From positions 496,001 to 560,000 of the forward strand of contig NZ_CP047393.1 in the NCBI RefSeq assembly GCF_009858175.1: 64,000 nt of DNA, written 5' to 3'. This DNA comes from Pontibacillus sp. HMF3514. Its GTDB lineage: Bacteria > Bacillota > Bacilli > Bacillales > BH030062. A model generated the notes under the pieces. It worked only from the letters and a program-made list of their open reading frames with translations, made no database searches and was not told the DNA's origin. Of this stretch, positions 1-64,000 are shown in pieces. Each line of letters starts with the position of its first letter. Position 1 is the stretch's first letter. The translations under genes and the position numbers were made by a program.

Positions 1-1
1 T

Positions 2-379
2 GAGGCTGAGGTTTTCGCAGACGTATTCCAAGAGGTTTATGGGTTACCAGACTCCATAAGGGAGGATTTTTTAAGTACGGTCAAAAATAAAGGGTATGAC
101 CGGGATTTGTTAAATTATGTTGGCTATGTTCAAGGAGAACCTGTATGTGTGTCCACATTTTATTATGCTGCAGGAGTTGCTGGCATCTATAATGTAGGAA
201 CCAAAAAAGAGCATTCTCGAAAGGGGTATGGAAGAAAAATCACAGCTTATCCTTTACTAGAAGCAAAAAAACAAGGATATGAATATGCCATTCTCCAGTC
301 ATCTGTACAAGGGGAAAAGGTGTATGCACGAATGGGATTTGATGAATTGTGTAGAGTGAAAGTCTATAAAAGCGTATAG
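2..379 (+). CDS. GNAT-family N-acetyltransferase, C-terminal part (cut by window edge)
   Basis: The reading frame is open from base 2, so the gene begins before the window; an internal ATG at 107 is unlikely to be the true start. The visible 125 residues carry the GNAT motif A acetyl-CoA pyrophosphate loop RKGYGR, preceded by a strand (AGVAGIYNVGT) and followed by a helix (ITAYPLLEAKKQGY). The C-terminal strand-helix-strand ends in YARMGFDEL, typical of GNAT enzymes. Such proteins transfer an acetyl group from acetyl-CoA to an amine; the substrate cannot be read from this part. It is followed directly by a palindromic repeat that may act as its transcription end. Confidence 0.85.
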   Translation, partial: EAEVFADVFQEVYGLPDSIREDFLSTVKNKGYDRDLLNYVGYVQGEPVCVSTFYYAAGVAGIYNVGTKKEHSRKGYGRKITAYPLLEAKKQGYEYAILQSSVQGEKVYARMGFDELCRVKVYKSV

Positions 380-384
380 TGAAA

Positions 385-444
385 GTGCCTGTCACCCCCA
401 CGGGTTTTGTAGAATGTTGACAAAATCCGAGAGGTGACAGGCAC
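385..444. repeat. GTGCCTGTCACC palindromic repeat, copy 1
   Basis: A 12-base arm GTGCCTGTCACC is repeated in inverted orientation (GGTGACAGGCAC) at the other end, with an imperfect inner dyad (ttttgt/acaaaa). It lies immediately downstream of the acetyltransferase stop codon and is followed by a T run, so it could also terminate transcription. Two related copies occur at 1228 and 3432. Confidence 0.9.
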
Positions 445-527
445 CTTTTTTAAACATTGATATACCTGTTTTGAATATACATATAAGAATGATGTGTTGA
501 AAGGATATATGGGAAAGGATGGTTGGG

Positions 528-1217
528 ATGAACAAAGAGATCCTTCATATCGCAAGAGATTTTATAGAAACTCATTTTCCTGATAGTCGTGCTGCTTTAT
601 TGGCAGGAAGTTATGTTCGAGGGGATGATACCCCTTCTTCCGATTTAGATATTGTCATACTGGATGGAGATACGTATAGAAAATCCTACATATTTTCAGA
701 TAAGCCGATAGAAGCTTTTGTTTATAGTAAAGATTCGCTTGAGTTCGAATTATTTCTGGAAAAGCAGCATGGTATTCCCTTAATCACTCGAATGTGTGCT
801 GAGGGTGTTGTACTCAAAGGTGAAGAAGATGCACGTACATTAAATTTACAAGGAAAGCAAAATTTGATGGAAGGACCCACCCCTTTGTCCTCGAACAAAT
901 TGGATGAATTTCGATACACCATTTCAGATCTGCTTTATGACTTAGAGGGTTCCAGAGTAGAAATGGAGGATACATATAGTGTTGGAGAACTCACAAGAAA
1001 ACTTCCTGAATTTATCCTTAGAGCTAACCAAGAGTGGATCGGTGAAGGAAAGTGGATGTTTCGGTGTTTAAAACACTTTGATCCAAATATCACCAAGGAT
1101 TTTACAAAGTGTATTCAAGGGTACTATAAATCAAATAATAAAGATGAACTCATACGTTTCGTGGACCATCAATTAGTACCTTTTGGCGGAAGGTTATTTA
1201 AGGGGTATCAAAAATAG
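528..1217 (+). CDS. Nucleotidyltransferase-fold protein (NTP_transf_2)
   Basis: Residues 27-41 contain the nucleotidyltransferase signature GSYVRGDDTPSSDLD, that is GS followed by the D-x-D metal-binding pair, as in aminoglycoside nucleotidyltransferases and MNT/KNT-like proteins. The remainder is helical and resembles a substrate-binding half. Cellular substrate unknown. An in-frame ATG at 519 abuts the GGGAAAGG ribosome binding site with no spacer, whereas the ATG at 528 sits about 9 bases from it and was chosen. The gene stands alone between two GTGCCTGTCACC repeats. A second nucleotidyltransferase of another subfamily is at 60309. Drug modification is possible but not shown. Confidence 0.8.
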   Translation: MNKEILHIARDFIETHFPDSRAALLAGSYVRGDDTPSSDLDIVILDGDTYRKSYIFSDKPIEAFVYSKDSLEFELFLEKQHGIPLITRMCAEGVVLKGEEDARTLNLQGKQNLMEGPTPLSSNKLDEFRYTISDLLYDLEGSRVEMEDTYSVGELTRKLPEFILRANQEWIGEGKWMFRCLKHFDPNITKDFTKCIQGYYKSNNKDELIRFVDHQLVPFGGRLFKGYQK

Positions 1218-1227
1218 CCTCATATAA

Positions 1228-1292
1228 GTGCCTGTCACCACCCGAATTTTGTCAAATATTATAAACGACAAAATTCGGGTGGTGACAGGCAC
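1228..1292. repeat. GTGCCTGTCACC palindromic repeat, copy 2 (perfect 26-bp arms)
   Basis: Arms at 1228-1253 and 1267-1292 are perfect inverted repeats of 26 bp around a 13-base AT-rich loop. It begins 10 bases after the stop of the upstream gene and would form a very stable RNA hairpin followed by T-rich sequence. Arms share the GTGCCTGTCACC end with copies at 385 and 3432. Confidence 0.95.
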
Positions 1293-1376
1293 CTTTATTG
1301 CCCATTCTTATGCATAAAACTCATTAAACAGGGTAATTGATAATGAGAAGTTTGTTTAGAACGGAGGGTGTAATTC

Positions 1377-1853
1377 ATGCAAAAAATGAACAAGGGGATT
1401 GTCACAGCGATTGCATCTATTGGAATTGCTCAAGGGTTAAAAATCCTTACTCATAAAAAAATTAGTGGGGAATGGGATCTGAAGCAGGTATCGACCACTG
1501 GAGGCATGCCAAGCTCGCATTCAGCTGGTGTGTCAGCTCTTGCGACTTATATCGCAGCTAATAAAGGTGCCAGTCATACTGAAACAGCATTGGCTACTGT
1601 TTTAGGTGTGATTGTCATGTATGATGCACAGGGATTACGTCGTCATACTGGAGAGATTGCCCAGCTTGTTAATGACTTAGAGGATAGTATGGCTGAGATA
1701 TCAGGAGATTTTCCGAGCTTTGAATTTGTGGAACGAGAAGAAGAGTTAAATGAACTATTGGGTCATCAGCCTGTTGAGGTTATGGGAGGTGCGTTATTAG
1801 GAGGACTATTAGGTTTCTTATCAGCAAAAATTGAGAATCGAGAGAGGGATTAA
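1377..1853 (+). CDS. Divergent PAP2 family protein (YuiD/DUF212)
   Basis: The 158-residue protein matches the small YuiD/DUF212 family related to acid phosphatases and vanadium haloperoxidases. The phosphatase-like motif GGMPSSHSA is at residues 42-50, and a second conserved stretch (VMYDAQGLRRHTGEIA) follows the second hydrophobic helix. About four hydrophobic segments suggest an integral membrane protein; the C-terminal one is glycine-rich (GGALLGGLLGFLSA). A GGAGGG site lies 8 bases upstream of the ATG at 1377. Biochemical function in Bacillaceae is not settled. Monocistronic, ended by the hairpin at 1888. Confidence 0.88.
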   Translation: MQKMNKGIVTAIASIGIAQGLKILTHKKISGEWDLKQVSTTGGMPSSHSAGVSALATYIAANKGASHTETALATVLGVIVMYDAQGLRRHTGEIAQLVNDLEDSMAEISGDFPSFEFVEREEELNELLGHQPVEVMGGALLGGLLGFLSAKIENRERD

Positions 1854-1887
1854 CGATCAATTCGCTCAACTACTAATAGTCTGTGAT

Positions 1888-1914
1888 AAGAGTCCAACGA
1901 AAGGGCTCTTTTTT
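1888..1914 (+). terminator. Rho-independent terminator after yuiD-like gene
   Basis: Stem AAGAGTCC/GGGCTCTT (one G-U pair) around a short loop, followed by a run of six T. Confidence 0.8.
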
Positions 1915-1975
1915 ACTGCCGATTGATGGTATGATGTTATGAGGAATTAGAATATATAGAAAATGAGGCTACAAA

Positions 1976-3418
1976 ATGAATGTAGATTTTAAAAACTATG
2001 GATTAAGTCAAGACATCCTAAAGGCTCTATCGGGTTTAGGGTATGATACTCCAACAGGAGTACAAGATCAGGTTATTCCACAAGCCCTGACGAATAAAGA
2101 TCTCGTAGTGAAATCACAAACGGGCAGCGGAAAGACTGCTTCATTTGGCATCCCAATATGTGAGAAGGTGTCATGGGAAGAGAACAAACCTCAAGCATTA
2201 ATTCTAACCCCAACACGTGAGTTAGCCGCACAAATCAAAGAAGATATAACAAATATAGGACGATTTAAAAGAATTAAGGCTACTGCTGTCTATGGGAAGC
2301 AACCTTTCCAAAGGCAAAAGTTAGAGTTGAAACAAAAGTCACATGTTGTAGTAGGGACACCTGGACGAGTACTGGATCATCTTGAAAAAGGAACACTTTC
2401 TACTCAAAAACTAGATTACCTTGTCATTGATGAAGCAGATGAAATGCTTAACATGGGGTTTATTGAACAAGTAGAAGCCATCATTCAAAAACTTCCTAAA
2501 GATCGCTCGACTTATCTGTTTTCTGCTACATTACCAGAAGATATTGAAGAGTTGAGTCGAAATTACATGAGACAACCCCTTCATATTGAGATAAAAGCCA
2601 CTGGTTTGACAACGGATCATATTGACCATTCTTATATAGAGGTCCAAGAAGAAGAAAAACTGTCACTCTTAAGGGATATAACAACAGTAGAAAAACCTGA
2701 TCGATGTATCATCTTTTGCCGAACGCAAGAGCATGTAAATCAATTAATGGATGAATTAGATCGACTTCATTATCCAGTCGATAAACTACATGGTGGAATG
2801 GTTCAAGAAGACCGTTTTAAAGTAATGAATGATTTCAAAGAGGGGAAATTTCGATACTTAGTTGCGACAGATGTTGCTGCTAGAGGTATTGATGTAGAGA
2901 ACATTACACACGTTATCAATTTTGATATGCCTGTTGAAAAAGAAAGTTACGTTCATAGAACAGGACGAACAGCACGAGCTGGGAAGTCAGGAAAAGCCAT
3001 ATCGTTTGTGACACCGAATGAGGGAGAGGTTTTGGAATACGTCCAAGATTATATTGGGTTCTCCATACCTAAGATCGATCCACCTTCTAATGAAGCGATC
3101 ACAAAAGCGCGAGACAATTTTAAAAAGAAATTGGATAAAAAGCCTGCTATAGAAAATGATCGAAAGGCTCATTTGAATAAAGATATTATGAAACTTTATT
3201 TTAATGGTGGGAAGAAAAAGAAAATAAGAGCTGTTGATTTTGTCGGTACGATTTCTAATATCGAAGGCGTTTCTGCAGATGATATTGGAATCATTACGAT
3301 ACAAGAAAACCTCTCGTATGTAGAGATATTAAATGGAAAAGGCCCACATGTATTGCAAGCTATGAAACATACCACCGTAAAAGGAAAGAAACTTAAAGTG
3401 CATGAAGCAAGGAAATAG
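1976..3418 (+). CDS. dbpA: DEAD-box RNA helicase DbpA/YxiN
   Basis: ATP-dependent RNA helicase of 480 residues. The order of motifs is complete: Q motif (about 16-30), Walker A QTGSGKT (48-54), PTRELA, TPGR, DEAD (152-155), SAT (183-185), then the second RecA domain with ARGID and [10 protein letters not shown]. The C-terminal 75 residues form the DbpA-type RNA-binding domain that in YxiN recognises hairpin 92 of 23S rRNA, so the likely role is late 50S assembly. GAGG lies about 8 bases before the ATG. Monocistronic; a degenerate GTGCCTGTCACC repeat follows. Confidence 0.95.
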
Positions 3419-3431
3419 AATGTTTGAATAA

Positions 3432-3478
3432 GTGCCTGTCACCACCCAAATTATGTCGAAGATTGGATGGTGACAGGT
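3432..3478. repeat. GTGCCTGTCACC palindromic repeat, copy 3 (degenerate)
   Basis: GTGCCTGTCACC and the inverted GGTGACAGG flank a shortened, partly decayed centre. Located 13 bases after the dbpA stop. Confidence 0.85.
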
Positions 3479-3522
3479 ATTTTGTTTGTTGTCAGAAAAT
3501 AATAAAATTTCAAAATAATATA

Positions 3523-3551
3523 TTGACTTTCTTCCTTCTTAGAGCTACATT
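3523..3551 (+). promoter_or_regulatory. Candidate sigma-A promoter of the paaK operon
   Basis: TTGACT, 17-base spacer, TACATT, about 107 bases before the paaK start. The -35 matches 5/6 and the -10 matches 4/6 of consensus. Confidence 0.45.
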
Positions 3552-3658
3552 ATGTACAAATGGTATTACAATTTTGGAACGAATTATAGGATTTGTGACA
3601 TAAAAATATAGTGTTTCTCATAAGTTTTTACATTCACTAAGCTGAGGAGGAAGCCCGT

Positions 3659-4984
3659 ATGTTTTTACACAAAAATGAAAGCGTTTCCAGAGAAGGAATG
3701 AATAAGCTTCAATTAGAGAGGTTGCACGAAACATTACATAAAGTCTATGAAAATGTTCCTTTTTATAAAAAGAAATTTGATGACCTTGGCGTTCATCCTA
3801 GAGATATAACGTCATTAAAAGACCTGACAAAACTTCCTTTCCTAAACAAAAGTGATATGCGTGAGCATTATCCTTTTGGTTTATTTGCGGTGGATCAAAG
3901 TGAAGTAGTACGTATCCATGCTTCATCTGGAACAAGCGGTAAGCCGACAGTAGTAGGATACACGAAAAAGGATATCCAAATGTGGAGCGAGCTCGTTGCA
4001 CGTGCTATTTCAATTGCTGGAGGAAAACCTGGCGAGGTGCTGCACAATGCTTATGGGTATGGTCTTTTTACAGGTGGATTAGGGCTTCATTACGGTAGTG
4101 AAGAGCTTGGGATGGCTACAGTGCCTGTTTCTGGCGGGAATTCCGATCGACAAATTCAACTTATTCAAGATTTTAAGCCAACCGTTATTTGTGGGACCCC
4201 TTCTTATATTTTGAATTTAGCTGAGCGAATGGAAGAGCAAGGGGAAGACCCTCGACAAACGTCACTCAAATACGGGATCTTTGGTGCAGAGCCGTGGTCA
4301 CAGGAAATGCGTAAAACGTTAGAAGAAAAACTCGATCTAAAGGCATGTGACATATATGGGTTAAGTGAAGTATTAGGTCCTGGTGTGTCTATGGAATGTC
4401 ACCAAGCACAAGATGGTTTGCATATCGCTGAAGATCATTTCCTTGTTGAAGTCATCGATCCAGAAACGTTAGAGCCTGTTCCAGATGGTGAAGATGGTGA
4501 ACTAGTATTTACGAGCTTAACGAAAGAAGCCTTTCCTGTTATTCGATATCGAACGGGAGATATTGCTTCTATTACACGTGAAAAGTGTGCTTGTGGACGT
4601 ACGACAGCTCGTATGTCACGCGTTAAGGGACGCATTGATGATATGTTAATCATACGAGGTGTGAACGTATTCCCATCTGAAATTGAACATCACTTGTTAC
4701 CTGTTCAGGGAATTGTGCCTCACTATCAGCTTTATCTTTATAAAAAAGGAAGCCTTCAGCAAGTGGAGTTACAGGTTGAAGTTGAAGAGGAATTTTATAA
4801 TGCAATTAAAGGGGATATGGGTCATGAGCGCATCATATCTTTATCCAAAGAAATTCAGCGCTGCATGAAGAATAACTGTCTCGTCTCGCTTAATGTAAAC
4901 GTTCATCCCCCTAAGACAATTCCGAGATCACAGGGGAAAGCTGTAAGAATTGTAGATCGCACGGATGAAAAGGTAGAGGTATAG
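3659..4984 (+). CDS. paaK: Phenylacetate-CoA ligase
   Basis: A 441-residue AMP-forming ligase that activates phenylacetate (or a related aromatic acid) to its CoA thioester. The ATP/AMP loop SSGTSGKPT is at residues 89-97; further on are YGLSEV(LGPGVSMEC), YRTGDIA and the hinge region RVKGRIDDM that precedes the mobile C-terminal domain. Length fits PaaK. GAGGAGG lies 9 bases before the ATG. It is followed after 14 bases by a hotdog thioesterase, so the two form an operon. The ring epoxidase genes (paaABCDE) are not nearby, so full phenylacetate catabolism cannot be inferred from this locus. Confidence 0.92.
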   Translation: MFLHKNESVSREGMNKLQLERLHETLHKVYENVPFYKKKFDDLGVHPRDITSLKDLTKLPFLNKSDMREHYPFGLFAVDQSEVVRIHASSGTSGKPTVVGYTKKDIQMWSELVARAISIAGGKPGEVLHNAYGYGLFTGGLGLHYGSEELGMATVPVSGGNSDRQIQLIQDFKPTVICGTPSYILNLAERMEEQGEDPRQTSLKYGIFGAEPWSQEMRKTLEEKLDLKACDIYGLSEVLGPGVSMECHQAQDGLHIAEDHFLVEVIDPETLEPVPDGEDGELVFTSLTKEAFPVIRYRTGDIASITREKCACGRTTARMSRVKGRIDDMLIIRGVNVFPSEIEHHLLPVQGIVPHYQLYLYKKGSLQQVELQVEVEEEFYNAIKGDMGHERIISLSKEIQRCMKNNCLVSLNVNVHPPKTIPRSQGKAVRIVDRTDEKVEV

Positions 4985-4998
4985 AGAGGGGGCTCATC

Positions 4999-5400
4999 AT
5001 GAACGCAACGATATTAGAAACGGTACATGCTGATCCTTACGCAAAGGAGCTAGGCATAGCAATCGAAAAGGTAGATGAAGGGTTTGCAATTGCTTCGATG
5101 ACAATAAATAAAGAACATTTGAATTTCCATGGAGCGACTAATGGAGGGGTAATGTTTTCTTTAGCTGATTTTGTCTTTGCGATTGCTAGTAACTCACATG
5201 GTCAAATAGCAGTGGGGATTAATGTGAATATCAATTATATGAAAGCCGGGAAGCTGGGAGATGTTCTCACGGCTACGGCTAAAGAAGTATCTAAAAACCC
5301 TAAGCTCGGCCATTATCGAATGACAATAAATAATCAAAACGGGGAGCTTTTGGCAACGGCTGATGGTACGGTCTATCGGAAGAAAGAGTATTTTGGTTGA
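4999..5400 (+). CDS. paaI: PaaI-family hotdog thioesterase
   Basis: 133 residues of the hotdog fold with the PaaI signature NFHGATNGGVMFSLADFVFA, in which the HG turn and the following helix form the active site. PaaI enzymes hydrolyse phenylacetyl-CoA or hydroxylated derivatives and rescue CoA from dead-end intermediates. It lies 14 bases after paaK with its own AGAGGGGG site, so it is translated from the same message. The pairing of ligase and thioesterase suggests balancing of aryl-CoA pools. A terminator at 5428 closes the operon. Confidence 0.85.
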   Translation: MNATILETVHADPYAKELGIAIEKVDEGFAIASMTINKEHLNFHGATNGGVMFSLADFVFAIASNSHGQIAVGINVNINYMKAGKLGDVLTATAKEVSKNPKLGHYRMTINNQNGELLATADGTVYRKKEYFG

Positions 5401-5427
5401 TTGAAAAACTAAAATAGATTTGGAGGA

Positions 5428-5462
5428 AGCATTACTTCTTGGAAGGAAGTGGTGCTTTTTTA
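5428..5462 (+). terminator. Terminator of paaK-paaI operon
   Basis: Stem AGCATTACTTC / GAAGTGGTGCT with G-U pairs, then a T run. Its position also argues against an upstream start (5439) for the next gene. Confidence 0.8.
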
Positions 5463-5522
5463 TTGAATAATAGGGAGATGATGAGAAGTTTAGAAAAGTA
5501 TTTGAGCACTGGAGTGGAACAA

Positions 5523-6317
5523 ATGAATACGTACGGTAATGAACTCTATAAAGGAGCGGCTACTTATTATTCAAAGTATCGCCCGTTGTATCCTTCATCA
5601 CTAGTTAGATATTTGGTGAAGAAGTTCGATTTGAATGGAGAGCAAAAACTTTTAGACCTTGGATGTGGTCCGGGTCAATTAACGATGAGGTTTTCCGATT
5701 GGTGTGAGCGAATAGTAGGCGCTGATTTAGAACCTGAAATGTTAGCTGAGGCAAAGAGACTTCATGAAGAATTAAGAATTGGAAATGTAGAATGGTTCCA
5801 AGGAGATCTTAGTTCTTTCATGAATCAATATGATGATGTTTTTGATCTGGTTATCATGTCTAAATCGTTTCACTGGATGGATCGACCTCAAGTGCTTGAG
5901 GATTTATACGAGAGAGTGAATCAAGGTGGAGGCGTAGCGGTTATTGATGATTATAACCCTGAAAAGCAACTACCGTTATGGCAACAAAAGCTTAATGAAG
6001 TTATCGCACATTGGTACGGTGAGGAAAGAAGGGCGGGGAACACAACATACTCCCATCCCGTTAAAAGTCATGAAGAGGTCATTCGTCAATCTCCATTCAC
6101 TCTAGAAATATATCGATTCCCTACATTTGAAAGAGAGTGGACGATTGATTCAATTGTTGGAAACTTGTATTCAACATCCTATGGGTCGAAGCGCTTTTTG
6201 GGAGATCATGTTGAATCGTTCGAACGTGATGTGAGGGAGGCTCTTTTAGCCATTCATGAGGATGGAGTGTTTACAGAAAAAGTGGATTTATCAATTAAGT
6301 TTGGAATGAAGGTGTGA
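5523..6317 (+). CDS. Class I SAM-dependent methyltransferase
   Basis: 264 residues with a Rossmann methyltransferase core: motif I LLDLGCGPG (43-51), acidic strand-2 end (GADLEPEML), and motif IV-like LVIMSKSFHWM. The N-terminal YYSKYRPLYP is common in trans-aconitate/ubiquinone-type Methyltransf_11/25 proteins. Substrate not identifiable. The frame is open back to 5439, but that start lies inside the preceding terminator; the ATG at 5523 is preceded by GGAGTGG at a good distance and by a typical family N-terminus. Monocistronic, closed by a strong hairpin at 6338. Confidence 0.85.
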   Translation: MNTYGNELYKGAATYYSKYRPLYPSSLVRYLVKKFDLNGEQKLLDLGCGPGQLTMRFSDWCERIVGADLEPEMLAEAKRLHEELRIGNVEWFQGDLSSFMNQYDDVFDLVIMSKSFHWMDRPQVLEDLYERVNQGGGVAVIDDYNPEKQLPLWQQKLNEVIAHWYGEERRAGNTTYSHPVKSHEEVIRQSPFTLEIYRFPTFEREWTIDSIVGNLYSTSYGSKRFLGDHVESFERDVREALLAIHEDGVFTEKVDLSIKFGMKV

Positions 6318-6337
6318 ATCACAATAAATAATAAATG

Positions 6338-6368
6338 AGCGCTATCCTATTTATAGGATAGCGCTTTT
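6338..6368 (+). terminator. Terminator after methyltransferase gene
   Basis: Perfect 12-bp stem (AGCGCTATCCTA and its complement) with a 4-base loop and a short T run. Confidence 0.85.
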
Positions 6369-6444
6369 CGTAGTTTTATTCCTTTATTTCGTGTCCTTAT
6401 TCATTTATACTCTCTACATAATTGAACATAAAGAGGTATTCAAC

Positions 6445-7497
6445 ATGAAGAGAATTTATAGTGATATTCTACAATTTCGAGGAACGCATTATGACTTTGG
6501 ATATATGCAAGGGGACCTTTTAAAAGATTCTTTAACGGTACGTAATCGCGAAAAACAATGGAAGCTTCGTAAGCCGCGTTTTACTGTTGAGGAGCAGGAA
6601 GTGAAAGATGCTATTACAAAGTATGCCCCTGGAGTATGGGACGAGCTTCGTGGTATACGTGATGCATTAGAGTGGCCCATGGAACGTGTGCTAATGGAGT
6701 TTGGAGGCTATCGTTTAGAGTATGTGCGCTCAGGTTGCTCAATTTTAACGGGAGAAAATTATTTGATTCGAAACTATGATTATCAGCCGAAAACGTATGA
6801 GGGGCGTTATATTTTCTTCCAACCCACCGACCAAGGTTATGCTATAGCAGGACCTACTCAACGTATCACTGGTCGAATGGATGGAATGAATGAAAAAGGC
6901 CTGGTGCTCGGGTATAACTTCATGCATCGCAAAAAGCCAGGTGATGGGTTTATTTGCTGTATGATCGGTCGATTGATTTTAGAAAGTTGCGCAAACGTTC
7001 AGGAAGCGGTTGAAATGCTGAAGGAAATTCCTCACCGTCACTCATTTAGTTATGTTGTGTATGACGCAAGCGGTGAAACGTATGTAGTAGAAGCCACTCC
7101 TCGAGGTGTCGAAGTTCGACAATCAGATGTTTGCACGAATCATTATGAGATTATGAAGCAAGAAAATCGCAACTACCTTAAAGACTCATATAAAAGAATG
7201 GACGCAATGAATGAAAAAAAGAAAGCAATTTCAGAAGGGTATCAAGCATTTCGTTTATTAAACGATACAGATCAGGGCGTGTTCTCTAAGCAGTATAAAA
7301 ATTGGTCAGGAACCATTCATACATCTGCTTATTTCCCTCAAGAAATGAAGACCTGGATTGCCTTAGGTGGAGACCAAGAGCCGATAGAGTTTGATTTTGA
7401 TGAATGGTTACAAGGTGACTCTATTCCTCAGAAACGAATTGAAGGAGAAGTGGATACAGAGTTGCCTTTTGTTCATATGGATGAGAATGCAAGATAA
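6445..7497 (+). CDS. C45-family autoproteolytic acyltransferase/amidohydrolase
   Basis: 350 residues resembling the acyl-CoA:6-aminopenicillanate acyltransferase (peptidase C45) branch of the Ntn hydrolases. GCSIL at residues 97-101 provides the candidate N-terminal nucleophile Cys98 exposed by self-cleavage, followed by the conserved IRNYDYQ. Later NEKGLVLGYNF and CTNHYE blocks are typical. In Bacillus relatives the natural substrate is unknown; linear amide or acyl-amino-acid hydrolysis is likely. The frame opens at 6391 (GTG), but AAAGAGG about 8 bases before the ATG at 6445 supports the chosen start. No signal peptide, so cytoplasmic. Confidence 0.82.
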   Translation: MKRIYSDILQFRGTHYDFGYMQGDLLKDSLTVRNREKQWKLRKPRFTVEEQEVKDAITKYAPGVWDELRGIRDALEWPMERVLMEFGGYRLEYVRSGCSILTGENYLIRNYDYQPKTYEGRYIFFQPTDQGYAIAGPTQRITGRMDGMNEKGLVLGYNFMHRKKPGDGFICCMIGRLILESCANVQEAVEMLKEIPHRHSFSYVVYDASGETYVVEATPRGVEVRQSDVCTNHYEIMKQENRNYLKDSYKRMDAMNEKKKAISEGYQAFRLLNDTDQGVFSKQYKNWSGTIHTSAYFPQEMKTWIALGGDQEPIEFDFDEWLQGDSIPQKRIEGEVDTELPFVHMDENAR

Positions 7498-7541
7498 ACC
7501 TGATACACTTGTAGTAGAGTTTATTGAAGAAGGTGAAATCG

Positions 7542-7772
7542 ATGTACCTGACCATAAAAGAAACAGCAGAGTTCCTTTCCCTTCCTGAGGATTATATAGA
7601 AAGTCTAGTTCAATATAATCGAATTCGTGCTATTCATGATGGCGAGCAATTCTTGATTAACAAAGAACAGTTCAACACTCACCTGGAGCAAATGGAGAAG
7701 TACCGACAACAAATTCAGGAATATCTCAATGAACCGATTCCTGAAGATCCAGATGTGAAGGATGAAGATTAA
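7542..7772 (+). CDS. Excisionase-like helix-turn-helix small protein
   Basis: 76 residues. The N-terminal half (YLTIKETAEFLSLPEDYIESL, split by wing RIRAIHDGEQFLI) fits the MerR-like excisionase/HTH_17 DNA-binding fold; the C-terminal half is a charged helix rich in E, Q and D. A TTG at 7524 is possible, but AAGAAGGTG 8 bases before the ATG at 7542 supports the latter. No integrase or phage gene is near, so it is more likely a stand-alone regulator or accessory protein than a true excisionase. Confidence 0.7.
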   Translation: MYLTIKETAEFLSLPEDYIESLVQYNRIRAIHDGEQFLINKEQFNTHLEQMEKYRQQIQEYLNEPIPEDPDVKDED

Positions 7773-7790
7773 AGATTTCACAGGGGTAAG

Positions 7791-7820
7791 TTGCTTTTAC
7801 AGCTTGGCTCATGCTATCGT
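7791..7820 (+). promoter_or_regulatory. Candidate promoter of the 7.83-kb structured RNA
   Basis: TTGCTT, 18-base spacer, TATCGT with an upstream TG (extended -10). It ends 10 bases before the first stem of the RNA candidate. Confidence 0.35.
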
Positions 7821-7826
7821 TACATT

Positions 7827-7935
7827 AATGCCACCCTCGTTATAATACGACTGCGGGAACTTAACCAACCCTTAGGGTGGCAGGTTACATAAGTTAGAAG
7901 ATCCCATGTGTTCTATGTGAATGCATGGGGTTTTT
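7827..7935 (+). ncRNA. Unassigned structured RNA candidate
   Basis: Non-coding stretch with a perfect 8-bp stem GCCACCCT (7830-7837)/AGGGTGGC (7874-7881) enclosing a 36-base loop that itself can pair (GGG/CCC around AACTTAACCAA). A classical intrinsic terminator with T5 follows at 7901-7935. No gene on the same strand lies downstream; the next gene (ridA) is convergent. It is not a recognisable SRP RNA, 6S RNA, tmRNA or T-box. It could be an independent small RNA or a structured 3' end of the upstream gene. Confidence 0.45.
7901..7935 (+). terminator. Terminator of the 7.83-kb RNA candidate
   Basis: Stem ATCCCATGT/GCATGGGGT followed by T5. Confidence 0.75.
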
Positions 7936-7952
7936 ATGAGTTCAAACTAAAC

Positions 7953-7989
7953 AAAAAGAGCCAGCCTCTCAATCATGTGAGACTGACTC
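7953..7989 (-). terminator. Terminator of ridA
   Basis: On the minus strand GAGTCAGTCTCA pairs with TGAGAGGCTGGCTC, followed by T5. Confidence 0.8.
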
Positions 7990-8001
7990 AAACCTTTGCC
8001 A

Positions 8002-8382
8002 TTACCCTTTTACTGCAATAGCCTCTACTTCCACTTTTGCACCCTTCGGCAAGCGACTAACTTCAATTGCTGCACGCGCTGGATATGGTTCTGATAAAAA
8101 GCTAGCATATACTTCATTTACAACAGCAAAGTCATCCATAGAAGCTAAATAAATATTTGCTTTTGCAATATTTTTGTACGTGAGGCCAGCTTCTTCTAAA
8201 ATGGCCCCTACATTTTTCATAACTTGTTCTGTTTGTTCTTTTACATCATCAGATACGAATTGTTGTGTGTTCGGATCTAAAGGGATTTGGCCAGAGACCA
8301 TAACAAGGTTACCTAAATCGACTGCTTGAGAGTATGGACCGATTGCTTCAGGTGCTTGATCAGTAGCTATTGGTTTGAACAT
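8002..8382 (-). CDS. ridA: RidA family reactive intermediate deaminase
   Basis: 126-residue trimeric YjgF/YER057c/UK114 protein that hydrolyses reactive enamine/imine intermediates released by PLP enzymes. Signatures seen: IGPYSQAV near the N-terminus, SGQIPLDP, the catalytic-arginine region YPARAAIEV, and the C-terminal VEVEAIAV. Length is exactly that of the family. AAGGAG precedes the ATG. In many Bacillaceae ridA (yabJ) sits beside purR; here it is alone and convergent with the RNA candidate at 7.8 kb. Confidence 0.95.
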   Translation of the reverse strand: MFKPIATDQAPEAIGPYSQAVDLGNLVMVSGQIPLDPNTQQFVSDDVKEQTEQVMKNVGAILEEAGLTYKNIAKANIYLASMDDFAVVNEVYASFLSEPYPARAAIEVSRLPKGAKVEVEAIAVKG

Positions 8383-8550
8383 ATGAAAAACTCCTTTTAA
8401 ATAAAATCTAATTTCATTATAAAATGAATCATAGGAACAAGCCTAATGGAATACCATAAAACAAATAAAATTTTTGTGTGTTTATCACTTTACTTCGCTA
8501 ACAAATGTATGTATGATGAGTAGTAACGAAAATTTGAATAACGGTAACTT

Positions 8551-8672
8551 CTTATCCAGAGAGGTGGAGGGACTGGCCCTTTGAAGCCCGGCAACCACCC
8601 GATTGTATCTCGAAGATATGATTGGGACGGTGCCAATTCCTGCAGGATCTAAGTGATCTTGGGAGATGAGAG
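8551..8672 (+). promoter_or_regulatory. SAM-I (S-box) riboswitch
   Basis: CTTATCCAGAGAGGTGGAGG and the following GACTGGCCC, GAAGCCCGGCAACC blocks are the canonical S-box consensus. The P1 helix forms between CTTATC (8551-8556) and GATGAG (8665-8670); an internal P3/P4 arm (ATTGTATCTCGAAGATATGAT) and GGTGCCAATTCCTGC complete the aptamer. An intrinsic terminator follows at 8694. SAM binding should favour termination. The only gene downstream is msrA, so methionine sulfoxide repair is predicted to rise when SAM is low. Confidence 0.96.
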
Positions 8673-8693
8673 GATCGTACGGATATAACTACG

Positions 8694-8723
8694 ACCCCTT
8701 TCTTGGATAAGAGAGGGGTTTTG
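8694..8723 (+). terminator. Riboswitch-controlled terminator
   Basis: Stem ACCCCTTTCTT/AAGAGAGGGGT with 4-base loop and T4, directly after the S-box aptamer and before msrA. Confidence 0.88.
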
Positions 8724-8783
8724 TGTTGCTACAATCTCTCTCTTAGATGAAGTTTCGCGTTTAGGGAAAGGAATTGATGTGAA

Positions 8784-9257
8784 ATGGCAACAGCAGTATT
8801 TGCAGCAGGATGTTTTTGGGGAGTAGAAGCATTTTTTGAACGTGTAAAGGGAGTAGAGACAACAAGAGTAGGCTTTATGGGTGGAAATGTCGAGAACCCA
8901 TCCTATGAACAGGTGAAAACAGGTAAAACAGGGCATGCTGAAGTAACAAAAATTGATTACAATTCTGATGTTGTTTCCTACCAAGAGTTGTTGGACCTTT
9001 TCTTTGAATGCCATGACCCAACAACGAAGAATCGCCAGGGAGAAGATGTTGGCTCTCAATATCGTTCCGTAATCTTCTACTCAGATGAGACGCAACAGCA
9101 TATTGCTGAAGAAAAAATTTCAGAGTGGAATAACAAGGGTATTTTTAATACACCAATAGTCACGCAGCTTACACAGGCTTCAGACTTTTATGAAGCAGAA
9201 GAATATCATCAAAAATATTTACAGAAAAACGGTTCTGTAGCTTGTGGAATAGTGTAA
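8784..9257 (+). CDS. msrA: Peptide-methionine (S)-S-oxide reductase
   Basis: 157 residues with the MsrA active-site motif GCFWG at 9-13 (catalytic Cys10) and the following block VKGVETTRVGFMGG; a C-terminal Cys near the end (ACGIV) may resolve the disulfide. It reduces the S-epimer of oxidised methionine in proteins and free methionine. AAAGGA lies about 11 bases before the ATG; earlier ATGs at 8777 run into a stop at once. Unlike the usual msrA-msrB operon, msrB is absent here. It is preceded by an S-box riboswitch and its stop codon lies in the stem of its terminator. Confidence 0.95.
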   Translation: MATAVFAAGCFWGVEAFFERVKGVETTRVGFMGGNVENPSYEQVKTGKTGHAEVTKIDYNSDVVSYQELLDLFFECHDPTTKNRQGEDVGSQYRSVIFYSDETQQHIAEEKISEWNNKGIFNTPIVTQLTQASDFYEAEEYHQKYLQKNGSVACGIV

Positions 9258-9283
9258 TCCCTCGGGATTACACTATTTTTTAT
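9248..9283 (+). terminator. Terminator overlapping the end of msrA
   Basis: Perfect inverted arms of about 13-14 bp (AATAGTGTAATCC and complement) with a tiny loop and T6. The left arm includes the msrA stop codon. Confidence 0.88.
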
Positions 9284-9292
9284 TCCGTTATA

Positions 9293-9514
9293 TGGCAGTT
9301 ATCTAGAATAAGCTGGTGCGGGGGGCCGTTTCGTTTATGCAATGCGGCGAGCTGTGGAACGGGTTGCTTTCCCCCGGAAGACCGATCGAGCTTCCTCGTC
9401 ACTTCGTTCCTGCGGGATCTCTCTCGCCCTTTCTACAGGAGGAGTCAACCCGTTCCACAGCCCACCTTAGCCGAATCGTGATGAACGGAACCGCAGTGAT
9501 ATGGAGAGGTGATG
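9293..9514 (-). repeat. Family B intergenic repeat, copy 1 (inverted)
   Basis: Non-coding, GC-richer than its surroundings. A dyad with arms ending GTGGAACGGGTTG/CAACCCGTTCCAC encloses a conserved core containing GAGCTTCCTCGTCACTTCG and TTCCTGCGGG. It is the reverse complement of copies at 21605 and 29179. Short open frames here are by-products of the GC-rich repeat. Confidence 0.92.
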
Positions 9515-9701
9515 CTTAAGGACATCTGTTCCGTTATTTGATCTTAATATGACTTTTATGAAGAGCTTACGGACATTCATTCCGTTATTTGAATCAAATC
9601 ACCTTGAAAAAGCCCAATTTGTCACAAATAAGGTACCATATGTCCGTAACGCCTCTCTAAATGCCTTAAAAGTTCAAAATAACGGAACAGATGTCCGTAA
9701 G
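9515..9701 (-). mobile_element. 187-bp MITE-like element (family C), copy 1
   Basis: Bounded by near-perfect terminal inverted repeats of about 25 bp (ends GGACATCTGTTCCGTTATTT and complement). An internal, nested copy of the same motif (TTACGGACATTCATTCCG) also has a partner on the right side (ATATGTCCGTAA). The second copy at 28992-29178 has exactly the same length and lies in opposite orientation. No coding capacity. Confidence 0.8.
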
Positions 9702-9716
9702 GGTTAGAGCTCAAAT

Positions 9717-9936
9717 AACTAGGGTCCGTTAACCTCCATAAACGCAAAGGGGTGAAGGAAACGGCAAACTCCAGTAGTAACAAAGGGCTGACGAGATCCC
9801 GCAGAGAGCTTGCGAACGAGGAAGCTCGGCTGGTTTTCCAAAGGAGGCTTGCCGTTTCAATGAACCCCTTACTCTTTTCCAGCAACGGACCTCCACTACA
9901 CATTATCTCGAATCCAAGTCTTCAACATAAGGGGGC
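9717..9936 (-). repeat. Family D intergenic repeat, copy 1 (inverted)
   Basis: Dyad with outer GGTCCGTT/AACGGACC and inner GAAACGGC/GCCGTTTC arms around a core (GATCCCGCAGAGAGC, GAACGAGGAAGCTCG) shared with family B. It ends with CCAAGTCTTCAACATAAGGG, matched in reverse at 21267, 28696 and 38565. Confidence 0.88.
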
Positions 9937-10001
9937 TATCAATGAAAGATAATTTAATTCCTGAAATACTTATTGATAACACCTCTTATAAGCCTGCTAG
10001 G

Positions 10002-10029
10002 GTTTGTTCATGCTATACTGTGAACAAAC
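10002..10029 (+). promoter_or_regulatory. Candidate operator overlapping an extended -10 promoter
   Basis: Perfect 9-bp inverted repeat GTTTGTTCA...TGAACAAAC with a 10-base spacer that contains TGCTATACT, an extended -10 element. A dimeric repressor bound here would block the promoter of the thioredoxin-like gene 24 bases downstream. The regulator is unknown. Confidence 0.55.
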
Positions 10030-10053
10030 TAATGGCACAAAGGATGGTTCATC

Positions 10054-10380
10054 ATGCAAGAAGCTCAATCACTAGAACATGTCCAATCATTTGTTAAGAA
10101 AGAAAAAATATCGTTACTTTATATTTCACGCCCCAATTGCTCAGTCTGTGTCTCATTACTTCCTCAAATTGAGGAGTTGCTTGAGGATTACCCGCAAATT
10201 AAGTCTTTGTATATAAACGCTGAAGATATCCCTGAAATTGCAGGAGAGTATTCTATTTTCACAGTACCAGTCATTATTGTCTCCGTAGAGGGTAAAGAAA
10301 TGTTACGCAAAGCACGAATCGTTCCTATTGAAGAACTAAACCAACAACTTTATAAAATGACAAGTCTAATGGATGATTAA
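10054..10380 (+). CDS. Thioredoxin-like protein with CSVC motif
   Basis: 108 residues with a thioredoxin fold: active-site-like CSVC at residues 29-32 after strand SLLYISRPN, and the cis-proline strand FTVPVIIV near residue 75. It lacks the WCGPC of true thioredoxin, as in Bacillus YtpP/YdfQ-type proteins. No signal peptide, so a cytoplasmic thiol-disulfide protein. AAAGGATGG precedes the ATG. The upstream palindrome around the -10 suggests it is repressed under normal conditions. Monocistronic. Confidence 0.82.
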   Translation: MQEAQSLEHVQSFVKKEKISLLYISRPNCSVCVSLLPQIEELLEDYPQIKSLYINAEDIPEIAGEYSIFTVPVIIVSVEGKEMLRKARIVPIEELNQQLYKMTSLMDD

Positions 10381-10387
10381 TGAAGTT

Positions 10388-10415
10388 CCCTTGCCACGCA
10401 GGTAAGGGGATTTTT
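10388..10415 (+). terminator. Terminator after thioredoxin-like gene
   Basis: Stem CCCTTGCC/GGTAAGGG followed by GATTTTT. Confidence 0.8.
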
Positions 10416-10476
10416 GGTTTAAGTGATCATAATGAGCGGTAAATGAACAATACTTATAATAAATGGAGGGATTATG

Positions 10477-10938
10477 ATGCCATGGGATACGAACGATTAT
10501 CCAAGTTCTCTGAAAAACTTAGATACGGCTGTGCGCAAAAAGGCGATTGATATAGGGAATGCCATGTTAGATGAAGGATATGATGAGGGACAAGCCATTC
10601 CTATCGCGACTGAACAGGCAAAAGAATGGTTTGAGAATGCAAGTGAAAAAGAGATTAATCAAGTAAAGCAAATGAGTGATGAGGACCTTAAAGCACGTGA
10701 TAAAGAAGATAAGCAATATGAGAATCGACCTGAGCTTCTAGAAAAAGGAGAACATGTTGTTTCTCATGAAGATGGGTGGGCCGTGCAAGCGGAGGATGCT
10801 AAAAAACCATCTGACACATATGAGAACAAAAGCGATGCAATAGAAAGAGCGAAAGAGATCGCTCAGAATAAAGGAACTAGTGCTATCATCCATAGAAAAG
10901 ATGGCAGTATTCAAGATCAATATTCTTATCAAGACTAA
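10477..10938 (+). CDS. YdaT-like protein with DUF2188 domain
   Basis: 153 residues. The start MPWDTNDYPSSLKNLD and following VRKKAIDIGNAMLDEGYDEG resemble the ChaB/YdaT N-terminus; the C-terminal 60 residues (WAVQAEDAKKPSDTYENK...AIIHRKDGSIQ) form a DUF2188 module. YdaT of B. subtilis is a general-stress protein; function unknown. Very acidic and hydrophilic, as expected for a halotolerant cytosol. Two ATGs are adjacent (10474 and 10477); GGAGGG spacing and the family start MPW favour 10477. Confidence 0.82.
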   Translation: MPWDTNDYPSSLKNLDTAVRKKAIDIGNAMLDEGYDEGQAIPIATEQAKEWFENASEKEINQVKQMSDEDLKARDKEDKQYENRPELLEKGEHVVSHEDGWAVQAEDAKKPSDTYENKSDAIERAKEIAQNKGTSAIIHRKDGSIQDQYSYQD

Positions 10939-10945
10939 CACCATG

Positions 10946-10977
10946 AGTCTCTGCGCAATAGCAGAGACTTTATTTTT
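10946..10977 (+). terminator. Terminator after ydaT-like gene
   Basis: Stem AGTCTCTGC/GCAGAGACT with 6-base loop, then TTATTTTT. Confidence 0.85.
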
Positions 10978-11037
10978 GGAACCTTTTATTATGTGAATCG
11001 TAAACAGTAATACCAAGAAAATTGGAGGAGATCGTAT

Positions 11038-11733
11038 ATGAGCAAATATACAATTGATCAATTTATTAGCCAAACCAAACAAGACGAGAGTGAAAACGAT
11101 TACTTTGAATTGGAAACGCCGCGGATGTTAGAAGTAAACTTAGATGGACAGGTTTGGGCTAAAGCTGGCTCGATGATTTCATATAATGGCAATATTAAGT
11201 TTGAGCGTGAAGGAATTCTTGAGCATGGTCTTGGAAAGATGTTTAAAAAAGCATTCTCAGGTGAAGGTAGCTCACTTATGAAAGCCAACGGGAATGGAAA
11301 ATTGTATTTAGCTGATGAGGGAAAAAAGATTATCATTTTTCAACTACAAAATGAATCCATTACGGTAAATGGTAATGATCTTCTTGCTTTTGAACCTGGT
11401 GTGAATTGGGATATCAAACTAATGAAGAAGATTGCGGGCATGATGTCAGGAGGCCTATTTAACGTGACTCTAGAAGGGCGAGGAATGGTAGCCATCACTT
11501 GTCATTACGAGCCCCTAACCTTAATGGTTACACCAGATCAACCCGTTATAACGGATCCTCATGCAACTGTCGCATGGTCTGGTCATCTGGAGCCTGAGTT
11601 TCAAACAGACGTCACATTGAAATCATTCTTTGGTAGAGGAAGTGGCGAATCAATCCAAATGAAGTTTTCTGGGGAAGGGTTTGTCATCGTACAGCCATTT
11701 GAAGAGGTCTATTATTCTCAATCGAACGGATAA
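11038..11733 (+). CDS. AIM24 family protein (DUF124)
   Basis: 231 residues of beta-rich AIM24/TIGR00266 type; typical blocks are MLEVNLDGQVWAKAGSMI, the glycine-rich SGEGSSLMKANGNGKLYLA, and FGRGSGESIQMKFSGEGFV near the C-terminus. The family forms trimeric jelly-roll-like barrels; the bacterial role is unknown. Start ATG at 11038 with TTGGAGGAG upstream. The gene stands alone after the ydaT-like terminator. Confidence 0.85.
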   Translation: MSKYTIDQFISQTKQDESENDYFELETPRMLEVNLDGQVWAKAGSMISYNGNIKFEREGILEHGLGKMFKKAFSGEGSSLMKANGNGKLYLADEGKKIIIFQLQNESITVNGNDLLAFEPGVNWDIKLMKKIAGMMSGGLFNVTLEGRGMVAITCHYEPLTLMVTPDQPVITDPHATVAWSGHLEPEFQTDVTLKSFFGRGSGESIQMKFSGEGFVIVQPFEEVYYSQSNG

Positions 11734-11795
11734 ATGGAAGAATAACAGATCATACATTCGTCCATACTGCTTGTAAAAGGGAAGGAGCGGTATGG

Positions 11796-12077
11796 ATGAT
11801 TCATCAATTAAAGCGAATTGAACATAGCCCTAAAAGCAAAGCGAAATACAAGATTATTGGAGTGAGTAAAGCTGAGCATGAAGAATGGCTTTGGACAGCC
11901 TTTCTTAAGCAACAAAAGGTTGATGTAGTATTTATCTCTAAACGCCCACGCTATCTTGTTAATGGGTGCGAAGTTGAATGGAAAGGGCAGCAACATATTC
12001 CGCATGAAATTCAACAACACCTAGATCAACTCGCTTCAAAAATTGGGGAGCTATTTCAAAAAGTTGAATCAAGTTAA
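11796..12077 (+). CDS. Small protein of unknown function
   Basis: 93 residues, not recognised. It is basic in the first half and ends in an amphipathic helix. The stretch KYKIIGVSKAEHEEW and VDVVFISKRPRYLVNG suggest a small alpha-beta protein. GGAAGGAG at a proper distance from the ATG and a following hairpin support a real gene. An overlapping ATG at 11792 is in another frame. Confidence 0.6.
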   Translation: MIHQLKRIEHSPKSKAKYKIIGVSKAEHEEWLWTAFLKQQKVDVVFISKRPRYLVNGCEVEWKGQQHIPHEIQQHLDQLASKIGELFQKVESS

Positions 12078-12102
12078 GCACCCTTTTTCGAAGAGGGTGC
12101 TT
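12076..12102 (+). terminator. Hairpin after the 93-residue ORF
   Basis: Perfect 9-bp stem AAGCACCCT/AGGGTGCTT, but the following bases lack a strong T run, so termination is uncertain. It also overlaps the stop codon of the gene. Confidence 0.45.
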
Positions 12103-12150
12103 ATTAAATAGAAAAAATGATGCAACCTTATATGTCATATCATGTTTCCA

Positions 12151-12875
12151 TTAATTTTTGTTGTCATCTATTAAAGTTAACCCTTCACTAAGTGTCGAAA
12201 TATTAATTTTCTCAACCAATTCTTGAGTCTCTTCTTTTGTAAAACCACCAGTTATTTGTACCTTACTTGTTTTAAGCCTATGGTTAACCTTAGGTGCGGA
12301 TAGAAAAGCAGGGTGCTCCTTATTTTTTTCATCAAGGTAGGTCTGTCCTTCCTCATAACCAAACCACACCACACCACCAATACATTATCAGGTTTTTTCA
12401 TATTACTAACTTTTCTTGTCACTTTATAAAATTTCTCTTCACTTGTTAAAGAAAAAGTAACTACTGGGTGGCCATTACTCGCTATTTCTGAATTAGCAGA
12501 GCCTTTTTCAATAAAATCTTGTGTAAGCATAAGGGTATTTTTATGATCTCGAAAAGATAATTCTTTTTCAGACTGAATCATGGTCTTTAGCTCTTCAAAA
12601 CGTTCATCACTTATATCTTCCTGTAGCTTTACGGTCCAGCTAGCATTATTGGAAGTCAGTTCATATTCTAATTCAGTGTAATCCATAAGCTCTTTTATAG
12701 CCTGTTCCCCTTGTTTTTCAGAGGTGAACTGTAAGTTTTGAGTTGATTTACTATTCGTTGGAAGAAGTACAAACATAAACACAGCTACAGCAGTTAGGGC
12801 AATAATTGTTCCTAAATAAACACTCGTCTTCGTCATATAATTCCACTTCGCCAAAGTTTTCCTCTCATTATACAT
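12151..12875 (-). pseudogene. Stand-alone SecD-P1-like membrane-anchored protein, frameshifted
   Basis: Two overlapping minus frames (12875-12252 and 12372-12151) together make one product. It has an N-terminal membrane helix (YLGTIIALTAVAVFMFVLLP) and then an extracytoplasmic domain like the P1 head of SecD/SecDF: ELSFRDHKNTLMLT, HPVVTFSLTSEEKF, NVLVVWFGYEEG and VQITGGFTKEETQELVEKIN. No SecD transmembrane bundle follows, so it is not SecDF itself. The frame breaks in a tandem 5-base repeat (CCACA CCACA, plus strand near 12364-12373); removing one unit restores NVLVVWFGYEEG. The start may be 12836 (MTKTSVYL) rather than 12875. Function unknown. Confidence 0.72.
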
Positions 12876-12918
12876 GGCAAAGGGGTGTTATGGAAGTTTA
12901 TGGTTATCGTTTTAGCTG

Positions 12919-13107
12919 TTATTTAGCTCTCGGCTCACTTTGGAAATTCCCTTTATGGGCTCCATCGCAAAAAGGCTTATTTGCTGATAAACCACATCTA
13001 CATAAGGAACAAGCTTTTTTCGTAATAAATTCATTTCCTTCTGCATCCAAAACTTTAAATTCTCCAGTAACCAATAGTGATCCATTGTCTCTAACTTTAA
13101 TCTCCAT
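12919..13107 (-). CDS. CDGSH iron-sulfur domain protein
   Basis: 62 residues ending in the [2Fe-2S]-binding CDGSH signature CRCGLSANKPFCDGAH: three Cys and one His ligand. Such small cytoplasmic proteins carry a redox-active, acid-labile cluster. A GTG at 13119 is nearly fused to the AAAGGAG site, so the ATG at 13107 was preferred although its spacer is long (13). Upstream of it lies the divergent WG-repeat gene; the two starts are about 112 bases apart. Confidence 0.82.
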   Translation of the reverse strand: MEIKVRDNGSLLVTGEFKVLDAEGNEFITKKACSLCRCGLSANKPFCDGAHKGNFQSEPRAK

Positions 13108-13219
13108 ACTACTTCTCACTCTCCTTTTACCAATCTATATGTAATAGGAAGTAGGCACATAACTAAACAATTCCCATATGATACTTACAAAATGTCTTCG
13201 ATAAGAAAGAGGGATAACC

Positions 13220-14929
13220 ATGAAGCTGTTTCCTGCTTATAAATCAACAACGGATGGTGATCAGTGGGGATATATTAATAAGAAGGGTTCTTTTGAAATT
13301 GAACCTCAGTATGAACTTGCTCAAGATTTTCAAGGGAATGGGTTAGCAATTATTCAGGTTAAAAACAAGAATGGTGTTATTAATACAAAAGGCGATTATG
13401 TAGTTGAGCCATATTATGATTACATTACTCAATATAGTGAAGGGCGAGCTACGGTTCACAATGAGAAAGGTGTATGGGTGATTGATGAAAAAGGAAACGT
13501 TCTAACAAGTCAGCCTTTCAGTTTCATCAGTTCTTATCAACAAGGGAGGGCACTCTATCAAGAAACGAATGAAGATACAAATGAAACTTTATATGGCTAC
13601 TTAGACCGTGATGGAGGAATTTTAATTCCTGCGCAGTATCTATCTGCTACTGATTTTCAAGATGGAGTGGCTGTTGTTCAAACGCAAGAGGGTAAGTATC
13701 AATTAATTGAACGAGACACGAGCGTTCTATATAAATATCCTTTTGAATATGTTGGTCAATATGGTCAGGGCTTGCTTGCTTATCAAGAAGAAGGAGATCC
13801 AAAGTATGGATTTATTAATAAATCAGGTAAGGTAATGATTGCTCCTTCTTTTGATGCAGTTCAACCTTTTAGTGAAGGGCGTGCTGTCATAAGTAAAATT
13901 GAAGATTATCTTTATTCTTATGGGCTAATTGATCAAAAAGGGAATATAATCTTAGAGCCGACTTATTCAGACATTAGTAGATTAGGGGGAAAAAGAATAG
14001 CTGTGGGTAAGGCGGTAAAAGAAGACCAACCTTACTTAGGTTCAATGTATGCTATTGCAGATCTTAATGGGAATTTCCTCTCTGATTATCGATATCAAAA
14101 TGTTCTACCTTATGATAAAGGTTATGCTTCAGCTCATGATGATGAAAATACCTTTTTCTTAAATCGAGAAGGGAAGATTGCACAAAAGCTTCCGGTAGTG
14201 CCTGGGCAAGGTACGCTGAGGTTTCAAAACTCTTTGATTCAAGCGAATGTAGATTTTCAGCTTATATACTTGGATCGAAAAGGGAAAGTGATTTGGAGAC
14301 CGAAAAACACGATTCGCTTAAATAACCAGTTCCGCGTTTTAAGGATGAAGTATAAACCTAATCCAGATTATCTAGTCTACTATCCTGTGATACGAGGTAT
14401 GGAAGATACAGGTTTGCAGAAACAAGTAAACGAAAAGTTAAAGGATATCTCTCAGGTAAAGCCGATCCCATCAGATGAAAAGCTTGAGTATAGTTATACA
14501 GGAGATTTTGAGATTGAGTTTTTCAAAAAACATCTTGTAGTGATTGAGATGAATGGATCCCAATATTATTTCGGTGCAGCTCATCCAATGCCAACAAAAA
14601 TATACAGTAATATCGATCTTGTATCAGGGACGTTTTATGAATTAAAGGATCTGTTTAAGGAAGGGGCTCCATATGTAAAAGTAATTAGTGAGATTGTAGA
14701 GCAACAAATTAAAGAGCAGGACATAAATGTATTTCCTGACAGCTATAAAGGAATACAACCTAATCAACCATTCTATGTAAATGAAGAGTCATTATTCGTT
14801 TACTTTGCACCTTATGAAATCACACCTTATGTAGCTGGTTTTCCTACATTTGAAATTCCTTTTTCAGAGATTATGAATATAATCGATACAAAAGGGGATT
14901 TCTGGCGATCATTTCATCATCGAGAATGA
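13220..14929 (+). CDS. WG-repeat protein with C-terminal DUF3298 (RsiV-like) domain
   Basis: 569 residues. The first about 370 consist of WG/KWG beta repeats (WGYINKKGSFEIEPQY, YGYLDRDGGILIPAQY, YGFINKSGKVMIAPSF, YGLIDQKGNIILEPTY and weaker ones), each about 45-50 residues. The C-terminal 190 residues match DUF3298, the extracytoplasmic module of RsiV (YFGAAHPMP, FYELKDLFKEGAPYV, YFAPYEITPYVAGFPTFEIP). No signal peptide or membrane helix is visible, so its location is unclear. AGAGGG lies before the ATG. Possibly a cell-wall or ligand-sensing protein; function not established. Confidence 0.85.
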   Translation: MKLFPAYKSTTDGDQWGYINKKGSFEIEPQYELAQDFQGNGLAIIQVKNKNGVINTKGDYVVEPYYDYITQYSEGRATVHNEKGVWVIDEKGNVLTSQPFSFISSYQQGRALYQETNEDTNETLYGYLDRDGGILIPAQYLSATDFQDGVAVVQTQEGKYQLIERDTSVLYKYPFEYVGQYGQGLLAYQEEGDPKYGFINKSGKVMIAPSFDAVQPFSEGRAVISKIEDYLYSYGLIDQKGNIILEPTYSDISRLGGKRIAVGKAVKEDQPYLGSMYAIADLNGNFLSDYRYQNVLPYDKGYASAHDDENTFFLNREGKIAQKLPVVPGQGTLRFQNSLIQANVDFQLIYLDRKGKVIWRPKNTIRLNNQFRVLRMKYKPNPDYLVYYPVIRGMEDTGLQKQVNEKLKDISQVKPIPSDEKLEYSYTGDFEIEFFKKHLVVIEMNGSQYYFGAAHPMPTKIYSNIDLVSGTFYELKDLFKEGAPYVKVISEIVEQQIKEQDINVFPDSYKGIQPNQPFYVNEESLFVYFAPYEITPYVAGFPTFEIPFSEIMNIIDTKGDFWRSFHHRE

Positions 14930-14940
14930 TTCGACAAAAA
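14930..14940 (-). promoter_or_regulatory. Candidate Spo0A (0A) box
   Basis: TTCGACAAAAA, the reverse complement of TTTTTGTCGAA, begins right after the stop of the WG-repeat gene and 230 bases before the sporulation-type kinase. The identical word in direct orientation is at 15029. Confidence 0.4.
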
Positions 14941-14981
14941 GGAACTTCAAAAAATTGTCACAAATAGGTCGAATCACGTTA

Positions 14982-15016
14982 GATCCTAACCATGTAAAGG
15001 TGTTAGGGTCTTTCTT
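14982..15016 (+). terminator. Terminator after WG-repeat gene
   Basis: Stem GATCCTAAC/GTTAGGGTC (one G-U pair) followed by TTTCTTT. Confidence 0.7.
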
Positions 15017-15028
15017 TGAGTCTATTAA

Positions 15029-15039
15029 TTTTTGTCGAA
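15029..15039 (+). promoter_or_regulatory. Candidate Spo0A (0A) box
   Basis: TTTTTGTCGAA contains the TGTCGAA core of 0A boxes, 131 bases before the kinase start. Confidence 0.45.
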
Positions 15040-15169
15040 CTATATGTTATTTAATCGAATATATGTAATGTTTTCCTGAATTAGTATATTATAAGGATAT
15101 CTATATTTCGAATCTGAGGGATGTCAGAAAAAGACGAGCTAGGCAAATGATTTGAAAAGAGGTATTCTT

Positions 15170-17083
15170 GTGGTTTTTCAAAAAGAGCAATTGGATAATA
15201 AGATGACTGTTGAAGATTGTTTTGAGATGTTAGATTTTGCGGGCAAGTGGGGGTGCTACATCAACCATAATAGGAATAGGGTGCTCTGTAACAAATCATT
15301 CACTAAAATGGTCAATAGTGAAGGTGAGTTAACCGTTTGTGACTGGTTGAGCTTTTTTTCTAAAAAAGATCAATCTATCTTAAAAGTTCGAGTAGAGAAC
15401 CCTATTAACCAAGAGGATTTTTATGTTCGTGTCCAAATTAATCAGCAGCACTCCAATTGGGTAAAGACATCTTTAAAGATCGTCCAAGAGGGGGTTTTTA
15501 TTATCGGTGATGTTCCTGTTCCAGATCATAACATCATAGACCACGATATCAATGAACCTGTTCAGCAAAAACAAAACTACGTAAACCAGAATGTTGATCA
15601 TTTTATGACTTGGCTTTCGTTAATCGATCAAGAGATGGTATCTACAAAACCAAAGATGGATCCACAAGTTGATGCCCTCGAACGTTTTAAAGGTGATCAA
15701 CATATACAAACAATAATGGAAGAAATCCCTCACGGCTTTTCTGTCCTTGGTGATGACTGGAAGATTCGATACATGAATCCAACCCTTGAAAAGATTGTAG
15801 GTAGAAGGTTAGATGATTTGTATCAAAAGAATGTTTGGACGGTATATCCAGTTGAGCAATATCAAGACATGTATTCAAAATTAAAAGAAGCCTTTGAAAC
15901 ACAAGAGGTAATGAAAATCGAACAATATGTTTCTGATATTGGAAAGACACTTGAGTTAACTGTTTTTCCAAACGGAGACGAAATGACTCTTTTCATTCAA
16001 GACCTTACAGAAGTTCGTTTATACACTAGAGCCTTACAAGAAACAGAGGAACGTTTTTCACTATTAGCTGAGAACATTAATGAAGTATTTTGGATTACAA
16101 CATCTGATTTTGAGACATGGGAGTACATGAGTCCTTCATTTGAAAAAATATTTGAAATGAGTATTGAAGAGGCTTATAAAGATAAAGATCTTTGGTTTCA
16201 AGGGGTGCATGAAGAAGACCGTGATGAAGTTCACTCTGCATTTTTGTTTATGCGCTACCAGAAAGTTGCAGTAGAGTATCGTTTTCAAATGAAAAACGGT
16301 GATTGGAAGTGGATACGTTCGAAAGGATATCCACTACAAAAAGGAGATAAATCCATTGTTGTAGGTGTTCATGAAGACATCACGAACTTAAAAGAAAAAG
16401 ATGAATTACAGGCTAGAACAAAACAAAATGAAACGGCATTGAGAGTAGCGGCTGGTATTGCGCATGAAATTCGAAATCCATTAACGTCCATAAAAGGATT
16501 TATGCAACTTATGATGTCTAATAAGATGGAAGTTCAGAAGTATAGCGGAATTATTTTCTCAGAACTCTCAAGAATAGAAACGATTGTAAATGAGTTTATG
16601 CTTCTAGCAAAACCAACTCAGAAAATCGAATTAGAAGAAACTGATGTACATGACATCATGATTTATGTTACTTCATTATTTAAAAACCAAATTGAAGGGC
16701 AAGACATTGAACTCATACAAAACTTAGATCCATCTCTGCCTCAATGCTTATCAGACCCTAAACGTTTGAAGCAGATATTTATTAATTTGGTTAAGAATGC
16801 TGTAGAGGCAATGGAAGGTGGCGGTAGCTTAACCGTAAAAAGTGAGTACATTAAACAAAACTCAAGTCTTCGCTTTACAGTGAGTGACACTGGAAAAGGG
16901 ATAGAACAGGAGAAGCTCCAACGTATAGGAGAACCCTTTTTTACAACGAAAGAAAAAGGAACTGGTCTCGGAGTTATGGTTACAAACAAATTTGTAGAAA
17001 GCTTGGATGGACAAATTCATTATGAGAGTGAAATAGGAAAAGGTACATCTGTGATTGTAACCCTTCCAATTAAACCAATATAA
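15170..17083 (+). CDS. Multi-PAS sensor histidine kinase, sporulation-kinase type (KinA/KinE-like)
   Basis: About 637 residues without membrane helices. After a weak N-terminal PAS-like region and a linker come two clear PAS domains (MEEIPHGFSVLGDDWKIRYM; ENINEVFWITTSDFETWEYM, with a PAC end VVGVHEDITNLKE). Then follow a HisKA domain with H-box GIAHEIRNPLTSIKGF, N-box FINLVKNAVEAM, G1 DTGKGIEQEKL, F/G2 boxes GEPFFTTKEKGTGLG. This is the H-box style of Bacillus phosphorelay kinases that phosphorylate Spo0F. No response regulator gene adjoins, as for those orphan kinases. The GTG at 15170 has AAAAGAGG 7 bases upstream and is preferred to the TTG at 15152. Confidence 0.87.
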   Translation: MVFQKEQLDNKMTVEDCFEMLDFAGKWGCYINHNRNRVLCNKSFTKMVNSEGELTVCDWLSFFSKKDQSILKVRVENPINQEDFYVRVQINQQHSNWVKTSLKIVQEGVFIIGDVPVPDHNIIDHDINEPVQQKQNYVNQNVDHFMTWLSLIDQEMVSTKPKMDPQVDALERFKGDQHIQTIMEEIPHGFSVLGDDWKIRYMNPTLEKIVGRRLDDLYQKNVWTVYPVEQYQDMYSKLKEAFETQEVMKIEQYVSDIGKTLELTVFPNGDEMTLFIQDLTEVRLYTRALQETEERFSLLAENINEVFWITTSDFETWEYMSPSFEKIFEMSIEEAYKDKDLWFQGVHEEDRDEVHSAFLFMRYQKVAVEYRFQMKNGDWKWIRSKGYPLQKGDKSIVVGVHEDITNLKEKDELQARTKQNETALRVAAGIAHEIRNPLTSIKGFMQLMMSNKMEVQKYSGIIFSELSRIETIVNEFMLLAKPTQKIELEETDVHDIMIYVTSLFKNQIEGQDIELIQNLDPSLPQCLSDPKRLKQIFINLVKNAVEAMEGGGSLTVKSEYIKQNSSLRFTVSDTGKGIEQEKLQRIGEPFFTTKEKGTGLGVMVTNKFVESLDGQIHYESEIGKGTSVIVTLPIKPI

Positions 17084-17088
17084 AAGGC

Positions 17089-17118
17089 GGCTATCCGAGT
17101 TGGATTCCGTTTTTTATT
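17089..17118 (+). terminator. Probable terminator after kinase gene
   Basis: Interrupted stem CGGCTATCC/GGATTCCG followed by T6. Confidence 0.5.
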
Positions 17119-17155
17119 TATTTTATTGTAGAACATTTGTTCGATTCGGTCAATG

Positions 17156-17902
17156 TTAAAGTATTTGATCAAATACATCCATTATTCCCTTCACTTTTTG
17201 GATTTTTTGACCAATGTAGATTTTTTTAGGTTTCACAAAACCATCTCGAAAAAAATACTTGCGTTCATTCTGTTTCATTTTGTGAAAAATCTCTGTTCGT
17301 ATTTGTTGAATCATATATTTACGGAATGGGAAGCTTTTATAGATTTGAGGGTCGTAGTCTTGGATCTGATCTCGTAAAGCTGGATAGTCGTATATTTTTC
17401 CTTCATACATGATTTCTAGCTTGTTGTGATAACGAAAATCATCAGGTGTTACAAGAGAGCTTGGTTTGGCAAATAGACTACACCCTGAGCGTTTTAATAT
17501 TTCAGAAACGAATTGTGAGCAGAAATAGGAAGCTTTTACTTCAATGGGATACTTTGCAGGTACCCCTAAAAGACCAATAAAATTATATTGATAGTTAAAA
17601 TGATTTTTTTCAAACACTTGGATGAGCCGGATTAGCTTTTCATATTCTCGATCTGATATGTATAAGCGAAGGATGGCACAGGTACTATTTGGATACCAGC
17701 TATAGGTTCCCTTCACAAAATCTTCTTTTACAAACCCAGCCCAAAATGGATTATCAGGCTGTTTTCTCCCAAAGCTATATAACAATTCAAGGTTTTCATC
17801 TAACGCTATAGAAGCATGGTTATAAGGCGCATTCGTTACACTCTTAATCGCTTTGTTTAAAAATGTTCCTGTATTCGTTAGAACTATATAAATTGGTTTC
17901 AT
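17156..17902 (-). CDS. YiiX/permuted NlpC-P60-like papain-fold hydrolase
   Basis: 248 residues. PYNHASIALDE gives a catalytic-type histidine ahead of the cysteine block ASYFCSQFVSEILKRSG; His before Cys is the order of circularly permuted NlpC/P60 (YiiX/YebB, LRAT-like) enzymes. The C-terminal third is basic and helical. Substrate could be peptidoglycan or lipid amides. The frame extends to 17986, but GGAGATGG 6 bases before the ATG at 17902 fixes the start. No signal peptide. Divergent from the sugar-dehydrogenase gene. Confidence 0.75.
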   Translation of the reverse strand: MKPIYIVLTNTGTFLNKAIKSVTNAPYNHASIALDENLELLYSFGRKQPDNPFWAGFVKEDFVKGTYSWYPNSTCAILRLYISDREYEKLIRLIQVFEKNHFNYQYNFIGLLGVPAKYPIEVKASYFCSQFVSEILKRSGCSLFAKPSSLVTPDDFRYHNKLEIMYEGKIYDYPALRDQIQDYDPQIYKSFPFRKYMIQQIRTEIFHKMKQNERKYFFRDGFVKPKKIYIGQKIQKVKGIMDVFDQIL

Positions 17903-18048
17903 TATTCCATCTCCAATTAATCGTTGTCTATAAATATAGTAGTATAAGTTTTGAATCATGAGTAGAGTTTTTGTAAATGTTTTCAAAAAAACAACGAGAG
18001 TCTAATTTGTATATTAAGGGGGAATGGTTATATAGAAGGAGTGATGAA

Positions 18049-19140
18049 ATGTATAAAATATTAATTATAATGATGATCCCGTTACTGTTCGTGGTAGGTT
18101 GTAATAAACAGGATTCTAATCAATCAGAGCAAAGTGAACAGACTTCTTCTATACAGAACGTTAATGCAACTGTACAGGATTCTGAAGTTATCGCAACGAA
18201 CCTTAAAGTACCTTGGGATATCATTCAAACGGATGAAGGATTTTTCATTAGTCAACGTGGAGGAACCATCATAAAAGTTCATGAGAATGGTCAAAAGACG
18301 GAGATGCCATTGCAAATGGAACGCGATGTTGTACATAGGGGAGAAGGTGGATTACTTGGCTTCGTCCTTCATCCAGACTATTCACAAAATCAAAAAGCGT
18401 ATGTGTATCATACCTATGAAGAGCAAGGAAGACGGCAGAATCGTGTCGTATTATTGAAACAAGTAAACCAGTCTTGGCAGGAGCAGAAGGTTATGATCGA
18501 AGGAATACCTGGAAGTAACATTCATAACGGGGGACGACTGGAAATTGGACCGGATCAACTACTTTATGTGTCTACTGGTGATGCAGCTCAGAAAAGTAAT
18601 GCACAGGACTTAAATAGTCTGTCCGGCAAAATTCTTCGGATGAATTTAGATGGTTCGATCCCAAGTGACAATCCTTATGATAACTCGTATATCTATTCTT
18701 ATGGACACAGAAATCCTCAAGGGATGACTTGGAGTGAAGATGGTACTATGTATGCTTCTGAACATGGTTCCCGTGCTTATGATGAGATTAATCTTATAAA
18801 GCCTGGAGCGAACTATGGATGGCCTGTTATACGTGGGGATGAACAAAAAGAAGGAATGGAGAGGCCGGTATTTCATTCGGGGGAAAATACATGGGCGCCT
18901 TCTGGTCTTACTTACCGAAATGGTCATTTATATATGGCAGGATTACGAGGTGAACAAATCCGTGAATTTGATCTTGAACAAAAATCCTCGAGAGTGTTCG
19001 TTGATGGTGTCGGACGTGTAAGAGACATTCTTTTTGATGGAAATGATATGTATTTTATAACGAATAATACGGATGGAAGAGGTACACCACAGCTGAATGA
19101 TGATAAGTTAATTAAAGTGGTGTTGCAACAAGATAGTTAA
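18049..19140 (+). CDS. PQQ-type glucose/sorbosone dehydrogenase-like lipoprotein
   Basis: 363 residues. A lipoprotein signal (MYKILIIMMIPLLFVVGC) places the mature chain on the outer face of the membrane. The rest is a six-bladed propeller of the soluble aldose dehydrogenase (Asd/YliI) family: LKVPWDI, GEGGLLGFVLHPDY, NIHNGGRLEIGPD, YSYGHRNPQG, SEHGSRAYDEINLI, GANYGWPV. These enzymes use PQQ and Ca2+; Bacillus does not usually make PQQ, so cofactor supply is uncertain. AGAAGGAG precedes the ATG at 18049; the frame start at 17977 would bury the signal peptide. Confidence 0.88.
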   Translation: MYKILIIMMIPLLFVVGCNKQDSNQSEQSEQTSSIQNVNATVQDSEVIATNLKVPWDIIQTDEGFFISQRGGTIIKVHENGQKTEMPLQMERDVVHRGEGGLLGFVLHPDYSQNQKAYVYHTYEEQGRRQNRVVLLKQVNQSWQEQKVMIEGIPGSNIHNGGRLEIGPDQLLYVSTGDAAQKSNAQDLNSLSGKILRMNLDGSIPSDNPYDNSYIYSYGHRNPQGMTWSEDGTMYASEHGSRAYDEINLIKPGANYGWPVIRGDEQKEGMERPVFHSGENTWAPSGLTYRNGHLYMAGLRGEQIREFDLEQKSSRVFVDGVGRVRDILFDGNDMYFITNNTDGRGTPQLNDDKLIKVVLQQDS

Positions 19141-19221
19141 TTTCTAATTGTATATTGTCACATATGCCCAGCTGTTGAATACACTAACAGCGACTTCAAT
19201 AAAAAGGGGAGAGTGTTCAAT

Positions 19222-19668
19222 ATGCAACATGGAAATTATGGAATGCAAAATCCTTATGGCAATCCATCTCACGGAGGTATGGGGTATGGGGGCCAAATGA
19301 ATAACTCTATGATGAATATGCCTCAACAAATGCCACAAGGGTACAGTAAGAACGATATGAAAGATCAATTAAATGGATATAAACACTATTTCATCATCTT
19401 AGAAATGAAAGATGGTCAACAGTATGAAGGTATTGTTGAAGATATCGATGCAGAAAATGTTTATGTTCTGATGCCTGTTGGAGACGAAGATGACGATGAG
19501 TCACCTGACCAACGCCAATGGGGTTATGGTGGCGGCTTTGGACCAGGATACGGCTGGGGTGGTGGATATGGTGGAGGTTATGGTTACCCACGTCGATTCC
19601 GTCGATTCCGTCGATATCGTTTTCCTTTCTTCGGTATCGGACGGTGGTTCTTCCCGTTCTTCTGGTAA
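19222..19668 (+). CDS. Gly/Tyr/Met-rich protein with Sm-like centre and basic-aromatic tail
   Basis: 148 residues in three parts. The N-terminal 45 are N/G/M/Q-rich and low in complexity; the centre (HYFIILEMKDGQQYEGIVED, then VYVLMPVGDED) looks like a small Sm/LSm-type beta barrel; the tail has GYGGG repeats, then RRFRRFRRYRFPF and WFFPFFW. The arginine repeat reflects a 9-base tandem DNA repeat (CGTCGATTC). Similar architecture is found in Bacillaceae surface or spore-coat-like proteins, but the function is unknown. The ATG at 19222 fits the AGGGGAG site better than the GTG at 19213. Confidence 0.7.
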   Translation: MQHGNYGMQNPYGNPSHGGMGYGGQMNNSMMNMPQQMPQGYSKNDMKDQLNGYKHYFIILEMKDGQQYEGIVEDIDAENVYVLMPVGDEDDDESPDQRQWGYGGGFGPGYGWGGGYGGGYGYPRRFRRFRRYRFPFFGIGRWFFPFFW

Positions 19669-19680
19669 GGGACTTCTCAA

Positions 19681-19720
19681 AGTCGTATGTGAGCTTTCGA
19701 AGCTCACATACGGCTTTTTT
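19681..19720 (+). terminator. Terminator after Gly/Tyr-rich gene
   Basis: Stem of about 16 bp including CGTATGTGAGCTT and its perfect complement, 3-base loop, T6. Confidence 0.92.
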
Positions 19721-19747
19721 GTATTTAATATAATCCCAATAATTGCA

Positions 19748-19762
19748 TTTCAGTAACTGAAA
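19748..19762. promoter_or_regulatory. Perfect 15-bp palindrome upstream of the AGCS gene
   Basis: TTTCAGT A ACTGAAA, 8 bases before the candidate -35. Possible operator; no regulator is known. Confidence 0.35.
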
Positions 19763-19769
19763 ATCTTGC

Positions 19770-19799
19770 TTGCGACGTGCTGTGATCATATGCGATACT
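19770..19799 (+). promoter_or_regulatory. Candidate promoter of the AGCS symporter
   Basis: TTGCGA, 18-base spacer, GATACT with upstream TGC. Confidence 0.4.
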
Positions 19800-19860
19800 G
19801 TGACAATGGAATTTATACATCAGTGAATTAAAGTATTACAACAAGAAAGGGATTTCAAAA

Positions 19861-21204
19861 GTGGATTTTATTACAGAATTCTTTAAAGGGATAAATAACT
19901 TCTTATGGGGACCTTTCATGCTCCTGTTTTTACTTGGGACAGGCGTTTGGCTTACCCTACATTTAGGTTTTATACAGGTACGGTTTTTGGGAGAAGGATT
20001 CAAGAAGACGTTTGCACCTCTTTTCAAAAAAGATCAAGAGGATGGAATCAATTCTTTTAAAGCATTAGCAACATCCATTTCTGCACAAGTTGGAACAGGT
20101 AACTTAGCCGGGGTTGCTACAGCAATTGCTTCAGGTGGACCTGGTGCGATTTTTTGGATGTGGATCAGCTCATTCTTTGGAATGGCGACGATTTTTGCAG
20201 AGTCTGTTTTAGCTCAAACATATAAGAAAAAGCAAGGAGAGCAGCCAGTTGGGGGACCAGCGTTTTATATTAAATATGGATTAGGCAGTAAATGGCTCGC
20301 TGGTTTTTTTGCTGTTGCAATTATTATTGCTCTTGGGTTTGTTGGGAATATGGTTCAATCTAATGCGATAACTGTAGCCATGAATCAAACATTAAACACA
20401 GATAGCTTTGGAATTAGCTTACTGTTTGGTGTGCTTGTGGCATTTTTTGTAGGTCTCATTTTGTTTGGTGGTATTCAGCGTATTGCGAACTTTGCTGGTA
20501 ATGTTGTACCGGTTATGGCGCTATTATATATTATCGGAAGTGTCGTTATTGTTGTCTTATACTGGGATCAATTAATACCTACACTGTCCTTAATTGTCAA
20601 TGCAGCTATTAATCCGAATGCAGCTGCTGGTGGTGTTCTAGGGGCTACAGTGAAAGAAGCGGTTCGTTACGGAATTGCACGAGGCTTATTCTCTAATGAA
20701 GCGGGAATGGGTTCGACACCTCACGCACACGCAGTGGCTAAGGTCAAACATCCAGCTGAACAAGGTCTGGTGGCAATGGTTGGTGTGTTTATTGATACGG
20801 TAATCATTTGTACGCTAACTGCCCTTGTTGTAATCATGACAGATGCTCACAAAACGGATTTGGAAGCAAGTGCAATTACACAAGAAGGCTTTGCTCGTGG
20901 ATTAGGCGAATTTGGTATTCCATTTATCGCAGTTTGTTTACTGTTCTTTGCCTTTACAACCATTTTAGGTTGGGCTTACTTCGGTGAGGTCAATGTTCGC
21001 TTCTTATTTGGAGAAAAAGGGGTACCGACATATCGCGCCATTGTTTTATTGTTTATTGTAGTTGGAGCGATTGTAAAAGTAGAGTTTGTTTGGCAAGTCG
21101 CAGATACGTTTAACGCTCTGATGGTGCTTCCAAACATCCTTGCGCTTCTCTTATTAACAAAGGTTGTAAAGCGGTCATGGAAAGAGTATAGAAAAACGAA
21201 TTAA
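19861..21204 (+). CDS. Sodium:alanine/glycine symporter (AGCS family)
   Basis: 447 residues with about 11 membrane helices. Family landmarks are GVWLTLHLGFIQ, SISAQVGTGNLAGVATAIASGGPGA (Na+ and substrate site region), FAESVLAQTYK, GGPAFYIKYG, and NEAGMGSTPHAHAVAKV. It imports alanine, glycine or possibly glutamine (AlsT-like) with Na+. The GTG start at 19861 has AAGAAAGGGA upstream. Monocistronic with its own promoter candidate and a strong terminator at 21208. Confidence 0.93.
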   Translation: MDFITEFFKGINNFLWGPFMLLFLLGTGVWLTLHLGFIQVRFLGEGFKKTFAPLFKKDQEDGINSFKALATSISAQVGTGNLAGVATAIASGGPGAIFWMWISSFFGMATIFAESVLAQTYKKKQGEQPVGGPAFYIKYGLGSKWLAGFFAVAIIIALGFVGNMVQSNAITVAMNQTLNTDSFGISLLFGVLVAFFVGLILFGGIQRIANFAGNVVPVMALLYIIGSVVIVVLYWDQLIPTLSLIVNAAINPNAAAGGVLGATVKEAVRYGIARGLFSNEAGMGSTPHAHAVAKVKHPAEQGLVAMVGVFIDTVIICTLTALVVIMTDAHKTDLEASAITQEGFARGLGEFGIPFIAVCLLFFAFTTILGWAYFGEVNVRFLFGEKGVPTYRAIVLLFIVVGAIVKVEFVWQVADTFNALMVLPNILALLLLTKVVKRSWKEYRKTN

Positions 21205-21207
21205 CAC

Positions 21208-21239
21208 AAAAAGTCTAGGGTATTCCCTAGACTTTTTTC
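21208..21239 (+). terminator. Terminator after AGCS gene
   Basis: 12-bp perfect stem (AAAAGTCTAGGG and complement) with 4-base loop and T run; A-rich left side could also serve the other strand. Confidence 0.9.
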
Positions 21240-21266
21240 TTTTTATCAAGGATATATTCAACAATC

Positions 21267-21482
21267 TCCCCCTTATGTGGAAGACTTGGAATCGAGATAA
21301 TGTGCGGTGGAGGTCCGTTGCTGGAAAAAGAGGTAGGGGTTCATTGAAACGGCGATACTCCTGTGGAAGACCGTCCGAGCCTCCTCGTTCACTCCGTTCT
21401 CTGCGGGGGATCGGGCGCCCTTTCTACCACTGGAGTTCGCCGTTTCTTTCACCCCTTGCATTTATGGAGGTTAACGGACCCA
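21267..21482 (+). repeat. Family D intergenic repeat, copy 2
   Basis: Starts CCCCCTTATGTGGAAGACTT and ends at TTAACGGACC. Same dyad arms (GAAACGGCG/CGCCGTTTC) and core GCCTCCTCGTTC...CTGCGGGG as the other D copies. No family C element lies between this and the B copy at 21605. Confidence 0.88.
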
Positions 21483-21604
21483 TGGGTGATATCTTTTAAT
21501 CTCTTGTATAAGGAAAATGCGATCTCAGATACTAAAACCCTTTATATAGGGCTTTAGATTACTTTGAAGCATATATGATGTAACCACGTATTCTAAATCA
21601 GAAA

Positions 21605-21825
21605 ACCTTACGATAGCTGCGGTTCCGTTATTCACCATTCGGATAAGGTGGGCTGTGGAACGGGTTGACTCCTCCGGTAGAAAGGGCGAGCGAGATCCCG
21701 CAGGAACGAAGTGACGAGGAAGCTCGATCGGTCTTCCGGGGAAAGCAACCCGTTCCACAGCCCGCCGCACTGCATAAACGTAACGGAACCATCCTGCACC
21801 AGCTTATTCTACATAACTGCCAGAT
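21605..21825 (+). repeat. Family B intergenic repeat, copy 2
   Basis: Perfect 17-bp arms at 21651-21667 and 21746-21762 (GGCTGTGGAACGGGTTG and complement) enclose the shared core GAACGAAGTGACGAGGAAGC. The right end CTTATTCTACATAACTGCC is matched in reverse beside B copy 1. Confidence 0.92.
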
Positions 21826-21842
21826 TGTTTAACAATAAACAA

Positions 21843-21880
21843 ATAAGCACTCTACTTACACTGAAAAGTAGAGTGCTTAT
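21843..21880 (-). terminator. Terminator of nhaC
   Basis: Perfect 15-bp stem ATAAGCACTCTACTT and complement, about 35 bases after the nhaC stop on the minus strand; T-rich flank. Confidence 0.8.
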
Positions 21881-21915
21881 ATCAATGGTTATTAATAAGG
21901 AACTGTTTATTAAGA

Positions 21916-23322
21916 TTAACCTGTTTTTCGAAGGTCATAGGACTTCGATAATCCTTGCTTCTTATCAATCGTCCACCCAGTGAATCCGTAAATCATATTA
22001 ATAAGGATTACCAAGTAAGAGAAGAAGATGAACGGAATGAAGCTGTATGGACTAACGCTCATCAGGTTACTTACGAATACAGCCGGAACACCCCATGGCA
22101 CTAGATTGATTCCAACTGTACCTGCAGCTTCAACAGACCGTGATAAGTTTTTCGGGTCTATGCCTCTTTTTTCGTACCCATCTAAGAAAGCACGAGTCGG
22201 TAAAATGAGAGCTAGAAACTGTGATCCACTAGCAAAGCTTACAACTAGAGTGGATAAAAGAGTTGAAAGAATAAGAGATCCTGTACTTTGAATTTTTTCA
22301 ATAGCTTGCTGAAGAAGAACTTTGAATACCTGAACGCCTTCAAGCATGCCACCTAGTGCTGTTGCTACAACAATAAGTCCAATGGTATTTAGCATTGAAG
22401 TTAAACCACCGCGACTTAGGAGTTCTTTAATAGTTTCATTTTCTGCTTGAGACTTGTATCCTTCGGTCATTGCGTTAATAACTTCGCTTACTCCACTTCC
22501 CTGTACAAAAATCGCAATTAATCCACCAAGTGCACTCACGATAACAAGTGATGGAACAGCTGGGTACCGTTTCGCCATTAGAATAATTGTGACAAGCGGT
22601 AACAGTAACAATAATGGGTGAATAACAAAGGATTCACTTAACCCTGTTAATACCTCTTGAATCTGATCGGAATTCACTGATGATAATGGTGTGTTCATTC
22701 CCAAGAACCAGAATAAAAGAATCGTTATAATAAATGCTGGAATTGTGTCCCATAACATGTGACGTACGTGGTCGAATAGATTCACACCAACCATAGCTGG
22801 TGCTACGTTTGTGGTATCCGATAGAGGTGAAAGTTTATCACCAAAGAAGGCACCAGAAACAGTTGCACCAACGATATGAGCTGCCGGGAATCCCATGCTC
22901 GTACCGATTGCCATAAAGGCTAAACCAACTGTTGCGATTGCAGTAAAAGAACTTCCTAACGTAACTGCAACGATTCCTGTAATTAGGGCTACAGTAGGTA
23001 GAAAAACATTTGGATTAATAAACGTTAATCCGTAATAGATGATTGTTGGAATTGTTCCACTCAAAATCCATGCACCAACAATTGTTCCAATAATTAATAA
23101 AATAAAGACAGCAGGTAATGCTCGGGTAACTCCTTCCTTCATAAAACCCTGAAGATCATCCCAGGAGTGATTTAAAGTAAAACCAATTGCTGCTGTTGCT
23201 ATAATGCCGATGATGAGCGGCATAAACATTCCTGCTTCCCACACAACAATGGAAGAGGTAGCAGATATGATTAAAGCTAGTATGGGGACCAAGGCTAATA
23301 AAAAGCTCGGTTCTTTCTTCAT
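21916..23322 (-). CDS. nhaC: Na+/H+ antiporter NhaC
   Basis: 468 residues, about 12 membrane helices. The NhaC block GAFFGDKLSPLSDTTNVAPAM is clear, preceded by TLGSSFTAIATVG and followed by the hydrophobic C-terminal half. It exchanges internal Na+ for external H+, or in some homologues malate/lactate with Na+ (MleN). The first ATG (23331) abuts the GAGAGG site; the ATG at 23322 has a 9-base spacer and was chosen. Sodium export fits a halotolerant host. Confidence 0.92.
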   Translation of the reverse strand: MKKEPSFLLALVPILALIISATSSIVVWEAGMFMPLIIGIIATAAIGFTLNHSWDDLQGFMKEGVTRALPAVFILLIIGTIVGAWILSGTIPTIIYYGLTFINPNVFLPTVALITGIVAVTLGSSFTAIATVGLAFMAIGTSMGFPAAHIVGATVSGAFFGDKLSPLSDTTNVAPAMVGVNLFDHVRHMLWDTIPAFIITILLFWFLGMNTPLSSVNSDQIQEVLTGLSESFVIHPLLLLLPLVTIILMAKRYPAVPSLVIVSALGGLIAIFVQGSGVSEVINAMTEGYKSQAENETIKELLSRGGLTSMLNTIGLIVVATALGGMLEGVQVFKVLLQQAIEKIQSTGSLILSTLLSTLVVSFASGSQFLALILPTRAFLDGYEKRGIDPKNLSRSVEAAGTVGINLVPWGVPAVFVSNLMSVSPYSFIPFIFFSYLVILINMIYGFTGWTIDKKQGLSKSYDLRKTG

Positions 23323-23387
23323 TGATGACATCCTCTCGTTGTTATAAATATATCTTTAGCACTTTTATGCTTTTGTGCTTTTATCTA

Positions 23388-24275
23388 CTAAAATATTATG
23401 AAGAAAGAAAAAGAGGATGTCAACCTAGGGAAGACTTCCTCTTTTTGGTTATAGTTATTTTCTAGCAGAGGATCATACATCATAAGGGCATGGTTTTCGG
23501 TCACATACTCGTCATCAATTTCTTGTTGTTGATAGTTATAGACTTTCCGATGAATCTTGTTGTGGCGTACATATGCACCCCAATGTTCGTGTGTAATAAC
23601 ATGTTCTTTTTCATAAACATGATAGCTTGTTAAGGGGGCATGGGTTGATCGCCATTCACCGAGAAGGTGCTCGTCTGTTAACCAAAGGTTTAATTGGAAA
23701 GGATGTTCTGTCTTATTTTGTATTTGCAAATCTAGAAAATTGTAGGCACATGTTGCCCCACTACCAAATGGTTGCTTTCGATTGGCATCTGGGAACACAT
23801 CATAACTATGTCTGTGGCGCTCTAGTACAGTTAATGGCGTGTGTAATGTCATCCAGTAAATGAGGTTAGATAATTGACAGAGTCCACCACCAACCCCTGG
23901 TTTAAAGGAGCCGTAAAAAAGAATCATGCCCGGTATATAACCTTTACGTTTTGATGGGTTGCCTATCAACTTCCAATAAGAGAATGTTTCACCTGGTTTG
24001 ATAATAAGCCCATTTAACTGTTTAATTGCGATTGAAAGGTTGTGGACTTTATTATCCTGATACCACATGTCGACTTCTCGTAATTGGCGGTATAACTTAG
24101 ACTTATGGGTGAAAACTTGGCGCTGTAGTGGTTGGGGGTGCAGTGTATTAGCGTAGGACTGGTTGTGTTTTATCCATTCTAAATGCTTTTTGGATCGGTA
24201 ATATAGCTTTCCCGCATGAGCCCGAATAGGGTGACGTTTTTTCGGCTTTATTGCTAATGATTGAAAGACGTTCAC
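23388..24275 (-). CDS. VanW family protein
   Basis: 295 residues. The VanW core is present: KPGETFSYWKLIGNPSKRKGY, GGGLCQLSNLIYWM, LTVLERHRHSYDVFPD. VanW proteins accompany some vancomycin-resistance clusters but most in Bacilli are of unknown, probably cell-wall related, function; there are no vanHAX or vanRS genes here, so resistance should not be inferred. The GTG start has AAGGGGG 8 bases upstream. It lies between mreBH and nhaC on the same strand, separated from mreBH by a terminator. Confidence 0.87.
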   Translation of the reverse strand: MNVFQSLAIKPKKRHPIRAHAGKLYYRSKKHLEWIKHNQSYANTLHPQPLQRQVFTHKSKLYRQLREVDMWYQDNKVHNLSIAIKQLNGLIIKPGETFSYWKLIGNPSKRKGYIPGMILFYGSFKPGVGGGLCQLSNLIYWMTLHTPLTVLERHRHSYDVFPDANRKQPFGSGATCAYNFLDLQIQNKTEHPFQLNLWLTDEHLLGEWRSTHAPLTSYHVYEKEHVITHEHWGAYVRHNKIHRKVYNYQQQEIDDEYVTENHALMMYDPLLENNYNQKEEVFPRLTSSFSFFIIF

Positions 24276-24337
24276 TAGGAGATCCCCCTTAGTACCTTTT
24301 AGATTATTTTACCATATAGAGGTGGGGAGAGAATCTA

Positions 24338-24370
24338 TAAAAAAAGACTATCCCAATTCAAGGATAGTCT
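24338..24370 (-). terminator. Terminator of mreBH
   Basis: Stem AGACTATCC/GGATAGTCT followed on the minus strand by T7. Confidence 0.88.
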
Positions 24371-24380
24371 TCTAACACTT

Positions 24381-25388
24381 TTATTTAGCTGCTTTTTGTA
24401 GTTTCGTAATCATCTTTAATGAACGTCCTGTTCCGATTGCTACGGACTCTAGTGGATTAGGTGCTAGATGAACAGGTACATAGATCTCTTTACTTAACCA
24501 GTCTTGCATTCCTTTTAGTAAAGCGCCTCCGCCTGTAATGACAACACCATGATCTACGATATCACCACTAAGTTCAGGTGGGCAGTCTTCTAAGGTAGCA
24601 CGTACTGTCTCAAGAATGTGTTCAAGAGATTCACGAAGAGCAGATTGAATTTCTGTAGATGTTAACTCTATCGTTTTTGGTAATCCTGTTACCATATCGC
24701 GACCGCGTACATCCATTGTTTCTTCTTCATGCTCAATTAGTGCGTAACCGATTTGCATTTTAATTTGTTCGGCGGTTCGTTCACCAATTAAAATATTGTA
24801 ATGTTTTCGTACATGTTGGATGATCTCCTCATCCATTTTGTCGCCACCATTACGGATGGAACGGCAGGATACAACCCCTCCAAATGAGATGATTGCTACT
24901 TCGCTTGTACCGCCACCAATATCTAAAATAACGTTTGCGACAGGTTCTTCTACTGGTAGATCAGCACCAATTGCTGCTGCAACTGGTTCTTCTATTAAAT
25001 GAACATGCTTAGCACCATAGCTTTTAACAGCATTATGTATAGCACGACGTTCAACAGAAGTAGATCCAGAAGGTGTGCAAATCACAACAGTAGGTTTTCG
25101 CATAGAAAGTCCCATTTTCTTACTGACTTTCTTTAGCATAGCCTTAAGCATTTGCGCCGTAATATCATAATCCGCAATAACCCCTTCACGTAGAGGACGA
25201 ATAGGAATTACGTTTTTAGGTGTTTTACCAACCATACGCTTTGCTTCAGTTCCAACAGCCAATACGTTTTTCGTGTCCGTATCGATAGCTACGACTGATG
25301 GCTCGTTTAATACAATACCTTTATTTTTTGAATATATCAGAACATTTGCGGTACCTAAGTCGATACCAATTTCTGCATTTGCTAACAT
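24381..25388 (-). CDS. mreBH: MreB-like actin homologue MreBH
   Basis: 335 residues, the exact size of B. subtilis MreBH. Actin-fold nucleotide motifs: [15 protein letters not shown] (phosphate 1), [31 protein letters not shown] (phosphate 2), [10 protein letters not shown]. It polymerises under the membrane and guides lateral wall synthesis; in B. subtilis MreBH also localises the hydrolase LytE. It is monocistronic and away from mreCD, which separates MreBH and Mbl from MreB; residue pattern favours MreBH over Mbl. A GGGGGAG site precedes the ATG. Confidence 0.92.
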
Positions 25389-25611
25389 GATATAGCTCCC
25401 CCATAGATGTTAAATAAGTCTCCTATATTTCTTCTACAATTGTAAGTGATTTCTGGGGGTGACGAACATGGTAAATGATGGTGAAGGTCGAATTCGGAAT
25501 TTTCTCGTCGATTAAACCAGTTGTTATGTCAGTTTTTGTTGGTTTTATTTGCATGAAAAAGTTGGCTGTAAAAAAATTTTTGATGAATGACTTTCACTTG
25601 TTTGGAAATGA

Positions 25612-25620
25612 TGGTACAAT
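25612..25620 (+). promoter_or_regulatory. Extended -10 promoter candidate of the yflJ-like gene
   Basis: TGGTACAAT, 61 bases before the start codon; no strong -35 was found. Confidence 0.35.
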
Positions 25621-25680
25621 GACTAACGATGATTATTGCACTGTAATTCTACATGAACTATATATGAAAGGATGATAGGG

Positions 25681-25812
25681 ATGCATATCGGAAGCAAAGG
25701 TTGGTACGTTAACGAACTGAAAAAGCTAGGCATGAGCCGTTATGAAGGTCGCAAGCTTGAGAGCTACAAAAAGCACATTCTTGCAAACCTATACTTTGAT
25801 CGCGCAAAGTAA
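25681..25812 (+). CDS. YflJ-like small protein (DUF2639)
   Basis: 43 residues, beginning MHIGSKGWYVNELKKLGM and ending ILANLYFDRAK, with RKLESYK in the middle; this is the pattern of the small DUF2639/YflJ family of Bacilli. Function unknown. AAAGGATGATAGGG precedes the ATG, and a strong terminator follows 15 bases after the stop, both supporting a real gene. Confidence 0.85.
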   Translation: MHIGSKGWYVNELKKLGMSRYEGRKLESYKKHILANLYFDRAK

Positions 25813-25827
25813 GATATGTCATGTAGG

Positions 25828-25855
25828 GCAGGGAGCATAAGCTTCCTGCTTTTTT
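25828..25855 (+). terminator. Terminator after yflJ-like gene
   Basis: Stem GCAGGGAGC/GCTTCCTGC (one G-U pair), 4-base loop, T6. Confidence 0.9.
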
Positions 25856-25860
25856 CTTTG

Positions 25861-26070
25861 TCTAGGAAATTATAAAATTGGTGGCTTGTGTGTAACTCAT
25901 TTATGAGAGCGTGGCCGCGTCTAGCTCCAGCGCCCAGCAACGAAGGGACTTCCCTCGCCTCCGTTAGATAAGTCAACATCAAATTGCTTCACAATTTGTG
26001 TTTCCTTTATCTTACTAAGGGCTCAGTCCAGTCCCTTCGTTGCTAAACGGGCGTTTGCGCTTTTGTTCTT
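25861..26070 (+). repeat. Family E intergenic repeat (TCTAGCTCCAGCGCC type), copy 1
   Basis: GTCTAGCTCCAGCGCC followed by CAACGAAGGGACT, then TCGCCTCCGT...TAAGTCAACATC, and a distal arm AGTCCCTTCGTTGCTAAAC with GGCG...GCGCTTTT. The two CAACGAAGGGACT arms pair over about 120 bases. Related copies at 48095 (longer) and 60126 (internally deleted). Confidence 0.92.
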
Positions 26071-26140
26071 TTATATGGAACTTAATTATTTTTGATATAT
26101 ATTATTTCGACAATAAACGAGATGAAGGGAGGGGAGACCT

Positions 26141-26890
26141 ATGAGTTCTGAGTATTTGTCTTATCAGGAGATTTTGCGTAAGTGTGAGTTGTTAAATGAA
26201 CAATATGAACTGAATGATGAGTATTTTGGTAATATTGTGGATCAGTTGCTTGCAAGCGACAGGTCTGCAAATGAGGTCATTATGGATGGATTTCAACAGC
26301 TTCTTCAGCAGGTAAGTGAAGAAATGACGAAGATGGAAGGGTTTATGGATGCGAAAGCTTCATGTTTTATGGGGTGTGCATTCTGTTGTTACTTCCCGAT
26401 CATCATTACTGAACTTGAAGCCAAAACGATGAAACGTATCATTGATAACTGGCCGGAGGAACGCAGACAACGAATTATGAATCATCTTGAACAGTATCTA
26501 TCAACTTATAAAGATGAAATAGAGCATGTGACTTCTTTAGACCGAGAAAATGATCCAGACTTTAAGCGTAAGTATATTGCGTCTCAAGTTCCTTGTCCGA
26601 TGCTGGATACGGAAACGAATATGTGCATGGCCTATGAGATTCGACCGATCCCTTGTCGCACCTATGTAAATTATTCGGACCCAAAGGTATGTGCAGAGAA
26701 TTACCTTCCTAAAGAAACCTTCAGTTATGAGTTTCTATATGAATTTTACATGGGCGCCTTAAATGAAATCCTTCAAGAGTTATACGAAGATGGGGAACCG
26801 AACTTTGTAGATTATCCAACTGATGTATGGCAATATGATTATCTTGCCAATTGGGTTAAAGATTGGGTTTCAACCGAACAAAACAGTTAA
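26141..26890 (+). CDS. YkgJ family cysteine-cluster protein
   Basis: 249 residues with two cysteine groups: CFMGCAFCCYFPI near residue 75 and CPMLDTETNMC...RPIPCRTY plus a later C, the YkgJ (CxxCxxCC) pattern thought to bind zinc or an Fe-S cluster. The rest is helical and acidic. Function unknown. GGGAGGGGAG precedes the ATG. The MOSC gene follows after 33 bases with no terminator, suggesting co-transcription. Confidence 0.83.
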   Translation: MSSEYLSYQEILRKCELLNEQYELNDEYFGNIVDQLLASDRSANEVIMDGFQQLLQQVSEEMTKMEGFMDAKASCFMGCAFCCYFPIIITELEAKTMKRIIDNWPEERRQRIMNHLEQYLSTYKDEIEHVTSLDRENDPDFKRKYIASQVPCPMLDTETNMCMAYEIRPIPCRTYVNYSDPKVCAENYLPKETFSYEFLYEFYMGALNEILQELYEDGEPNFVDYPTDVWQYDYLANWVKDWVSTEQNS

Positions 26891-26923
26891 TTCCATGTAT
26901 AATGGGGTTAGAGGTGATGGAAC

Positions 26924-27577
26924 ATGGTATATGAATTGAAATCTGTAAATGTTGGTAAGCCCCAGTTTGTTAAGCGAAATGGAGAAGAACTCTATACAAG
27001 CTTTATTAAGACACCCACGACAGGTCGTATTGCTGTAACCAAGTTTGGGTTAGAAGGCGATGAACAAGCGGACAAAAAACACCATGGTGGTGAGCAAAAA
27101 GCAGTATGTGTTTATCCTTTTGAGCACTTCGCTTATTGGGAAGAGCAAACGGGTATGAAGATGAGTGCATCTGCATTTGGTGAGAATTTAACCATTGATG
27201 GTGTTGCAGAAGATAAGGTTTATATCGGTGACATTTTTAAATGGGGAGATGCTCAGCTTCAGATCACCCACCCACGCACACCATGTCAGCACATTTCTTT
27301 TGTCCATACCGTTAAAACATTTACGAAACAAGTGACTCAGACAGGCCTAACTGGCTTTTATGCAAAAGTCATACAAGAAGGCAGTGCTTCACTCCATGAT
27401 TCCTTTGTACGGACAGAACAAGATCCTAATCTTGTATCAGTAGCTGAGATTAACCGTTTAAAGTATAAGGATCGAAACGACCAAGAAGGCTTAGAGAGAG
27501 CTATTCAGGTTGAAGCGCTCGAACCAGAACTGAAGGCATCTTTTACAGAACGGTTAAATAAGTTAAAGGAACAATAA
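26924..27577 (+). CDS. MOSC domain protein (YiiM-like)
   Basis: 217 residues. The MOSC beta domain is seen in GLEGDEQADKKHHGG, AFGENLTIDG, and the conserved-cysteine block THPRTPCQHISF; a C-terminal 3-alpha helix follows. YiiM-type MOSC proteins use the Mo cofactor to reduce N-hydroxylated bases such as 6-hydroxylaminopurine, protecting against base-analogue toxicity. Start ATG 26924 has GAGGTGATGG upstream. Probably co-transcribed with the preceding YkgJ-type gene. Confidence 0.88.
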   Translation: MVYELKSVNVGKPQFVKRNGEELYTSFIKTPTTGRIAVTKFGLEGDEQADKKHHGGEQKAVCVYPFEHFAYWEEQTGMKMSASAFGENLTIDGVAEDKVYIGDIFKWGDAQLQITHPRTPCQHISFVHTVKTFTKQVTQTGLTGFYAKVIQEGSASLHDSFVRTEQDPNLVSVAEINRLKYKDRNDQEGLERAIQVEALEPELKASFTERLNKLKEQ

Positions 27578-27598
27578 AATATATCAGCTCTATTACAC

Positions 27599-27634
27599 AG
27601 AACCCTCTTGTTGTAACAAAGGGGTTCTTTTTTT
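27599..27634 (+). terminator. Terminator of ykgJ-MOSC operon
   Basis: Stem AGAACCC/GGGTTCT with additional inner pairing, followed by T7. Confidence 0.82.
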
Positions 27635-27868
27635 ATGCCTGTCAATAGTGATTTGAATGAAATTTATAGGTGATTTGGATTTTTATACCTAATTAAATTG
27701 AGTTAGGATGGGGTGGATTGAAACATGCTTATGACAATAACTAGGATATATCTTAAAGGTTACATAAAAAAGTTAAAATCATGTGATGGAAACGAGAACC
27801 AAAATTATTACATCAAAACCGGTGCTATAGTGGAGTTGTCCCAAAAACAACACGAGAGGAGATGGAAT

Positions 27869-28624
27869 ATGTTCAAAAAAATCGCCATCACTACTGCGTT
27901 GGCAACCGGAGTATTAATGGGGAGTCCTTTTCAATCAGAAGCAAGTGCTCAATCGAATAAGGACATCCAATTGTTCACGAATATTCAATCCAATCAACAA
28001 ATAGATCAAGAACAAATTAACCAATGGATGAACCAGATTCTATCAAACTATGAAATTCAACGGGACAAGCAAGAAGGCGCTAAGCAACCAGCACAAGAAG
28101 AAACACAGAAACAACAACAACCAACACAAAAGCAACCTGAACAAAACGAACAAGATCAAGCACAAGCAACACCAACTACACCATCACAGCAAAACGAAGC
28201 AACACAACAACAACCAACTGAACAAGAACAAAAACAAGGCTACGAGTTAAGTCAATATGAACAAAAAGTCATTGAACTAACAAACGAAAAACGTGCAGAA
28301 CAAGGTCTCTCCCCTTTAAAAATAGATAAAGAACTAAGCAAAGTAGCGCGTAAGAAGTCACAAGACATGGCTCAGAACAATTATTTCTCACACAATAGCC
28401 CAACGTACGGCTCCCCTTTTGATATGATGAAGCAATTTGGCATCGAGTACCGTACAGCTGGTGAGAATATCGCAAAAGGACAACGCAGCCCCCAAGAAGT
28501 TGTAAATGCATGGATGAATAGTGCAGGTCACCGTAAAAACATTCTTAACGAAAACTTCACCCACATCGGTGTAGGTTTTGAAGAAAACGGCAATGTATGG
28601 ACACAGCAGTTTATTGGTAAATAA
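27869..28624 (+). CDS. Secreted CAP (SCP/PR1) domain protein, YkwD-like
   Basis: 251 residues. Signal peptide MFKKIAITTALATGVLMGSP, ending near QSEASA, then a Gln/Pro/Thr/Glu-rich linker (about residues 45-130), then a CAP domain: VIELTNEKRAEQGLSPLKID, HNSPTYGSPFDMM, YRTAGENIAKG, WMNSAGHRKNILN, HIGVGF. In spore formers YkwD-like proteins occur on the spore or cell surface; CAP domains bind small lipids or act in wall interaction. GAGAGGAG precedes the ATG; the longer frame from 27725 lacks a signal at its N-terminus. Confidence 0.9.
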   Translation: MFKKIAITTALATGVLMGSPFQSEASAQSNKDIQLFTNIQSNQQIDQEQINQWMNQILSNYEIQRDKQEGAKQPAQEETQKQQQPTQKQPEQNEQDQAQATPTTPSQQNEATQQQPTEQEQKQGYELSQYEQKVIELTNEKRAEQGLSPLKIDKELSKVARKKSQDMAQNNYFSHNSPTYGSPFDMMKQFGIEYRTAGENIAKGQRSPQEVVNAWMNSAGHRKNILNENFTHIGVGFEENGNVWTQQFIGK

Positions 28625-28631
28625 GCTGAAG

Positions 28632-28666
28632 AAAAAGCTGGCTCTTTAGAGTCAGCTTTTTCTCTT
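28632..28666 (+). terminator. Terminator after CAP gene
   Basis: 13-bp stem AAAAAGCTGGCTC with complement (one G-U), loop TTTA, T-rich tail. Confidence 0.92.
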
Positions 28667-28695
28667 TTAAAGAGCGGTTCGATCTTCTGTTAAAG

Positions 28696-28970
28696 CCCCC
28701 TTATGTGGAAGACTTGATTTCGAGATATTGTGCGGTGAAGGTCCGTTGCTTTTATGAGGGGTAGGGGTTCAGTGAAACGGCAATACTCCTGCTGCCCCAC
28801 ACGACGTGGGGTAGGTCGACGTTGCCACACGATGTGGCGGTCTTAGTCGATCTTCATTATTTACTTTCAGCCTCCTCGTCACTTCGTTCCTGCGGGGTCT
28901 CGGCCGCCCTTTCTACCGCGGGAGTTTGCCGTTTCCCTCACCCCTTTGCGTTTATGGAGATTAACGGACT
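28696..28970 (+). repeat. Family D intergenic repeat, copy 3 (with a 70-base insert)
   Basis: Same ends as D copy 2. After GGCAATACTCCTG the usual ~15 bases are replaced by about 70 containing two small hairpins (CCCCAC/GTGGGG and GCCACA/TGTGGC) before the core resumes with GCCTCCTCGTCACTTCG. Confidence 0.88.
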
Positions 28971-28991
28971 CTGGTTGTGTGATTTCTTAAC

Positions 28992-29178
28992 CTTACGGAC
29001 ATCTGTTCCGTTATTTTATCTTAATCTAACTTCATTGAAGAGCTTACGGACATTCATTCCGTTATTTGCTTCAAATCACCTTGAAAAAGACCAATTTGTC
29101 ACAAATAAGGTATCATATGTCCGTAACGACTCTCGTAATGCCTTAAAAGTTCAAAATAAAGGAACAGATGTCCGTAAG
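28992..29178 (+). mobile_element. 187-bp MITE-like element (family C), copy 2
   Basis: Terminal inverted repeats of about 25 bp; identical in length to the copy at 9515-9701 and differing at scattered positions only. It sits exactly between a D and a B repeat. Confidence 0.8.
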
Positions 29179-29390
29179 CATCGACCTCTCAACATCGCTG
29201 CGGTTCCGTTATTCACCATTTGGCCAAGGTGGGCTGTGGAACGGGTTGACTCCTCCGGTAGAAAGGGCGAGCGAGATCCCGCAGGAGCGAAGTGACGAGG
29301 AAGCTCGATCGGTCTTCCGGGGAAAGCAACCCGTTCCACAGCCCGTCGAACTGCATAAACGTAACGGAACCATCCCGCACCAGCTTATTC
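29179..29390 (+). repeat. Family B intergenic repeat, copy 3
   Basis: Perfect GGCTGTGGAACGGGTTG arm pair and the same core as copies at 9293 and 21605; differs from copy 2 at only a few positions within the dyad. Confidence 0.92.
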
Positions 29391-29614
29391 AAGATTACTG
29401 AATAATTTCTTTATTAAGATCTTACCTGAAAACTCTTTAAATACAACATACTATACTTACTCTCTTACCAAGCTTACTAAAATATATAATAGGAAAATGT
29501 GAATAACATATACTAATTAAACCATGCCTTAGTTTCGGATTAAGATTAAAGGGAATGAGTTTAATAAAGAAAATATGAGTCCTTCATTCTCGAAGGTTGT
29601 AAGGAGGTTGCAAC

Positions 29615-30058
29615 TTGGATTATTTGAATCGTGCCTTGGAGTTGGCTGTTGATAATGTTCGAGAAGGAGGAGAGCCATTTGGAGCTGTTCTGGTGAGAGG
29701 GGATGAAGTGTTAGCGGAAGGTGTGAACAAGCTTCATCAGCGATATGATGTGAGTGTACATGCTGAGTTAGAAGCGATTCGTAAAGCACAAAACTCTCTA
29801 GAAACGATGGACCTTCGTGATTGCGTTATGTATGCCAGTGGTGAACCTTGTCCAATGTGTCTAACAGCTATGTATTTTTCAGGTATTAAAAAGGTCTATT
29901 ATGCACAAACCATACATGATGCAGAGGAAGCAGGTCTCGGATTATCAAAGCATGTCTATATGGAACTTTCTAAACAGAAAGAGCAACGTGAAATGGACAT
30001 GATACATGTAACAGTTGATGATAAAAACTTAGATGCTTTAACTCATTATAAAGGATAG
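29615..30058 (+). CDS. guaD: Guanine deaminase-like nucleoside deaminase
   Basis: 147 residues of the CMP/dCMP deaminase fold. Zinc ligands are in HAELEAI (His plus catalytic Glu) and EPCPMCLTAM (PCxxC). The C-terminal GLSKHVYMELS region and length match bacterial guanine deaminase (GuaD), which converts guanine to xanthine. The TTG start at 29615 has AAGGAGG 7 bases upstream. The preceding 224 bases after the B repeat are AT-rich with a TATAAT-like element but no structured leader was seen. Confidence 0.88.
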   Translation: MDYLNRALELAVDNVREGGEPFGAVLVRGDEVLAEGVNKLHQRYDVSVHAELEAIRKAQNSLETMDLRDCVMYASGEPCPMCLTAMYFSGIKKVYYAQTIHDAEEAGLGLSKHVYMELSKQKEQREMDMIHVTVDDKNLDALTHYKG

Positions 30059-30095
30059 GAAGTTTTTCCAAATCCTTGGTATGAAAGGGTTTTTC

Positions 30096-30124
30096 TTGAC
30101 AAAGCCTTGCAACCGTTTTACTCT
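30096..30124 (+). promoter_or_regulatory. Candidate promoter of the PTS EIIA gene
   Basis: Perfect TTGACA, 17-base spacer, weak TACTCT. Confidence 0.4.
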
Positions 30125-30192
30125 AACAGTATCAACTTGTATATACAGGATTGCGTATAGAATTTATAAAATACATTAAAGGTGGTTCATAT

Positions 30193-30696
30193 ATGTTAAA
30201 AAAACTATTTGGCAAGAAGAATGATCAAAATACCGAAGAAGTTTTAGTTTCTCCATTGAACGGTAAAATTCTAGAACTTAGTGAAGTACCAGACCCAGTT
30301 TTCTCACAAAAAATGATGGGTGATGGTTTAGCGATTGAACCATCTGAAGGTAAGGTAGTAAGTCCAGTAGAAGCTGAAATCGTTCAGCTTTTCCCAACGA
30401 AGCACGCTGTTGGATTAAAAACGGATTCTGGTCTTGAAGTACTGATCCACATCGGTCTTGAAACCGTAAGTATGGAAGGTGAAGGTTTTGAAGGTCATGT
30501 TGAAGTAGGCGACAAAGTGAAACCAGGTGATGATCTGATCTCATTCGATATGGACCTTGTGAATGAAAAAGCGAAAAGTACCATCACACCAGTTATCCTA
30601 ACGAATGGGGATGATGTAGTAGAATCTAAAGAAGTGCTTAACACGGGTGAAGCTACAAAAGGTGAAACAGAATTATTAAAGGTAAACTTAAAATAA
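30193..30696 (+). CDS. crr: PTS glucose-type EIIA protein (stand-alone)
   Basis: 167 residues, all EIIA(Glc). The two active-site histidines are His71 (PTKHAVGLKT) and His86 (EVLIHIGLETV), the latter being the phosphorylated one by analogy with E. coli; conserved SPVEAEIVQL and VGDKVKPGDDLISFD follow. It receives phosphate from HPr and passes it to an EIIB of a sugar permease. The gene is free-standing, whereas B. subtilis mostly has it fused to PtsG. The ATG at 30193 has AAAGGTGG upstream. Confidence 0.9.
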   Translation: MLKKLFGKKNDQNTEEVLVSPLNGKILELSEVPDPVFSQKMMGDGLAIEPSEGKVVSPVEAEIVQLFPTKHAVGLKTDSGLEVLIHIGLETVSMEGEGFEGHVEVGDKVKPGDDLISFDMDLVNEKAKSTITPVILTNGDDVVESKEVLNTGEATKGETELLKVNLK

Positions 30697-30701
30697 CACA
30701 T

Positions 30702-30735
30702 AAAAAAGTCAGCCTCTATTGGGCTGACTTTTTTA
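30702..30735. terminator. Bidirectional terminator between crr and glsA
   Basis: Stem AAAAAAGTCAGCC/GGCTGACTTTTTT with A and T runs on the two sides. The last codons and stop of glsA lie inside it. Confidence 0.9.
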
Positions 30736-31684
30736 TGTCATTCGTATGTGTTTGGTTAAAGATATTTAGATTTAAATCACTCGAGATACGTTGTAAAATC
30801 TTCGCACCACCCACGCTATTTCCTTTTTTATTGATAGCTGGACCAAAGACACCAATGCCATAACGGCCTGGAACTGCACTGAAAATCCCGCCACTAATCC
30901 CACTTTTACAAGGGAAACCAACCTCAACGGCAAAATTGCCTGACTCATTATACATGCCTGAAGTCATCATAATCGCTTGAATGGTATTTAAATGACTCGG
31001 TGAAACCAATTGTGTATTTTGTTCAATTAAATGTCCTCCATTTGCAATAAATAGACCGATTTTGGCCAAGTCTTCCACCTGTAATCGAATGGAGTTTATA
31101 CGAAAATATAGGTCAAGAGCATCTTGAGGGTTTAAGGCTACTGCTCCTGAGCTGCTCATGTAATAAGCAAGAGCACGATTTCGGTCACCTTTTACTTTTT
31201 CAGCTTCATATACGTCTTGGTCCATTTCAATGTTTTCATTACCTGTGATTGTTTTCAGCATCATGAGAATACGATCGAAACGCTCTTCCACGGTATCACC
31301 TTTAATGAGGGAGCATATTGCTATGGCGCCTGCATTCACCATAGGGTTAAAGGGGCGGTGGACATCGCCAGATTCCAGGTGACTTATCGTATTGAAGAAG
31401 TCACCCATTGGCTCCATTCCAACAGTCTGGAACACTTTTTCCTTGCCTAGATCTTCTAAGGCGATCATAAGACTTATGACTTTTGATGCGCTTTGCAAGG
31501 AAAAAGAAACATCTGTTGCTCCTGCTGCATAGATGTTGTGATTAAGGTCCATTACAGCAACACCAAGATCATTTTGGTTCAATTCATCTAGCCCAGGAAT
31601 CCCTGTCATGACTTCACCTTTAGTTGTGTAAGGTTTATATTCAGTGATTAACTCTTTTAAATAATCATTACTAAGTCGGACCAT
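30716..31684 (-). CDS. glsA: Glutaminase A
   Basis: 322 residues of the serine-dependent beta-lactamase-like glutaminase family that converts glutamine to glutamate and ammonia. Catalytic Ser65-x-x-Lys68 in SLQSASKVIS, the conserved NPMVNAGAI, and the late GFPCKSGISGGI loop are seen. GAAAGGAG is directly fused to the ATG at 31690; the ATG at 31684 has a 6-base spacer and starts MVRLSNDYL. Salt-tolerant glutaminases are common in this group. Convergent with crr. Confidence 0.94.
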   Translation of the reverse strand: MVRLSNDYLKELITEYKPYTTKGEVMTGIPGLDELNQNDLGVAVMDLNHNIYAAGATDVSFSLQSASKVISLMIALEDLGKEKVFQTVGMEPMGDFFNTISHLESGDVHRPFNPMVNAGAIAICSLIKGDTVEERFDRILMMLKTITGNENIEMDQDVYEAEKVKGDRNRALAYYMSSSGAVALNPQDALDLYFRINSIRLQVEDLAKIGLFIANGGHLIEQNTQLVSPSHLNTIQAIMMTSGMYNESGNFAVEVGFPCKSGISGGIFSAVPGRYGIGVFGPAINKKGNSVGGAKILQRISSDLNLNIFNQTHTNDIKKSAQ

Positions 31685-31837
31685 AGGCATCTCCTTTCGA
31701 CCATTAAGTGGTCATAGATATGTATCCTAAAGATAAAGGCATGAAACCTTTAGTGACTAAATACATAAGGGAGGGAGGTGTGTTAAAATTAATGGGAAGA
31801 AGTCTTTTATAATCCCGTTATAAAGGAGTTGGGCTGG

Positions 31838-32212
31838 ATGGATTTTGCGTTTCGAATGGCTGAGGAGCGAATTAAGCAAGCAGATAAAAATGGTGAATTT
31901 AAAGATTTACCAGGAAAAGGGAAGCCCTTAGACTTAAGTGAGATTAATGCTGTTCCAGAGGATCTGCGTATGGGATATACCATTATGAAAAATGCCAACA
32001 TGATTCCGGAAGAAATGCAGATTAAAAAAGACATTGTCAAGCTCGAGGACTTACTTCAATTTTGTGAAGATCCTAAAGAGGAAGCGTCTTTACGAAAAGA
32101 AATTAACGAAAAGCAACTGCGCTTTCAAACATTGATGGACAAACGTAAAATGAAACAATCCGGTGCATTTCGACAATATAGAGGTAAAATTAATCGGAAA
32201 ATAGGATTCTAA
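31838..32212 (+). CDS. DUF1992 protein (DnaJ-homologue C28-like domain)
   Basis: 124 residues. The family core is MAEERIKQADKNGEF followed by LPGKGKPLDL, then LRMGYTIMKNANMIPEE. Many Gram-positive bacteria have one small DUF1992 gene; function unknown, proposed co-chaperone-like. AAAGGAG is 9 bases from the ATG at 31838, whereas the TTG at 31829 abuts it. Highly charged, cytoplasmic. Closed by terminator 32221. Confidence 0.85.
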   Translation: MDFAFRMAEERIKQADKNGEFKDLPGKGKPLDLSEINAVPEDLRMGYTIMKNANMIPEEMQIKKDIVKLEDLLQFCEDPKEEASLRKEINEKQLRFQTLMDKRKMKQSGAFRQYRGKINRKIGF

Positions 32213-32220
32213 TAAAACGA

Positions 32221-32253
32221 AAGCTGACTCTTCTATAGAGATCAGCTTTTTTA
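32221..32253 (+). terminator. Terminator after DUF1992 gene
   Basis: Stem AAAGCTGA/TCAGCTTT with inner CTCT/AGAG pairing, then T7. Confidence 0.85.
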
Positions 32254-32265
32254 TATCTTCATTGT

Positions 32266-32279
32266 GAGTGAGTACTCAC
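32266..32279. promoter_or_regulatory. TetR-type operator site 1
   Basis: TGAGT-GAGT-ACTCA, dyad immediately upstream of the -35 element of the ABC exporter operon. Confidence 0.65.
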
Positions 32280-32280
32280 T

Positions 32281-32308
32281 TTACAATGAAGAGATTTTTG
32301 ATAAAATA
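32281..32308 (+). promoter_or_regulatory. Promoter of ABC exporter-tetR operon
   Basis: TTTACA, 16-base spacer, TAAAAT (5/6 of the -10 consensus), lying exactly between two matching operator dyads. Confidence 0.55.
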
Positions 32309-32313
32309 AAAAT

Positions 32314-32327
32314 GAGTAATCACTCAC
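32314..32327. promoter_or_regulatory. TetR-type operator site 2
   Basis: TGAGT-AATC-ACTCA, same arms and spacer as site 1, centre 48 bases downstream, just after the -10. Confidence 0.65.
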
Positions 32328-32351
32328 ATTAGTTTGAGGAGGGTGAAAAGG

Positions 32352-33071
32352 ATGGATATGGTACGAGTGAAGGATGTCGCTCACTCCTTTGGTAGGGAAG
32401 AAGTATTGAAAGAAGTTAATCTTTCTATTCAGGAAGGGGAAATCTTTGGTTTATTAGGACCTTCAGGTGCAGGTAAGACAACGCTTGTAAAAATGATTGT
32501 TGGAATTTTAGAAGCGGATCGGGGGGAAGCCTGGGTAAAGGATGTCAAAATGCCTTCTCTTGAACAGATGAAGGTATTAGGATACATGGCTCAATCTGAT
32601 GCCTTATACAACGAGTTATCAGCTAGAGAAAACTTAGACTTTTTTGGTTCAATTTATGGATTAAAATCAAAAAAGCGAAAGCAAAGAATCGAAGAAGTCA
32701 TGAATATCGTTGACCTTTATGATCATTTGGATAAACCGGTACACAAGTATTCAGGGGGGATGAAGCGACGCCTCTCGTTAGCCGCAGCTTTATTACACGA
32801 GCCGGACCTTCTTATTTTAGATGAACCCACCGTAGGAATTGATCCTATTTTACGTCAGTCTATATGGAACGAATTAAAGCGATGGCAGGAGAATGGTACA
32901 ACCATTATTGTAACGACCCATGTCATGGATGAAGCGGGTAAATGTGATCGTCTAGCTATGCTTCGAGATGGCTATGTGATCGCTACAGGTTCGCCACAAG
33001 AATTAAGAGAGAAAAGCCATACGGAAACAATAGAAGAGGCGTTTTTAGCTTATGGAGGTGATAAAGCATGA
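32352..33071 (+). CDS. ABC-2 type exporter, ATP-binding protein
   Basis: 239 residues. Walker A GPSGAGKTT (36-44), Q-loop QSD, signature YSGGMKRRLSLA, Walker B LLILDEPTVGID and switch His in TTHVMDEA are all intact. It is of the NatA/DRA type that pairs with an ABC-2 permease for drug, lipid or antibiotic efflux. GAGGAGGGTG precedes the ATG at 32352. The stop overlaps the permease start by 4 bases, so translation is coupled. Confidence 0.93.
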   Translation: MDMVRVKDVAHSFGREEVLKEVNLSIQEGEIFGLLGPSGAGKTTLVKMIVGILEADRGEAWVKDVKMPSLEQMKVLGYMAQSDALYNELSARENLDFFGSIYGLKSKKRKQRIEEVMNIVDLYDHLDKPVHKYSGGMKRRLSLAAALLHEPDLLILDEPTVGIDPILRQSIWNELKRWQENGTTIIVTTHVMDEAGKCDRLAMLRDGYVIATGSPQELREKSHTETIEEAFLAYGGDKA

Positions 33072-34093
33072 ACATCCGTGCGCTAATTATACGTATTTTA
33101 CGACAGTTCCGAAGAGATAAACGTTCAATGGCACTTATGATTGTTGCTCCATTACTCGTTTTAACCTTAATGTGGCTAGTATTTGATGGCGATCGCTATG
33201 AGCCAGAAATTGCAGTGGTGGATGTACTAAGCCCATATGTTCAAGTATTAGAAAAGCAGGATGCTGTTATTCAGGAAATGTCAGAAGATGAAGCAATGAA
33301 TGCCCTACAAGATGTTGAAGTGGATGCAATGATTAAAATGGATCAGCAAAGTTTGAAGGTTGCATTGGAGGGGAGTGACCCTTCTACAAATAGCGCAGTG
33401 AAAATGACAATACAACAAGCGATGAAGGAGCTGGGTCATCAAAATTCGCAAATGGAACCAGAATTCACTTATATTCATGGTTCTGAAGATCTTGGTCTGT
33501 TTGATAATGTTGGCCCTGTATTAATTGGATTTTTTGTATTCTTTTTTGTATTTATTATTGGAGGCGTATCATTTCTCCGAGAACGAACACAGGGGACGCT
33601 TGAGCGGTTACTTTCAACTCCATTAAGACGTTGGGAAATTGTGACGGGGTATGTGCTAGGATTCGGCCTATTTACTTTAATTCAGTCCTTTATCATTGCT
33701 GCTTATTCTATATATGTGCTTGATATGTGGATGGACGGATCGTTTTGGTATGTTCTTCTGATCACTTTTCTGCTGGCTATGACGGCGTTAACATTAGGGA
33801 CGTTACTCTCGGCTTATGCGAATAACGAGTTTCAAATGATTCAATTTATTCCTCTTGTCATTGTACCGCAGGTCTTTTTTTCTGGCCTATTTAATCTAGA
33901 TGCATTAGCAGGATGGATCCAGGCAATAGGTAAAATCATGCCACTAACGTACGGGGCTAATGCATTAAGAAATATCATGATTCGTGGAAAAGGGATTGAA
34001 TCTTTTCAAACGGATATCTTAATCTTGATCGGTTTTGCTTTACTATTTTTCTTGTTAAACATAGTGGCATTGAAGAAGCATCGCAAGCTATAA
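33068..34093 (+). CDS. ABC-2 type exporter, permease
   Basis: 341 residues. One N-terminal membrane helix, a large extracytoplasmic loop (about residues 45-150), then five membrane helices, the ABC2_membrane_3 layout. The block SFLRERTQGTLERLLSTPL after the second helix is the usual cytoplasmic coupling segment. It probably forms the homodimeric channel for the preceding ATPase. ATGA overlap with the ATPase gene. Confidence 0.9.
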   Translation: MNIRALIIRILRQFRRDKRSMALMIVAPLLVLTLMWLVFDGDRYEPEIAVVDVLSPYVQVLEKQDAVIQEMSEDEAMNALQDVEVDAMIKMDQQSLKVALEGSDPSTNSAVKMTIQQAMKELGHQNSQMEPEFTYIHGSEDLGLFDNVGPVLIGFFVFFFVFIIGGVSFLRERTQGTLERLLSTPLRRWEIVTGYVLGFGLFTLIQSFIIAAYSIYVLDMWMDGSFWYVLLITFLLAMTALTLGTLLSAYANNEFQMIQFIPLVIVPQVFFSGLFNLDALAGWIQAIGKIMPLTYGANALRNIMIRGKGIESFQTDILILIGFALLFFLLNIVALKKHRKL

Positions 34094-34124
34094 TGAAAAG
34101 TATGAAATAAAGGGGGGATCTGTA

Positions 34125-34778
34125 ATGAGCGATAATGAGATCATGAACAGTATATTACAAGCAGGAGAACTAGACGATCAGCTCACCCCGAAACAACGCC
34201 AAATTCTTCAAGCTGCTGTTGAGATGTTTGCTGAAAAGGGCTATGCTTCCACTTCCACCAGTGAAATAGCTAAGAAAGCTGGTGTCGCTGAGGGAACGAT
34301 TTTCCGCCATTATAAAACCAAAAAAGAACTGCTTTTTGCCATCGTATCTCCGATGATCACGAAGTTTGCTGCACCTTTCTTTGCTCAACACTTTGTAAAG
34401 CAAGTGTTTGATAGAGAAGTGTCTGGGTATGAAGAGTTGCTTAGAAATCTTATTCATAACCGATTTGAATTTGTAAAAGAGAATGTGACACTTTTAAAAA
34501 TCGTTTTGCAAGAGGTGGCTTTTCACGAGGAGCTACAAGAACGATATAAATCTATTTTTAAAGATCATGTGCTTGAGAGCTTTGAGGAGACGGTGGAGCA
34601 TTTTCAGGCAAATGGACAAATTAAAGACTATCCTGTGCATAGTGTGATCCGGCTAACGATATCTACAATTATAGGGTTTTTGGTGACGCGCTTTATTATT
34701 ATGCCTGACTATGATTGGGATGATGAAAAAGAAATTGATCGTACCATCGATTTTATAATGAATGGTTTAGAAAAATAA
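34125..34778 (+). CDS. TetR family regulator of the adjacent ABC exporter
   Basis: 217 residues. N-terminal HTH at about 22-65 (QILQAAVEMFAEKGYASTST, SEIAKKAGVAEGTIFRHYKT) followed by a helical ligand/dimer domain. It is the third gene of the exporter operon, 31 bases after the permease with AAAGGGGGG upstream. The two TGAGT-N4-ACTCA dyads around the operon promoter are its likely autoregulatory operators, with relief by a transported compound. Confidence 0.9.
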   Translation: MSDNEIMNSILQAGELDDQLTPKQRQILQAAVEMFAEKGYASTSTSEIAKKAGVAEGTIFRHYKTKKELLFAIVSPMITKFAAPFFAQHFVKQVFDREVSGYEELLRNLIHNRFEFVKENVTLLKIVLQEVAFHEELQERYKSIFKDHVLESFEETVEHFQANGQIKDYPVHSVIRLTISTIIGFLVTRFIIMPDYDWDDEKEIDRTIDFIMNGLEK

Positions 34779-34782
34779 GCAG

Positions 34783-34817
34783 ATCCCTCCTATCCAATCT
34801 GGAAGGAGGGATTTTCT
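34783..34817. terminator. Terminator of ABC-tetR operon, possibly bidirectional
   Basis: Stem ATCCCTCCT/AGGAGGGAT followed by TTTTCTATTTTT; it reaches the stop of the convergent gene. Confidence 0.8.
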
Positions 34818-35151
34818 ATTTTTGAATCACTTGACCGCCAAATTGTTTACAAAAATCATTGGCTAATGATTCAATTGCCTTCTCATTCCAAGGAGCTCTT
34901 CGATTCTCGTGAATTTCAAGTAGAAGTTGATGCTTTTTAGGCCAGTACGTGATCTCTAAAACCCCTTTTTCTTTTCCTTTTTTGAAATGCCAGTGATAGC
35001 AGCCTTTTTTCGTGCTTAAAGTGGTGCGGTGAGTCATGGTTAATCCATATTGATCAAACGTTTGTTCAATTTCCTCACATACTAATTCTTCATCCAAAGG
35101 CTTTATGTTTTTTAATTTAGAATCGGTAATTTCATACATTAACATATCCAT
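34816..35151 (-). CDS. Conserved-looking protein of unknown function
   Basis: 111 residues, not recognised. Alternating strands (CYHWHFKKGKEKGVLEITYW, QLLLEIHENRRAPW) and a C-terminal helix suggest a small alpha-beta fold. It starts MDMLMYEITDSKLKN; GAGAGAGG lies just before, so either ATG 35151 or 35145 could be used. Convergent with the tetR gene, divergent from the next small gene. Confidence 0.65.
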   Translation of the reverse strand: MDMLMYEITDSKLKNIKPLDEELVCEEIEQTFDQYGLTMTHRTTLSTKKGCYHWHFKKGKEKGVLEITYWPKKHQLLLEIHENRRAPWNEKAIESLANDFCKQFGGQVIQK

Positions 35152-35290
35152 TTTTCCTCTCTCTTGTAATGTTGTATTAATGCATTTGCTTTATCTAGGG
35201 GATTTAAAATACTTGTCACTCCTCGTCCGACTACAAGAGCATGTTCTGTTTACTCTCGAATAGACATGAAGAGAAGGAGGTGTGTTAAGA

Positions 35291-35482
35291 ATGAATGGAA
35301 ATACTTTTTTATATTTCTCATGTATTATTGCTGGCTTTGCACTGATTCGTATTCCATTAAGTGGAGCATTAACCCCATTGGAACCATTCTGTGACCTAAT
35401 AGGTGTCGTTACTGTATTGCTATTTTCATGTATTATTATTTTTAACGGTATAATGTCCTTAATAGGAAGAAGGAAGTTATAA
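35291..35482 (+). CDS. Small two-helix membrane protein
   Basis: 63 residues with two hydrophobic segments (FLYFSCIIAGFALIRI and LIGVVTVLLFSCIIIFNGIM) and a basic C-terminus GRRKL. AGGAGG is 10 bases before the ATG; a GTG at 35282 is too close. Its stop codon touches a strong terminator. Not recognised. Confidence 0.65.
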   Translation: MNGNTFLYFSCIIAGFALIRIPLSGALTPLEPFCDLIGVVTVLLFSCIIIFNGIMSLIGRRKL

Positions 35483-35508
35483 CTCAGACATCTGTCTGAG
35501 TTTTTCTT
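35481..35508 (+). terminator. Terminator after small membrane gene
   Basis: Perfect stem AACTCAGAC/GTCTGAGTT, loop ATCT, then T5. Confidence 0.9.
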
Positions 35509-35533
35509 TTCACTTCATACTCCCTATAAGTGG

Positions 35534-36391
35534 TTATTCGTCTTCCTCGCTGTTTTTTGAAATGATATCCACCAATGATGTAACCGGCAAAAGTTTCTCG
35601 TGTGCTTGTTGAGGTTGATCTGGCGTTAGCCAGACTGCTTTCATACCCATTTGAAGAGCAGGAGCAATTTCATTCATAAAATTATCCCCTATGGAGACCA
35701 CTTCTTCAGGCTGAACCTTATACTGGTTAACGATCTGTTCAAAATGTTCCTTAGTGTGAACAGGTTTTACAGCTGAGGTAATTTTCGTTTCAAAAGCATG
35801 TTGTAATGATAAGTGCTCCAACAAACGCTCTACATCTACTGCATCACTATTGGTTATGAGAACGATCTCCATATCCTCTTTTAGCTTATGAAGAAAGTCA
35901 CGTAATCCAGGTGTCTCTGTGATCCAGCCTTCCCCTTTAGCCATATCTATCTTCGTTTCATTATACGCATTGTGACATGTTTCCATTGGAACTCCATAAT
36001 GTCTAGCTAAGACATATGGGGGCCACCAACCATCACCAATCGCAATCCATCTATCAAAATCGAATGATGAAGCAGGAAAATTAAGAGGTTTGTCATTTTG
36101 ATTATGTAGTTCACCTGACCATGTCTCCGGCATAGATAGTGTTTCTGTGAAAGGGTCCCACGTCCATATCAAATCTTCTTGGGCATCATATACTTTCCCA
36201 ATAGCTAATGGATGCGTTCCTTTTTTCACTTTTTGAAAGTCATGTTGGAAGTTTTCTTGTTGTTCATGGGGTACCAGTTTTTGTAGCTTTTCTGCAAATA
36301 AGTCAAAATGAGCGGTATCTTCGTAAAGCGTTCCGTCTAAATCGAATATGAGAACTTTGCTATTTTCTATAAATGAGTGTGAATGGAGCAT
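35534..36391 (-). CDS. HAD superfamily hydrolase
   Basis: 285 residues. Motif I FDLDGTL (Asp17 and Asp19), motif II LITNSD, Lys in SAVKPVHT and motif IV SIGDNFMNEI define a haloacid-dehalogenase-like phosphohydrolase of subfamily I with an alpha-helical cap. The insertion around residues 80-125, rich in W, P and D, is unusual for the small HADs. Substrate unknown. The TTG at 36397 lies close to AAAGGAAG; the ATG at 36391 is better spaced. Confidence 0.87.
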   Translation of the reverse strand: MLHSHSFIENSKVLIFDLDGTLYEDTAHFDLFAEKLQKLVPHEQQENFQHDFQKVKKGTHPLAIGKVYDAQEDLIWTWDPFTETLSMPETWSGELHNQNDKPLNFPASSFDFDRWIAIGDGWWPPYVLARHYGVPMETCHNAYNETKIDMAKGEGWITETPGLRDFLHKLKEDMEIVLITNSDAVDVERLLEHLSLQHAFETKITSAVKPVHTKEHFEQIVNQYKVQPEEVVSIGDNFMNEIAPALQMGMKAVWLTPDQPQQAHEKLLPVTSLVDIISKNSEEDE

Positions 36392-36554
36392 ATCCAAACT
36401 TCCTTTCGAGTGTCTTATATCATAGTTGGTATGGAAACTAAATCCTTGTTAAATGACCGATATGTCGCACCTTTTTGTTCATAGTATGCTCAATTATGCT
36501 TAGTTTTTCAAGTGCGGGGTAAAGAGTCTAGGTACTTATTCATTCTTGAATTCT

Positions 36555-36582
36555 TTGTTTGGTCTGTTACATTTAGTAGAAT
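36555..36582 (+). promoter_or_regulatory. Candidate promoter of the CAP/SbsA-Ig gene
   Basis: TTGTTT, 16-base spacer, TAGAAT, about 30 bases before the start codon. Confidence 0.4.
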
Positions 36583-36612
36583 AGTAGAAAAAGATTGGAA
36601 GAGGTGGTAAAA

Positions 36613-38481
36613 GTGAGATATAAACAAATATGGTTTATGCTATTTATAACATTTTTCTTATTGATTCCAACAGTTGGGGCAGAAACCACTGTTACAAAAG
36701 AACCGCTTAATCAGGTTGATGCGACTATCGAGTATCTTCCAGAAGGACGACCATCTGGTATTGTTCAGAGCAGTTCACCTAACATCACGTATTACATAAA
36801 GCTATCCTCCTATGATCTTCCTTATGAGATTACGATGTACCTCAATGGAAGAGAAGTGAATGCTAATTATAATGAAGATACTGGAATCATTTCTTACCAG
36901 ACTTCAGGTCTGTCTGGAGAAAATACAGTTAAAGTAACCTTATCGACTTATGGGAAAGAAAATTTAAGCCGTTCTTGGAATTTTGAAGTCGATGATCGTA
37001 CGATATCACCTTTAGTAGGAAAAGATATGAGTCTCTTAGAGCGTGTGCAAAATAATGCTCTTAAACGTGCGAATGAGTATCGAGATGTTATTGGTGTACC
37101 TCAGTTAACAAGCAATGACACTTTACAAGAAACAGCACAAGCTCATGCAAATTATATTGAAGTAAATGAAACGGGCCATACAGAAGTGAGTACAAACGAA
37201 ACGTTATTTACAGGACGAACACCACAAGATCGTACAGCTTATTTTGGTTATGCAAATTATTTTGTTGGTGAAGGGATTACCTATGAGGAACCAGGTGGAC
37301 CAACGGCAATTGATCATTTGTATGATGCACCTTACCATCGTTTAAGTCTGATGAACCCTTTCTATTCTGAAGCAGGAACGGGCTACAATGGTGATGGTGA
37401 TTTCGTTATTAATTTTGGAGGCTTGGGTAATCAAGGGGAGAGTCAGGTTGTTCTTTATCCTTATGAAGGACAAGCACAAGCTAAGGTATCCTGGTTAGCT
37501 TTTGAAGAGCCTAATCCATTACGTTTCTTTGGTAAAAATAAGATATGGACTGGTTACCCGATATCCTTTGCTTACTTTGGGAGACAAAGTGATCGTTTAG
37601 TTGTGCGAAGTTCAAGTTTGGTTGATAGCTCAGGTCAACAAGTCTCTACTTATACTGTTACACCTGAGATGGAAGACCAGGGTAAACATCATCTATTCTT
37701 AATCCCGAAAGAGTTCCTTAAACCAGGTGACACCTACCAAGTACAGGTTAGTGCTTATGTTGAAGAAAAATCAGGAAGCACTAAGGACGTTTCCCGTACT
37801 TGGAGCTTTAAAACGGCTGAAAAAATTGCATTCGACCGTGTATATTTTGAAAAGCATAACGGTACAAACTTCTTAACGTTAGAATGGGCATCAGGAAAGG
37901 ATCCAAATGCTGTTATTACACTTGAAATGAACGGGGAGCGTTATTTACGAAAAGAAGGAAAGCAGCAAACGACCTACAGGGATCTGACTTCAGGGCTATA
38001 CACGATGAGTGTTAATAGTCCACATTTCAATGAAGTGAAAACCTATCAAATTATGATTGAATCAAAAGAAAATTTATATTTTGATTATGATAGTCCTTTG
38101 AATGTTACCAAAGTGTTTGAGGATGGCATGATGGTGGAAGACACAGATGAAGCTGGTGGTAACGAAATACCTATATTTGCTAACTATAAGGAATGGGACG
38201 CAAACCAATCAAGCTACAGTAATGATAAAGTATGGAATATTCGATTTAATAGTTCTATGCTTCCTAGTCAAGTAAATAGTAGTAATATTTATGTGGTTAA
38301 TAATCAGAATGAAAAAGTGGATGTAAACCTCATGCTTGAAAGGAATGGTACTGAAATCGTGGTTACACCACCATCTGGTAACTATGCAAATGGAGATTAC
38401 ACATTAGTGATTCAACCATTGAAGAACAAAGCTGATAAGATCATGGATAATGGGGTTCAAATGCCTTTTAAAGTCCAGTAA
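36613..38481 (+). CDS. Secreted CAP-domain protein with Ig-like (SbsA) C-terminus
   Basis: 622 residues. Signal peptide MRYKQIWFMLFITFFLLIPT(VGA), an N-terminal beta domain (about 30-125), a CAP domain (ALKRANEYRDVIGVPQLTSN; QAHANYIE; DAPYHRLSLMNPFYSEAG), a long beta-rich middle with Ig-like parts, and a C-terminal SbsA-type Ig domain (VWNIRFNSSMLPSQVNSSNI ... DYTLVIQPLKNKADKIMDNG). The latter is shared with the lytic-transglycosylase-like protein at 62041. GTG start with GAGGTGG upstream. Probably cell-wall associated. Confidence 0.85.
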   Translation: MRYKQIWFMLFITFFLLIPTVGAETTVTKEPLNQVDATIEYLPEGRPSGIVQSSSPNITYYIKLSSYDLPYEITMYLNGREVNANYNEDTGIISYQTSGLSGENTVKVTLSTYGKENLSRSWNFEVDDRTISPLVGKDMSLLERVQNNALKRANEYRDVIGVPQLTSNDTLQETAQAHANYIEVNETGHTEVSTNETLFTGRTPQDRTAYFGYANYFVGEGITYEEPGGPTAIDHLYDAPYHRLSLMNPFYSEAGTGYNGDGDFVINFGGLGNQGESQVVLYPYEGQAQAKVSWLAFEEPNPLRFFGKNKIWTGYPISFAYFGRQSDRLVVRSSSLVDSSGQQVSTYTVTPEMEDQGKHHLFLIPKEFLKPGDTYQVQVSAYVEEKSGSTKDVSRTWSFKTAEKIAFDRVYFEKHNGTNFLTLEWASGKDPNAVITLEMNGERYLRKEGKQQTTYRDLTSGLYTMSVNSPHFNEVKTYQIMIESKENLYFDYDSPLNVTKVFEDGMMVEDTDEAGGNEIPIFANYKEWDANQSSYSNDKVWNIRFNSSMLPSQVNSSNIYVVNNQNEKVDVNLMLERNGTEIVVTPPSGNYANGDYTLVIQPLKNKADKIMDNGVQMPFKVQ

Positions 38482-38486
38482 ACCGA

Positions 38487-38521
38487 AGTCCTTACTCCTT
38501 AGATGGAGTAGGGGCTTTTTA
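38487..38521 (+). terminator. Terminator after CAP/SbsA-Ig gene
   Basis: Stem AGTCCTTACTCC/GGAGTAGGGGCT with G-U pairs, then TTTTTAA. Confidence 0.85.
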
Positions 38522-38564
38522 ATTCAGGCAGAGATTTAAAAGTGATTATAAAACCGTCTTTCAT

Positions 38565-38826
38565 TAAAGCAACCTTAATGTGGAAGACTTGGTTTCGAGA
38601 TAAGATGAGTATGGTTCCGTTGCTTTTATTGCAATAAGGAATTCAGCTAATTAGAGCTGGGTCCGTTAACCTTCTCTTCAATAGGGGGAAGGAAACGGTG
38701 AGACTCCAGTGGTATTACGATCGGGCGAGACCCCGCAGAGAGTGGAACGAACGAGGAGGCTCGACCGTGAGTCCACAGGACGCGAACCGTTTCACTGACC
38801 CCTTCCTCTTTTTAACGCAACGGACC
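38565..38826 (+). repeat. Family D intergenic repeat, copy 4 (rearranged)
   Basis: The left flank ACCTTAATGTGGAAGACTTG matches other D copies, but the central dyad (GGGTCCGTTAACC ... CCGTTTCACTGACCCCTT) is in the opposite orientation to copies 2 and 3, like copy 1. Core GACCCCGCAGAGAG and GAACGAGGAGGCTCG is present. Confidence 0.82.
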
Positions 38827-38905
38827 CTCCCACTCACTAAAATGCTTATTCCATCAAATAGCTAAATAACTTATAGTGCATTTTCCATTTTATGTTTTGT
38901 CGTAG

Positions 38906-38911
38906 TATAAT
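38906..38911 (+). promoter_or_regulatory. Candidate -10 element of plsC-like gene
   Basis: Perfect TATAAT, 26 bases before the TTG start; -35 weak (TTCCAT at 17 bases). Confidence 0.4.
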
Positions 38912-38937
38912 AGAGCCCAAGAAAGGAGGATGGTTTC

Positions 38938-39720
38938 TTGCGTACTGTCATTATTTATATTTATGAGGTATTTTATTTAATTAGGCATGCCATTACCATA
39001 AGGCAGGTTAACCGTACATATAAGGGTCGTCCTATCGAAGAAAAGGATCGACGGGTATATTCACAAGCTAGACAATGGGCGCGGCAAACAATGAAACTTG
39101 CTGGAACAAGGGTTTCCATTAAAGGGAATGAGAAATTTCCTGAAGGGCCAGTTCTTATTGCATCAAATCACCAAGGGAATTTTGATATTATGGCGCTATT
39201 AGGTTATCTTGAGGAACCATTTGGATTCATCTCCAAAATAGAGGTAAAGAAAATCCCAGTTGTGCGATCCTGGATGGAAGCTATGCACTGTGTGTTTATT
39301 GATCGAAAGAATCGAAAACAAGCATTAGCGGCTGTTCAACAGGGCATTCACTACCTTGAAGAAGGCCATTCTCTTCTGATTTTCCCTGAAGGGACTCGTA
39401 ATTTTGGAAAAGGATTAAAACCATTCAAATCGGGAGGTCTAAGTATGGCTTCTCAAGCGAATGTGCCTATCGTTCCTGTGGCATTAGAGGGTACATACCG
39501 AGTCATGGAGGAGAACGATGGGAAGGTAAAGCCAGCCAAAGTAGAGATTCAAGTATGTGATCCGATTTTTCCTGAAGAGTACAAAGACTTGCATGCAAAA
39601 GAAGTTGCTGAATTAGTAAAGAAACGTATCACGGAAGCACTTGAAATGATGGAGGGGAATGTACAACCACTACCAAAGAAGACATTCATTCCTTCTGAAT
39701 CAAGAAACATCCAAGGGTAA
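38938..39720 (+). CDS. plsC: 1-acyl-sn-glycerol-3-phosphate acyltransferase (PlsC family)
   Basis: 260 residues. Acyltransferase block I NHQGNFD (the HX4D catalytic pair), block II around VFIDRKNRKQA, block III FPEGTRNFGKG, block IV VPIVPVALEGT. It acylates lysophosphatidate to phosphatidate at the membrane; the N-terminal hydrophobic helix anchors it. The TTG start has AAGGAGG 8 bases upstream. An SRAP gene follows after 54 bases. Confidence 0.93.
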   Translation: MRTVIIYIYEVFYLIRHAITIRQVNRTYKGRPIEEKDRRVYSQARQWARQTMKLAGTRVSIKGNEKFPEGPVLIASNHQGNFDIMALLGYLEEPFGFISKIEVKKIPVVRSWMEAMHCVFIDRKNRKQALAAVQQGIHYLEEGHSLLIFPEGTRNFGKGLKPFKSGGLSMASQANVPIVPVALEGTYRVMEENDGKVKPAKVEIQVCDPIFPEEYKDLHAKEVAELVKKRITEALEMMEGNVQPLPKKTFIPSESRNIQG

Positions 39721-39774
39721 CGGTATCCTGAGTATAATCTGGGATATAATGAATTAAAAAGGAGCAGATATTGA

Positions 39775-40443
39775 ATGTGTGGTCGTTATACATTACTAGC
39801 TGATGAAGTGGAAATTTTAAAGGAATATGGAATTGACCATAAGCTTGAAGAATTTGCACCACGATACAATATCGCACCACGCCAAAATGTTTTAACTGTG
39901 ATTTCGGATGGTGAAAATAACAGGGCTGGCTACTTAAAATGGGGGCTTGTTCCATTTTGGGCTAAGGATCCAGGAATAGGTTACAAAATGATTAATGCTC
40001 GCTCTGAAACGGCTCATGAAAAGCCGAGCTTCAAGCGTCTGCTTCAACGTAAAAGGTGTTTGATATTGGCCGATAGTTTTTATGAGTGGAAAAAAGAAGA
40101 AAATGGTAAGCAACCGATGCGAATTTATAAGGATGATAGGCCCTTTTTCGCTTTTGCTGGATTGTGGGATCGATGGAAACAAGATGATAAAGAACTGGTA
40201 ACCTGTACGATTCTCACTAAAGAAGCAAATGACTTTATGGAGCCGATTCATAAACGTATGCCAGTTATTTTACCAAAAGAAGATGAGGCGTGGTGGATGC
40301 AGCAAGAGGAGCGAGATCTAAATGAGTTGCATGATTATTTACGCTCCTTATCAATCGATGGTTTAGAGGCTTACCCTGTTAGCACTCATGTGAACAATGC
40401 TCGAAATGAAGATGAAGCGTGTATAGAACCCATCACACGCTAA
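39775..40443 (+). CDS. SRAP (HMCES/YedK) family DNA-crosslink protein
   Basis: 222 residues beginning MCGRYT: Cys2, exposed after removal of Met, forms a thiazolidine with abasic sites in single-stranded DNA. Other conserved parts are FAPRYNIAPRQ, WGLVPFWA, NARSETAHEKPSF, CLILADSFYEWK, and the active-site His in PIHKRMPVIL. It protects abasic sites at replication forks. AAAAGGAG precedes the ATG. Likely co-transcribed with plsC or from the short gap between them. Confidence 0.94.
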   Translation: MCGRYTLLADEVEILKEYGIDHKLEEFAPRYNIAPRQNVLTVISDGENNRAGYLKWGLVPFWAKDPGIGYKMINARSETAHEKPSFKRLLQRKRCLILADSFYEWKKEENGKQPMRIYKDDRPFFAFAGLWDRWKQDDKELVTCTILTKEANDFMEPIHKRMPVILPKEDEAWWMQQEERDLNELHDYLRSLSIDGLEAYPVSTHVNNARNEDEACIEPITR

Positions 40444-40560
40444 AATCCTATAGTTGATCAAACGTTTGATTAATGTCTATCACCCAATTAGCTTTATATG
40501 TTAAATTCCCTTTTATAAATAGTTACGATGAACACAAAGCGGATATAAATCATGAAGAAA

Positions 40561-40590
40561 AGCCACGTTTATGCAACGTGGCTTTTCTTT
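40561..40590. terminator. Terminator hairpin between SRAP region and convergent membrane genes
   Basis: Perfect stem AGCCACGTT/AACGTGGCT with flanking A and T runs on both strands; the last codons of the minus-strand gene lie in it. Confidence 0.8.
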
Positions 40591-41087
40591 ATAATAAATT
40601 TATAAAACAACAGCAAAAATGCTTGGACATACAAGTAGATGGGAAAGGAGAAAAAGAATTGATAACCGTTTTTAAAGGTGAAAACACCCATAAGAACATT
40701 AACCTTGTCTACCCCTAAACTAAATAAAGACCAAGCCACTATATATATAACCGTGTATAACCCTTTAATATGTAATTTTTTATAACCATAAATGAAAAAA
40801 TAACCAAATGGGCCATACAGCAAGTACACAACTGCATCCATAATCGTATAGTGTTTCCCATCCATAATATCGTAGAAATCATAGATGTGAGCACCTATGG
40901 AACTATCCAGGATGGTTGCGCTTAAAATTCCATAGAGGATGATTAAACATGTATCCAACTTTTTGTTAAAGAGCTTTGGAAGTAAAAATAAACCGAGGTA
41001 AGAGATTAAAATGAAACAAAGAATATAAATATCATTTGTATCAAACTTTTCCTCTACCAGGAGAATTGATGCCATGATTGAATCCAT
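40569..41087 (-). CDS. Small integral membrane protein, second of a pair
   Basis: 172 residues with about five hydrophobic helices (ILCFILISYLGLFLLP, CLIILYGILSATILD, VVYLLYGPFGYFFIYG, LYTVIYIVAWSLFSLG, IYLYVQAFLLLFYKFI). Aromatic residues are frequent. Family not recognised. Its start region overlaps the 3' end of the upstream gene by 47 bases, so the two are translationally linked. ATG at 41087 touches GAGGG; 41075 is an alternative. Confidence 0.7.
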   Translation of the reverse strand: MDSIMASILLVEEKFDTNDIYILCFILISYLGLFLLPKLFNKKLDTCLIILYGILSATILDSSIGAHIYDFYDIMDGKHYTIMDAVVYLLYGPFGYFFIYGYKKLHIKGLYTVIYIVAWSLFSLGVDKVNVLMGVFTFKNGYQFFFSFPIYLYVQAFLLLFYKFIIKKSHVA

Positions 41088-41532
41088 CCCTCTTCATAAT
41101 AAAGCGTAGTAATATAGAAAATAATAGTAACATACATCCATAAAATCCGATTGTAGTAACAATAGACCAAGTTTTGTATGTGTATAAGTGATTAAGTAAA
41201 TTGATCGATTCCAATATAATAAGGAACATAATGGCTGCTAATATGATTGTTCCTCTTGCAATGAAGGATTTAAATAAGGCAGTGAGGTTCAAAAGGTATA
41301 TAAGAAGAAACGGAATGAAACAGGTTCTATAAAATAAGAACATAATATAATGATAGGGGTTATGGGAAGGGAAAAACAACTTAAGTTCCATGAGTATTGT
41401 AAAAGCTTGCGAGTTCAGGATAACACCTATCATTAAAAATAAAGAAAGTTCTTTTATACTTAATGCTTTCGTTATAAAGATGAAAGAAAGAACCAAAATA
41501 AGAAATATGCTAAGATACAAAGTTAAGATCAA
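41041..41532 (-). CDS. Small integral membrane protein, first of a pair
   Basis: 163 residues, nearly all membrane-embedded: about five helices, and a short basic tail KRDGFNHGINSPGRGKV. TTG start with AAAGGATGAG upstream; the overlapping ATG at 41536 stops after eight codons. Not recognised. Together with the next gene it may make a two-component membrane complex. Codon choice is AT-rich. Confidence 0.65.
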   Translation of the reverse strand: MILTLYLSIFLILVLSFIFITKALSIKELSLFLMIGVILNSQAFTILMELKLFFPSHNPYHYIMFLFYRTCFIPFLLIYLLNLTALFKSFIARGTIILAAIMFLIILESINLLNHLYTYKTWSIVTTIGFYGCMLLLFSILLRFIMKRDGFNHGINSPGRGKV

Positions 41533-41854
41533 TCATGCTCATCCTTTTCTGTATAAGGATTATAAAAATCTTAATGGATAGAAACCATTATGTAGTATAA
41601 ACGGAAACGCGGATTTTATCCTATGGTGCATACAAAAAACCGATCGATTTATCGATCGGTTTTATACATGCTTTTATTCATTAATGAGGCTTAAAAACTT
41701 TTTTAAGACCAACTAAACTTATGTGAATTATTATGAATAATGTGTTTAATCTTACATTGTATAGAATCCAAATGTCAATTTAAACGTATTAATTGTATTA
41801 TGAGGGTTTTGACGAAAAATATGATGGGATAAGGGGGTTGCTAAAATGTAGAAG
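41533..41854. other. Intergenic stretch with one orphan hairpin
   Basis: No gene is supported between the membrane pair and the phosphatase operon. It holds a perfect 12-bp hairpin at 41636-41663 (AAAACCGATCGA and complement, loop TTTA) flanked by A and T runs. It looks like a bidirectional terminator although no gene ends here on either strand. The rest is AT-rich with no clear motif. Confidence 0.6.
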
Positions 41855-41879
41855 GTTTAAGACTTTACCGAATGGGAAA
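41855..41879 (+). promoter_or_regulatory. Candidate sigma-B promoter of the yfkJIH operon
   Basis: GTTTAA, 13-base spacer, GGGAAA; consensus GTTTAA-N13-15-GGGTAT. The homologous B. subtilis operon belongs, to my knowledge, to the general-stress regulon. A TATAAT at 41931 may be a second promoter. Confidence 0.4.
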
Positions 41880-41972
41880 GAAGTACATAGGAAATAATGT
41901 GTTTTCCATGATTGAAAAGGGAATGTTTTATATAATAGAGATGCAAAGTAGATTAAAGTGGTAGGTGATAAA

Positions 41973-42446
41973 ATGATTAACGTTCTTTTTGTATGTTTAG
42001 GTAACATTTGTCGGTCTCCAATGGCGGAAGGAATTTTCCGTGACCGTGTTGAAAAAGCAGGATTGTCAGATAAAATCAATGTGGATTCAGCAGGAACGGG
42101 AGATTATCACTTAGGAAAACCACCTCATGCAGAAACACGTGGTATCTTAGGGAAAGCTGAAATATCTTCTGAAGGGATGCGCGCCCGTCAGGTCCAGCAA
42201 AGTGATTGGGATGAGTTTGATTACATTGTGGCGATGGACCGTGAGAACATGAGAGACTTAAAAGGTTTTCGAGCAGCGCATGATGATATAACCGTGGTTA
42301 AGATTATGGATTATGTAGAATCCGTTGAAGAAGAGGATGTTCCAGATCCTTATTTCACAGGTAACTTTGATTATGTATATAACTTATTAACTGAAGGCTG
42401 TGACAATTTACTGTCTGAAATCAAACAAGTTAATCAATTACAATAG
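41973..42446 (+). CDS. yfkJ: Low-molecular-weight protein tyrosine phosphatase (YfkJ-like)
   Basis: 157 residues. The P-loop CLGNICRS (Cys8, Arg14) at the N-terminus and the general-acid loop DPYFTGNFDYVY near the C-terminus define an LMW-PTP. It removes phosphate from tyrosine residues (perhaps arginine in the YwlE branch; order of neighbours favours YfkJ). The ATG at 41973 has GTAGGTGA upstream; the frame begins earlier at 41958 without a better site. First gene of a yfkJ-yfkI-yfkH operon. Confidence 0.92.
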   Translation: MINVLFVCLGNICRSPMAEGIFRDRVEKAGLSDKINVDSAGTGDYHLGKPPHAETRGILGKAEISSEGMRARQVQQSDWDEFDYIVAMDRENMRDLKGFRAAHDDITVVKIMDYVESVEEEDVPDPYFTGNFDYVYNLLTEGCDNLLSEIKQVNQLQ

Positions 42447-42459
42447 GAGGGGAACAACC

Positions 42460-42786
42460 ATGGGAGAAAGTAAGATGCTAAAAGGGCTTGCAATTGGTGC
42501 TTTTGCAGGAATGGCTTTATCATTAATTGATGGTCCTACCCGAAAGAAAACCGTTCATTGTTTAAAGCAATCAGGAAGTCATGCAAAAGGATATGCAAAA
42601 AATCCATCACATGCTATACAAGATTTACGCATAAAATATGAACAATGGAGCTATACATTAGATAGTCAAATTAAAAATGTCCTTGATACGCTGAATCAAA
42701 TGGAAGGTTACTTATCTAAGGTTGAACAAATAGATGAAGAGCCTCCTAAACAGCTAGAAGGTCCACCAAAACAGTTACAAGGATAA
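42460..42786 (+). CDS. yfkI: YfkI-like small YtxH-type protein
   Basis: 108 residues: a short hydrophobic N-terminal segment (GLAIGAFAGMALSLIDG) followed by a charged helical region, as in YtxH-type stress proteins. The C-terminus carries a repeated PPKQL(E/Q)G. AGGAGGGG lies 9 bases before the ATG. Position between yfkJ and yfkH homologues gives the identification more than the sequence itself. Function unknown. Confidence 0.75.
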   Translation: MGESKMLKGLAIGAFAGMALSLIDGPTRKKTVHCLKQSGSHAKGYAKNPSHAIQDLRIKYEQWSYTLDSQIKNVLDTLNQMEGYLSKVEQIDEEPPKQLEGPPKQLQG

Positions 42787-42807
42787 GTATCGACAGGTGG
42801 GAGTACT

Positions 42808-43620
42808 TTGCGAAAAGCATTGAGGTTTGGAAAGGATTTTATTAAACGATTTTCAGAGCATGATGTAGTAGGCTTATCCGCACAATTAGCCTACTTCTTT
42901 TTGCTAGCTATTTTTCCGTTTATGATCTTCCTTGTGGCTCTTATGGGATATATTCCAATTCCGTATGATTTCCAGATTACTCTAACGCGCTATATGCCCG
43001 AAAAAGCATTAGAGTTGTTTAATGAAAATCTAAATACGAAAAGTGGAGGACTATTATCCATTGGGCTAATTGGTACAATATGGTCTGCCTCAAATGGGAT
43101 AAATGCGATTATTAAAGCATTTAATCGGGCTTACGAGGTGGAAGAGGATCGTTCTTTTATCAAAACGCGACTTATTGCTATAGTACTAACCGTTGCCATG
43201 GTTATTGTCATTATTGTGGCATTACTACTACCCGTATTTGGTAAAGCGATTGGATTGTATATCTTTTCATGGTTCGGTGTATCGGATGAGTTTTTAGCTG
43301 TATGGGGAGCGTTACGATGGGTTGTATCCTCCATCATCATCTTGTTTGTACTCATATCTTTATACATTCTTGCACCAAACCGACATGTTAATGTAAAACA
43401 AGCCTTTTTTGGCTCATTGTTTGCAACGGTTGCATGGCAAGTTGCCTCACTTATCTTTTCGTTTTATGTCAATATTAGCGCAATGACCTATTCAGCTACA
43501 TATGGAAGCCTTGGTGGCGTCATTATTCTAATGATTTGGTTTTACCTTACTGGAATGATTATCATTTTGGGTGGCGAGGTAAATGCTATGCTTAAAGAAC
43601 GAAGAGTTTTCCTTTCTTAG
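42808..43620 (+). CDS. yfkH: YihY/RNase BN-like membrane protein (YfkH)
   Basis: 270 residues with six membrane helices. Family landmarks: DVVGLSAQLAYFFLLAIFPF, the NAINAIIKAFNRAYEV-like segment (NGINAIIKAFNRAYEVEEDR), PNRHVNVKQAFFGSLFATVAW, and YGSLGGVIILMIWFYLTGMI. YihY proteins were once misnamed ribonuclease BN; the role is unknown. TTG start with AGGTGGGAG upstream. Third gene of the operon, 21 bases after yfkI. Confidence 0.92.
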   Translation: MRKALRFGKDFIKRFSEHDVVGLSAQLAYFFLLAIFPFMIFLVALMGYIPIPYDFQITLTRYMPEKALELFNENLNTKSGGLLSIGLIGTIWSASNGINAIIKAFNRAYEVEEDRSFIKTRLIAIVLTVAMVIVIIVALLLPVFGKAIGLYIFSWFGVSDEFLAVWGALRWVVSSIIILFVLISLYILAPNRHVNVKQAFFGSLFATVAWQVASLIFSFYVNISAMTYSATYGSLGGVIILMIWFYLTGMIIILGGEVNAMLKERRVFLS

Positions 43621-43704
43621 TGCGCTATCCAAAGGTTGGTATTCATATTAGACCAAGGTCGAGGACAAAATATGCCTGTACCAACCAAAAGGGAGGCACT
43701 ACGT

Positions 43705-43818
43705 ATGGCGAATAATAAACGTAACAATAAGCATAGTCATGATAAAAAGCAAAAAGCTAAAAACGAATCTAAGCATAAAACAAGCGGCTCAGCGAATAAA
43801 AAGAATCAATATCATTAA
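43705..43818 (+). CDS. Very small Lys/Asn/His-rich protein
   Basis: 37 residues, MANNKRNNKHSHDKKQ followed by a second K/N/S-rich half; almost no hydrophobic residues. AAGGGAGG sits 7 bases before the ATG and a bidirectional terminator follows directly, supporting expression. The composition recalls small basic spore or ribosome-associated proteins of Bacilli, but no family was recognised. Longer starts (43672, 43636) are possible. Confidence 0.55.
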   Translation: MANNKRNNKHSHDKKQKAKNESKHKTSGSANKKNQYH

Positions 43819-43821
43819 TAG

Positions 43822-43853
43822 AAAAGGTCCAGACATTGGCGTCTGGACCTTTT
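43822..43853. terminator. Bidirectional terminator
   Basis: 13-bp perfect stem AAAAGGTCCAGAC and complement; serves the small basic gene (+) and the CPBP protease gene (-). Confidence 0.9.
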
Positions 43854-43858
43854 AAAGC

Positions 43859-44659
43859 TTATAATAAATAGGTTAAACCAACTAAGCATACATATGAGTT
43901 CCAAATGATATGAGCCACAATGGGAACCATTACTGAATGGGTTTTTAAATATAAACCACCAAATACAAGGCCCATTGTGACACCTGCAAGTGGGTATTCT
44001 AAATGCATAAGTCCGAATACTGTGCTTGAGATGAACAATCCTAACCATGCCTTTGCATATTTAGCTTCGAAAAATCTAAGTAAAAATCCTCTGAAAAGGA
44101 ATTCTTCTTTAATCGGTGTTAGTACAGCTGTAACGACAAACACGGCAATAAATTTGAGGGTTGTGAAATTCTCTGGTGTGAGTCCAAATAGCTGGTTCTG
44201 GTTACTTGGTGTTTCAAGTTTCAAAACGGAGAACACAAGGAATTGAGCCCCTAAGATAAGACCTAATCCAATTAAGATCCATACATATGTCATTCCTTTT
44301 TTCAGTGGTTCAAAGCTCATACTTTCAAGTGTGAAACGGCGAACGGACTTAAATAACAGAAAGGCAATGATGAACCCGATCGTATCTAAGTAAAGCATGA
44401 GATACGTCATACTCATAAAATCATTTTCTAATGAACTCGTCGGGTCTCCACCTGTTGAAACGAGTTTCGCAATCGTATAAACAAATCCAAATACTAAACC
44501 TAGAGCCAAAACAAATCCAAAATAAGAAAGCGGGAATAAAAAGAGTGAACGCTTTTTTAATGCTTTGGTACGGTAGCTTTCTGATGAATCTTCTGTAGGT
44601 ATATGGTGCTCTGAATCTGGGGTGTTAGTATCATGGTATTGAGGTGTTGATGCATTCAT
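43859..44659 (-). CDS. CPBP intramembrane metalloprotease
   Basis: 266 residues with about eight hydrophobic helices. CPBP (Abi/CAAX-like) motifs: KEEFLFRGFLLRFFEA (EExxxR), FGLMHLEYPLAG and HIIWNS, which supply the glutamates and histidines of the active site. In Gram-positive bacteria such proteins act in membrane-protein processing or bacteriocin self-immunity; the substrate is unknown. AGGGGGGGAG precedes the ATG at 44659; the frame runs to 44710 without a better site. Confidence 0.88.
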   Translation of the reverse strand: MNASTPQYHDTNTPDSEHHIPTEDSSESYRTKALKKRSLFLFPLSYFGFVLALGLVFGFVYTIAKLVSTGGDPTSSLENDFMSMTYLMLYLDTIGFIIAFLLFKSVRRFTLESMSFEPLKKGMTYVWILIGLGLILGAQFLVFSVLKLETPSNQNQLFGLTPENFTTLKFIAVFVVTAVLTPIKEEFLFRGFLLRFFEAKYAKAWLGLFISSTVFGLMHLEYPLAGVTMGLVFGGLYLKTHSVMVPIVAHIIWNSYVCLVGLTYLL

Positions 44660-44863
44660 TTTTTCTCCCCCCCTTAACTTACAAAATCCGACAAAATGGA
44701 ACCTCTTCATTATATAAGGCTTGGAGAAAACTTTCCATACTCTTTAAGGAATTTAAAGAAAACTTGCCGATTGGCAAGCCTTGGCTTATACTTCATAATT
44801 TCAAAGTTTTCACAACGTCGAATTACTCCATTGCTAAAATTTCATACTGTCTTAACGTGCATA

Positions 44864-44897
44864 GAAAAAGCAGCCTGATTCAAGATCAAGCTGCTTC
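44864..44897 (-). terminator. Terminator of the P-type ATPase gene
   Basis: Minus-strand stem AGCAGCTTGAT/ATCAGGCTGCT followed by T5. Confidence 0.88.
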
Positions 44898-44905
44898 TTA
44901 GAGTA

Positions 44906-46840
44906 TTATCTCAATAATCGTAGCCCATTTAAAATAACCAGTATCGTGCTACCTTCATGCCCAACTACACCTAATGGCATATTGAGTACCTGTAAGAAGT
45001 TCGAAATAATGAGGAGCATGATGACAGCGATTGAGAAAACTACATTCTGTTTAATAATTCGATTCATTTTTGTTGATAACGTTAGGGCATTTGCGATTTT
45101 CGGTAAATCGTTTTTCATTAATACTATATCTGCTGTTTCAAGCGCTACATCAGTTCCTTCTCCCATAGCTACACCGACATTCGCAGTAGCAAGTGCTGGT
45201 GCATCGTTAATTCCATCCCCAACCATACCAACTTGATCGAAGGATTCACGTAACAATTTGACTTCCTTAACTTTATCTTCAGGAAGGCATTCTGCTACAT
45301 AATTATCAATTCCACATTCTTTAGCGATTGCTTTTGCTGTTGTCTCATGGTCACCTGTAAGCATAACCGTATAAATGCCAGCTTTTCTAAGTCTTTCGAT
45401 CGCACGCTTTGTATCTTTTCGTACTGTATCTTTAAGGGCAATCAATCCCAAGATTCCTTGTTCATCAGATATAAAGGTGAGAGTTTTCCCTTCTGATGCT
45501 AATTGTTCAGCTAATCCATTCTCGAAAGCAAATGCTTGTTCTTTTCCGACAAAATCCGGCTTCCCAATTTTATATTGTTTGCCGTTCACTTTTGCTGTGA
45601 CACCACTACCAGAGATATCTGTCATATCATACACTTCATGATGTTCTAATCCTTTTTCTTGACCGTAGCGCACAATCGCCTGGGCGAGAGGGTGATTCGA
45701 TTCACGTTCAATAGACGTAACAATGCTTAACGTTTCTTCTTTTTCACCATCTCGGAAAAATGTATCTGTAACTACTGGTTTCCCATTTGTAAGTGTACCT
45801 GTTTTATCAAATGCGATTGCTTGAAGGTGGGAAAGGTTTTCTAAATGAACGCCACCTTTAAATAGGATTCCGTTTCGTGCCCCGTTTGAAATGGCTGACA
45901 GTGTTGCAGGCATGATAGATGCAACGAGAGCACAAGGTGAAGCTACAACGAGTAAAATCATTGCGCGATAAATGGTATCCTGCCAACTCCAGCCAAATGC
46001 GAAGTGAGGAAGGAACATCATGATGGCTACAACGACTAGAACAACTTTTACATAGGTTCCTTCAAATCGTTCAATAAAAAGCTGAGAAGGAGATTTTTCA
46101 CTTTGAGCCGACTGGACAAGTTGAATGATCTTTTGGAATAGAGTTTCGTTTGAAGGCTTTGTAATCTCAACCGTAACACTTCCGTTGATGTTCATTGTCC
46201 CTGCAAAAACTTCTTCTCCATTTTCCTTTGAGACTGGAACGGATTCACCTGTGATTGCAGCTTCATCTAATGAAGTCTGCCCTTTAATGATGACACCATC
46301 AGAAGGGACTCGCTCACCAGCTTTAACTAAAATATGGTCTCCAACAGAAAGTTCAGATACGTGTACGGTTTCTTGGTTTTGCCCTGATACACGTAGAGCT
46401 TCTTCGGGTTGTATATCCATTAAAGAAGATATTTCACGCTGGCTTTTGTTCATCGTGTAGGTTTCTAAAGCGCCACTCATTGCAAAGATAAATATGAGTA
46501 CAGCACCCTCAGTCCAATAGCCAATCGATGCAGCACCGATTGCTGCAAAAATCATGAGCATTTCAACATTTAAATCACGGTCTTCAATCGTTTCTTCGAT
46601 ACCTTCTTTTGCCTTAGCAAATCCACCTATTACAAAGCCAAGAATGTATAATCCGATTTTAGTAGGTTCACTAACGACATCTTCGGTGAGCCATGCGGTA
46701 AGTATGATGATTCCGCTAATGATCGCGGCTATTAACTCACCATGTTCTTTTATTTTTGAAAAAAGAGATGATTGTCGTTTCTTAGACTCGGTTATGTTTT
46801 GGTTTGGCTGAGAGCTTACTAGCTTCGCTTCCGATGACAA
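44906..46840 (-). CDS. zosA: P1B-type metal-transporting ATPase (ZosA/PfeT-like)
   Basis: About 644 residues. Transmembrane CPx-type motif VASPCALVASIMPA, phosphorylation site DKTGTLTNG, TGES loop, GDGINDAPAL, and membrane HEGST near the end. No N-terminal metal-binding (HMA) domain. The whole resembles B. subtilis ZosA/YkvW, also named PfeT and shown to export Fe(II) under PerR/Fur control. Fur-like boxes upstream fit that role. The first TTG (46849) abuts GAAGGAG; the TTG at 46840 has a 9-base spacer. Confidence 0.9.
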   Translation of the reverse strand: MSSEAKLVSSQPNQNITESKKRQSSLFSKIKEHGELIAAIISGIIILTAWLTEDVVSEPTKIGLYILGFVIGGFAKAKEGIEETIEDRDLNVEMLMIFAAIGAASIGYWTEGAVLIFIFAMSGALETYTMNKSQREISSLMDIQPEEALRVSGQNQETVHVSELSVGDHILVKAGERVPSDGVIIKGQTSLDEAAITGESVPVSKENGEEVFAGTMNINGSVTVEITKPSNETLFQKIIQLVQSAQSEKSPSQLFIERFEGTYVKVVLVVVAIMMFLPHFAFGWSWQDTIYRAMILLVVASPCALVASIMPATLSAISNGARNGILFKGGVHLENLSHLQAIAFDKTGTLTNGKPVVTDTFFRDGEKEETLSIVTSIERESNHPLAQAIVRYGQEKGLEHHEVYDMTDISGSGVTAKVNGKQYKIGKPDFVGKEQAFAFENGLAEQLASEGKTLTFISDEQGILGLIALKDTVRKDTKRAIERLRKAGIYTVMLTGDHETTAKAIAKECGIDNYVAECLPEDKVKEVKLLRESFDQVGMVGDGINDAPALATANVGVAMGEGTDVALETADIVLMKNDLPKIANALTLSTKMNRIIKQNVVFSIAVIMLLIISNFLQVLNMPLGVVGHEGSTILVILNGLRLLR

Positions 46841-46864
46841 TATTCTCAACTCCTTCTTTTTAAT

Positions 46865-46880
46865 TGAGAATGATAATGAG
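46865..46880 (-). promoter_or_regulatory. Fur/PerR-like box 1
   Basis: TGAGAATGATAATGAG directly before the ribosome binding site of the metal ATPase gene; matches the GATAAT-hexamer style of Fur boxes. Confidence 0.55.
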
Positions 46881-46910
46881 TTTCATTTAGACCATTCTCG
46901 ATATATGAAT

Positions 46911-46938
46911 GTTATCATTACAGTGATAATCGTTATTA
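46911..46938 (-). promoter_or_regulatory. Fur/PerR-like box 2
   Basis: GTTATCATTACAGTGATAAT and then TGATAATCGTTATTA, a 7-1-7 type dyad. Its distance from the start suits a promoter-proximal operator of the ATPase gene. Confidence 0.6.
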
Positions 46939-47138
46939 ATTAGAATCATTTTAATTTAGTATATATTTTATATTAACAGATTGTTGCAGGAAGTCAAGTT
47001 GTAATGGTGGAGTCATTACTTTTATAAATCCTTATTATTATTTATTGAGTTTATTGAGTAGATAGGTTGAAAAGATACTGTGAGATTGCTATATTATTGA
47101 AGGTGTTTGGATTTATAACTACAAAGGAGAGAACATAC

Positions 47139-48011
47139 ATGACAAAACGTTTATGGTTATCCATACTTACAGTAGCGTTTGCTCTTGTCTTAACTGCTTG
47201 CGGTTCTGGTGAAGAAGCAGAAGGAAATGGGCAAACAGAAGATAAACAAACGACTTGGGACCAAGTAAAAGAAGAAGGTGAAATGGTCGTTGGAACATCT
47301 GGCACATTAGTTGCTACATCTTATTATCCAAAAGACTCTGACAAACTATCAGGCTATGACGTGGAAGTGATGCGCAAAGTTGGAGAAAAACTTGGCGTTG
47401 ACATCAAGTTCCAGGAAATTGGCGTTGATGGATTATTCGCAGCTGTTAAAAGCGGACGTATTGATGCAGCGATTAACGATATCGAAGTAACTGAAGAGCG
47501 TAAGAAAAATTACAAATTCAGTGAACCTTATAAGTATTCCTTCACAACAATGGTCGTTCGTGCTGAAGACCACAGTGGTATTGAGTCTCTAGAAGACCTT
47601 GAAGGTAAAAAAGCTGGTGGAGGCGCAACTACAGTATTTAGTGATATTGCTCGTCACTTCGGTGCTGAAGTTGTAACATACGGAAATGCGAATAATGATG
47701 TGTACCTTCGTGATGTAGACAACGGTCGTACCGATGTTATTATTAATGACTATTACCTATCAAAATTAGGCCTAAACGCATTCCCACAGTTTGACTTAGT
47801 TCTACATCCAGACTTAAGAATGCATCCAACTGAGCAAGCTATTCTTTTAGGTAAAGAAGATTCTGAGTTACAAAAGAAAATTAACGAAGCTTTAGCTGAA
47901 CTTCGTGAAGATGGCACACTTACTAAGATTTCTAAGAAGTTCTTCTTAGGTGAAGATGCTTCTACGAAACCAGAAGGTGACATTAAGAAAATCGAAGGCT
48001 TCGATAAGTAA
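47139..48011 (+). CDS. Amino-acid ABC transporter, substrate-binding lipoprotein
   Basis: 290 residues. Lipoprotein signal with lipobox LTAC (Cys21), then an SBP_bac_3 domain: GTSGTLVATSYYPKDSDKLSGYDVEVM style start (only its order noted), AAVKSGRIDAAINDIEVT, KYSFTTMVVRAED, and NDVYLRDVDNGRTDVII. Related to TcyK/YxeM-type binding proteins for cystine or other polar amino acids. AAAGGAG precedes the ATG at 47139. The matching permease follows only after a terminator and a family E repeat; no ATPase gene is present. Confidence 0.9.
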   Translation: MTKRLWLSILTVAFALVLTACGSGEEAEGNGQTEDKQTTWDQVKEEGEMVVGTSGTLVATSYYPKDSDKLSGYDVEVMRKVGEKLGVDIKFQEIGVDGLFAAVKSGRIDAAINDIEVTEERKKNYKFSEPYKYSFTTMVVRAEDHSGIESLEDLEGKKAGGGATTVFSDIARHFGAEVVTYGNANNDVYLRDVDNGRTDVIINDYYLSKLGLNAFPQFDLVLHPDLRMHPTEQAILLGKEDSELQKKINEALAELREDGTLTKISKKFFLGEDASTKPEGDIKKIEGFDK

Positions 48012-48021
48012 GTGATTATAG

Positions 48022-48058
48022 ACATCTACTGTTGCTGGGGCAATGGTAGATGTTTTTT
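48022..48058 (+). terminator. Terminator after substrate-binding protein gene
   Basis: 14-bp stem ACATCTACTGTTGC with complement (two G-U pairs), then T6. Confidence 0.88.
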
Positions 48059-48094
48059 CTAACGAGTAATGAAAATTTAAGTTATAGCGCTTAG

Positions 48095-48372
48095 GTGTCT
48101 AGCTCCAGCGCCCACCAACGAAGGGACTTCCCTCGCCTCCGTACGATAAGTCAACATCGATTCACTTTGTTAATCGTGTTTCCTTTACACGTTTGTAACA
48201 TGAAATTTTAACAAGGAAGAAAATCGACGTAGTTAAAATTTCTAGGTGAAAGTACTACGGCAACTAAGCTTCTGTCTGCGCCTGTCGGCTTGCCATTCAG
48301 CAAGTTTGGTTAATCGTACTACGAGCTCAGTCCAGTCCCTTCGTTGCTAAACTGGCGCTTGCGCTTTTCCAA
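48095..48372 (+). repeat. Family E intergenic repeat, copy 2 (long form)
   Basis: Starts TGTCTAGCTCCAGCGCCC and ends GGCGCTTGCGCTTTT. Between the TAAGTCAACATC block and the distal arm AGTCCCTTCGTTGCTAAAC it has about 110 extra bases compared with copy 1, including GCGCCTGTCGGCTTGCC. Confidence 0.92.
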
Positions 48373-48392
48373 AAGAAGGGGCATTGATTATT

Positions 48393-49103
48393 ATGTTTGA
48401 ATTTTTCGGTGAACTTCAATTTGATCGACTATTTAACCCACAACTGGCATGGGAAAGCCTTCCCAAAGTGTTAGAAGGACTTCCGATGACCATTGCTATT
48501 TCCTTTTTAGGGATGGGGATGGGACTCTTGATTGGATTTTTCCTAGCATTAGGGCGTAGTTCCTCCAAGTTTTTCATTCGTTGGCCTTCTAGATTATATA
48601 TTTCCTTTATGCGAGGGACGCCGATTCTAGTGTTTTTATTTATTTTATATTTCGGTCTACCATTTATGGGGTGGACTTTATCAGCCTTTACAGCTGCCGT
48701 TTTAGGATTCGGTCTGAATTCAGCAGCTTATATTGCTGAAGTTATTCGTGGGTCCATCAACAGTGTTCCAAGAGGGCAGTGGGAGTCTGCACGTGCGCTT
48801 GGACTATCCTTCTGGCAAACGTTGACATCAATCATTGTCCCACAAGCTACACGGGTATCACTGCCACCGTTGACAAATGTGTTTTTAGATCTTGTCAAAG
48901 CAACTTCACTAGCAGCTGTTATTTCCGTTCCTGAAATGTTACAAAAAGCTCAAATCGTAGTTGGTCGTACTGCAGACTCTATGACAATGTATATATTGGT
49001 TGCTTTAATTTACTGGCCAATTTGCGTTATTATTGCGTTCTTCCAAGAATATTTAGAAAATCGATTCGACTTTCATAGCACGAAAAAAAATCGACTCTTC
49101 TAG
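48393..49103 (+). CDS. Amino-acid ABC transporter, permease
   Basis: 236 residues with five membrane helices of the HisM/ArtQ type. The EAA loop (ESARALGLSFWQTLTSIIVP) and PRGQWESA are clear, plus GFGLNSAAYIAEVIRGSI. Partner of the binding protein at 47139. AAGAAGGGG from the end of the repeat lies 11 bases before the ATG; TTG 48384 is too close. The usual ATPase gene does not follow; a terminator overlaps the stop. Confidence 0.92.
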   Translation: MFEFFGELQFDRLFNPQLAWESLPKVLEGLPMTIAISFLGMGMGLLIGFFLALGRSSSKFFIRWPSRLYISFMRGTPILVFLFILYFGLPFMGWTLSAFTAAVLGFGLNSAAYIAEVIRGSINSVPRGQWESARALGLSFWQTLTSIIVPQATRVSLPPLTNVFLDLVKATSLAAVISVPEMLQKAQIVVGRTADSMTMYILVALIYWPICVIIAFFQEYLENRFDFHSTKKNRLF

Positions 49104-49122
49104 TGAGACTAGAAGAGTTTTA
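49094..49122 (+). terminator. Terminator overlapping the permease stop codon
   Basis: Stem ACTCTTCTAGT/ACTAGAAGAGT; the TAG stop is in the left arm; TTTTA follows. Confidence 0.85.
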
Positions 49123-49139
49123 TTATGAACAACTATACG

Positions 49140-50063
49140 CTATTCTTCAAAGATATCCTTGAAGTAAATCATGCCATTTCCTTCAACCTCACGTGAATAA
49201 CCAAGGTCTTTCGTATGCTCAGTTAATGCTTCAAAGAGCTCATCCTCAGTGAGTTCAATATCTTCCTGTCGGTGTTGGTCTATTAGTAAAGCTGCTGCCC
49301 CTGAAACATGAGGTGTGGCCATAGAGGTGCCTGATAGTGTTGCATATCGCCCATTTAAATACGTTGAACGAATGCCTACTCCTGGTGCTACAAGGTCAAT
49401 CTCATCATTTGTGTTTGTAAAGTCTGCCATCTTAGCATCGAAATCCACTGCACCAACCTGAACAACTTCGTCATAATAACCAGGGTAGAGTCTCTCTGGT
49501 GTTCTAGCATTTCCATCCCCTGAATTACCAGCTGCACATACCACTAAAATATCTTCTTTAACAGCATTTTTTATGGAACGGTGTAAGGAAGCATAATCTT
49601 TTTGTCCACCAAGAGACATAGAGATTACACCTACTTTTTCCTTGTTCGGACCTCTCCAACGTGTGGCATAACGGATAGCTTTAACCAGGTTTTGATAGGT
49701 TGTCGTTCCTTTATCATCCATTACCTTTAGAATTAATAACTTTGCTTTAGGAGCTACCCCTGCAACACCATGCCCATTTAAAGAGGCGGCTATTGTGCCT
49801 GCAACATGTGTGCCATGGCCATTTTTGTCTAATATATTACGAGGATTTCCTCCAGAAAAATTTCGACCTCCAATGATGGAGTCTCTTAAATCTGGATGGT
49901 TCACATCACATCCAGTATCAATTACTGCAATGACCGTATCGTTTCCATAAGTATCTTCTTCCCATTGGTTAGGAGCTCCGATCATCTCGACACCCTCAGG
50001 TATTTCATTTGTTTCTTCAAGGATCTCATCAATCTGATGTGGAATTAACTGAAATTTCGTCAT
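49140..50063 (-). CDS. isp: Intracellular subtilisin-like serine protease
   Basis: 307 residues without a signal peptide. S8 catalytic triad: Asp49 (AVIDTG), His83 (NGHGTHVAGT), Ser247 (SGTSMATPH), and the oxyanion Asn in AAGNSGDG. The N-terminal FQLIPHQIDEI resembles the LIPY inhibitory extension of Bacillus ISPs that is clipped on activation. It degrades cytoplasmic proteins in stationary phase. The first ATG (50069) is one base from GGGG; the ATG at 50063 is well spaced. Confidence 0.94.
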   Translation of the reverse strand: MTKFQLIPHQIDEILEETNEIPEGVEMIGAPNQWEEDTYGNDTVIAVIDTGCDVNHPDLRDSIIGGRNFSGGNPRNILDKNGHGTHVAGTIAASLNGHGVAGVAPKAKLLILKVMDDKGTTTYQNLVKAIRYATRWRGPNKEKVGVISMSLGGQKDYASLHRSIKNAVKEDILVVCAAGNSGDGNARTPERLYPGYYDEVVQVGAVDFDAKMADFTNTNDEIDLVAPGVGIRSTYLNGRYATLSGTSMATPHVSGAAALLIDQHRQEDIELTEDELFEALTEHTKDLGYSREVEGNGMIYFKDIFEE

Positions 50064-50262
50064 TACCATTCCCCTTTTTATGAATGTAAATAAAGAGTTC
50101 TCTTCTTATTACATTCAAATTGCGGTGATTCGTGCTTGGAAAATTTTATTGAGAGAGGGAATTAAATAAAAAGTTCTAGAAAAATAGTTTGTATTACAAA
50201 TTATGACAACATTCTTTTTCCATATTTGATAGATTCAATTAGGTCGAGGAAGGGTGTGTTAC

Positions 50263-51147
50263 ATGAGAAAAGTAATAATGTTGTGTGTGTTTTGTTTAAT
50301 AGGAGGTATTTTTCCTCAAATCGTTTTTGGAGAAGGAGCTCCTCATTCTTTAGAACATACAATGAATAAAGAAATTGAGAAATATTTAGGGAAAAATACT
50401 GATCGTGTCGTATTTCGTTATGAAAATCTACAAACAGGAGAGTTTGTTTCAAAAGGGGGAAGCCTTGCTAAAAGAGCTGCTAGTACGATTAAGTTACCGT
50501 TAGCATTATTAATCATTGAACTAGCTAAGAGTGAAAAGATTGATTTAGACCAGAAGCTTACTTACCGCTCTTATCATCATTACGGTGGAAGTGGTGTGAT
50601 TCAATTTAATGAAGAAGGAACGACGTACACTGTTGAATACCTTGTTCAAAAAATGCTCGTACATAGTGATAACATTGCTTACATTATGCTTCGTGAGCAT
50701 GTGGGAAGGCAAAAGTTCATCAATTTTATGGAAGAACTCGGCGCGGATTATGCCTATCCAAACGGCAAGAACTATACGAGTGCAAATGATCTCACACTAT
50801 ATTTGAAGCATTTATATAGGATTAAAGAGGAAAGTGAATTAGCGGAACAAGTTTTCAAGTGGTTACAGAATACAGCATACAATCATGGTATTCCACAAGG
50901 AGTGAAGCAGCCTGTAGCACATAAGGTGGGGATGATTCCGATGTATAACATATCAAATGATACAGCCATTGTATTAGGGGAAAGCCCTTATGCATTAACC
51001 ATATTAACCACTAACTATTCCTACAATGAATCGAAGAAGATTATTAGTGAACTGACAACCATTATCGATCGAGTTCATCGTGAATTTAAGCCTCCTATTA
51101 TAGCCCAGCCATTAGAAGTATTAAAAAACCGAGCTCTCCTTCTTTAA
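50263..51147 (+). CDS. Exported beta-lactamase-like serine hydrolase
   Basis: 294 residues. Signal peptide (MRKVIMLCVFCLIGGIFPQI, cleaved near FGEG). Class A fold motifs: Ser74-T-I-Lys77, Ser135-Asp-Asn, and KVG instead of KTG near the C-terminus. The altered third motif and lack of a clear omega-loop ExxLN make a true beta-lactamase uncertain; a wall-related or peptide hydrolase is as likely. AGGAAGGG precedes the ATG. The stop overlaps that of the convergent MFS gene by 4 bases. Confidence 0.85.
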   Translation: MRKVIMLCVFCLIGGIFPQIVFGEGAPHSLEHTMNKEIEKYLGKNTDRVVFRYENLQTGEFVSKGGSLAKRAASTIKLPLALLIIELAKSEKIDLDQKLTYRSYHHYGGSGVIQFNEEGTTYTVEYLVQKMLVHSDNIAYIMLREHVGRQKFINFMEELGADYAYPNGKNYTSANDLTLYLKHLYRIKEESELAEQVFKWLQNTAYNHGIPQGVKQPVAHKVGMIPMYNISNDTAIVLGESPYALTILTTNYSYNESKKIISELTTIIDRVHREFKPPIIAQPLEVLKNRALLL

Positions 51148-51169
51148 GTAGAAGCAAGAGCTCGGTTTT
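51125..51169. terminator. Bidirectional terminator inside two overlapping gene ends
   Basis: Perfect 13-bp arms AAAACCGAGCTCT and complement around a 19-base loop that contains both stop codons. Confidence 0.85.
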
Positions 51170-52313
51170 CTTTTTCAGAAAAAACAATTGGAATTGTGAT
51201 TAATACGAGCATCGTTGTAATTACGTGGAAAAATGATAACTCTGGGAAAAGTTCAATAAATACTCCGCCTGTATAAGGGCCGATGATGCTCCCTATGCTA
51301 AAGGCAATTCCGCACATAATATTTCCGGCTGGAAGAAGTCTTTTGGGTAAGATATCCGTCATATAGGATATGCCAAGCGAAAAGATTGATCCTACAAATA
51401 TACCGGAGAGTGTAAATAGAATGAATAGCCAGATGACTGATTCCTCTAAATAGGCTGCAGCGAAAAAACAGATGATTCCAGCTGCCAAGACGCTTAAAAG
51501 CACTTTTTTTCGTCCAATACGATCACTTAAAATTCCCAAAGGAAGTTGAGAAATCAAACTACCTGCTGCAAATGTAGGGATAATGAGAGATAGAGTATCA
51601 ACATCATGTCCGATACGCATCCCATACACAGGGAAACTCCCATGAAGCGCAGCCTCTAAAAATCCATATGCAAATGGAGGTAGAAATGCAACCCAGGCAA
51701 GTTTCCCGGCTTCTGCAAAGCGTGTGATCGAACTGGAAGATGTTGAATAACTCTCTTCATCTTCAGGGAATTGATTGCGGACAAGAAACATTAGAGACCA
51801 AACGACTATGCTTAACCCGGCTGATAAAAGAAAAGGTGCCGCAATATTAATGGACACAAGACGAGTCATTAGAGGCCCAATTGCAAATCCAGCTCCGAAG
51901 AAAAGGCCATAGAGTGCAATGTTACGACCACGCTTGTCCTCATCTGCAGTAGTGGTAATCCACGTTTGAGTACCAAAATGTAGCATATGGTCTCCAATTC
52001 CAATAGTCACTCGTAAAATAAACCAAAACCATAGCGACTCCCAAAAAGGAAAGAAAGACATGGATACAAAAACAAGTGCTCCACCCATAAGAATCATAGG
52101 CTTATACCCAATATTACGTAATGGTTTTTCCATAAAAGGTGACGCGATTAAAACGCCTATATAAAGCCCAGTTGCATGAAGACCATTTATAGAAGAGGAT
52201 ATTCCGTTTTGTTCTAATATAACGGCGATTAAAGGTAAGAGCATCCCCTGAGTAAATCCAGATATCGTAACTAATAAAATTAAAACAAGAAAACGAAAGC
52301 GTTGTTGTGACAT
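51144..52313 (-). CDS. Major facilitator superfamily transporter
   Basis: 389 residues, 12 membrane helices. The loop 2-3 region and the loop 8-9 LGILSDRIGRKKVL (motif A) mark an MFS drug/metabolite antiporter; N-terminal half has RVTIGIGDHMLHFG. It may correspond to YfkF of B. subtilis given the surrounding yfk-like gene order, but this is inference. The second in-frame ATG (52313) is properly spaced from AAGGATG; the first is part of that site. Confidence 0.88.
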   Translation of the reverse strand: MSQQRFRFLVLILLVTISGFTQGMLLPLIAVILEQNGISSSINGLHATGLYIGVLIASPFMEKPLRNIGYKPMILMGGALVFVSMSFFPFWESLWFWFILRVTIGIGDHMLHFGTQTWITTTADEDKRGRNIALYGLFFGAGFAIGPLMTRLVSINIAAPFLLSAGLSIVVWSLMFLVRNQFPEDEESYSTSSSSITRFAEAGKLAWVAFLPPFAYGFLEAALHGSFPVYGMRIGHDVDTLSLIIPTFAAGSLISQLPLGILSDRIGRKKVLLSVLAAGIICFFAAAYLEESVIWLFILFTLSGIFVGSIFSLGISYMTDILPKRLLPAGNIMCGIAFSIGSIIGPYTGGVFIELFPELSFFHVITTMLVLITIPIVFSEKENRALAST

Positions 52314-52541
52314 GAAAATCATCCTTATATGAAGTGCAGCATTCCATTGTTTATGCTACTAACCAACCTAGAAAATAGCAAGAAAAAACGAAGCTGATAT
52401 CTTGCTGAAATCCTGGGATTGTGGCAAAGTGTTTAGGGGTTCTACGACATAAGAAAGTAAAAGACGTTATGAACCCTCTTTATTCGGTTACAATATAAGT
52501 AGAGTATTGTAATAGACTACTTTTCAATGAGGAGTGATCTC

Positions 52542-52943
52542 ATGTCAGAATTACATTTTTATCTTAAAAACGAAGGTATTCGAACATCTACAGAATACGG
52601 TCAACTCAATATCTCTCCAGATGAAGAGAAAGGGTTTCGTCCATATCAACTTATGGTCTCATCCGTAGCAAGCTGTAGTCTTTCCGTATTTCGTAAAATT
52701 TTAGATAAACAACGTGTTGAATACGAGGATATTAAAGTGACAGCAGATGTGAAGCGAAACGCCGATGAAGCAAATCGCATTGAAAAAATTTCACTACACT
52801 ATGTTGTCAAAGGCCATCATTTAGACGAAGACAAGATGTACAAAAACTTAGCAACATCTTATAAAAACTGTTCCATGGTTCAGTCCGTGAAAGACAGCAT
52901 TGAGATTGAAGAAACACTTGAATGCATCGAATTATCTTTATAA
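52542..52943 (+). CDS. OsmC family protein
   Basis: 133 residues with the two OsmC cysteines: Cys45 (SSVASCSLSVF) and Cys110 (SYKNCSMVQSV). The family contains organic hydroperoxide reductases and YhfA-like proteins; the short spacing and sequence are nearer YhfA. GAGGAG precedes the ATG at 52542. Monocistronic with its own terminator. Confidence 0.87.
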   Translation: MSELHFYLKNEGIRTSTEYGQLNISPDEEKGFRPYQLMVSSVASCSLSVFRKILDKQRVEYEDIKVTADVKRNADEANRIEKISLHYVVKGHHLDEDKMYKNLATSYKNCSMVQSVKDSIEIEETLECIELSL

Positions 52944-52945
52944 GC

Positions 52946-52981
52946 AGAAGGGTCCTTATCTTTTAGGTAAGGTCCTTTTTT
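52946..52981 (+). terminator. Terminator after osmC-like gene
   Basis: Stem AAGGGTCCTTATC with GGTAAGGTCCTT (one mismatch), then T6. Confidence 0.82.
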
Positions 52982-53112
52982 ATGAAGATTTTAAAAGTTT
53001 CAACTTTTTACTATACAAAAAATACTAAAGCCACCCTCAATCTTTTTATGATAAGATATACAAATGGAAAATCACGAATTAACGAAATCATATAAAAGTT
53101 AGAGGGGAATTT

Positions 53113-53736
53113 ATGAAAAAGTTTACAATACGTTCATTATTTTTTATATTCGGTTTATTAATTCTATCGTTTGGTATAAGCCTTACCATTAAAGCTGATT
53201 TAGGTGCGGGTGCCTGGGATGCATTAAATGTTGGTTTAGAAGATGAAATCGGACTGACTGTTGGAACATGGGTCATTATAGTGGGGATGGTTTTAATCGT
53301 TTCTAATGCTCTGTTAGCCAAAGAACGTCCTGATTTTTTAGCATTAATCACCGTAACGATCTTAGGGCCTATGATAGACTTTTGGTTAGAGTTTTTCATG
53401 GCGGATTGGGCATTTACTAGTTTTCCTGTTCAGTTAGTTGTTCTTTTAATTGGAGTTGTATTTGTATCGCTCGGAATTGCCACTTATATTCAGCCTAAGC
53501 TCCCATTAATTCCGATTGACAACTTTATGGTTTCTGTACAAAAGCGCTTCAACTTACAAATAACAAAAGCTAAGACGTTGACTGAAGCTTTTGCTTTATT
53601 AATGGCGTTTCTTTTTGGAGGTCCAATTGGGATTGGAACAGTCGTGATTCTATTTATGATTGGTCCAACTATTCAATTTTTCGATCCGAAAGCGAAGCAT
53701 GTGCTTGGTCGACTCTTAGGTGAAGAAATACGTTAA
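53113..53736 (+). CDS. YczE/YitT-type membrane protein
   Basis: 207 residues with five membrane helices. The first loop KADLGAGAWDALNVGLEDEI and later IGTYIQPKLPLIPIDNF-like and GGPIGIGTVV segments match the YczE/YyaS/YitT group. YczE in B. subtilis affects antibiotic production at the membrane; the general role is unknown. AGAGGGG precedes the ATG. Monocistronic. Confidence 0.85.
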   Translation: MKKFTIRSLFFIFGLLILSFGISLTIKADLGAGAWDALNVGLEDEIGLTVGTWVIIVGMVLIVSNALLAKERPDFLALITVTILGPMIDFWLEFFMADWAFTSFPVQLVVLLIGVVFVSLGIATYIQPKLPLIPIDNFMVSVQKRFNLQITKAKTLTEAFALLMAFLFGGPIGIGTVVILFMIGPTIQFFDPKAKHVLGRLLGEEIR

Positions 53737-53749
53737 AAATAGAAAGAAG

Positions 53750-53787
53750 GCATGAGATTGGATGTTGTCTAGATCTCATGCTTTTTT
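53750..53787 (+). terminator. Terminator after yczE-like gene
   Basis: Stem GCATGAGAT/ATCTCATGC with a longer loop, T6. Confidence 0.85.
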
Positions 53788-53850
53788 AATACATAATTTT
53801 TCCTTCTATTGAAAAACATAAAAGAAAACGTTAGAAGGGATGGAGTTCAC

Positions 53851-54654
53851 ATGAACGTATTGATGAAGCGGGGAGCTATTACTTTTATTCTTTGTCTATC
53901 GCTTTTCCAAACCGAAATGATTCATGCAGAGAGTGAAGAGACTAAGCGAGAAGAGGTGCGCAACTTTTTAAGTTCCGTCTTAGATATCTCGAAGGAAAAC
54001 ACCTATCCAAACACACCATCTATGAAGGAACAGGTTAAACCGAATGAACTGACCAAAGAACTTTTAGAAGATGCAAAAGTACAAATCAATAATCCGCAAC
54101 TTATCAAAATGTTGAACGAAACAGATTTACAGCCATCTCCTCTTGCAATAGGGTATCGAGGCATGATCTATATGGGGGAATGGCCATTGAATTATGAAAC
54201 AAAAGAGCAAAGTATCAATTGGCAGTATCAAAAGATCAATACGAACCAAAAAGATAATCAGGATGGTTATGAATCTAAAAACATTCACTATAGTCAAGAA
54301 AAAGAGCGAGCAGTAAGAGGTGCCTTAACAGAGAAGGTAGATTATCCAAATCAAATTAAAGAAATGATGTTATTCGAAGCACAGAAACGAGCAGAACTAC
54401 CTTTAGCTTTTGACACTGTTATTGGAGAAGGAACAGATATGAACCTCTCTTATGGGGTTCCCAGTAAAAAGGTAGGGATATTAGAAGCCTATGCCCCAGC
54501 AGTGCATGAACAGGGAAAGGTTACATTTGGGGAAGTTTATCTTAAGCTGAAGGGGTCTAAAACGAAGATCGTTATTCAAAATGTGGAAACGAAAGATGTA
54601 GGAGCATGGATTCCCGTACAGGACCGACTTTCGATTACATTCCGGGCACAATAA
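53851..54654 (+). CDS. yfkD: YfkD-like exported protein
   Basis: 267 residues. Signal peptide MNVLMKRGAITFILCLSLFQ ending near IHAES. The body has YfkD hallmarks: VLDISKENTYPNTP, GYRGMIYMGEWPLNYET, AFDTVIGEGTD, EAYAPAVHEQGKVTFGEVYL and GAWIPVQDRLS. YfkD is a conserved exported protein of Bacilli, linked to general stress; function unknown. AAGGGATGGAG precedes the ATG at 53851. It is convergent with yfkC just as in B. subtilis. Confidence 0.88.
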   Translation: MNVLMKRGAITFILCLSLFQTEMIHAESEETKREEVRNFLSSVLDISKENTYPNTPSMKEQVKPNELTKELLEDAKVQINNPQLIKMLNETDLQPSPLAIGYRGMIYMGEWPLNYETKEQSINWQYQKINTNQKDNQDGYESKNIHYSQEKERAVRGALTEKVDYPNQIKEMMLFEAQKRAELPLAFDTVIGEGTDMNLSYGVPSKKVGILEAYAPAVHEQGKVTFGEVYLKLKGSKTKIVIQNVETKDVGAWIPVQDRLSITFRAQ

Positions 54655-54659
54655 AGAAA

Positions 54660-54692
54660 AATCCACTTACTCCTCTTGGGGAGTAGCGGATT
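54660..54692 (-). terminator. Terminator of yfkC
   Basis: Interrupted stem AATCC/GGATT plus ACTCC/GGAGT; on the minus strand it is followed by TTTTTCTTT. Confidence 0.65.
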
Positions 54693-55548
54693 GTGATTGT
54701 GGTAGTTCAATATGCTGCAAAGACATTTGAATATTATGATCAAACATCTTTTCGGCTATGATTCTGCGTGTTTCTTTTGAAGCTGTCCAATAAACCAGAT
54801 CCTCTGTTAATCCAAGCACTGTGTACTCATAACCACGGTGGTCACTATTAAGGGATGTCATGCCATAAAGTTGAAATGGCTGGATTGGCTGATCGGCAGG
54901 GTCTGTTTTTAAGTAATGGGCAAGTTCATCATTTAACTGCTCGCATGTTTCTTCTAAGAGTTTATAGATTTTTTTAGGATCTTCTTGAAAGCTGACTGTA
55001 ACCTTTTCAATAACACGCATATGGTCAATGTTATAGTTTTCAATGGAATTCACTTGTCCATTGCTAATAGTAAGTAGCTTACCACTCCATTCACGAAGCT
55101 TTAAAAAACGGAGTCCAATATCTTCGACCGTTCCAAAAAACTTATCATTAATGGCAATGAAGTCACCTTTATGTAACTGCTTTTCGTATAAAAAGAAAAT
55201 GCCTGCTAGCAAATCCTTAATGATACTTTGTGCACCAAAACCCAAGATGATTCCCAAAACACCTGCACCAGCTAAAACAGATCCAACTTCTAAACCGAGG
55301 AGGGTCAGTGCGAAGATAATTAATCCGATTGTAGCGGTATAATTAATCGTGGAACTGATCATCGACTCAAGCGTTTTCTCTTTTCGTTCTTCGATAAATG
55401 AAGTCTTACTGAAGAAGGAACGAACCGAGCGCTTGATAATAAAGATAGCAAGATACGTTAGAATGACTACACCAAAGAATTGGACAAAACCGTTACTCAA
55501 AAAATCGGTTATTGTATCATCCCAAGCAGCCTCATCTAAATTGAACAT
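54667..55548 (-). CDS. yfkC: Small-conductance mechanosensitive channel (MscS family, YfkC)
   Basis: 293 residues. Three membrane helices then the MscS pore helix and beta domain: LGFGAQSIIKDLLAGIFFLYE is the conserved TM3 pore segment (A/G-rich), followed by FGTVEDIGLR and the beta domain ISNGQVNSIENYN. It opens on hypo-osmotic shock to release solutes. TTAGGAGG sits before adjacent ATGs at 55551 and 55548. Convergent with yfkD, matching B. subtilis order. Confidence 0.92.
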   Translation of the reverse strand: MFNLDEAAWDDTITDFLSNGFVQFFGVVILTYLAIFIIKRSVRSFFSKTSFIEERKEKTLESMISSTINYTATIGLIIFALTLLGLEVGSVLAGAGVLGIILGFGAQSIIKDLLAGIFFLYEKQLHKGDFIAINDKFFGTVEDIGLRFLKLREWSGKLLTISNGQVNSIENYNIDHMRVIEKVTVSFQEDPKKIYKLLEETCEQLNDELAHYLKTDPADQPIQPFQLYGMTSLNSDHRGYEYTVLGLTEDLVYWTASKETRRIIAEKMFDHNIQMSLQHIELPQSQSATPQEE

Positions 55549-55713
55549 CATTAAACCTCCTAACGCTGTCACGTGTAACTCATTATAGCATGGGCGAAAA
55601 AAATGCTCTATAAACGTGACTAGGTGGGTTAGACAAATGAAGGGATTTTTACTACGATATAGAAGGCAGAGTTACTCACAAACGAATTTTATTAATAGAT
55701 AAAGGAGTCTATC

Positions 55714-55863
55714 ATGAATAACGAAACAAAAATTGAAGAGTTAAAATTACGTCTTTCTACATTCATGAGCCGTATCGACGAAATGGATCCAGAGACGACC
55801 TCCGTTGAAGATGTTGATAAGCTTATTTCTATGTTAGAAGAACTTGAAGAACAGTGTAAATAA
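55714..55863 (+). CDS. SE1561-like small protein
   Basis: 49 residues, acidic coiled helix: KLRLSTFMSRIDEMDPETTS then EDVDKLISMLEELEEQCK. The spacing of IDxxDPxxTxxEDVDxLIxML fits the small SE1561 family of Bacilli and Staphylococci. Function unknown. AAAGGAG lies 9 bases before the ATG and a strong terminator follows. Confidence 0.8.
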   Translation: MNNETKIEELKLRLSTFMSRIDEMDPETTSVEDVDKLISMLEELEEQCK

Positions 55864-55869
55864 GTGTTG

Positions 55870-55904
55870 ATAAGCCAGTTCGATTTCGAACTGGCTTATT
55901 TTTA
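55870..55904 (+). terminator. Terminator after SE1561-like gene
   Basis: 14-bp stem ATAAGCCAGTTCGA and complement with a minimal loop, then ATTTTTA. Confidence 0.92.
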
Positions 55905-56267
55905 TACCTTCTTACTTCAACTATTATGAAGAAACAAGTATAATGCTAAGTGTAAACGCTTAAATAAATATAGCTTTAAAATCTTATTAAATTCATTTAA
56001 ACTCTCATAAGTATAAAGGCCTACTTATACTGATGTAAAGTTAGTTCTTTTTTGGTATAAATGATATATTTTGAGCAATTTATAATATTTTGGATAGCGA
56101 AATATCCTATTTTATATTAATATAAATACTAAGATAGGATTTCAGAGGCATTGACGTTTTCGCAACTATGAGTAATTACCCGTATAGGTAGTTTATTGTA
56201 AATGGGCTTAACGTCTTAAATAAAGCTGCTTGAAAACTAATCTTATACATATAAGGGGACCAAAACT
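55905..56267. other. AT-rich leader region of the arbitrium-like cassette
   Basis: No gene is supported. It holds a TATAAT (55939) followed by a partial cre-like TGTAAACGCTTAAA (55951-55964), a second TATAAT (56081), the 37-bp dyad at 56105, and a TTGACG (56152) with only a weak -10 (TAATTA). The base composition is visibly more AT-rich than the flanking yfk-type genes. Confidence 0.6.
56105..56141. promoter_or_regulatory. 37-bp dyad: candidate operator of the AimR-like receptor
   Basis: Arms ATCCTATTTTA (56105-56115) and TAAGATAGGAT (56131-56141) are inverted repeats with one mismatch, separated by 15 bases. A perfect 16-bp palindrome TTTATATTAATATAAA is nested at 56112-56127. The outer edges are 37 bp apart. 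From memory, the phi3T AimR operator is two 6-bp inverted repeats 25 bp apart, also 37 bp overall. It lies 10 bases before a TTGACG -35-like element, a typical activator position. Confidence 0.5.
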
Positions 56268-57353
56268 ATGCGAAATGAAGAAAACAGCACACAGGTTTTT
56301 TCTTCTGAGCAACTGAAAACGGTTCAAGACATGATAGGGGAAAACGAACCCTCTCTGTTTTCAGTACTACAGGAATTATCGAAGAAATATGATGAAAAAA
56401 CGACGATCTTCCTTACAAAGGAATTTTGCTTAAATTGCCAGACTTACGAGAATCAGCGCGTGGGTATGGAGTTTTTGTATATGAATGGGTTTAGGGAAGA
56501 ATTAAAAACTCTTGTAAATATAAATAAGGACTCAAGTAATCAGAATAATGTGGCTTGGGGAGAAGTTTACGACTTCATTCTTCATAGGAAAATAATGGCG
56601 CAATATAGAGGTGAAGTATTATCTTTTGTTGATAATTACGAAACCGATGATGAGATTTTACGATGTTTACTTATTTTTATAAAGATATATGGACATATAG
56701 ATTTGTGTGAGTTCGATGTAATAGAAAATTATAGGGAAGAGTTAACGTCATTACTTCTAAATATTGATGACACCCTTCTTAGAATTTATTTTCAATTGAG
56801 AGAGAATGAACTTTTATTCCTCTTTCACTGGATGAGGAATGAAGTAGATATAGCTAGAAATTATGCTCACAATATTATTGATAATATATTTAATCAAGAG
56901 AAAAAATGCTTTATGCATATTCACTTGAGTGAAACTTATATCTTTGAAGATTTTGATCTAGCATTAGAACATGTGAACTGCGCTAGAGAAATTGCTTTAG
57001 ATTATGATTTAGATTATTACGTAAAAGCTATTGATAATAATGTGATTCCTTTTATATCAGCAATTAATGGAAAGTACCAAGGGATTTCTACAAATGATAT
57101 AGCTGAACAAGCTCATTTAGCTATTGCTGCAGGTGATAATGAAAAAGCTATAAAGCTACTTAAAGATATAGAAAAACGAACTCCTTTTCAAGATTATTAT
57201 TATGGGTTAGCAGCTAATGACATAAGTTTACTATTAAGCTCTTATAAAAGATTTTTAAATGAGCGAAATGATCAGTTTTTTGCAAGGTTACCTTATTTAG
57301 AATTAAAAAAAAGGGGGTGGAATGAAAATGAAAAAAATTACCATGCTAATTAG
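56268..57353 (+). CDS. aimR: AimR-family (arbitrium-like) peptide receptor
   Basis: 361 residues, all helical and TPR-like. Around residues 50-105 it has the pattern LTKEFCLNCQTYENQR, GMEFLYMNGF, then WGEVYDFILHRK. This parallels the phage phi3T AimR region (KDYCLN ... YGKVYKIHRE) as I recall it. Later repeats include ARNYAHNIIDNIF, DLALEHVNCAREIALDYDLD and DNEKAIKLLKDIE. CLN lies at 54-56, about 17 residues earlier than in phi3T AimR, so the N-terminal DNA-binding helices are short or diverged and no convincing HTH was seen. AAGGGGACC precedes the ATG; an in-frame TAA lies just upstream. It overlaps a pro-peptide gene. Alternatives: Rap-like or PlcR-like TPR receptor. Confidence 0.75.
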   Translation: MRNEENSTQVFSSEQLKTVQDMIGENEPSLFSVLQELSKKYDEKTTIFLTKEFCLNCQTYENQRVGMEFLYMNGFREELKTLVNINKDSSNQNNVAWGEVYDFILHRKIMAQYRGEVLSFVDNYETDDEILRCLLIFIKIYGHIDLCEFDVIENYREELTSLLLNIDDTLLRIYFQLRENELLFLFHWMRNEVDIARNYAHNIIDNIFNQEKKCFMHIHLSETYIFEDFDLALEHVNCAREIALDYDLDYYVKAIDNNVIPFISAINGKYQGISTNDIAEQAHLAIAAGDNEKAIKLLKDIEKRTPFQDYYYGLAANDISLLLSSYKRFLNERNDQFFARLPYLELKKRGWNENEKNYHAN

Positions 57354-57483
57354 TGCAGTATTATTAACTATTACAATTTCTTTTACTTCTGATCTTACTG
57401 AAAATATTGCAGAAGTAACGGCTAAGAGCAGTGATGATTCTATACAAATGATGTATGACCCTACTGTTGGTGGGGTTGGTTAA
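57328..57483 (+). CDS. aimP: AimP-like exported signalling pro-peptide
   Basis: 51 residues. Basic start MKK, hydrophobic core ITMLISAVLLTITISF, then a polar spacer (SDLTENIAEVTAKSSDDSIQ) and the C-terminus MMYDPTVGGVG. This is the layout of Phr/AimP precursors, which are secreted and trimmed to a short C-terminal peptide that re-enters through Opp. The mature signal could be the last six residues TVGGVG or a trimmed DPTVGG; this is not decidable here. It overlaps the receptor gene by 26 bases. AAGGGGGTGG lies 8 bases before the ATG at 57328; ATG 57322 is closer and less likely. Confidence 0.75.
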   Translation: MKKITMLISAVLLTITISFTSDLTENIAEVTAKSSDDSIQMMYDPTVGGVG

Positions 57484-57489
57484 CATTAG

Positions 57490-57521
57490 AAAGGGGCAGG
57501 TTAATCTGTCCTTTTTTATTT
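57490..57521 (+). terminator. Terminator between the pro-peptide and the small membrane gene
   Basis: Stem AAAGGGGCAG/CTGTCCTTTT with G-U pairs and T6. In phage arbitrium loci a terminator also separates aimP from aimX. Confidence 0.8.
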
Positions 57522-57542
57522 TTCAAGATAGGAAGTGATTCT

Positions 57543-57713
57543 TTGAACGAATGGATCTACATATTATCACCAGTCATTGGTTTCTGGTTTATGTTTATGC
57601 TCATGAGGTTTTACTATAAAGTTCGAGCAAAGACACCTCTTACCTTTACAGAGAAAGTTGCTCTGGCAGCATCATCAATATCACTAGCTTTTATCATTAT
57701 TTGGGTAAGTTAA
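57543..57713 (+). CDS. Small two-helix membrane protein downstream of the pro-peptide (aimX position)
   Basis: 56 residues: helix 1 WIYILSPVIGFWFMFMLM, a basic loop RFYYKVRAKTP, helix 2 VALAASSISLAFIIIWV. TTG start with AGGAAGTG 6 bases upstream. It lies behind the terminator that closes aimR-aimP, the position of aimX in phage arbitrium, and may be its regulated output. The 9-base word AAGATAGGA at its ribosome binding site repeats the right arm of the upstream dyad. Holin-like in size and topology, but no function can be assigned. Confidence 0.65.
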   Translation: MNEWIYILSPVIGFWFMFMLMRFYYKVRAKTPLTFTEKVALAASSISLAFIIIWVS

Positions 57714-57731
57714 CCAATGACGGCAGTTTTT

Positions 57732-57771
57732 AACCTCCCACTTTTTTAAAGATTGTGGGTTGATTTTTTTG
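57732..57771 (+). terminator. Probable terminator of the arbitrium-like cassette
   Basis: CCCAC/GTGGG stem with A-T extensions and a T7 tract. Confidence 0.55.
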
Positions 57772-57855
57772 TTTCCGTGCTTTATTATATTAAATCGTTA
57801 GAGAGATAACGCAATAAAATACTATGTGTTTATAGATTCAGAGGAGGTACAATAT

Positions 57856-59190
57856 ATGCTTGCATGGGCTGTTGTCGTATCCGTATTGGTTATGACAATT
57901 TTAAGCTTGCTTCGTGTTAATGTGATTTTTGCCATTATTGCAGCTGCATTAACAGGAGGTTTGATGGCTGACTTATCCATTACAGAGTCAGTTAAAGCGT
58001 TAGTAGAAGGAATGGGAGGTCAAGCAAAAACAGCATTAAGTTATATTTTGCTTGGAGCATTTGCCGTAACAATTTCCTATTCCGGAATCACAAAGATATT
58101 AGTTCGTAACTTAATTTCTGTATTGAGAGGGAAGCGTGCTACGCTGCTTCTTGTTATTGCTGGAGTCGCATCTTTATCTCAAAACGTAGTTCCGGTGCAT
58201 ATTGCATTTATTCCTATTTTAATTCCACCATTATTAAAACTATTTGATGAGATGAAGATTGACCGACGTGGTGTTGCGTCAGCATTAACATTTGGCTTAA
58301 AAGCTCCATATGTTATGATTCCAGCTGGTTTTGGATTAATCTTCCACCAGACTATTCAAGATGCTATGAAACAAAATGGTGCTGATGTTTCACTTGGTGG
58401 AATAGCACAATCTTTACTACTTCCTGGATCAGGAATGATTCTTGGTCTACTCATTGCGGTATTCTTTACTTATCGTAAATCCCGTGAGCGTACGGTTGAC
58501 CAAGCAGAAGAGGCTCAAGAAGAGGCGGAAGAAGATCTTAGTGGAGAGAAATTTGGTCTTCGCCACGTATTAACTCTAGTAGCTATTGTTTTTGCACTCA
58601 TTGCACAATTATATTATGGAAGCATGATTTTAGGAGCACTAACAGGACTTGTATTTATGTATCTATTCCAAGGCTTAACAAGAATGATGAATGTTGTTCC
58701 GCTTAATAAAGGAAACTCAATCATGTCACAAGGTATTGGTATGATGGGAACCATTGCTTTTGTTATGCTTGTAGCTTCTGGTTATGCAAATGTTCTTCAA
58801 TCGACTGGTTCCGTTGAAGCGTTAGTCAATCAAACATCCGGAGCATTAGGTGATAACCAAATTATTATCTCCTTCGTCCTATTAGTAGTTGGTTTAGTTA
58901 TTACAATGGGGATCGGATCTTCGTTTGCTACGGTTCCTATCCTTGCAGCTCTATATGTGCCAATTTGTACGGCAGTAGGCTTTTCACCATTAGCAACTGC
59001 GGCATTAATTGGTACAGCGGGTGCACTAGGTGATGCTGGTTCACCAGCTTCTGATAGTACACTTGGTCCTACATCAGGATTAAATGCAGACGGAAAACAC
59101 AATCACATCTGGGATACTTGTGTACCTACGTTTCTACACTACAACATCCCATTATTCTTATTCGGCTGGTTAGCAGCTGTTATCCTGTAA
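57856..59190 (+). CDS. Na+/H+ antiporter family membrane protein (YuiF-like)
   Basis: 444 residues with about 11-12 membrane helices. Two repeated halves are seen; key parts are VVPVHIAFIPILIPPLL, FGLKAPYVMIPAGFGLIFH, SSFATVPILAALYVPIC and ALGDAGSPASDSTLGPTSGLN. It belongs to the Na_H_antiport_2/YuiF group, in which both Na+/H+ exchange and amino-acid transport have been proposed. AGAGGAGG is 7 bases before the ATG at 57856. A charged loop rich in E (about 220-235) separates the halves. Confidence 0.87.
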   Translation: MLAWAVVVSVLVMTILSLLRVNVIFAIIAAALTGGLMADLSITESVKALVEGMGGQAKTALSYILLGAFAVTISYSGITKILVRNLISVLRGKRATLLLVIAGVASLSQNVVPVHIAFIPILIPPLLKLFDEMKIDRRGVASALTFGLKAPYVMIPAGFGLIFHQTIQDAMKQNGADVSLGGIAQSLLLPGSGMILGLLIAVFFTYRKSRERTVDQAEEAQEEAEEDLSGEKFGLRHVLTLVAIVFALIAQLYYGSMILGALTGLVFMYLFQGLTRMMNVVPLNKGNSIMSQGIGMMGTIAFVMLVASGYANVLQSTGSVEALVNQTSGALGDNQIIISFVLLVVGLVITMGIGSSFATVPILAALYVPICTAVGFSPLATAALIGTAGALGDAGSPASDSTLGPTSGLNADGKHNHIWDTCVPTFLHYNIPLFLFGWLAAVIL

Positions 59191-59197
59191 ATGAAGT

Positions 59198-59235
59198 AAA
59201 AGCCTGTTTTCTCCTTGGAGAGAACAGGCTTTTTA
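59198..59235 (+). terminator. Terminator after YuiF-like gene
   Basis: 16-bp stem AAAGCCTGTTTTCTCC with complement (one G-U pair), T5. Confidence 0.92.
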
Positions 59236-59289
59236 AATGCATAAAATCCTTATCGAATCGAACACTAAATAAAAAAGTGGGTGAACTCG

Positions 59290-60090
59290 ATGAGGTTATT
59301 ACATGTAATATTAGTTGCCATCCTCCTTAGTTTTATGCCTTTTTCTAATATGCATGCGTACGGAGATAATAGTTACGGATGGGGATATGAAAAGAGTAGA
59401 AATCATAAGCCACCCAAAACTGGATTTTATGGAGACCTTTTGAAAAAGTATGGGGGATACCATATCGATCCATCAGGAGAGAAGGTTCTTTATCTAACAT
59501 TTGATAACGGCTACGAACAGGGATACACAGATGATATATTAGATGTTCTGAAAGAGAAGGAAGTACCAGCCACTTTTTTTGTAACGGGTCATTATATAAA
59601 GAGTGCTGAAGGGCTTGTTCAGCGTATGGTAAATGAAGGACATATTGTTGGTAATCACTCATGGAGTCATCCTGATTTCTCGAAAATGAGTAAAGATCGC
59701 ATTAAAAATGAGCTAGTAAAGGTTGAACAGGCTGTAGCAAATATTACCGATCAGGATTCGATGAAATATTTACGCCCTCCACGCGGGACATTTAGTGAAA
59801 GAAGTTTGGCAATATCTGAAGAGTTAGGATATATTAATATGTTTTGGTCACTAGCTTTCGTGGATTGGCATACAAATGGTCAAAAAGGTTGGAAGTACGC
59901 TTACGATAGTGTGATGAAACAGATCCATCCTGGTGCTGTCATGTTGTTGCATACTGTTTCTGAAGATAACGCTAAAGCATTGGAACGTATCATAGAGGAC
60001 TTACAAAAACAGGGTTACACATTTAAAAGTCTGGACGACTTGGTGTTGAAACAGATACTACCAGATCCTATGGCAGATTTCATGAACTAG
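59290..60090 (+). CDS. pdaA: Peptidoglycan N-acetylmuramic acid deacetylase PdaA
   Basis: 266 residues. Signal peptide (MRLLHVILVAILLSFMPFSN) then an NodB-type polysaccharide deacetylase. The PdaA-specific TFDNGYEQGYT (70-80) carries the catalytic Asp and metal ligand; GNHSWSHPD gives the two His; LRPPRG and HTVSEDN complete the site. PdaA makes muramic-delta-lactam in the spore cortex, required for germination, so the host sporulates. ATG at 59290 has GGGTGA upstream; the GTG at 59281 overlaps that site. Confidence 0.95.
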   Translation: MRLLHVILVAILLSFMPFSNMHAYGDNSYGWGYEKSRNHKPPKTGFYGDLLKKYGGYHIDPSGEKVLYLTFDNGYEQGYTDDILDVLKEKEVPATFFVTGHYIKSAEGLVQRMVNEGHIVGNHSWSHPDFSKMSKDRIKNELVKVEQAVANITDQDSMKYLRPPRGTFSERSLAISEELGYINMFWSLAFVDWHTNGQKGWKYAYDSVMKQIHPGAVMLLHTVSEDNAKALERIIEDLQKQGYTFKSLDDLVLKQILPDPMADFMN

Positions 60091-60121
60091 AGCTCTTCAT
60101 TATTGAAGGCTCTAGTTTTTT
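60084..60121 (+). terminator. Terminator overlapping the pdaA stop codon
   Basis: ACTAGAGC/GCTCTAGT plus TTCA/TGAA inner pairing, then T6; the TAG stop lies in the left arm. Confidence 0.82.
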
Positions 60122-60125
60122 AATG

Positions 60126-60235
60126 CACTAGAAAATTATAAAATTTGGTGGCTAGTGTATAACTTTTTAAAGAGGTCGGGGCCGAGTCCAGTCCCTTCAT
60201 TGCTAATCAGGCGCATACGCTTTTGTTCTACCTCA
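60126..60235 (+). repeat. Family E intergenic repeat, copy 3 (internally deleted)
   Basis: Left end CTAGAAAATTATAAAATTTG and right end AGTCCAGTCCCTTCATTGCT/GGCGCATACGCTTTTGTTCT match copy 1, but the proximal arm and the whole centre are missing; the join is at GGGGCCG/AGTCC. Confidence 0.88.
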
Positions 60236-60308
60236 AGGGACATTCGTTTACAATGGCTTCTATTTCATATAACCTTACGTACAAGTAGAATAATGCGGAG
60301 GTGCAATG

Positions 60309-61088
60309 ATGATCCCAGAAAACTTAAAACCTTTAATGGATAAATTCTCATCAGAATTAGATCAATTGCCTAATGATTTGATTAAAGGTGTTTATTTATA
60401 TGGCTCGATTGCATTGGGTTCATTTGAAGATGAAAGAAGTGACATTGACTTTGTGGTAGTACTCAACCGTCCTATTCAAGAGGATGAAGTAAAAACCTTA
60501 GAAGATGTTCATGAAAACCTGCGTCAGCACCCTTATGGTAACCGTTTTGATGGTGTTTATATAAAAGAGGAAAACCTCGGAAAGTCAAACTATGAACTGG
60601 ATCCTTATTTATATATTTCAGATGGGAACCTTGAAGAAGGACATTGGGATATCAATGCTGTAACGTGGTGGATTATGAAGCACCATGGAATTACGGTAAA
60701 AGGAACACCTGTAGAAGAGCTTCCTCTACATCTGGAGTGGAGCGATGTTCAAAAAGCGATGCGCTACAATATTGAACACTATTGGAAAGAGAAAAAGCTC
60801 CAGCAATTTTTAGAGGATGACTGGGTTTTATCTTGTGTTGAAACAAATGCCCGTATTTTATGCACCATGAAAAAAGGTGAGATCATTCCGAAAACTAAAG
60901 CGATGCAAGAAGCAAAGGATTGGGTCAGTGAAGATTGGTATCCTGTTTTAGATGAAGCCTTAAGAATACGATTTGATAATGAGGAAGAGTCTTTATTCTC
61001 TTCAACGCTAATGCGTGCTCAAACAGTCGTGAATTTCACAGATTATATTCGTTCGGCTTGCGAACCTTATTTTGCAGCAACTAAGTAA
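60309..61088 (+). CDS. Nucleotidyltransferase with DUF4111 (aminoglycoside adenylyltransferase-like)
   Basis: 259 residues. N-terminal nucleotidyltransferase signature GSIALGSFEDERSDID (GS plus D-x-D), then a helical DUF4111 domain with W/Y-rich segments (DINAVTWWIMKHHGITVKG, WVLSCVETNARILCTM), the arrangement of ANT(3'')-type enzymes. Whether it modifies an antibiotic is unknown. Adjacent ATGs at 60306 and 60309; GGAGGTG spacing favours 60309. It is followed after 26 bases by a DNA glycosylase gene, so they may be co-transcribed. Confidence 0.85.
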   Translation: MIPENLKPLMDKFSSELDQLPNDLIKGVYLYGSIALGSFEDERSDIDFVVVLNRPIQEDEVKTLEDVHENLRQHPYGNRFDGVYIKEENLGKSNYELDPYLYISDGNLEEGHWDINAVTWWIMKHHGITVKGTPVEELPLHLEWSDVQKAMRYNIEHYWKEKKLQQFLEDDWVLSCVETNARILCTMKKGEIIPKTKAMQEAKDWVSEDWYPVLDEALRIRFDNEEESLFSSTLMRAQTVVNFTDYIRSACEPYFAATK

Positions 61089-61114
61089 TAAGATGTTGAA
61101 GTGGAGGAGAGATT

Positions 61115-61984
61115 ATGTGGAAAGAAGACGTAACAGCTGAGAGCTTTTATGATTTTGATTATACACTGCTTCGATTCAGTCTAGACCCTTTATGTAAATT
61201 GAATAGAGATGAGCGATGGGTAGACATTCCTGTTACATTGGGGAATGAGCGTCATGTGGTTCGAGTGGAAGCTCACGGAACAACGAGTGAACCTAAGTTT
61301 CGAATCTATAGTGAATCCATAGATCGAAAAGAAGAACTACTAGCTCACATTCATAACTTATTTCAATGGGATCGTGATTTAGAGAAGATTCATGAGCACT
61401 TTCTTGATACAAATTTAGATCAGCTTTTCAATGCTCATCCTGGCACACCCATTGTAAAAGACTTTCATCTCTATGATTGTTTAATGAAGACGATTATTCA
61501 TCAGCAGTTGAACATGAAGTTTGCTTTTACGCTTAGTACACGATTTGTTCAACAATATGGGGAGCAGATTGATGGCGTGTGGTTCTATCCAACCCCTGAG
61601 CGAGTTGCGGAAATTGATTATACTGAACTCCGTGAATTGCAATTTAGCCAACGAAAAGCAGAATATGTTATTGATACGTCTAAGTTGATTGTAGATGGTG
61701 AGTTGGATTTAGAGGAGTTAGCCGAGAAGGATGATGAAGAGGTCATGAAGCGCTTAACAAAAGTTCGTGGCCTTGGTCCGTGGACCGTTGAAAATTGGCT
61801 GCTATTTGGAGTTGGACGAGCGGATTTACTTCCTAAAGCCGATATTGGTATTCAAAATGCTTTAAAATTTTACTTTGAACGAGATTCCAAACCTTCTATC
61901 CCAGAAATAACTGAAATGAGTCAGGGGTGGGAGCCTTATCGAAGTTATGCCTCACTTACGTTGTGGAGAAGTATAGAAGGATAA
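61115..61984 (+). CDS. alkA: DNA-3-methyladenine glycosylase II (AlkA/YfjP-like)
   Basis: 289 residues. N-terminal TBP-like domain, then HhH-GPD: MKTIIHQQLN, hairpin TKVRGLGPWTVENWLL and the catalytic Asp in LLPKADIGIQ. Removes alkylated bases from DNA. TGGAGGAGAG precedes the ATG. Corresponds to B. subtilis YfjP, which also lies near pdaA (yfjS), supporting shared gene order. Confidence 0.93.
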   Translation: MWKEDVTAESFYDFDYTLLRFSLDPLCKLNRDERWVDIPVTLGNERHVVRVEAHGTTSEPKFRIYSESIDRKEELLAHIHNLFQWDRDLEKIHEHFLDTNLDQLFNAHPGTPIVKDFHLYDCLMKTIIHQQLNMKFAFTLSTRFVQQYGEQIDGVWFYPTPERVAEIDYTELRELQFSQRKAEYVIDTSKLIVDGELDLEELAEKDDEEVMKRLTKVRGLGPWTVENWLLFGVGRADLLPKADIGIQNALKFYFERDSKPSIPEITEMSQGWEPYRSYASLTLWRSIEG

Positions 61985-61997
61985 ATGAATACAGTAT

Positions 61998-62033
61998 AAA
62001 AAAGACGCTTGGCAAGGACCAAGCGTCTTTTTA
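61998..62033. terminator. Bidirectional terminator
   Basis: 14-bp perfect stem AAAAAGACGCTTGG and complement with A and T runs on both sides. Confidence 0.93.
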
Positions 62034-62040
62034 CATGAAA

Positions 62041-63675
62041 TTATTTAACGACAAACGGCATCTCGATTAATTTATCTCCATAACGAGCAATTAACGTGTA
62101 CTCACCGCTTTTTGCTGCTTCAGTCGTTGGATCAAGTGTGCCGATTTCTTCGGTTTCCAAATCAAATGTTGCATAAGCAGTTCGTTTTTCTCCTGCTTCT
62201 AGCTCAATGTTCACCATATCCGTTGTACAATCTCTTGGTGCAACATCTCCTGTTCCTACAAATTGCGCTCTTTCTCCATCTTGTTGAATGAAGAAAAAGA
62301 TTTCATCATCACAAGTGGAAGAACCTTGGTGGATATATGCTTCATCTCCATTGTTTTCAATCGTTGCTGTTACACGAATACGATCATCTTCAGAGAACGT
62401 TTTTTGGTTTAAAGAAGCTTTAAAGTTAACTTGGTCTTCTTCCAGTTGATCTGTGTAAGCTTGTTCTACCTCAAAATTCATTGCAGTTGTTTTCTTCATT
62501 TTATTACCTAGTTGTTCAGATATTAAATCTTTAATGTGTAGCGTATATTTCTGGCCCGGCATGTAGTCATACTGTGGTTCAACTAAAATATGTTTACCGT
62601 CCTCAGTTAAGGAAACATCAGATCGAATACCAACGCCATCTTCTCGAACCATGTAGACATTACGTTCATTAACAGATGCAGGATCAATTTGAGTACTCAT
62701 CTCAACTTCCCACGTTTTATCAATGGCTACATTGTTTTGGGCTTCCTCCCAATTGATTTCTCCTTGTAAACTGTCCATTGGATGGAGGTTAGAAGAAGAC
62801 ATATAACCACTGATGTTACTACCCTCAACCTTATAAGTGATGAATTGATTGTCGAATGTACTGTTTTCGAAATAAGGGCCACCAGTGATTTCTAATTCTG
62901 TGTAGTAAGGAACACGCATTGTGACAGCGCTAGAGAAATCTAATTGAGAGCGTAAATTTCCATAATCAAGATCATTTACATTAAGGTCGACATTGTTCAT
63001 GACAAAGACTTTATCGCCTTTTTCAAACATTTGCGTTGTGTACGCATCTGCCTCTTCCCACTTGTATTCAAGATCGTTAAATTTTAAGTCACCGTTTTCT
63101 AACCCGAACCCAAATTTATCAGGCGTTTCGGCTATATCTACAAAACTCTTATTTTCAATGATATTAAATACTTTTTTCTGATAAGTTATATCAATGTCTT
63201 CGTTATCTGGATTGTTTCTGTTAGATACCCCATTGTAAGCCATAATCGGAAAATACCATTGTTCAATAATATGACGGTTGTTTGCTCCGTTAATTTCAGG
63301 AAGGTTCCCTGAATCCATCAACTTCCACTTAGCATCTAAAATCTTAGCTCCAGCCTCAATATTATAGGCTGTATCTGTTTTCAGCTTCTCCTCATCAAAA
63401 TCAAAGTCTGAATTTGTGATTTGCATCATCCCGATACCACCATCATCACTTACTCTGATTTCCCCATCCTTAAATTGCATCATATCACTTTCTACCGTTG
63501 CAATTGCTTTCAATATCTCAGGTGGAATATTGTATTCAATGGCAATGTTCGTTAATAATTCGTGCTTTTTCTCCCATGATAGCTCTTCATAATCTCCTTC
63601 AGCTGCATCAACATTTCCAGCAAAACCAAAAGTCATGATCACCAGGGTAAGAATCAGACTCTTTGCCCATTTCAT
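62041..63675 (-). CDS. Exported lytic-transglycosylase-like protein with SbsA-Ig and BsuPI-like domains
   Basis: 544 residues. Signal peptide MKWAKSLILTLVIMTFGFAG (cleaved near VDAAEG). An SLT/lysozyme-like domain follows: candidate catalytic Glu62 in IATVESDMM, then GGIGMMQIT and FPIMAYNGVSNR. A middle region (about 175-310) is unassigned; next an SbsA-type Ig domain (WEVEMSTQIDPASVNERNVY); the last about 110 residues resemble the BsuPI intracellular proteinase-inhibitor fold (FSEDDRIRVTATIENNGDEA). Probably a wall-active surface enzyme. GGAGG precedes the ATG. Confidence 0.82.
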   Translation of the reverse strand: MKWAKSLILTLVIMTFGFAGNVDAAEGDYEELSWEKKHELLTNIAIEYNIPPEILKAIATVESDMMQFKDGEIRVSDDGGIGMMQITNSDFDFDEEKLKTDTAYNIEAGAKILDAKWKLMDSGNLPEINGANNRHIIEQWYFPIMAYNGVSNRNNPDNEDIDITYQKKVFNIIENKSFVDIAETPDKFGFGLENGDLKFNDLEYKWEEADAYTTQMFEKGDKVFVMNNVDLNVNDLDYGNLRSQLDFSSAVTMRVPYYTELEITGGPYFENSTFDNQFITYKVEGSNISGYMSSSNLHPMDSLQGEINWEEAQNNVAIDKTWEVEMSTQIDPASVNERNVYMVREDGVGIRSDVSLTEDGKHILVEPQYDYMPGQKYTLHIKDLISEQLGNKMKKTTAMNFEVEQAYTDQLEEDQVNFKASLNQKTFSEDDRIRVTATIENNGDEAYIHQGSSTCDDEIFFFIQQDGERAQFVGTGDVAPRDCTTDMVNIELEAGEKRTAYATFDLETEEIGTLDPTTEAAKSGEYTLIARYGDKLIEMPFVVK

Positions 63676-63883
63676 GTTATGTAACCTCCTCTGTAATAAG
63701 TTCGGAGTTTTCTATATTTTTCCTCCTTTAATTATAAATCTATGAAACTACTCATTACAAGAAATAGCTTTAAAGGGAATTGATTTAAAGGAAAAGACGG
63801 GTACATCAAGAATATATAAGGAGAGAGTGGATGTCTGAGAAGGGGACCTACCGCATAGACACCAACTTGGAGGAGGAATTTAC

Positions 63884-64000
63884 ATGCCAGCATTTTCAGA
63901 TGAAGTCACAATCGCAAAACCTAAAGATGAAGTTTTTACATTCGCTGCAAATATGGATCATTCTACAGATGTAATGCCCAATGTAGTAAAAATAGAGAAA
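63884..64000 (+). CDS. SRPBCC-fold protein, N-terminal part (cut by window edge)
   Basis: 39 codons visible, MPAFSDEVTIAKPKDEVFTF followed by AANMDHSTDVMPNVV. This is the first strand and helix of an SRPBCC/polyketide-cyclase-type ligand-binding fold. TTGGAGGAGG lies a few bases before the ATG. Confidence 0.7.
   Translation, partial: MPAFSDEVTIAKPKDEVFTFAANMDHSTDVMPNVVKIEK

Follow-up and report, generated by a model that had tools for sequence, protein, structure and literature searches.

What does a receptor of the phage arbitrium family, with a putative signal-peptide gene beside it, do in an ordinary stretch of bacterial chromosome? The question is raised by a locus in the window (the whole analysed stretch of 64,000 nucleotides from Pontibacillus sp. 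HMF3514, a salt-loving, spore-forming bacterium), which a first-pass annotation had described as an AimR-AimP cassette in a non-phage neighbourhood. We consider it likely that the two genes are a bacterial (host) peptide quorum-sensing pair, belonging to an old clade of chromosomal, bacterial AimR receptors that have no helix-turn-helix (HTH) domain. The features of the locus are listed in Table 1.

Table 1. Features of the receptor-propeptide locus, in window positions
Feature	Position	Strand	Basis or remark
Receptor ORF, HTH-less AimR family, nine TPRs, 361 aa	56268..57353	+	ORF, profile, fold
Constant N-terminal part of receptor, ~residues 1-45	56268..56402	+	Short helix 13-22, then TPR1 helix; no HTH; protein 100% identical to P. 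marinus
Variable cassette (ligand-binding part of receptor, propeptide, terminator)	56403..57540	+	~60% DNA identity to P. marinus, flanks 81-99% (100-base bins)
Exported propeptide (export predicted), 51 aa	57328..57483	+	Alternative start 57322 gives 53 aa; phrog_2682, E 3.9e-6
Predicted mature octapeptide DPTVGGVG	57457..57480	+	Register inferred from relatives with tandem copies
Terminator-like hairpin 3' of propeptide	57487..57518	+	Hairpin scan
5' leader	56040..56267	+	Each 30-base bin 90-100% identical to P. marinus
56-aa membrane-protein-like ORF, TTG start	57543..57713	+	Probably coding; shared by two species; not conserved as a system component
SE1561 family gene, left flank of slot C	55714..55863	+	NCBIfam/Pfam annotation, synteny
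Na+/H+ antiporter (NhaC-like), right flank of slot C	57856..59190	+	Annotation, synteny

The genes themselves are as first described: a 361-residue receptor frame with the CLN and WGEVY signatures, a 51-residue propeptide frame that overlaps it and ends in DPTVGGVG, and a terminator-like hairpin behind the propeptide (four terminator-like sites were found in the 3-kb region, against a shuffle mean of 1.3, sd 1.2). Both possible propeptide starts lie before the receptor end at 57353, and 57328 appears preferable to 57322 for its better ribosome-binding-site spacing. Annotation of six proteins of the window, together with synteny comparison, gave an MscS-type channel, the SE1561 family gene and the Na+/H+ antiporter as flanking genes, which agrees with the ordinary chromosomal neighbours that had been reported.

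According to profile searches, the receptor belongs to the AimR family, as had been claimed: it matches Pfam AimR PF22871 (E 3.8e-68, above the curated cut-off), NCBIfam NF038310 (lysogeny_AimR; E 4.3e-49, 167.5 bits for a cut-off of 70) and phrog_1728 (E 5.3e-48). Searched by sequence against the PDB, it retrieves three distinct AimR sequences at E 2e-7 to 4e-6; the two other matches, both at E 1.2, are to unrelated proteins. Profile and fold agree on an AimR-type TPR domain; the identity between the window receptor and phage arbitrium AimR is about 20%.

The DNA-binding HTH of phage AimR is missing from the window receptor. The NF038310 match begins at model position 36 of 365, 53 residues precede the conserved helix as compared to 69-70 in the three phage AimR fetched, and the structural model has one N-terminal helix before the TPR1 helix instead of three. 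(The structural modelling covered the window receptor, and the HTH state of other receptors was read from length and N-terminus.) The RapH_N three-helix bundle (PF18801) was not listed for the receptor in a search with a maximum E-value of 10, whose filters drop most matches above about 0.1. That a fold family does not appear in the VIA list should not be taken to mean that it is lacking. With the HTH missing, the suggestion that the locus uses the same circuit as arbitrium is not supported, and the model name of NF038310, 'lysis-lysogeny pheromone receptor', would seem misleading for the HTH-less clade.

A receptor without HTH might still regulate transcription, reaching DNA through its TPR surface, its short N-terminal helix or a partner, and so control the propeptide or the 56-aa gene with the arbitrium logic kept. 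The TPR domain of phage AimR also touches the backbone of the spacer DNA (PMC6458997; here and below, statements on cited papers refer to the accessible part of their text), and the leader is conserved in P. marinus in every bin from 56040 on (Table 1). Five Rfam matches at E<=5 were found in a search for a riboswitch or structured leader, all far below the gathering scores. We think this explanation unlikely, since the receptor model leaves no room for the recognition helix alpha3 of phage AimR and the 56-aa gene is found at E<=1e-20 in only two of eight same-genus genomes (the others give E 0.048 or worse, or no match). The 56-aa ORF differs from that of P. marinus by 10 synonymous and 7 non-synonymous codons (one of the 7 is the start codon), is probably coding, and its product is predicted to span the membrane twice. 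A 56-residue membrane-protein-like frame thus does stand in the aimX position, as first noted, but its presence in two of eight genomes does not support it as a part of the system, and on that count we rejected it as a chromosomal aimX.

The nearest named relatives of the window receptor are from Pontibacillus (53-58% identity). Its own genome (3.98 Mb, one contig) contains six AimR-family genes: besides the window copy there is a single gene at 3.54 Mb and a tandem array of four at 3.63 Mb, and all six are HTH-less by length. A search of the genus gave 3-6 AimR copies in seven of eight genomes (the eighth, G002, has none, with two sub-cut-off profile matches), and NF038310 matches at E<=1e-10 occur in 53 of 249 genomes of the order. 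The tree started from the receptors of at least 300 aa (135 of 143 distinct frames), of which 106 remained after an 80% identity filter. Receptors with at least 64 residues before the anchor were called HTH-type; seven rows were set by hand to HTH-less (six of them changed) from N-termini with likely upstream false starts, and six receptor names, five of them in the tree, are marked uncertain for HTH state. This 106-row tree, computed from alignment columns beyond the N-terminus, unites 60 HTH-less receptors in a single clade (SH-aLRT 100); it was made by a quick method with SH-aLRT support only, is unrooted, and has several long branches flagged among its HTH-type rows. Four further HTH-less rows (L129, L135, L137 and L141) are placed among the phage-type receptors, so the DNA-binding head of AimR was lost, or gained, at least twice. 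Three of these four are accompanied by a signal-like propeptide whose tail is of the DPNGSPRIQS kind.

Members of the HTH-less clade sit in conserved chromosomal slots, whose gene families were confirmed on single representatives (NCBIfam, Pfam). Slot A has the order spoIID-spoIIQ-[receptor, often with propeptide]-spoIIID-mbl-flhO/flhP (murA and fabZ lie farther away, in stretches long enough to include them) and is the commonest slot among the loci compared (29 of 54; spoIIID was not called in L019, L144 and L162). These 29 include 24 of the 25 non-Pontibacillus loci from the search for named relatives (the remaining one, L026, starts at the receptor), and the 3.54 Mb copy of the window's own genome is in slot A too. 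Slot B has the order speB-[1-4 receptors]-ywiB-argS, the middle gene being presumably ywiB, and is found in Pontibacillus and others. The paralogue found in the window occupies a separate slot and has separate pherotypes: slot C, MscS-SE1561-[receptor-propeptide]-NhaC, is found in all seven AimR-carrying Pontibacillus genomes and, as judged by MscS and NhaC, in the sister genus genome G008.

Some smaller features of these neighbourhoods were also seen. Six slot A loci (L012, L018, L019, L021, L024 and L030) have a NERD-domain gene (one member tested) that is encoded on the other strand and is located between mbl and either the receptor or spoIIID. Many slot A loci have genes for a YkfC-type NlpC/P60 protein and an OppF-type ATPase 5' of spoIID (e.g. 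L012 17-1935), which are possibly for murein-peptide recycling; the OppF-type match is that of one tested member of a family present in 19 of 54 loci. We rejected the OppF-type gene as evidence for peptide import by an oligopeptide permease, because its neighbour encodes the YkfC-type protein and it may serve murein recycling. In one slot B locus (L007 8262-12809), speB and argS enclose a tandem row of four HTH-less receptors for which our fixed test gave no propeptide; they are possible listeners to the genome's other peptides.

The slots bear directly on the proposal, made in the first-pass annotation, that the pair is an AT-rich inserted unit or what is left of a prophage or mobile element since lost. 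The receptor is indeed AT-rich (30.8% GC, as compared to 38.2% for the window), its closest solved relatives are phage proteins, and in one Pontibacillus genome (G002) slots A and C are empty, with the flanking genes present and adjacent and nothing matched there by receptor queries. But the first 45 codons have 37.8% GC and only the codons beyond them are low (29.9%), the same slot is occupied in seven of seven carriers and in the sister genus, and relatives occupy conserved chromosomal slots in nine named genera. The phage collection gave 19 AimR records, all from Bacillus phages, at 21-25% identity, of which the three fetched carry the HTH, and the viral_contigs scan, a single-sequence query that finds close relatives only, gave no relative. 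With the synteny and the phage, plasmid and viral scans all against it, the relic is largely refuted and we regard it as very improbable; of the earlier claim, the AT-rich composition and the chromosomal, non-phage setting stand, and the insertion is not supported. The plasmid scan gave four records, one of which (L099 4688-6131, plasmid CP045534.1 of a marine Bacillaceae) is an AimR-like receptor split over two frames.

The host-pair reading calls for a cognate signal. For each locus we asked for a signal-like ORF of 30-110 aa that starts -75 to +400 nt from the receptor end and has a C-terminus of [DN]P plus 3-9 residues, a test framed after looking at the propeptides. Such DP/NP-type propeptides were found in 8/8 slot C, 20/29 slot A, 4/10 f7, 1/3 f2 and 0/21 slot B loci, as compared to 0/164 regions after spoIID, spoIIQ, mbl, flhO/P, spoIIID, argS and speB, and at most 0.1 in shuffles; 9 of the 29 slot A receptors have no adjacent propeptide by this test. 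Homologous loci thus carry a conserved frame, so the objection that none exists does not hold, and the cognate propeptide that had been postulated is adjacent to the window receptor and conserved across slot C, with export predicted from its sequence. The propeptide itself matches phrog_2682, a family of unknown function. A TPR receptor expected in the cytoplasm and a short propeptide predicted to be exported together have the make-up of RRNPPA signalling, in which secretion and binding would follow.

Several relatives carry tandem octapeptide units, i.e. DPGLGDMD (L023, L036), DPGDPGMG (L155, L165), DPDLGWID (L027), DPGDSGVG (L153) and the DPVEPPLP type (L003), and these copies suggest a mature unit of eight residues. 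Peptide contacts can be compared with SPbeta AimR, where E300 binds the peptide amine and roles are given for other contact residues (PMC6458997, PMC9232636). E300 corresponds to E280 of the window receptor and is conserved in 59 of the 60 receptors of the clade, F276 in 59 and D360 in 51; the window receptor does not keep R228, N202 and N206, with which phage AimR contacts the carboxylate and Arg4 of its peptide. Two further observations concern the peptides. The receptor of L075 (G008) is 53% identical to that of the window over 304 columns and its propeptide likewise ends in DPTVGGVG, so that cross-genus signalling is possible from the sequences. Locus L008 (slot A of the window's own genome, 8394-9419) has two different propeptides after one receptor, the first with DPVEPPLP-type repeats and the second ending in DPDIGGMG.

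These peptides also bear on the idea that the HTH-less receptor is an eavesdropper or decoy, which either listens to the peptides of phages or rivals or pairs with phage AimR in heterodimers that block lysogeny control, as a defence. Eavesdropping has been proposed for chromosomal AimR without propeptide (PMC9765709), and the slot B copies, with 0/21 propeptides, would suit it. The window copy has its own propeptide, conserved in 8/8 loci, the predicted peptides do not have the RGA tail of phage AimP, and the six AimR-family genes found in its genome are all HTH-less by length, which makes this explanation for the window pair quite unlikely.

The host-pair reading receives further detail from the pattern of divergence. 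Compared with P. marinus in 100-base bins, DNA identity is 81-97% over 53100-56099, 95-99% over 56100-56399, 41-76% over 56400-57599, and 82-97% again from 57600 to about 60000. The same break is seen in the receptors of genome pairs, in which residues 1-45 and the rest are, respectively, 100 and 51% identical (G000/G003), 95 and 46% (G001/G005), 95 and 47% (G001/G004), 96 and 74% (G006/G007), and 93 and 64% (G005/G004). There is also a supported tree conflict: flank proteins join G001 with G004 (99/97), whereas receptor bodies join G004 with G005 (100/100). (The receptor-body tree does not reject a G000+G003 sisterhood, for which support is 41/39; the conflict concerns G001, G004 and G005.) Ligand domain and propeptide diverge cassette-wise. 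From the identity pattern and the tree conflict we infer that the two change together, by exchange or by diversification, and leave the N-terminal part in place. This pattern fits a receptor with a conserved output surface and diversifying specificity. The N-terminal segment is similar within slot C and different between slots, and is the best candidate for the contact site of a protein partner.

The pair would then work as follows. The propeptide would be exported and trimmed to about eight residues (DPTVGGVG), and the peptide would accumulate with cell density and be re-imported by an oligopeptide permease. It would bind in the TPR groove of the receptor, where the acidic residue that anchors the peptide amine is conserved, and binding would switch a protein-protein interaction as in Rap proteins, which for a receptor without HTH is the simplest reading of its output. 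The partner is probably a regulator of sporulation or of another stationary-phase decision.

The link to sporulation comes from slot A, which has sporulation genes on both sides. The core of the 0A box is TGTCGAA (PMC3485338), and we found it within 300 nt upstream of 24/29 slot A receptors (shuffle mean 0.9), i.e. most sporulation-slot members. By the same test, it is upstream of spoIIQ in 12/29, mbl in 5/29, the OppF-type gene in 2/17, flhO/P in 1/50, spoIID in 0/28 and spoIIID in 0/27 cases. Among other AimR receptors, it is upstream of 3/49 of the HTH type, 1/21 in slot B and 2/8 mixed Pontibacillus-family paralogues, and the exact core is upstream of 0/8 receptors in slot C, 0/10 in f7 and 0/3 in f2. 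As a control, the core was found upstream of abrB-type genes in 12/12 slot A genomes, of spoVT-type genes in 0/12, and of two further AbrB-like genes in 0/2 (26 of 30 loci were readable and four were dropped; the names abrB, ~91-98 aa and one per genome, and spoVT, ~177-185 aa, were assigned by length and sequence and are putative). The gene spoIIGA (exact core 0/12, a looser form 3/12) was set aside as a control in favour of the AbrB-family genes, because B. subtilis spoIIG has weak 0A boxes according to a reference title in PMC3485338. A candidate sigma-H promoter was found upstream of 2/29 slot A receptors for one spacing (expected 0.06) and 0/29 for two others. The slot A copy of the window's own genome also has no exact core upstream, so for the window pair a sporulation role is drawn from relatives in other genera.

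The window pair differs from the AimR-AimP of SPbeta-group phages, which has an HTH and an aimX, is phage-encoded and decides between lysis and lysogeny, in having neither HTH nor conserved aimX and in being chromosomal and syntenic; phage AimP is a hexapeptide ending in RGA, whereas the window peptide is a predicted octapeptide with DP and a final G. Rap-Phr systems (e.g. RapF-PhrF) share several traits with it: Rap receptors have no HTH, pair a TPR receptor with an exported cognate peptide, and occur as several chromosomal paralogues of which some have no peptide. We read the pair as an AimR-type, probably Rap-like host system of RRNPPA signalling. The two families share a niche in some genomes: among 18 Rap-rich genomes asked, 3 of the 12 bearing speB (the slot B gene) have a RapH_N gene 1.2-1.3 kb from it, in line with rapF adjoining speB in B. 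subtilis. We make no case for Rap and HTH-less AimR avoiding each other across genomes: of about 24 carriers, 2 have Rap-length matches (read by hand), roughly as expected by chance. NprR-NprX, which has a sporulation role and a PD-containing peptide, likewise joins a TPR receptor to an exported peptide. Unlike the window receptor, NprR keeps an HTH plus a Rap-type bundle (PMC9765709). The window's own genome has a separate NprR-like protein (L061) with HTH_3, a sub-cut-off RapH_N match and TPRs.

Chromosomal AimR has been met before. Felipe-Ruiz et al. 2022 found AimR matches outside prophages, list Virgibacillus with AimR, and read the chromosomal receptors, almost 90% of them without propeptide, as eavesdroppers on phages (PMC9765709); HTH loss, sporulation synteny and the Spo0A box, as seen here in the HTH-less clade, are not met in the accessible part of that paper. 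Moi et al. 2025 group AimR with AloR in clan C with a common DPG motif; the 'subfamily 21' systems, which are chromosomal and come from Alkalihalobacilli, branch inside AimR in a tree built from sequence, and Rap and subfamily 17 are described as having lost the HTH (PMC12700828). The clade may be among the 21 novel candidate subfamilies of Bernard et al. 2023 (PMC10075063). In the accessible portions of the open-licence full-text literature, no description of an HTH-less AimR clade in the sporulation slot was found. The clade turns AimR outside prophages, published as eavesdropping on phages, into a testable host system, being large, with its own peptides and conserved chromosomal slots, the commonest of which among the loci compared combines the Spo0A-box core with flanking sporulation genes. 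It is a naturally occurring example of a single receptor scaffold used by viruses for lysogeny and, plausibly, by bacteria for dormancy. A bolder proposal, which we think possible rather than probable, is that HTH-less AimR plays the part of Rap in halophilic Bacillaceae, as a quorum-sensing receptor for sporulation that is under Spo0A control and whose pherotype cassettes can be exchanged. The arbitrium switch of phages and a dormancy switch of their hosts would then have branched from a single receptor lineage. If this is true, loss or gain of a DNA-binding head turned a lysogeny sensor into a sporulation sensor, or the reverse.

An expansion different from that of the window's HTH-less clade was seen in G013, which has seven tandem HTH-bearing AimR genes (L138 3913-12454), and in G123, which has five whole HTH-bearing AimR genes and fragments in tandem (L139 3740-9712), in both cases mostly without propeptide.
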